Source: Chrysochromulina tobinii (Eukaryota; Haptophyta; Prymnesiales; Chrysochromulinaceae). Taken from it: DNA of 23,156 nt. Of the stretch, positions 1 to 23,156 are shown in pieces (the stretch's first letter is position 1; each line of letters starts with the position of its first letter). The notes beneath the pieces were generated by a model. That model saw only the letters and a list, made by a program, of their open reading frames with translations, was not told where the DNA came from and made no database searches. The translations under genes were made by a program, and so were the position numbers. The stretch spans positions 1-23,156 of the forward strand of contig JWZX01001842.1 of the NCBI GenBank assembly GCA_001275005.1. Reading direction: 5' to 3'.

Positions 1-2
1 TC

Positions 3-127
3 ATGCTGAGCCGCGCTGAGGGCCGGGACAGCTGCTATGCTCAACCATGCTGAGGGCCGGGCCTGCTGCTTGCTGAGCCCGGCCGAGAACCCAGCCACGT
101 GCTGTTCTAATGCTGAGCCGCGCTGAG
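3..127. repeat. Imperfect GC-rich repeats around an 18-mer
   Basis: The 18-mer ATGCTGAGCCGCGCTGAG occurs exactly at 3-20 and again at 110-127. Shortened relatives (ATGCTGAGGGCCGGG and TGCTGAGCCCGGCC) lie between them near 47 and 71. The block is truncated by the window edge, so its full size is unknown. No coding frame is convincing here. It could be the edge of a dispersed or tandem repeat. Confidence 0.6.
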
Positions 128-187
128 GAGCGCCGGGCCAGCTATCATGTGCCCACAAGGGAGGATGCGCCTATGCGTCTCTGTCTA

Positions 188-286
188 CTCTATGGGAAGC
201 GAGACGCCTTTGTTGGTTTCTCGATGGAGGCAGGCGAGCGAGAGCTATCTTGTATGTAGCCTCGCCTGATCTCTCATCCCATAGAG
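188..286. repeat. Nested inverted repeat (two-tier hairpin)
   Basis: CTCTATGGGA at 188-197 is the perfect reverse complement of TCCCATAGAG at 277-286. Inside it, CAGGCGAG at 231-238 pairs with CTCGCCTG at 261-268. The two stems are correctly nested, so the stretch could fold as one arm. No gene overlaps it convincingly. It may be a structured RNA, a small foldback element, or chance. Confidence 0.5.
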
Positions 287-374
287 CCTACCGTGTGTAG
301 AGCGAGCTATTCAGTGTCAGTATGCTAAAGCGCGCCGTGTCGGCGGCGCGAGTTGCTAGTCTTGTGAAGGGTAA

Positions 375-917
375 CGACTGGCACCGGAAGAATGCTTTGG
401 CGGGCAAACTCCTTCTCGCCAGATCATCAACGAGACCGTCGACTTCTCGAAGGGACAACGAGGTGGTGTAGCCGGGTGGCCTGGCCCTGTCACCATCATT
501 CGCATTAGGCGAAATGTGGCCTCGGAGGAGGCAGCTCAACAGCCTGTGCCTGTTCACTCGGCGGCAAAGGCGGGTATCAAACGGCTGCAGGGAAGCAGCG
601 CTGACGCTCAGGACGCTCTGTGCATGGAGGAGGATAACGGCAGCCACAGCATCCAAAAGAAACCCAAGGCGACCTCACCTGGTGCATCTGCGCCTGCACC
701 TGCGCCCGCACCTGCGCCCGCACCTGCGCCCGCACCTGCGCCTGCACCTGCGCCCGCAGCGCCGCCTCTCGCGCCGTCGCTGCCACCACTGCTACCGGCG
801 GCGCTGTTGCCGCAGCCAGCACAGCCAGCACAGCGACAGACGCTGTTGTCGGCGTGGCTTCGGCAGTCAGCACCATCGGGCCTGCAAAAAGAGAGGCAGA
901 GTGAGAAAGGGAAGTGA
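375..917 (+). CDS. Possible Ala-Pro-rich exon, hypothetical
   Basis: An open frame runs from just after a TAA at 372-374 to the stop at 915-917. It has no good ATG near its 5' end; a GTG lies at 516 and the first in-frame ATG is about 624. If real, it is an internal or last exon. The product has a basic KKPK patch, a long alternating Ala-Pro tract encoded by a 12-bp minisatellite, and near the C-terminus the stretch QRQTLLSAWL. That stretch loosely fits the PCNA-binding PIP box (Q-x-x-hydrophobic-x-x-aromatic-aromatic) but has Trp-Leu at the last two positions. The Ala-Pro tract is low complexity and open in several frames, so openness alone is weak evidence. I do not recognise a family. It could be a nuclear protein or a chance ORF. 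Confidence 0.25.
   Translation, partial: RLAPEECFGGQTPSRQIINETVDFSKGQRGGVAGWPGPVTIIRIRRNVASEEAAQQPVPVHSAAKAGIKRLQGSSADAQDALCMEEDNGSHSIQKKPKATSPGASAPAPAPAPAPAPAPAPAPAPAPAAPPLAPSLPPLLPAALLPQPAQPAQRQTLLSAWLRQSAPSGLQKERQSEKGK
689..758 (+). repeat. 12-bp minisatellite (CCTGCGCCCGCA)
   Basis: About six head-to-tail copies of a CCTGCGCCCGCA-like 12-mer, with CCTGCACCTGCG variants. In the + frame ending at 917 it encodes alternating Ala-Pro. It creates long open frames on both strands that should not be read as genes. Confidence 0.8.
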
Positions 918-1311
918 GTGTAAACGCCCGGCGAGAGAACAAGAAGGGCTGGAGGAGAAGGCCACGTGGGGGTGAATCATGAAGCTGCTCCCTCCGTTCG
1001 CAGTGACCTTAGGGTCGTCTTGGGCCAAAATGGCACAGTGGTGAGCACTTGAATGCACCCGAGGAGACAGAGGCTGGGCACGAGAGGAGCGCCTGTAGGG
1101 AAGAGGAGTCAGGGGTGGAGCACGTCAGGCAGTAGAGGCATCGGCGGAGTGAGGACACCGTCCGGACGGAGTGAGCTGCCAGGTTCCACTCCACACGTCG
1201 ATGGGTACTGCTCTCTCCGAGCGTGAGTAACCCAACGACGCGCCGGTGGAAGGGGGTAGGAGTTTTGGAACCTGTTTGCTCAGTTCCCCCCTCCGTCACC
1301 TGTGGCCAAAA
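918..1311. other. Gap, possibly the 3' part of the next gene
   Basis: No recognisable gene. On the minus strand, a GT donor at 1371 (after AAG) and an AG acceptor at 1300-1301 would remove 72 nt. They would join the upstream gene in frame to an open stretch ending at 1009. That stretch has no recognisable domain. A second acceptor-like pyrimidine tract followed by CTACAG lies near 1098. The true 3' end of the minus-strand gene is therefore unresolved. Confidence 0.3.
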
Positions 1312-4300
1312 TCAACGAGAATCGAACAACGGAAAGGGATTGGGTGTTAAGGGCCACACTTTGAAATGCACCTTGCCCTCGAGCAGCTGAAACACACGCT
1401 GAAACATCTTGCCGCCATCTCCGTGAGCGTTGAAGAGGTAGGCAATCAGCATCCAATCAAGGGCTTTGCACACCAAACGTGGGTCGGTAAGCGCGCGAAG
1501 CACCTTGGTAAGCGCGCGAAGCATCGCGAAGCCGTCCTCGTGGCCATCAGTGCTTGCACTGGGTCGCAGCAGCATAGGAGCGCCCTCTGCGAACATCAGC
1601 GTGCGCTTGAAGGACGCTGCTACCATCGGCGGGGGACGCGGCCGGCGCGCGAGCACTGTGCGCAGAGCGTCAGCGCATCGGCGCACTGTGTGCCATTTGA
1701 CATGCTTCTTCTCAGTGGATAGGTCGACGTAGCGAAAGGTTGACAGCGAGCGGTGCAACATCGCAAAGAGGAAGTTGCATGCATGTAAGTCCGCAAGCTC
1801 CACCGCCGCATGCGCCTCTGTCGGGTCGTCTGAGCGCGAGCACTGGCTGCACATGGCGCTCAGCTGGAAGGCGAGCTTGAGCACGCGTGCCGCGAGATCG
1901 AACCTGATGATGAAGGCAATCAATAGATCATTAGAGAGGTCATCCGAGGTCATCAGAGGTCATCAGAGGGTTCTCCACCTTCGAGATCGAAAGCTGGTGC
2001 TCGGCCCATGTGGACGGCGCGACCTGGTCAAACATTTCCCATAGCTCGAGCGGCTCGGGCGGCGAATCGAGGAGCATCTTGTCACTTCCCCACAGTAGCC
2101 GATCGACGATCTCGCACTCCCTGTGTCATGCGGCGCTCGCACACGGCTGCGTCGTGGACCAACACGTCCTCGAGCAGTTGAAGCAGCCTCGCGTCGCCAT
2201 CCTCAATGCAAGCCACGTGCAGCTCGCATTGAGCGCCGGGAGGTCGAGGCGCGTGTGGCGCACCTCGTACCGGATGATGTCGAGCGTCGCGAGGCCGGCT
2301 GCCCAGTGCTTACCGCCATTGTTCACGAGCAGTGCCACCTCAACACGCAGCGTGAGGGCCTGGGAGAGCGGCGCGAGCAGCATGGACACCATGGCCATGT
2401 GGTTGGGGTCTTCCTTCGAGGCGCTCGGCGCGGCCTTGGTCTCGAAGATGCAAGGCTGGCCTGCCGGGTCAAACTGCTCGACGCTCGCTACCTTGCCTGG
2501 GGTGGCGCCCGGCGCAGCCACTCGCAACTCGAAGCGCTCGGAGGCGGGCAGCGCCATCTCGAGCATGCCATAGGATCGATGCAACTCGGCTTGGTGCTTG
2601 GAGACGGCCTGCGTGGCCTGAAAGCGGCGCAGGTCGTGCACAAGCTGACCGAACTCGGTGAGCTCGAGGGTGCCAGATTGGTACGACGCCGTACTGCATG
2701 ATCTCCACGATCTCGCGCGACGAGGCGCTCAGCTTGAGGTCACTCAGTGCGGTGCTCAGTTCGTCAAGGTCGATGGAGCCACTTGAGTCCTTGTCGTACG
2801 TACGGAAGATGGTGAGCACATCATCGGTCACGTGCCGACACACCTTGCGTCCCTGCTGCGGACGGAAGTCGACCTCGGGAGTGGCCCTGCCCGCCACAGA
2901 ACGTCAAGTACAAGTTGCGCCGCGGCACGCCAAGATAGACGAGCTGCTCCAGACACGCAGTCGCGCGCTTCTTCGCGAGTAGGTCCATGACAGCATTGCA
3001 GTCCTCGGTCGCGCGCAGCTTGAAGAGCGCGGCGAGGTCCTCGTCGGCACGTCCCTCTTCGGGGTAAGTCGTCTGCCCATGCACCTCGAGCGACGCCTCC
3101 GGGTGCCGCAGCATGATCGAGGCGATGCCTTCGAGCGTGGCGAGGTTCCTCAGCAACTTCTCCTGGTTGAGATGTTCGATGCTCCACGATTGCGCGAGCC
3201 CCCACGACGAGCTCTTGGTCGCGTCTTCGCTCGCGCCATTGAAGACGACTCGGTGCTCCTCGGCCTGCAGGAAGGCGTACCGGCGGTGGCGGCGGCGGCG
3301 GCGGCGTCGGGGGCAGCGGCGCCGGCATCGGCGCCGGCGTCGGCCTCGCTCAACGTCGCTTCGGCGACGACGGCGGCCGCTGAGGGCGACGCGGCCGCCG
3401 CTGCCGAGGTGAGCTCATGGAGCTGCTGCTGCAGCCGCGAGGCGATGCGAGCCATCTCGCACATGAGCTCGCTCTCGACGCGCTCCATGTCCACGTCACT
3501 CATGGGCTGCGCGCGCTGGCGCAACTGGAGCTTCTGCGACTTGAGACGCAGCTTGATCAGCTGCTGCCACGAGTCTGCCAATGCCTGCTCCGCCTCCGAC
3601 GCCGCGAAGGCTCCGGGATTCGGATTCGGTCCCATGCCTGCCTTGGTCCGTACCATCTCGAGGTACGCGAGATCAGCCTCGGCAAGGTGCTCGAGGGACT
3701 GCTCATCTTGCTCGAGCATCGCCATCATGCGCTCGTCGCGCGCGTCCGTCTGGGTCGCGATCTCGGTCGCGATCTCGCGCGCCGGCAAGCTGCCACTCCC
3801 GCCGCCGCCGCCGCCGTCCTCACCGACCACGCCGTTATGCCGGCGCACCGCATCCGCGTAGGTTCGCATCCGCAGCGAACGTGCGAAGCTCGCCATGCCG
3901 GAGGGGGTGCGCAGACGGTTGAGCGTGTGCCGGTTGTGCATGTCGCTGCTGCGCTGCGCGCGGCGCCGTGCGCGGGCAACCTCGCGAGCCACGGCCTGGC
4001 TCGTCAACAGCAACAGCGGAGCCATGCTGGGGCCGCCGCAGCTCGCGCCAGCGCACGCGCCGGGGCCGGGGCCGACGCCGCCGGCGCGTCCGAGGCTGCC
4101 GAGGCCGCCAACGTGGCCCATCGCAGAAGGCGTGGCGCCACCTAGCTGGCCAATGAGCCAAGGCACATGGGGACGTGGCGGCTGCTGCCAAAAGTCCGTG
4201 GGCGCCGGTATTCCCAAATTTGGCGGCTCTGCCTCAGGCGCTGGCTGCGCAGCCTCAGCCTCGTCCTCGGTGGTCGCGCTCGCCTCGAGCACAACCGGCG

Positions 4301-4589
4301 GCGGCACGGGCGCGGCGGGCATGCCACTGCTGCCTCCACTCTCTATGCTTGCGGAGCGGGAAGCGGCAGCCTTCTTTGCTCGCGCGAGCATGGCACCCAC
4401 CTCGTTGAGATGACGGAGCCGTGCGGAATCGGCAGCACGCGTGCGTGCATTGGCCTTCACAGACATTTGCGGCGGCTGTCGTGGTTGGCGCACGGCGCTG
4501 GCGTGCTCTGGCGAGGCATGCATGCTCCCCTGCGCCTGAGAGCGAGAGATTCCTGAACTCGCAGTGCCTGCTGGTGCAAGCGCAGCCAT
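1312..4589 (-). CDS. Coiled-coil / OmpA-like / EF-hand / helical protein, frame-broken
   Basis: The start is the first ATG at 4587-4589; the more upstream frame opens only with GTG. The first ~430 residues are low complexity plus coiled coil (helical stretch from about 3800 down to 3420). Next comes an OmpA/MotB-C-like domain at about 3270-2895: VVFNGAS strand, a helix, LEVHGQT, then ACLEQLVYLGVPRRNLYLTF. A canonical EF-hand loop follows at 2760-2795 (DKDSSGSIDLDE), with a second degenerate loop at 2651-2681 (SGTLELTEF). The remainder, down to 1312, is an Ala/Leu-rich helical region resembling a solenoid, which I cannot assign. The frame changes at about 3250-3330, 2895-2905, 2665-2690, 2225-2260 and 2110-2135. 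Most of these steps are too narrow for an intron, so they are either sequence errors or decay. An intron at 1904-1994 is well supported. A calcium-responsive role is inferred from the EF-hand only; the OmpA-like domain in a eukaryote need not bind peptidoglycan. Confidence 0.6.
1904..1994 (-). other. 91-nt GC-AG intron, introner-like
   Basis: Read on the minus strand, the donor is CCA|GCTTTCGATCTCG and the acceptor is CATCATCAG|GTTCGATCTCG. Removing 91 nt joins WAEHQ to FDLAARVLKLAF in frame, which neither flanking frame achieves alone. The 5' end of the intron (TTCGATCTCG, at 1982-1991) is repeated just after the acceptor (1893-1902). The interior has three TGATGACCTC-like units, a CTAAT branch-like site 26 nt before the acceptor, and the ending TGATTGCCTTCATCATCAG, shared with the two introns of the next gene. 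A GTGG donor at 1978 gives 75 nt and does not restore the frame. Confidence 0.7.
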
Positions 4590-5059
4590 CGCACGTTGCG
4601 CTCGCGCGAGGCTACAGGCAGGGAGCGAGTGTAGGCAGCGAGACACAGGTACCTGCACGGCGTGCAGGCTCAGCGCTCACGTGTGCTCTCAGTCGTAATT
4701 GTCGCCAGCGGAGGCACAAAAGGCCGATCCCCTTCGGAGGGGCGGAAACATGGTGACGAAACCAACTTTTCGTGATCGACGGAGCTGAGTTTGAAAGTGA
4801 GCACGTGTTCCCTCCGTAAGAGCGTATTGATGGTGTTCGTGCGAGCACACGATCTCGTTTGCGAGTTTGAGTGACCAAGCAACGACATCACCAAGGTCTC
4901 CGTGCGCCGGGGGCGCGACTCAAGAACAAACACAGAGTAGTAGAAGAAGAAGCCAAGGTACTCGCGTCGCGCGAGCGCGACTGATGCGTGATGGAGTCGT
5001 ATCAGTCGTTCACCTCCGAAACTGTTGCCTGTTGGTCTTTAGGTGGTCAGTGCCTGAGG
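4590..5059. other. Intergenic gap, nothing recognised
   Basis: This lies between the start of the frame-broken gene and the stop of the glycosyltransferase, both on minus, so it should hold a 3' UTR and a promoter. A purine-rich stretch (AGTAGTAGAAGAAGAAG) lies at about 4936-4952. No clear TATA box or polyadenylation signal stands out, and no small ORF is convincing. Confidence 0.5.
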
Positions 5060-7660
5060 TCACGCGTGCCCGGACTGCCGTCCCGAAGGGTGGCGTCTCA
5101 CACGAGGGCAGCCAGGCACGTCGTTGACGAAGCCGGCGCTCTCCACGCTCCACGGCTGCGACTGCTGCTCCCGCCGACGGCGCACGGCGCCCACGGCGGC
5201 GCACGAGTGCCCCAAGCATGCATCGAGCCGATGAAGGACCGCATAGAGCTGCCCGTGGCAGTTATACACCAACCCGCGCCTGTCGACCCAGAGGCGGCCG
5301 AGGTCGAAGCGATCAAACGTGAGGAACCGCGACGCGCCGAGCGGCGGCGCAGCGACCCGCTCGGGAAAGGCCAGCGCAAAGGCGTTGAGTCGTCCCTGAT
5401 CGCACCACGGGCCTGCCGAGGCGAGCAGCCAGTCGAGATAGGCCAGCAGCGTCGGCAACTGCCCGAGGATGACGCCCGAGTTGAGGACCGTCCGACCGGT
5501 AAAGGTGCGCGGATCGCGCCCGTCCGAGCGAAGCATCTCGTCGCCGCCCACACTCGATGGGTTGGCCAGCTCGCCATACCTGTTCGCCTCGGCACCCACG
5601 TAGAGCTGCTCGGCGGGCGGCGGCGGCTCGAATGGGGAGGCTTGGAAGCTCACCTGATGAGGGAGGCAATCAGTCGCAATCAATGTCAATCAATGGCAAT
5701 CAAGGGGGGGTGCCCACGATGGAGGAGGCTTGGAAGCTCACATCACTCACGTCGGCCAGCAACGCGAGACCCACACCACCACCGCCGCCGCCGCCGCCGC
5801 CGCCGCTTAGCCGCTCCCGCAATACGTCCCGCGCGACTGCAAACTTGATCGCCTTGCGAAGCCGGTCGTTCCAGCGCTTGGAACGGCGCGGCACGCCGGA
5901 GCCGTTACGAACCCAAGTGTACTCGCGGAGCGCGTACCGGTAGAGGGTCGCGCCGTGTTGGGCGCAGGCCGCTTCCACGCCCTCGCCGACGCGGCTGCGC
6001 TCGGAGACGATGACCACGTCGGCCGCGCTCGGGGGGAGGACCGACCGGAGCGCGGACAGGAACTCGAGCAACCCCGCCCTCGCGGGTAGGCTCTCATGCA
6101 CACCGAGCACCAGCGGCAGACGAGGCTTCACTGAGACGAGGCTGCCGCCGATCCCACCGCTCTCGACACGGCTGTAACCGCTGTAACCGCTGTAACCGCC
6201 GATCCCACCGCTCTCGACACGGCTGGAACTGCTGCTGCTCCGAATGCTCCGGCTGCCACTGCCGCTACCGGCGTCGCCATCGCCGCCGCGACGTGAACCC
6301 CTCAGTGGAGCCCCCATCAGTGGAGCCGAGGCATTGATGACCCCTGATGACCCCTGATGACCCTTGATGACATCATCCATCAGTGGAGCCGAGGCATTGA
6401 GAGCCCACCCCACCGCATCGCCGGCGCTGCCGCCAGCGATGCTGCCGGCGACGCTGCCGGCGACGCTGCCGGCGACGCTGCTAGCGGTCGACACCGCGAC
6501 GTAACGCTCCCCTCTGTCGCTGAGCAGTTGTCGCAGCTGCGGCCTGTGAGCGGCAAGCGCGGCCGTGAAGGCGACTTGACGCATCGCGAGCACCTGCGGC
6601 GGCCGGCGGCGCAGCGCATTCCACAGATGGCACACCAATTGGCGCGGGTCCCCAAAGCAGCGCAGCTCCTCGGGCGAGGAAGCGGTGAGGCGCATGGCCT
6701 CGTACTCTGCGATCGGGTCAGTCGATCGTCCGACACGCTCAGCATCGAACCACGCGGGCGTGTTGAAGAGGCGGGCAGAGACCACGTCCACTTCCGCCGG
6801 CCAGAGTGCCTTCATGCGCTGCGCACACGCTTGCTCGGGCGCGCCGCGACCAAGGGTGCCCACCTGCATGCAATGAGGGAGGTAATCAGCATGCAATGAG
6901 GGAGGCAATCACCGACCAAGGGTGCCCCCACCTCACACCCGTCGCGCTCCGCCCACCATTTCACACGTGCCCGCGCACGCGCCGTGTTGCGCACGAGGTA
7001 GGCGCCGCTGTTGATGAGGCACCAGGGTACATGCTTGGCGCCCGTCACCTTGCGATGCGCCATGCGCTCCAGCGCACGCGCCGAGCAGCCTGCGGCCGCG
7101 CGCCCGCATCGGCACTGACCGCCCACGTGGCACGTCGCGCCGTCCGCCTCGGCAAAGGGCGAGTGGCAAGGGAAGACGAACGACGGGCCGTCGAGCGGGA
7201 GCAGCCGCTCGATGGTACCCTCGAGTGACGAGCTCACATTGTTCACAACCGCGTCGCCGTCCAGGTAGAAGACGACGGCGCACGCGTCCTCGCCGCGCTC
7301 GAGCATCACATGCACCGCGAGCGGGTTGGACCACACGGCCGGGATCGTCTCCGGCACTAATCGCTCCGTGAAGAGCGCATACGTGTACCCGTGCGCCAAC
7401 GCCCAATTCAGCGTTTGCTCCACGGCGTGGCCGCCCCAGCCGCCGAGCAGGTTGGCCGTCATGACCGTCACCACGCACACACTTGGCTGCGCACGCCTCG
7501 CGGGCTGGAACTCGCGGACTGCGTGAGCAGAAAAGTCCAGGCTGCTCGACGGCCGCTGTGCGGCATGCGAAGGTGCCGCATGCGCCGACACTCTGCAAGC
7601 GCGAGGGTGTCGCCGGCAGCACGAGGAGCGCGGGTCGTCCGTGATCGGGCACCCGGCCAT
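5060..7660 (-). CDS. Two-domain glycosyltransferase-like protein
   Basis: Three exons: 7660-6932, 6863-5742 and 5653-5060. The first ATG of the frame is at 7658-7660. Domain 1 resembles nucleotide-diphospho-sugar transferases of the GT34 (GMA12/MNN10) type: a CVVTVMTANLLGG strand, the DxD motif in FYLDGDAVVNN, then CLINSGAYLVRNT, WWAERDGCE, and after the first intron WPAEVDVVSARLFNTPAWF. A low-complexity linker follows (VAGS repeats, two direct duplications). Domain 2 has LPLVLGVHESL, the acidic motif LLADVSD-VSFQASPF, VLNSGVILG and DQGRLNAF, a pattern I associate with another algal sugar-transferase-like family. Both introns are needed to keep frame. No signal anchor is visible after the ATG, so an upstream exon may be missing if the enzyme is Golgi-resident. 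Substrate unknown; tandem domains could build two linkages. A transferase fold is likely, activity is inferred. Confidence 0.75.
5654..5741 (-). other. 88-nt introner-like intron splitting ADVSD/VSFQAS
   Basis: On the minus strand the intron begins GTGAGCTTCCAAGCCTCC and ends TGATTGCCTCCCTCATCAG. The next exon begins with the same 18 bases, so 5636-5653 and 5724-5741 are an exact direct repeat. The length of 88 is not a multiple of 3, and removal joins the two coding frames. The interior carries four ~10-nt ATTGATTGNC units. A second possible donor (GTGGGC at 5717, giving 64 nt) is also in frame and would repeat VSFQASSI/VSFQASPF in the protein. Confidence 0.85.
6145..6225. repeat. 30-bp direct repeat in the linker (51-bp unit)
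   Basis: An exact 30-bp sequence occurs at 6145-6174 and 6196-6225, separated by a 21-bp spacer made of CTGTAACCG-like 9-mers. The 51-bp period keeps frame and duplicates RVESGGIGG in the protein, with GYSGYSGYS between the copies. It has the same layout, flank duplicated around a simple-repeat core, as the introner-like introns, but contains no TGATTGCC ending. Confidence 0.8.
6314..6400. repeat. 24-bp direct repeat around a TGATGACC-rich core
   Basis: An exact 24-bp repeat at 6314-6337 and 6377-6400 flanks a 39-bp core containing TGACCCCTGATGACCCC-type units on the + strand. The core resembles the interior of the intron at 1904-1994, but relative to its host gene it lies in the opposite orientation. 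The 63-bp period keeps frame, and the copy reads through as NASAPLM-DDVIKGHQGSSGVI-NASAPLM. It is probably retained as coding sequence. Confidence 0.75.
6864..6931 (-). other. 68-nt introner-like intron
   Basis: On the minus strand the donor is GAG|GTGGGGGCACCCTTGG and the acceptor is GCATGCAG|GTGGGCACCCTTGG. The intron start is repeated after the splice site with a 2-nt length difference (6847-6863 versus 6913-6931). The core is a tandem pair of TGATTGCCTCCCTCATTGC-like units. The length of 68 nt shifts frame, and its removal joins WWAERDGCE to VGTLGRGAPEQ, consistent with one continuous domain. Confidence 0.85.
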
Positions 7661-8014
7661 TAATAAATGAGGGGCCGTGTGAATGATAAGTCGTACCGGT
7701 AATGTAGAGAACTCTACAGACCTCCTGACTCGCTCCTCCAAAATCTCTGCCGGACGCACGACGCAGCCGTTCCACTCCCACACACATACAGCGTCCTCTC
7801 TCGCATCTCACCTGACCGACGGCTGGCTGGCGGTCCATGCGCCAGTGTGCTTCTATCTCCACTCGGAGCTCCCGTGGCGTGCTGCCGGGAGGAGCTCCCC
7901 ATCAGATGAGCGAGCAGTGCGCGCGTCGCAGCACCTGTTCTCTCTTCTCTCTCAGGACACGCGTCCGATGCGGTCGGCCCGCGCTCAGTACGGCGCTCAG
8001 TTAAGATTCTGGTC
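7661..8014. other. Intergenic gap, nothing recognised
   Basis: This is the region upstream of the glycosyltransferase and downstream of the SHIPPO-repeat gene, both on minus. It holds an AT-richer patch (CATTAATAAATGAG at about 7658-7671) next to the chosen start. No other motif I can support. Confidence 0.4.
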
Positions 8015-10210
8015 TCAGGGCACGCCCCACGCGCCCGTGTCGCGGAGCGTCGTGCTCGCAAACGCGCCGGTGACGCGCCCCTTGGCAGAGCTCTGATCCA
8101 CTGTCTGCTTTGTCGGGTCGATCGCGTCATACTCCCCCGGCGCGGGTGTCGCTTTGGTCTGATGCAGATGGCGTGCTGCCTTCTGACCGAATCCGCTGCC
8201 GCTCTTGCCCACGCGCGCGTTGAACGACTTGACCTGCCCCATGCCGTCGTTGGCGTGCGGGTCGTAGTCCGTCGACTGCGGCGCCGACGTCTGACGAAGC
8301 TCCGCGAGCTTCACCGACTTGGACGCAAAGGCGGCCGACGGCTTCGCGTCCGATGGCTTCGCATCCGGCGCCTCATACGTGCCCGGGCCCGGCGTCTCGG
8401 CCGGCGTCCGGAGGAACGCCTCGGGCCGGCGCACGGCCGTGCCGAAGCCGCCGCTGCCCGCTGCCGCGGACTTGTTGAACGACTTTGCGGCGGCCGAGGC
8501 CATCGATCCGAGCGCGTGCGCGTTGTACGCGCCGGGCGCGGGCGCGTCGCTCCCCTTGGGCGTGTGGAGGCGCTCCGAACGCGACGAGAAGGCAGCCGAA
8601 GGGGCCGTCGCGGACTCATTGGCCTTGGCAAAGGCACCCGGCCCCACGTAGTACGAGTCGGGTGCCTCGGACGCAGCCGGCAGAAAGGTCTCTCGTTTCG
8701 AGGTGCCGCCGAAGCCCGTGTTCGGCGCGCTCGAAGCGGATTTCGACTTGCTGAAGGCGCCCTCGCGAGCGTCCGAGTAGTCGGCCTGGATGGCCTCGCG
8801 CGTGGGTGCGAACCGGTCAGCTGTGCCGCCCATCGCCTCCGCCTTCTTGTTGAAGGTTCGTGTGGCCGTTGCGGCGAGGCCGTCGTTCGCGTGCGGGTCG
8901 TAGTCCGTCGCCTGCGGCGCTGACGACGGCCGAAGCGTCGCTAGTCGAGCTGATTTGGACGCAAACGCGGCCGACGGCTTTGCGGATTTGGTCGCGTCCG
9001 TTGGCGCGCTCGCATCGTACGCTCCCGGGCCGGGCGCATCCTCATCCTGCTTGGGGCGGCCGAAGGTGCCCTCGCCACGGCCGCGCACACCCGTGCCAAA
9101 GCCGCCGCTGCCTGCGAGGACGGACTTACTGAACGATTTCGAAGCGGCAGACGCAATCGAGCCGAGCGCATGCGCGTTGTACGCGCCGGGCGCGGGGCCT
9201 TCCACCTTCTCCGTGGGCAGCCGTGCCGACTTGGAGGCAAATCCCGCCGAGGGGCCGCTCTTTTGGGTCACCGACGCGAACGCACCCGTAAGCGCGTTGT
9301 CATACGGCCCCAGCTGCGAAGATGGGTTCTTTGCCGCTGCGGCGGCGGCGTCGGCAAACACGGAGGATCGCGACGAGGTGCCGCCGAAGCCGGTGTTGGC
9401 CGCCTTTGAGGACGAAACTGACTTGGACGCGAAGGCGCCCGGCCGGGCGGCCGAGTAGTCGACGCGCGCGTCCTCCTTTGTCGCCTTGAAGCGCTCGCCC
9501 AACCCCATCGTCGATCGTAGCACTCCGTTCGCCCCGGATTTGTTGAACGGCGCGAGCGGCTTGCGGTCGACGTCCTCGTACTCGCCCGGGCCGGGCGTGG
9601 CGGCCTTGGCGGGTGCAAAGCGGTCCTTGGCGCCGCCAAACGCCGCGCTTGGCCCCTTGTGAAAGCTCTTCGACACGCCGAAGCTCGAGGGTACAGGTGT
9701 GTAGTCGTTCGCGCCGCTCTCCGCCCCCTCGCCCGCGTCCTTGCCCGCGTCCTTGCCGGGATTCCAGGTCATCGTGTCGCGGCTTACGCTGCTGCCAAAG
9801 CCGCCCTTCCGGCTCGCCGCCGCCTTCGAGCGGTTCGCCGCCGCGCCAATCGTATTGTAGTTCACATCGTATGCCGTCGTCGCCGTCGAGGCCGGGGCCG
9901 TTGTCCTGTCGAAGCGACCGCTCTTGCTCGCAAAGGCGGCGGAGACGGAGCCCGAACCCTTGGGCGCCACGTTGGCGAACGCGCCTGTCTTCTCACGCGT
10001 GTCGTACGCGCCGATGGATGGTGTCGGCTCCTTGGATGCCGCACTGTCGAAGACGGTCGTGCGCGCAGAGGTGCCGCCCATGCCGCCGACAGCGCTGCTT
10101 CCCGAGCGGGAGAGGCTCTTGCTGAAGGCGCCCGGGCGCGCGCCAGAGTAATCTTCGCGCGTGTCCTGCCTGTCCGGCTTGAAGCGCGAGTCCTGCGAGA
10201 GCAGCGACAT
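8015..10210 (-). CDS. SHIPPO/STPGR-repeat (ODF3-like) protein, 731 aa
   Basis: A single long exon. The first ATG is at 10208-10210 (MSLLSQDSRFKP); the upstream extension starts only with GTG. The protein is built of PGPGxY / PAPGAY turns (PGPGEYEDVD, PAPGAYNAHALGS twice, PGPGAYDA, PGPGTYEA, PAPGEYDA), each followed by SAAFASKS- or GGFG-type stretches. This is the pattern of SHIPPO (STPGR) repeats in outer dense fibre and ciliary microtubule-associated proteins. A larger module recurs about three times: DYSxARxGAFSKS, NTGFGGTS, GxYD, FASKSxRL, PGAYNAHALGS, PGPGxY, TDYDPHANDG. The DNA copies of the NAHALGS block near 8504-8545 and 9160-9200 lie about 655 bp apart. No membrane or enzymatic signature. 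A role on flagellar or cytoplasmic microtubules follows from the family and is not shown directly. Confidence 0.85.
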   Translation of the reverse strand: MSLLSQDSRFKPDRQDTREDYSGARPGAFSKSLSRSGSSAVGGMGGTSARTTVFDSAASKEPTPSIGAYDTREKTGAFANVAPKGSGSVSAAFASKSGRFDRTTAPASTATTAYDVNYNTIGAAANRSKAAASRKGGFGSSVSRDTMTWNPGKDAGKDAGEGAESGANDYTPVPSSFGVSKSFHKGPSAAFGGAKDRFAPAKAATPGPGEYEDVDRKPLAPFNKSGANGVLRSTMGLGERFKATKEDARVDYSAARPGAFASKSVSSSKAANTGFGGTSSRSSVFADAAAAAAKNPSSQLGPYDNALTGAFASVTQKSGPSAGFASKSARLPTEKVEGPAPGAYNAHALGSIASAASKSFSKSVLAGSGGFGTGVRGRGEGTFGRPKQDEDAPGPGAYDASAPTDATKSAKPSAAFASKSARLATLRPSSAPQATDYDPHANDGLAATATRTFNKKAEAMGGTADRFAPTREAIQADYSDAREGAFSKSKSASSAPNTGFGGTSKRETFLPAASEAPDSYYVGPGAFAKANESATAPSAAFSSRSERLHTPKGSDAPAPGAYNAHALGSMASAAAKSFNKSAAAGSGGFGTAVRRPEAFLRTPAETPGPGTYEAPDAKPSDAKPSAAFASKSVKLAELRQTSAPQSTDYDPHANDGMGQVKSFNARVGKSGSGFGQKAARHLHQTKATPAPGEYDAIDPTKQTVDQSSAKGRVTGAFASTTLRDTGAWGVP

Positions 10211-11077
10211 TGCTGTGTTCGAGAGGCTCGTCAGGAGCTTTTGTATTTTCGGGCGTTGAACCGCGCGTGTGGAAGCCACGCCCTTCTAAATTTGGAACGG
10301 CGTCCGTATGCGTTGCGGCTTGCGGGCGGGGTCCCGGGGTGCTGCTGGTTCTATGCCGTATCACCGATTCACCGTATCAGCGGTTCAGCGCCGGGGGTTA
10401 TTCAGTCAGTTATTTCGCGGTCCCGCACACCACACCTCCTACATTGTAAACCTCCGAGGTCTCAAACTCTCAATGCGGACTCAGCTCCGCTGCCCCAATT
10501 GCGCTGCCCCCGAGCAACATTAGATCAACACACAAGTACTGACGGATCTGAGACCCGATCTGTAGAGAGTCTAAGACTGCAGTCTGAAGAGAGACTGAGA
10601 CTTGATCTGAGATTACTGAGAACTCTCACCTCTCGTCGTTATCTCGTCGTCCGCCGTGGGCTTCCTTCCCTTCCTACTGCTACTCAATATTTGTAACTTT
10701 GTAAGCCGTACTGTGTTCGTAGGTTACTACTGACTAGTGAGCTCTAGTGACTGCGGGTATCCATAGCGGGATTTGGGCCGGTTCGGGTCGGAGAACATAT
10801 GTAATCGAATAGATCGCCGTGCGCCGCACGGCATGTCGCATGCCCGATGGCCGATGCCCCCCCCGGGCGGCGCGCGCTGTGTCGGCGGAGAAACCGATGT
10901 GGAAACAAATGTAAACTTGGATGCTAAATTCACGACGCTCCGCGTGCGGGCAGCAATTCTAGGAGATGGTCAACCTCATCAAGCACACGAAATGGTGGAC
11001 ATGGTGGACAACAAGGCGCTAAAGCAGAAGGATGTAGGAATGGGCATTGGCTACTAGTGATGTATTACGAGCGTCAG
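10211..11077. other. Long intergenic gap with small palindromes
   Basis: No convincing gene in about 870 bp. Base composition falls closer to even than in the flanking genes. It includes a 12-bp perfect palindrome AGACTGCAGTCT at 10574-10585 inside a run of GAGAC/GTCTC-like words, and a 7-bp hairpin GCCGTGC-GCC-GCACGGC at 10816-10832. It should contain the promoter of the SHIPPO-repeat gene and the 3' UTR of the next gene. No clear TATA box. Confidence 0.5.
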
Positions 11078-11929
11078 CTACACGCAGCCGCCCGCTGACG
11101 TGTACGACAGGCTCTCGTGGTCCCGGCGAGCGTCCGTCTGTCCCTCACTCGACTCGGCGAGCGCAAAGGCACTTTGGAGCGTCTCGAGCGGCGCGAGCGT
11201 GAACAGGGTGACCGGGTACGCCCGCCGGTGCCACTGCGGGTGCAGCACGATGCCACAGCAACCGATTGGGATCGAGTCGTACCTTAGGAGCGTCGTGAGG
11301 CCCTCTAGCTCATTGTAGATGGCGGAGGTGGGCGTGCCGTAACGCGCAGTGCCCTCCATCGGGCAGCTGCAGTCGGACCAGTACGGCGCGAGAGCCGGCC
11401 GCAAGACCGCTGCCCAACTGTCAAAGTTCCTCAGCAGCCCACGACGCTCAAGGTTGACCGGCGCGCTGATCTCGCTCAGATCGTGCTCCGACGGCTGCCA
11501 CGTCGGGATCGCGAGCAGATGCGCTGCGATGAATTCGTCGAAGGCAACGCCCGCCGGCGCACCGCGCGCGTCCGCCTTGTGCGCCGCCTCAAGGTCCGGA
11601 CGGAAGACGAGCGTGATGTCTGCGCGCAGCAGCCGCGACGGCTTGTGCACGGAGTATTCGATGCGCCAGGATGTGCTCGAGGTGGGCACGACGATCTGGA
11701 TGCAAGGTGAGGAGGCCGCCTTGCTCTTCGCCCGCTCAATCTTGACCTCCGCACCGCCAGTCATGCACATGACCACACCACAGGCAGGTGACTCCACGTC
11801 AGCCACCACGGCCGCGGCCGGCTCCGCAGCTGCGTCGCGCTGCTTGACCTTACGATAGACGAGGTAGTAGATGACGGCAGCGGCTGCAGCGGCGCTCAAA
11901 GCCAACCTCATGGGCGTGGTGGGCGGCAA
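11078..11929 (-). CDS. Hypothetical protein with N-terminal membrane anchor, 283 aa
   Basis: It starts at the ATG of MPPTTPMRLAL; a second ATG at codon 7 is an alternative. Residues ~7-24 (MRLALSAAAAAAVIYYLVY) form a hydrophobic segment followed by RKVKQR, which suggests a signal anchor with the rest on the other side. The remaining ~250 residues look like one soluble domain: IQIVVPTSSTSWRIEYSV, LLRADITLVFRPDLEAAHKA, the conserved-looking LLRNFDSWAAVLRPALAPYWSDCSC, IYNELEGLTTLLRYDSIPIGCCGIVLHPQWHRR and a Ser/Gly tail. A CSC and a GCCG cysteine pair could be structural or metal-binding. I do not recognise the family and assign no function. It is transcribed away from the SP-rich gene at 12358, so the ~430 bp between them is a shared upstream region. 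Confidence 0.65.
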   Translation of the reverse strand: MPPTTPMRLALSAAAAAAVIYYLVYRKVKQRDAAAEPAAAVVADVESPACGVVMCMTGGAEVKIERAKSKAASSPCIQIVVPTSSTSWRIEYSVHKPSRLLRADITLVFRPDLEAAHKADARGAPAGVAFDEFIAAHLLAIPTWQPSEHDLSEISAPVNLERRGLLRNFDSWAAVLRPALAPYWSDCSCPMEGTARYGTPTSAIYNELEGLTTLLRYDSIPIGCCGIVLHPQWHRRAYPVTLFTLAPLETLQSAFALAESSEGQTDARRDHESLSYTSAGGCV

Positions 11930-11975
11930 GATCGATAACCAGGAGCGCTCGCTCGCGCGATTGCCGTGCCACCAG

Positions 11976-12015
11976 TCAAGTCAAGTCAAGTCAAGTCAAG
12001 TCAAGTCAAGTCAAG
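11976..12015 (+). repeat. Pentanucleotide microsatellite (TCAAG)8
   Basis: Eight perfect TCAAG units end in TCATC. They lie 46 bp upstream of the minus-strand ATG at 11929, inside the shared upstream region of two divergent genes, so length variation could affect either promoter or a 5' UTR. Confidence 0.95.
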
Positions 12016-12357
12016 TCATCGACGGGTCGTGCGCTTCTCGGACGCCCCCTCGATGGCGAGAGCAATTTGGGCTGGCACGTGCCCCACTGTCCCTCACTCC
12101 ACACACAAACACACGAGAGCAGTGCGAAGCCAACTGCCAAGTTGCGCAGAAGGTGCGACAAGAGAGCGGAGGATCAACCATTTCATAGTGAGTCAGACCC
12201 ATGTGTGAGCCAGGGTTCCCCTCGCCGATTTGGACCATAAATCCCCGACGCTGAGTTTGCAAGGTCCAAAAAGGTGCCGAAACAGCTTTTTGTCCTTGTG
12301 CTTTTTTGCCTCCGCTCTCTGCACCTTCGGCATCCGCGCGCAGCTGAGCGCAAGGCG

Positions 12358-13155
12358 ATGTTGGTCGAGTTCCCCAACGAGACTAGCCGCTCATTGAGCG
12401 ATGAGCTGCAGAACCGCCTCTCCTTCCAGCGCTCTCAGCTAGATCTGGAGCTAAAGAGCCAACGGGTGTCGAGGAGTGAGATGCTCCGAGATGCGCACAT
12501 ACACTCGGTCAAAGAGCGCGCAGCACGTGAGACGCAGCGCGCAGACGAGGCTCAAATGCGACGACGGCGGCGCGAGGCCCTGTGCAAGGACGTGCAAAAC
12601 GCCAACGGCATGCCGACAAAGGCGCGCGCGCTTTCACACCGCTCGGCAGCAGAGGGCTTGGGCGTGTGCTCGACCCCTCGCCCGGTCCACGGTGCCGCAG
12701 GCGCGCCTTCCGCTGCGTCGCCGATGCGGATGAGTGCGCCGCTGCCGCTAGGGATCAGCGTACCGCTCGACCCGATGGCGAACGTCTCGCCGAGCGGCAA
12801 CTCACCACGGCGCTCGCAGCCTCCTGGCAGCAACTCACCACGGCGCTCGCAGCCTCCTGAGGCGAAGAGTCCGATTGCGAGCCTCGGGCTGAGGATGACG
12901 TCGCTGGCGCCTCTCGAGACGCTGCCCCCGGTGGGCTTGAGCCCGCGCTCCGCCCAGTCGCCACGGCGCGCGCCCGAGATGCCGACGATCGCAGAGGACC
13001 CGCGTGAGGAGGACTTCTCACCGGACAGGCCACCTCCTCATCGGCTGCGGGCCTTCGAGCGGACGCTGTTCACAGTAGAGACCACGACCGGCGTCAGCCG
13101 CCTGTGCTACGAGATTCGCTGGCTCGACGGGACTGTGCGCCGCATGTATGCCTGA
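12358..13155 (+). CDS. Hypothetical SP/SPRR-rich protein, 265 aa
   Basis: I start at the ATG at 12358 (MLVEFPNETSRSLSDELQ). The open frame extends upstream only from a GTG and is pyrimidine-rich, ending in CCGCGCGCAG at 12343. That looks like the 3' end of a 5'-UTR intron, not a signal peptide. Residues ~5-85 are charged and helical (QNRLSFQRSQLDLELKSQ, AARETQRADEAQMRRRRREAL), probably coiled coil. The middle is disordered and rich in SP, with three S-P-R-R sites matching the CDK consensus, two created by a 33-bp tandem duplication at 12798-12859. The C-terminus has a compact predicted-strand stretch, LFTVETTTGVSRLCYEIRWLDGTVRR, which may be a small domain I cannot name. Function unknown; cell-cycle phosphorylation is inference. 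Confidence 0.6.
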   Translation: MLVEFPNETSRSLSDELQNRLSFQRSQLDLELKSQRVSRSEMLRDAHIHSVKERAARETQRADEAQMRRRRREALCKDVQNANGMPTKARALSHRSAAEGLGVCSTPRPVHGAAGAPSAASPMRMSAPLPLGISVPLDPMANVSPSGNSPRRSQPPGSNSPRRSQPPEAKSPIASLGLRMTSLAPLETLPPVGLSPRSAQSPRRAPEMPTIAEDPREEDFSPDRPPPHRLRAFERTLFTVETTTGVSRLCYEIRWLDGTVRRMYA

Positions 13156-13266
13156 GCGAGAGACGAGGTAGGCACACACGAGGGGTGCCTTGTGGCGCGC
13201 CCTGACGACGGATGAGCCCGCCTTGGCGTGAGCCTATCGTATGCTTCGCGTTGGTGCCCCGTATAC

Positions 13267-13297
<31 letters not shown>

Positions 13298-13831
13298 ACA
13301 ACAGAGATGTGACCAGCGCAGGAAGGCATACTCTCCTCTGGCGGCGAGCGGCGATGACGGCGAGCCGCGCGGCCTGACGGCAGACGGGCGGGGACGAGTA
13401 TCCGGATAGAGATCTATAAGGTGAGATGCGCTTTGGGGGACGGGAGAGCGTGACCGTGAGTGACGTTTTCCCCGAGAGCCGACTGTCCCCACCGCCAAGA
13501 AGAGGGGAGAGGGCCGCGTGGTAGTCGTTACCCGTTTCAAGGTTAGTAACTCCGCTCCCGATCTCCGAATCTCCGTCGCGCTCCGGCCGAGCCGATGAAG
13601 TTGTCGGAGGAGAATTCAACCTCTTACGAACAGACGAAGAGAAGAGCCTATAAACACACAGAATACATGTCTCATATGAGCCCCGCATCGCGGAGCGGGG
13701 AATCCATGAGCGTCCTTCGAATATTCCTTCCGAGACACGTGTTGTGCAGGAATTCGTGAACCCCCCCGACCGCGGGGCACACACGTGAGTCCAGCACGTG
13801 CGGTCGTGGCGTGGCGTGCCAACCTTATAAA
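13156..13831. promoter_or_regulatory. Intergenic region with GA microsatellite and three CACGTG boxes
   Basis: No gene recognised. An AG-repeat microsatellite lies at 13267-13297. Three CACGTG (G-box/E-box) palindromes lie at 13736-13741, 13782-13787 and 13795-13800. A TATAAAA immediately before the ATG at 13832 is too close to act as a usual TATA box unless transcripts start inside the coding region. The cluster could bind bHLH/bZIP factors. At this base composition CACGTG is expected several times in the window by chance. Confidence 0.4.
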
Positions 13832-14482
13832 ATGTCGTCGCCTGTGCCACCGGGTTCCTACAATGCGCGCCTGGCACGAGCCAGATCCTCGAACGCTTTG
13901 AACGGGCGGAGCCCTATCGTGAAAGAGGCTTTGAAGCTCGACCACACAGATGACGAGGAAGATGTGACCAAGGCAATGGAGGGCCTTGCAGTGGCGCCGC
14001 CGCCGCCTCCACCACCTCCGGAGGATGTGCCAGAGCCAGAGCCAGAGCCAGAGGATGAGGCACCGCCGGCGACCATTGCCCCCCTGTTCGTCGTCGGCGC
14101 CTCCGTGTTCATCCCGAGGTCAGACGGTTCCACGGCCGTCGGCACCGTCGTCGATTACTTTCCTGAGACGGGCACCTGCACGGTTGAGATTGGCGAACCT
14201 GGCTCTGGCAAGCGGAAGCGGGTGGAGCAGACCAAGCTCAAGGAAGCCCCGCCCATTGAGGCGCCCTTGCCAACGGCCGAAGCTGGCGGCGCCAAGTACC
14301 CCATCGGCGCCTCTGTGTACGTACTTCGCAGCAACGGCGAGGAGACGCTTGCGACTGTGAAAAAGTACGAGCCGACGAAGAAGGTGTACGTGCTCGACCT
14401 CGGCAAGGGGCAGCTCAAGCAAGCCAACGAGAAATCGATGCGCGCGGCAGACGATGAGCCGCCGCCGCCGCCGCCGCCGTGA
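13832..14482 (+). CDS. Protein with two SH3/Tudor-like barrels, 216 aa
   Basis: The start is the ATG of MSSPVPPGSYNARLARARSS; upstream the frame has only a GTG. The N-terminal ~55 residues are basic, then acidic. Next come polyproline (eight Pro) and a PEPEPEPEDE tract. Two related ~50-residue barrels follow. One is at ~86-138 (FVVGASVFIPRSDGSTAVGTVVDYF ... CTVEIGEPGSGKRKRVEQTKLKEA). The other is at ~156-206 (YPIGASVYVLRSNGEETLATVKKYEPTKKVYVLDLGKGQLKQANEKSM). Both share GASVxxxRS-G-x-T, the first two strands and turn of Tudor/SH3-like folds. A polyproline tail (PPPPPPP) ends the protein. Polyproline could recruit WW, SH3 or profilin partners; a WW-domain protein is encoded 0.9 kb away, but no link is shown. 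No catalytic motif. It is likely a scaffold or adaptor; exact function unknown. Confidence 0.75.
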   Translation: MSSPVPPGSYNARLARARSSNALNGRSPIVKEALKLDHTDDEEDVTKAMEGLAVAPPPPPPPPEDVPEPEPEPEDEAPPATIAPLFVVGASVFIPRSDGSTAVGTVVDYFPETGTCTVEIGEPGSGKRKRVEQTKLKEAPPIEAPLPTAEAGGAKYPIGASVYVLRSNGEETLATVKKYEPTKKVYVLDLGKGQLKQANEKSMRAADDEPPPPPPP

Positions 14483-15343
14483 TCGAGGATGCCCAGCGCC
14501 ACAGGGGCGGGGTGCGCCACCCAGCGCCACAGGGTACTGTGCCTATCGCCCCCAAAGCTATGGCCTGTGGGTGGTCGCCAGGCGCTCTCAGTGGGAGTCG
14601 TGGAGATCGGACGGTGCCGCACTTGTTGACTGCAAACTCGAATGGGCGCAAACCCACGGGGGCGTGGGTCCTCGCAGGGGTGGTTGAGGTTGTTTTTGGA
14701 CATTGGTGCACATATGGGGTCATCCAGGGCGGCGATCCATCTACTGTGATCCAGTGTGTTGCTTTCCGGTTGGCCATGGCGTTGACCGTGTTGATGCAAC
14801 AGCCAACACGATTGCGGGAATCCGCTGCGCCTGGCGGGCGGGGTAGCACCGGGAACGGAATTGGGAAGTTGGCAAGGTCCTCGGGGGAACGAGCGATGGA
14901 AGCGCAATATTCAATATCGACGATACCGCGTTCGTTACGCTTAATGTGAGAGTAAGAGAGAGACTATAAATGATCACTGCTTGCGCATATGCGCAATTCG
15001 GGCTGAAAAATTTCGGCGACGTTGACATATTCTGGGTACAGTGACGGACCGGCACACACGCGTGAGAGCCGGCTCGCCGGTCACAAGAGCAGCGAGCCGG
15101 ATATCGTGATTCGTGAAGGACGTGAATTGATGTACACGGTAGGCGCGCGTCCTAGAGACTTCGAGTGCTCGCGGCATCAGAAGTCGGCGACGGTCTGCCC
15201 ATGAAACGCGCGGCTGCTCGATCCCCGCACGAGGGACAGACTCTGCCACGTGGCACGAGGGACAGTCTGCCACGCGCGCCACACTTTTGCGAGCGCCTAT
15301 GCCGGCACGGCGACGGTGTGCGTGCGGCTCACAGGCGTACCTC
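14483..15343. other. Intergenic gap with short repeats and a palindrome
   Basis: No gene I can support; the open frames on both strands have no recognisable domain and lack good starts. The 15-mer CCCAGCGCCACAGGG repeats at 14492-14506 and 14520-14534, just after the stop of the upstream gene. TTGCGCATATGCGCAA at 14981-14996 is a perfect 16-bp palindrome, with ACTATAAATG about 17 bp before it. A near-identical 24/22-bp pair built on GCACGAGGGACAG..CTGCCACG lies at 15227-15250 and 15253-15274. The two flanking genes converge here, so it should hold two 3' UTRs. Confidence 0.5.
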
Positions 15344-15464
15344 TCACGCGTACGAGGGGAGCTCCCATGACGTGGCGCCGCTCGCCACGTGCACGTAGTA
15401 CGTTTGCCCCGACGCGGAGTCCAGCGCCGCAGTCCATCCCGGGGGCAGGGGGGGCGCGGGCGGC

Positions 15465-15496
<32 letters not shown>

Positions 15497-16744
15497 TACG
15501 ACACCCTCGGCCGCCTTAGGCCGTTCCCATGTCGTCTGGCCAGTGGTGTCGTTGACGAAATACGACTGCGCGGGGCGAGACGGGCACCAGGGGCGAGTGA
15601 GTGAGCGAGGCGGGCGAGGCGGTGGCAGAGGGCAGAGGCGGCGACAGGGGGGCGAGCGCGAGGGCAACGAGCGAGCCGATGTTCCAAATTAGGCAAGGAG
15701 CGGGCCGACTACATGGGCGGCTGGGGGGTACGCAGCGCAACGCCCCGAGGGATTGGGGTGGATGGGGGCTGGGCGTCTCACCCGGCCACTGGCGGGATCG
15801 GGCACCGTACGCCATCCTGGTGGCAGCGCGGGGCCACTCCACTGCTGCAGCGCTACCCCGCTGCTGCCCGGCGGCGGCGGCGGTGGGATAGCACCGGCGT
15901 AGGTGGTGCTGCCGCCGCCCTTTTTGCACTTATAATAAATGCCACCGGCCACGCCGATGACGACCACGAGGATGATGATCACCGCCGCTACGATGCCGCC
16001 TACGTTGACAGGAGGTTCGGGACTCCGGTTGGAGAGACATCGGTATGATGCGGGCCGAGTGTAGCGAGGGTTGACAGGCAGCTCGCCCCGTTCGGCGGGC
16101 AGCTGCTGGTACTCGGCGACGCTCTTTTGGCCGTCGAGCGCGTCGACGATGGCCAGGTCTGCGCAGCTCAGGTAGTAGCCGTTGTCGTTCTCAGCCGCCC
16201 ACAGGAACTGGAGCACCGCACGGTCGCTCACCTTGTCCGGTGGGATCTCGAGGTTGACCGCTACCTCGAGCGGCGGCGTCTGCTGCGCGGCGGCGTCGGG
16301 TATGTCGGGGCCCGCGCGCAGATTGAAGGCGAGCACATTGCAGTCGAAGCTGTCCGTGAACGAGTAGTGCAGTGCGATGCGCACACCCGAGTCGGGATTA
16401 GAGGTTGCGATGTCAGAGCGGTGCGGCACCGTGAGCGCCCACTTGACCGTGATGAAGCTGCCAGCAACGGCGACGATCCTAGGCCGCGGCATCTGGCCTC
16501 CATCGGCCTGCCAGCCGGCCGCACCCGGGTCGCCGTTGGCCGAGCCGCCGCAGCCACGGTTTGCGACTGTGATCGCGTTGTTGAAGCCTGACAGCTTGTT
16601 GCCGATCGGGCAAGTGCCGGCGACCCAGTTGCAGTTGCTATTGGCTGGGATGACGATGTTCGAGCGCGGTATAGGTTCAATCATCACCGCATGTGGCTCG
16701 GCGATCTCGACGAGCAGCGCGAGCAGCAGCAGCTTGCGCGCCAT
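15344..16744 (-). CDS. LPMO-like ectodomain - TM - tandem WW protein, 394 aa
   Basis: Exons 16744-15782 and 15565-15344. MARKLLLLALLVEIAEP is a signal peptide. If cleavage exposes His18, the mature start HAVMIEPIPRS matches the N-terminal-His pattern of lytic polysaccharide monooxygenases (AA10/AA15-type HGxxxxPxxR). A second histidine at ~108 (VKWALTVPHRSD) could complete the histidine brace, and LQFLWAAENDNGYYLSCADLAIV (~178-200) matches the end of the LPMO fold, where Cys-Ala-Asp-Ile follows the axial aromatic. The H18-C194 spacing suits that domain. A membrane helix follows at ~248-270 (VGGIVAAVIIILVVVIGVAGGIYY) with a KCKK stop, six prolines, then WW1 (LPPGW...SYFVNDTTGQTTWERP) and WW2 (LPPGWTAALDSASGQTYYVHVASGATSWELP) separated by polyproline. 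Expected topology: outside LPMO, inside WW. Doubts: Pro at -1 is poor for signal peptidase, and copper binding is inferred. Confidence 0.7.
15566..15781 (-). other. 216-nt intron inside WW domain 1
   Basis: Donor CGG|GTGAGAC and acceptor CGCGCAG|TCGTAT on the minus strand, phase 0. It joins PDPASGR to SYFVNDTTG, restoring a textbook WW sequence. It lacks the TGATTGCC ending and the flank duplication seen in the other short introns of this window. Confidence 0.85.
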
Positions 16745-16850
16745 ATGTACCGTGAAATGGAAGTTGCGGCACGACCGCTCGACCTCCCAATTTCGTCAAG
16801 TCATGTTTTGCGAATTTACCACCACCTCCTATTATTCTCATTCCGGCACC

Positions 16851-17891
16851 TCACCAGCGCTCCTTGGGCCGGTCGACGCCGGTGATGATGTCGTACGACT
16901 GGCGCAACCCCGTGGGTCCGCGGTCGCGCGGGTCGACGGTCGGGTGCTGCTTGCGGCCGCAGGGGTAGAAGCCTTCGGGATCATGCACCTTGGTCTGCTT
17001 CAGGTGCAGCGCCGCCTCCGCATTGAGCTCTCCGTGCAGTCGCGGCCCGTTGCTGATGATGTTGTAATGGCGCGAGTTGAAGGCCTGACGGAAGCCCCGC
17101 TCCACCTCCGCCACGCCTAGGGGAGCCTGCTCGCCGGCAGCCTTGAGCCGGTCATTGCCCGAGGGCACGGGCCACGACGTCGCCACCGTCGTCTCGCTCA
17201 CAGTTTGACGCGGGTACTCACCGAGCGAATAGTGGGTATCGTTGGCCAAGATGGTCGGCGTCTTCTGAAACGCGACTTGCGAGCCGATGTCGTTACCGTA
17301 GCCGAGCGTGAGGAAGTTCGGAGTGTTCCGGGTCAACGCCGTAGCCTGTGGCCCAGGGTTGCGGTACATGGAGCGCGACTCGCTCGTCCCCTCGCGCACG
17401 CCCACCGTCCCAGGCATCGTGCCCTCCGACGTGAGCGAGCCGAAGTTGCGCTCCACGTCCGAAAAGGGCAGCCGCGGCGCCTTGCCGCCGCGCGGCGCAC
17501 CGGCACCAAGCAGGGCATGCGACTGGTCGGGCTTAGCGAACGACGAGCTGAACGTCGTGTCCCATGCTCGGGAATAGCCCTCCTCGGCCAAGGGGACTTG
17601 GTTGACTCGCAGCTCGTCGCGCGTCACCTTGCGAAACGTGGCGTGCGTTCCGAGCGCGTTTTTCTCGCCCACCGTGTAGCGCGCCTGCGAGGCGGTCGAC
17701 TCCTTCGGGAAGACGCCCTCTAGGAATCGCATTGTGTGCTCCGTCTTGTACGACTCGGGCGGCGCCTGCTTCATCGGCGGCGCCGGCTCGCGGTGCATCC
17801 GCTGGTAGGGGAACTCGCGCTGCGCCATCTTGCCCGTCGTGGTATTCGTCCACGTCGGGTTCAACTCCGCCTCAGCATGAGCCAAGCTCAT
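16851..17891 (-). CDS. Hypothetical protein, 346 aa, possibly ciliary
   Basis: I start at MSLAHAEAELNPTWTN (ATG 17889-17891). The frame continues upstream through a basic stretch to another ATG at about 17975, which is possible but reads like 5' UTR. The protein is polar, with few hydrophobic runs, no signal peptide and no membrane helix. It is made of short Tyr/Phe/Asn-rich segments separated by Pro/Gly: REFPYQRMHREPAPP, MRFLEGVFPKESTASQARYTVGEKN, NFLTLGYGNDIGSQVAFQ, FRQAFNSRHYNIISNGP and a C-terminal GLRQSYDIITGVDRPKERW. That style is common in axonemal microtubule-associated and inner proteins, and this window also encodes a SHIPPO-repeat protein. The assignment is stylistic only and I do not name a family. 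It is divergent from the RelA/SpoT-like gene with ~260 bp between the starts. Confidence 0.6.
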   Translation of the reverse strand: MSLAHAEAELNPTWTNTTTGKMAQREFPYQRMHREPAPPMKQAPPESYKTEHTMRFLEGVFPKESTASQARYTVGEKNALGTHATFRKVTRDELRVNQVPLAEEGYSRAWDTTFSSSFAKPDQSHALLGAGAPRGGKAPRLPFSDVERNFGSLTSEGTMPGTVGVREGTSESRSMYRNPGPQATALTRNTPNFLTLGYGNDIGSQVAFQKTPTILANDTHYSLGEYPRQTVSETTVATSWPVPSGNDRLKAAGEQAPLGVAEVERGFRQAFNSRHYNIISNGPRLHGELNAEAALHLKQTKVHDPEGFYPCGRKQHPTVDPRDRGPTGLRQSYDIITGVDRPKERW

Positions 17892-18148
17892 GCCGGTCGC
17901 TCGCTCGGGCCTACCCGGTATCGATCTCTTCTTACGGCAACGGCGGGTTTTAGGATGCAACTTTTCACACAGCATGTACAGGTCCACTCGAGGTTCATAT
18001 GGAAACCTGGTCGCGTTAGCTGATGATTGCGGTTCATCACGCCCCTGCCCTGGCCGAACTCCTGGCCGACTCGTGTCGTCGGACTCGGCCGATCTCTCGG
18101 CCCGCGTCCGCGTCGAGTGCTTGACGTGCTCCTGGATTCACGCCCACG

Positions 18149-19483
18149 ATGCCCAGAGAGGTCGCCGCCTTGGCCGCACTTGCGGTCGGAGGCACCGCTC
18201 TAATATTTCGCGCGCGCACACGCCGCCGCGCGGCAGAGGAGGCTGCTGTCTGGCCACTGCCCGTCTCCGCCACCTCTCGCAAGGTCTTCGGCAGCCTCGA
18301 GGGCTTCCTGCAGTCCAGGCAGGTGATGCAGACTGCTGCGGCCGAGGCGATGCCCCAGCGGCTCATGCTCAAGTACGACTCATTCGATCACAGCATGGCT
18401 CAGCCCCAATCTACCTACGAGGAGCTGCTCGCCCTCGGCGAGAAGGCGCTGCCCATCCTCCACCGTACCTTCTCGACCATCGTCGAGGAGGCCGACCCTA
18501 ACCTGCCGGCCGATGGGGTCGCGATGCACAGGCATGCAGCCGACGAGTGGGGCATGCACCGGTGCACGAGGATCGGGCTGCTCAAGCGCAAGGGCCTGTA
18601 CTTCAAGCACCTCACCCTCGTGCCGCTCAAGCCGCGAGCACGGTGCGAGGAGAAGGTGGGCACAGAGTACGGCGGCGCGTGGTCACGGCTCCTCGACGTC
18701 GTCCGCTGCTCGATCGTGATGTACTCGGAGGAGCAGCTGTGCGCCGTGGCGGACACGCTTGTGCGGCGCGCTCAGCCGCTGGCGCGCCTCGTGCACGCGG
18801 CCGTGGGCGACTATGCGATCGTTCGACTCAAGAACAGGTTCCGATCGCCGTGCTTCAATGGGTACCAAGACGCCTTGTACAGCGTGGCCTTGTGCGTGGG
18901 CGCTGGGCAGTGGGTGGTGTGCGAGGTGCAGCTGCATCATACGGCGCTCCTCATCCATAAGGAGACGAGCCACCCGCTCTACGAATGCATGCGTCCCCTC
19001 TTTGGGTGCGGCGGCGGCGACGGGAGCGCTGTCGATGGCGAGGGCGAGGGCGAGGGCGAGGGCGAGAGCGAGAGCGCGGTAGCGAGGCGGATCGCGATGC
19101 TCGAGCAGCTCGCCCGCGGCGGCTGTCCAGGCGAGACCTCGGAAGAGCTCCTCGCACGCGTCCTCGCGAGCGCCGAGGCCGCCACTCTCGAGGCGCTGCG
19201 TCAGCTGCTGCAGCTGCTCGGGGACGCGCGCGGAGTGGCGGCGGTGGAGCGACGCCAGGCCGCGGCTCTCGAGGCGCAGGGCCAGCCCGAGGCGGCCGAG
19301 CTGCTCCACCGGCGCGCGCTCGCCCGAGCGGACGCGGCTCTCGGTACCGCCCACCCCGAGGCTCTGTCGAGCGTCCGCAGCCTCGCGGCCAACCTCCTCG
19401 CCCGGGGAGAGCGCCGCACGGCACAGAGGCTCCTGCGGCAGCGCGGCCAGTACTTGAGCCTTCTGCGCTCCGTGTGCGTGTGA
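18149..19483 (+). CDS. RelA/SpoT-fold protein with C-terminal TPR, 444 aa
   Basis: Starts at MPREVAALAALAVGGTALIFRARTRRR; residues ~5-20 are hydrophobic, then basic, suggesting a membrane anchor or organelle targeting. The centre resembles the RelA/SpoT nucleotidyltransferase fold: YGGAWSRLLDVVRCSIVMYS (~174-193; compare the D-x-x-R of the family), AIVRLKNRFRSPCFNGYQDALYSV (~223-246; the Gly-Tyr-Gln motif) and VVCEVQLHH (~257-264; Glu-x-Gln). A Gly-Glu repeat of GAGGGC units (~298-308) links to alpha-helical repeats, of which ~363-430 (AAALEAQGQPEAAELLHRRALARADAALGTAHPEALSSV) is a clear TPR of the kinesin-light-chain type. No HD hydrolase domain is seen. In bacteria the fold makes (p)ppGpp, but eukaryotic algae have divergent members whose activity is unknown. 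Alarmone synthesis here is inference. Homology of the fold: fairly confident. Confidence 0.75.
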   Translation: MPREVAALAALAVGGTALIFRARTRRRAAEEAAVWPLPVSATSRKVFGSLEGFLQSRQVMQTAAAEAMPQRLMLKYDSFDHSMAQPQSTYEELLALGEKALPILHRTFSTIVEEADPNLPADGVAMHRHAADEWGMHRCTRIGLLKRKGLYFKHLTLVPLKPRARCEEKVGTEYGGAWSRLLDVVRCSIVMYSEEQLCAVADTLVRRAQPLARLVHAAVGDYAIVRLKNRFRSPCFNGYQDALYSVALCVGAGQWVVCEVQLHHTALLIHKETSHPLYECMRPLFGCGGGDGSAVDGEGEGEGEGESESAVARRIAMLEQLARGGCPGETSEELLARVLASAEAATLEALRQLLQLLGDARGVAAVERRQAAALEAQGQPEAAELLHRRALARADAALGTAHPEALSSVRSLAANLLARGERRTAQRLLRQRGQYLSLLRSVCV

Positions 19484-20154
19484 GGAAGGACGGAAGGAGT
19501 ATACCTACAAAGGCTCGGAGGGTACGGTACCTCCAGACCTTCATGATGCCGTTACGCGTTAGAACCCTGTTCGTCGATTGTGAACCCCGCTCCCGCCGCA
19601 CCGCAAAGAATCAGAACGATCGAAGGATTCGCGTCGAAGGTCGGGTGATGCCGCCCGTGGTGACCGCGCGTCCGCGCCCATATGATGATCTGATGCCGCG
19701 CGGGCAGGTGCGGGCCGGCGCCCGGCCCGCCGGCGGAACGGAGGGCGACCGAAAGCGCACGGCAGTCTGGAGCCGCGATCGCGCGCGTGCGAGGTCTGAC
19801 GTGACACAGCGCGAGCTCAGTTGTGTAAAACTGTAGGACACAAATGTCAAATCACGCCTGCACGTTCTTTATATTCACGAGACTGGAAATCGGCAAAAAT
19901 GGCTTTTACCCTGGAGCCTCCGGTGGATACAGGACGGGATCACAGATTGGGGGTTGTGGCCGCGTTCTAGGTTCGCCAAAGCCTCTCGGCGACAACCGGC
20001 GGCCGCGCCTGCACCGGCCGTGCCGAGACGTCCGAAGCCACTCGACGCTCAAAGGTGGGTGAGTCCCAAACTAGGGGCCCTCAGAGGCTCCGTCCTCCCC
20101 GGGACGACGCTCACATAGGTTCCTTGCTCCCGGGCGGCATCCAGGACGCCGCGG
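19484..20154. other. Intergenic gap between convergent genes
   Basis: No gene supported. A strong GC hairpin lies at 19710-19730 (9-bp perfect stem GCGGGCCGG, 3-nt loop), which might act in transcript folding. No clear polyadenylation signal, repeat array or RNA gene seen. Confidence 0.5.
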
Positions 20155-22650
20155 CTAGCGCTGCGGCTCGCGCCGCATGACCATCGTTGTCGACGTCGAT
20201 GTCGACGGCTGACCTAGCGTGGCGGCGGGCGGCGATGGCTCGCTATCGGCCGGCATGGCAGTGGCGGCACGCTTTGGGGGACTAGTGCCTAGCGATGACC
20301 TAGTCGCCATCCGTGTCCGTGGGTTGGGCGAGACGCTCGAGGCTCGACCAGAGGGTCTCCCGAGGCGCTCCAGACGCGACGGGGGCGACACCGCCGGCAG
20401 CAGTGGCAATGGCTGCTTGAGGCTCTGACGGCTGATCGCCTGCCTTGCGCTCGATAGCCCCGGACGGTCCTGCACGGTCGCCTGTCTTGTGCTTGATGGG
20501 CATGGACGGTCCTGCAGCGCCATCTTCTTCTCGAGCATGCGCTTCCACTGCGCGGGGCTCACAGAGTGGAGCATCTCCCTCCCCACAGGCAGTAGGGAGG
20601 TCAGGAGGCCTTCGGGCGGCGGCGGCAGCACATCGGACGAGCGAGCGTCAGAGGTCACGAGCGAGGGCTCGGCATCGGGCTGGGGCTGAGCATGAGCCCC
20701 TCGGAGCTTGCGCTCACGCGCGTCCTGAACGTCGATCCATTCCTCGGAGCTCGGGGTAAAGCTCGGGGTAAAGCTCGGGGAGATCTGAAGCTGCGGCTGC
20801 CGCGGCCCCGTCAGTGGCGTACCCATGGACGTACTACGTTCGAGAGTACCCATCAGCGGAGCAGCGGCGGCGACTCGATGCATGTCCGGCGGCTTGGCAG
20901 AGGAATCTACGTCCACGCTTGCGTCCACGCTCATGTCCGCGCTCGCGTCCGTGCTGCTCGAAGACCTAGCGACCCTATAGAGGCTCATCGCGACGAAGAT
21001 GGCACGCTGGAGGTCGCGCGGCAGGCTCTGGAGGACAACTTGCAACTGCGCGTGCAGCTGCTGCATCTCTGCTGCCTGCGCCCGCGCCTCCAGTGCCGCC
21101 ACTTGCGCCGCATGCATTTCCTCACGCTGGGCCTCCAGCATCGTCTCGAGGACTGCGCGCTGCGTACGCTCATTTGCGAGCTCGCGTGCCATCTCGACCG
21201 ATCTCGCAGAGGCCTGGGCGAGCTCAGCACTCATGCCTAGCTCGTGCTTCTCCCGCAAGAGGCTCGCCTCCGCCGCCGCCGCCGCCTCCGCAGCCTGCAG
21301 CTGTATCAGCAGTACCTGTACCGTGCGCTCCGCCGCCACAGCCCGACTGGCTGCGGCCTCGGCGGCCTTCTCGGCCTTTGCTTGCCTCGCCCGCGCCGCG
21401 ACGCACGCAGCGCGCGAGTGGGCATAGTCAGCCGCGACGGCATCACGGGAGTCCTCGGCATCCCAACGAGCTTTGGCTTCCAACTCCTCGCGCTCCTTGC
21501 TTTGGCGGGCGTGCTTGAGCATGTCCGAGCATTTCTGCTGCCCGAGGGCCTGCAGCCGTCGGTGCGTGCACAAACGCCACTGCCCGAGGGCCCAGCGCAC
21601 GCTCACACCACTCCGACCGACGAGCCGCTGCGTGCACGCCACGCACACGCGTAGCCGCCGACGCATCTCGGAATGTCGCCAGCCGTGGGCGCTCCAGCTG
21701 CTAAAGCCGAGCGCGAGGCGGCGGGACTTGAGCCGGCGTGCCGCTCGGAGGCTGAGCTCAAGGATCCGCGCCGCGTGCGCCTGTGCACCGAGCTGCTCAA
21801 GACTTGGAGTAGCTGCAATGGGCAGCTCGTGCACCGACTCGCACCGGCTCGCACCGGCTCGCATGAAGCTCGCCGCCGAGCTCACGGACACCATGGTCGA
21901 GTGGCGCAGCGCGCGTACCTCGGCGGTAGCGATGGCGCGCCAATCCGCAACCGATGCGCCGGGCTCCGACTCGGCGAGCCCCGTGCAGGCCTGCCGGTAC
22001 GCGTCGAGCTCGACGTCGAGCACCGCGCGCTCGCATGTGTGGGAAGCCTCGATGGCCTGCCGGTCACGAATAAGGTCACGAGTGCCGCCCTGAGCCTCCC
22101 AGCCGAGCACCGACATACACAGGAGCGCCAGGGCCACGATCGTGCCCAGCCCCTCGAAGAGGCTGGTGAGCACGCACGCCATCACAGCGTTCGCCGCGCC
22201 CAGTCCGATCACCCCGAGGAGCCACGGAGGATTCTTGGGTACGTCGGTGACAGCTGTGGCGAGAGCCGATGGCACCGGCTGGAGTGGTGGCGGCGATGTC
22301 TTGGACACGAGGTCGAAGAGCGGGGCGAGCGCCTTAGCGGCCGTCCTCCCGTGCTCGTTGACATGGTCGTCCGGGGTGGTCGTGCTGCTCGCTGCTTCTT
22401 CCTCTAGTTCATCGTCGAGCGATTCGATAGAACAACTCTCGAGGATGATCGACAACAACGAAGGCTCCAGCTTCGGAGTCACAGGCGCCTCGACCGGATG
22501 CTCATCAGAAGAAAGGTGCGCATCCTCTTCCACGGGGCGATCGGCGGGAGCAGCCTCAGACGACGACGACGCCGGCTTCGTGTACATTAGCACGGCGGTC
22601 ATTAACACTTCGCGACACGAAATGTTAATGAGTTGGACCATTGCATGCAT
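20155..22650 (-). CDS. Membrane-hairpin, Sfi1/IQ-like and coiled-coil protein, 831 aa
   Basis: A single exon from ATG 22648-22650 (MHAMVQLINISCREVLM); ATG codon 17 is an alternative start. Residues ~25-140 are acidic, Ser/Pro-rich and disordered. Two hydrophobic segments at ~143-163 and ~165-184 (WLLGVIGLGAANAVMACVLTS / GLGTIVALALLCMSVLGW) form a likely membrane hairpin. Residues ~310-365 carry RLALGFSSWSAHGWRHSEMRRRL and VRWALGQWRLCTHRRLQAL, Leu-x-x-x-Trp repeats of the Sfi1/IQ style that bind centrin or calmodulin. A long Ala/Glu/Arg coiled coil follows (~370-560), then a disordered Ser/Pro tail with QDRPxxSS-RQA repeats and SFTPSFTPS encoded by AGCTCGGGGTAA units near 20750. It may be a membrane-tethered cytoskeletal or centriole-related protein. 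The repeat call rests on two units, so it is moderate; no exact family recognised. Confidence 0.65.
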   Translation of the reverse strand: MHAMVQLINISCREVLMTAVLMYTKPASSSSEAAPADRPVEEDAHLSSDEHPVEAPVTPKLEPSLLSIILESCSIESLDDELEEEAASSTTTPDDHVNEHGRTAAKALAPLFDLVSKTSPPPLQPVPSALATAVTDVPKNPPWLLGVIGLGAANAVMACVLTSLFEGLGTIVALALLCMSVLGWEAQGGTRDLIRDRQAIEASHTCERAVLDVELDAYRQACTGLAESEPGASVADWRAIATAEVRALRHSTMVSVSSAASFMRAGASRCESVHELPIAATPSLEQLGAQAHAARILELSLRAARRLKSRRLALGFSSWSAHGWRHSEMRRRLRVCVACTQRLVGRSGVSVRWALGQWRLCTHRRLQALGQQKCSDMLKHARQSKEREELEAKARWDAEDSRDAVAADYAHSRAACVAARARQAKAEKAAEAAASRAVAAERTVQVLLIQLQAAEAAAAAEASLLREKHELGMSAELAQASARSVEMARELANERTQRAVLETMLEAQREEMHAAQVAALEARAQAAEMQQLHAQLQVVLQSLPRDLQRAIFVAMSLYRVARSSSSTDASADMSVDASVDVDSSAKPPDMHRVAAAAPLMGTLERSTSMGTPLTGPRQPQLQISPSFTPSFTPSSEEWIDVQDARERKLRGAHAQPQPDAEPSLVTSDARSSDVLPPPPEGLLTSLLPVGREMLHSVSPAQWKRMLEKKMALQDRPCPSSTRQATVQDRPGLSSARQAISRQSLKQPLPLLPAVSPPSRLERLGRPSGRASSVSPNPRTRMATRSSLGTSPPKRAATAMPADSEPSPPAATLGQPSTSTSTTMVMRREPQR
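22600..22630 (-). promoter_or_regulatory. 13-bp hairpin just after the start codon
   Basis: CATTAACACTTCG (22600-22612) and CGAAATGTTAATG (22618-22630) are inverted with a 5-nt loop. As + DNA there is one C-A mismatch, but in the minus-strand mRNA that pair becomes U-G wobble, giving 13 continuous pairs. It covers codons ~7-17 of the 831-aa gene, or the 5' leader if translation starts at codon 17. It might modulate translation. Confidence 0.5.
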
Positions 22651-22839
22651 GTCCTTTTCAATTTAGGTTGTGAAGGTGAGGGGTGACATGCCACAGAGGC
22701 CAGGGCAGCCCCCTCGGTTCACGTCGCGCCGACCTTATGTTCACCCGGCGTCGTTCACACGAACCAGTAGCAGTCCGTCAGTTCCGTCAATTGTAGTCCG
22801 GATGTGACGAAACTGACTCAATACGGTATACGGTATCGC

Positions 22840-22986
22840 GCAATACGCAATACGCAATACGCAATACGCAATACGCAATACGCAATACGCAATAGCGAAT
22901 AGGGTCCCCCAGCCGGACCCAATACCCAATACGCAATACGCAATACGCAATAGGTCGATACGCAATACGCAATACGCAATAGGTCG
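22840..22986 (+). repeat. Heptanucleotide minisatellite (GCAATAC)n, interrupted
   Basis: Seven perfect GCAATAC units plus a partial one run 22840-22894. After a non-repeat insert (about 22895-22919) come variant CCAATAC units and two copies of a ~29-bp higher-order unit, three GCAATA(C/G) ending in GTCG, up to 22986. The repeat opens frames on the minus strand (AYCVLRI repeats) that are artefacts. The flanks 22651-22839 and 22987-23156 show no gene. Confidence 0.95.
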
Positions 22987-23156
22987 CTGCGTACATGGCG
23001 TATGTTGCATCTCTCACTTGTACTTCACGGCTGATTCACGCGGTCCGCACGATCTCGGGCCCGTGCCACCGAATATCTACAACTTGAGATTGGGAAACGT
23101 TTGATAGCGCTGGTGATGCTCTTCGCAAGTTTTGCGCGCCGCAATTGAGCCGGTGG

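Follow-up and report, generated by a model that had tools for sequence, protein, structure and literature searches.

The origin of most spliceosomal introns is disputed, and most of the introners described so far resemble DNA transposons. In the 2022 survey by Gozashti et al., introners are intron-making repeat families spread genome-wide in aquatic protists, as are the elements reported here, and duplications of 3-9 bp are cited as a signature of cut-and-paste transposition (PMC9860276). The detection rule, as given in the available text of that survey, asks that similarity start no more than five exonic or ten intronic bases from each boundary, and low-complexity families are removed (PMC9860276). 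The survey's Symbiodinium example carries a 3' splice site and takes its 5' site from the target duplication, an arrangement that recurs in the putative introns described below (PMC9860276). The published Chrysochromulina tobin genome is given, in the portion of the paper available, as 59 Mb with 63.4% GC and about one intron per gene on average, RNA-seq having been used for annotation (PMC4580454).

The window analysed here is the whole of a 23,156-nucleotide stretch of Chrysochromulina tobinii (contig JWZX01001842.1), in which a first-pass annotation had read three introns of two adjacent genes as members of one introner family. That reading is supported. Beyond it, we report that a further family, unrelated in sequence, has long repeats of the same kind; that insertion junctions show microhomology; that some copies stay in frame and have no need of splicing; and that the donor of one of the three introns is doubtful.

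Results

Introns of the window and their host genes

The three introns have related 3' ends, and their first bases recur after the 3' splice site, both as first annotated (Table 1). The recurring stretch is 10 nt in intron 1; in intron 2 it is an exact 18 nt, with which both the intron and the exon that follows it begin; and in intron 3 a 2-nt length difference (GTGGGGG versus GTGGG) directly precedes 15 identical nt. The accompanying claim that the reading frame needs each intron agrees with what was found, with reservations for intron 1. Gene 2 is open in frame 1 once introns 2 and 3 are removed, and gene 1 is open in its 3' part without intron 1. What is doubtful is the GC donor of intron 1: excision to the GT at 2015 preserves the frame likewise and yields VAP-FDL, as in gene model P0014, and the donor may be this GT instead of the GC at 1994. 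A codon test also went against excision of intron 1, although it was run with the repeat distance of 89, the length of the intron being 91.

Gene 2 has a weak match to Glyco_transf_34, below the cut-off, and a search for its paralogues in the same genome returned the window's own two exons only. Its exon also holds a fourth copy, in antisense orientation, whose 63 added nt preserve the frame, so that splicing is not required there. The ten bases GTGGGCACCC in the body of intron 2 (5708-5717, minus strand) are the same as those opening the exon after intron 3 (6854-6863, minus strand), and may be a remnant of copying from intron 3. Elsewhere in the window, positions 22839-22981 are occupied by a heptamer array of about 20 copies of CGCAATA.

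Table 1. Coordinates of the window introns, their direct repeats and host genes, with the clearest loci of the second family
Feature	Position	Strand	Description
Intron 1	1904..1994	-	limits of the first-pass annotation; GC-AG, 91 nt; tail TTGATTGCCTTCATCATCAG
Intron 1, rival limits	1904..2015	-	GT donor at 2015; 112 nt, 1 mod 3
Intron 1, upstream direct-repeat copy	1982..1991	-	10 nt, TTCGATCTCG; repeat distance 89
Intron 1, downstream direct-repeat copy	1893..1902	-	10 nt; direct repeat
Intron 2	5654..5741	-	GT-AG, 88 nt; duplicated target, TGATTG x4, exact 19-nt tail TGATTGCCTCCCTCATCAG
Intron 2, upstream target-duplication copy	5724..5741	-	18 nt, GTGAGCTTCCAAGCCTCC; exact; would supply the 5' splice site
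Intron 2, downstream target-duplication copy	5636..5653	-	18 nt, exon; exact
Intron 3	6864..6931	-	GT-AG, 68 nt; 23-nt units TGATT(G/A)CCTCCCTCATTGCATGC x2; variant tail TGATTACCTCCCTCATTGCATGCAG
Intron 3, upstream direct-repeat copy	6913..6927	-	15 nt, GGGCACCCTTGGTCG; direct repeat
Intron 3, downstream direct-repeat copy	6847..6861	-	15 nt; direct repeat
Gene 2, coding span (introns 2 and 3 included)	5060..7660	-	start codon set by eye
Gene 1, 3' part with intron 1	1312..2125	-	open to both sides of the junction; upstream end approximate
Fourth copy (window, C836)	6314..6400	+	antisense in gene 2 exon; 39 nt (three TGATGAC units) between 24-nt direct repeats
Second family, clearest loci (GCATGCAAGTGCTCACCACGGCGCC...CACAG)	L049 (C370) 2326-3220; C40 near 8981 (L008)		

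Copies across the genome

The family proposed from three introns proved to extend genome-wide. In the organism's own assembly (53,154,812 bases, 2,253 contigs), tail TGATTGCCTCCCTCATCAG has 1,815 + 1,898 = 3,713 matches with at most two mismatches, and the reversed pattern has 0 + 0. The exact tail followed by GT occurs 298 + 292 = 590 times genome-wide; among the matches listed (through C289), GT follows 63 of 99 exact tails in a comparison by eye. Viral contigs were scanned as well, in a set that may omit records close to this genome, and held no exact tail. Copies were studied in a sample of 277,373 non-redundant bases (63.8% GC, close to the published C. tobin assembly) made up of the window, 20 stretches of 10 kb (C10-C390 in steps of 20) and 30 exact-tail loci, which is partly enriched for tails and draws on low contig numbers only. 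Elsewhere in this genome, a reverse transcriptase lies in a frame open across the whole 3 kb of C1050 1-3000 (L051), LINE-like by our reading. The genome also has 58 light-harvesting matches; for one of these, chain 8z11 of the haptophyte Isochrysis galbana is among the top three relatives of solved structure (241.9, 229.8 and 203.7 bits), the fourth scoring 162.3 bits.

Flanking direct repeats are concentrated at the tails. A repeat score of at least 9 was reached by 59 of 202 loose tail candidates (29%), compared with 0.8% when the downstream flank was taken from another contig and 3.4% at the 383 other AG/GTR sites of a comparison set; the 143 candidates without such a repeat may be old, compound or chance matches. 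Excluding copies whose repeat contains the array motif left 47 copies, and after subtraction of four reverse readings of the array, with 13 stacked copies set apart, 30 non-stacked copies with a flanking repeat remained. The next bases are GT in 22 of these, GC in three and others in five. For the 25 GT or GC copies, at least one of them doubtful (C33 14647, whose own repeat is array-like), the repeat measures 10-43 nt with a median of 21 and is free of mismatches in 14. It begins exactly at the GT or GC in 21 copies and 1-2 nt later in the other four, which include introns 1 and 3 of the window; where it starts exactly at a GT, the preceding base is G in 13 of 18.

The 3' end of the element bodies is constant, and their 5' ends vary. 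The first ten intronic nucleotides differ in 38 of 38 copies, so the similarity near both splice sites on which the published detection rule depends is absent. Terminal inverted repeats were sought at the body ends, where the inverted match averages 5.2 nt as against 5.1 nt in swapped controls, with matches of 7 nt or longer in 10 of 38 copies and in 21% of the controls. A branch-site-like TGAT is present in 37 of 38 copies, a count that carries no evidence since TGAT belonged to the selection criteria.

At two places, C101 (L025-L027) and C107 (L028-L030), whole units of duplication plus element are stacked in tandem at steps of 55-70 nt, and evenly spaced tail matches alone suggest further stacks at C1837 6104-6342 and C899 1074-1275. 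Such stacked units are back-to-back introns or growing arrays. An insertion at C45 4262-4354 (in L010) has a heptamer array, (TGATGAC)n, and a 20-nt duplication ending in CAGG; the array unit is thus not always ten bases.

Evidence that the elements are introns

The clearest single case is a gene on C90 (L035) that has stops in all three frames when unspliced. Removal of six elements, two of them stacked, gives one open frame of 875 residues. Its relatives P0007-P0010 (33-60% identity) are gapless at junctions 337, 491, 561 and 585, so that four of the five junctions (all but 735) are covered, to an extent that varies by relative. Where the distance is other than a multiple of three, a codon model favoured excision in 28 of 34 copies (13 of 18 among those followed by GT), window intron 1 being one of the six to the contrary. 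In the same model the sense strand was preferred for 40 of 47 copies, a total that includes the four reverse array readings.

Introns 1 and 2 are not fixed in relatives, in agreement with the mobile elements envisaged at first pass. Comparison at the protein level, at a handful of sites and with listed proteins some of which may be gene models with introns removed, gave uninterrupted forms for intron 1 (P0011, P0013) and for intron 2 (P0002, P0006), and close relatives share both introns. At the intron 2 site, read by eye, DVSDVVFQ is unbroken in P0002 and P0006, the window being split as DVSDV/SFQ. P0003, in turn, runs from DVSDVSFQAS into SIVGTPP, which matches translated window intron 2, and P0004 has decamer-like residues ahead of VSFQASPF. 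Judged by these residues, P0003 and P0004 are close relatives that carry intron 2.

The intron 1 site, also read by eye, is traversed in P0011 and P0013 through WAEHQRMTFDLAARV, and an intron-like translation stands ahead of RFDLAARV in P0012 and P0015. Identity to gene 1 is 96% for P0011 and 97% for P0012, and intron 1 appears to vary between close strains. Gene model P0014 (84% identity over 81% of the query), the only gene 1 relative with an organism in its name (Chrpa1 / Chrysochromulina_OHIO_Genome, Chrpa1 being read here as C. parva), is without the intron 1 region and joins VAP to FDL. Compared with the uninterrupted form, the window would lack RMT if the GC donor is used, and STWAEHQRMT if the GT at 2015 serves as donor, which is the form of P0014; insertion of intron 1 was therefore not scar-free.

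Many similar introns at unrelated sites, a frame restored on their removal and empty sites in relatives were thus all found. Assignment of the family to the introners is well supported by these sequence comparisons, and many of its sampled copies are predicted to be spliced.

A second, unrelated family

The motif GTGCTCACCACGGCGCC has 833 + 873 = 1,706 matches with at most one mismatch, and none in the control. In the sample, GTGCTCACCA is found at 14 places, seven of which have a repeat score of at least 10; two of the other seven fall, by position, in window coding frames and look like chance. The motif CAAGTGCTCACCACTG of this family also occurs 3' of gene 1 (window 1020-1060, minus strand), where a flanking repeat was not detected.

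A scan of AG/GT sites showed that copies at C370 2326, 2606 and 3143 and at C40 8981 carry repeats of 15-26 nt that start at GT. All four end in CACAG and have no decamer array. As in the first family, the 3' ends are fixed and the 5' ends variable. The occurrence of one insertion style in two unrelated sequences points to a general process rather than to the enzyme of one element.

Junction microhomology and copies without a tail

Microhomology was scored in 42 array insertions with a repeat of at least 12 nt, some of these repeats being array-like themselves; junctions were extrapolated from the period of the array, and repeats from other contigs served as the control. The mean was 1.56 nt at the 5' junction (16 of 42 measurable, range 0-4) versus 0.36 nt in the control, and 2.33 nt at the 3' junction (9 of 42 measurable, range 0-5) versus 0.39 nt. 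There was none at 6 of the 16 upstream and 2 of the 9 downstream junctions. A smaller count of tail-bearing copies gave 2.0 versus 0.33 at 8 upstream junctions. Microhomology at both junctions, as expected of repair-templated insertion, is therefore seen, in the small numbers given by 16 and 9 of 42.

Some insertions lack the tail or remain in frame. The tail-less copy at C80 7288-7402 has a repeated target holding TGCAG/GTGCG, which would give both splice sites, and microhomology of 3 and 4 nt. At C33 1705-1814 CAG closes the target and GT opens the element, and at L031 8102-8159 an insertion of 57 nt is in frame. This freedom suits an insertion step at the DNA level for which splicing is unnecessary, selection then retaining what splices.

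Local copying

One tail variant, TGATTGCACTCCTCATCAG, differs from the main tail by three changes and occurs seven times in the genome, six of them on C90, all in one orientation and within 7893-11897. By coordinates these six fall at five separate sites; five of the copies are at elements that were read, two of them at one site. This variant, nearly private to C90, is strong evidence for local copying at one locus, and together with the excess of junction microhomology it suggests templated copying of DNA.

Local copying as a general rule was considered and is not established, the similarity and variant tests being not significant apart from C90. Same-variant pairs numbered 18 versus 13.6 expected (P = 0.10, first 100 of 291 matches), and two further variant tests gave 5 versus 2.9 pairs (P = 0.12, all 85) and 5 versus 4.1 (P = 0.37, all 90). 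Similarity of 45-nt tails within contigs gave P = 0.048 with C90 and P = 0.88 without it. The 13 double-variant matches included no same-contig pair besides one stack. Among the matches listed, same-contig pairs of variant tails numbered 35, 8 and 15 versus about 5, 1 and 1.3 expected for equal contigs, the first list reaching C752 and its expectation being divided over 752 contigs; 54 of these 58 pairs are on the same strand. Such clustering may merely reflect genes that hold many introns.

Discussion

The reading that we favour, at a probability of roughly 0.5, is that these elements spread by repair-like, templated copying of DNA. A more specific form of it is put forward tentatively, at somewhat less than even odds: no transposase would be involved, and portable 3' splice sites, in two unrelated families, would be copied by microhomology-guided repair into staggered exon breaks at G/GT. 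The process would begin with a staggered break in an exon, often at G/GT, where fill-in of the overhangs would produce the duplication and hand each copy a ready 5' splice site. A 3' end would then pair, over a few bases, with the TGATT/TGATGA array of an element already present, in some cases a neighbouring one, and copying would proceed through the branch-site-like TGAT, the pyrimidines and CAG, after which the copy would be rejoined at GT to the other end of the break. Immediate splicing of the new segment would as a rule leave the message unchanged, so that selection would keep it; copies landing otherwise would persist only where they kept the frame or where the target supplied the missing splice site.

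The alternative that deserves most attention is target-primed reverse transcription, in which a LINE-type enzyme would copy the excised intron RNA, ending precisely in CAG, into nicked DNA. We regard it as possible though doubtful. The fixed 3' ends and variable 5' ends of both families, with duplications of 10-43 nt, are what a SINE-like element would leave, and microhomology at the 5' junction would fit as well; the genome also has at least 26 reverse-transcriptase matches, one of them a long open frame with RVT_1. Against this, microhomology is found at the 3' junction too, tail-less copies stop anywhere in the array, and a tail variant is private to one contig. A partner LINE sharing its 3' end with the family was looked for at one of the 26 reverse-transcriptase places, the sole LINE-like 3' region read, which contains no decamers.

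Templated DNA copying also has to be set against readings that we consider improbable. Non-autonomous DNA transposons of the MITE kind would account for direct repeats and a high copy number, and duplications of 10-15 bp are said, in the available text of the Amoebophrya study, to be frequent in MITEs (PMC7789003); the duplications here are not of fixed length, the 5' ends vary, and inverted repeats are no better than in swapped controls. Slighter still is the case for tandem duplication of exon pieces, or for minisatellite growth inside older introns, which the 13 stacked copies of 43 and the long decamer arrays might recall. The element body is not copied from the flanking exon, however, the tail recurs 3,713 times, and relatives are unbroken at the sampled sites. 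Chance or an assembly artefact, for which no supporting evidence was found, we consider hardly credible given that the reversed patterns have no matches, that removal of the elements restores the frame of the C90 gene, and that P0003, P0012 and P0015, from other data sets, contain translations of the same introns.

Duplications of 10-43 nt, microhomology at the junctions and the lack of any excess of inverted repeats point to another route of intron birth. Repair-like spread, if true, would make intron birth directly testable. With the first ten intronic bases distinct in every copy and a body that is mostly decamer array, the family would likely be missed under the survey's rules as its available text gives them (PMC9860276); rules of this kind tend to pass over such families, and intron gain by this route may therefore be undercounted. 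Among the open titles and abstract openings listed from the introner and intron-gain literature, a set that the survey supplement lies outside, this family is not described.

Comparison with known systems shows both shared and distinct features. The duplications, called unusually long in the first-pass annotation, are indeed so: at 10-43 nt they exceed the 3-9 bp reported in the available part of the survey (PMC9860276) and the 4-12 bp reported for Daphnia introns (PMC4202315). An introner of a Chrysochromulina sp. in that survey (family 5, TARA_PON_109_MAG_00232) shares the genus name and is likewise without terminal inverted repeats, but its duplication is 4 bp, and it brings a 5' splice site and uses a 3' site of the target, so that the roles are opposite to those here (PMC9860276). 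In Amoebophrya, direct repeats also span the exon-intron borders of introner elements, and mobilisation by a transposase is, in the text available, not generally supported; the direct repeats of 3-5 nt, inverted repeats of 8-20 nt and mostly non-canonical splice sites of those elements are unlike what is seen here (PMC7789003). Daphnia introns have direct repeats at both ends as well, ascribed to filled-in staggered double-strand breaks, whereas a portable 3' splice site shared by a family of repeats is not described in the available part of that paper (PMC4202315). Lastly, in tandem genomic duplication at AGGT the duplicated segment can provide both splice sites, as the tail-less copy at C80 7288-7402 would, but here array sequence separates the two copies (PMC3443670).
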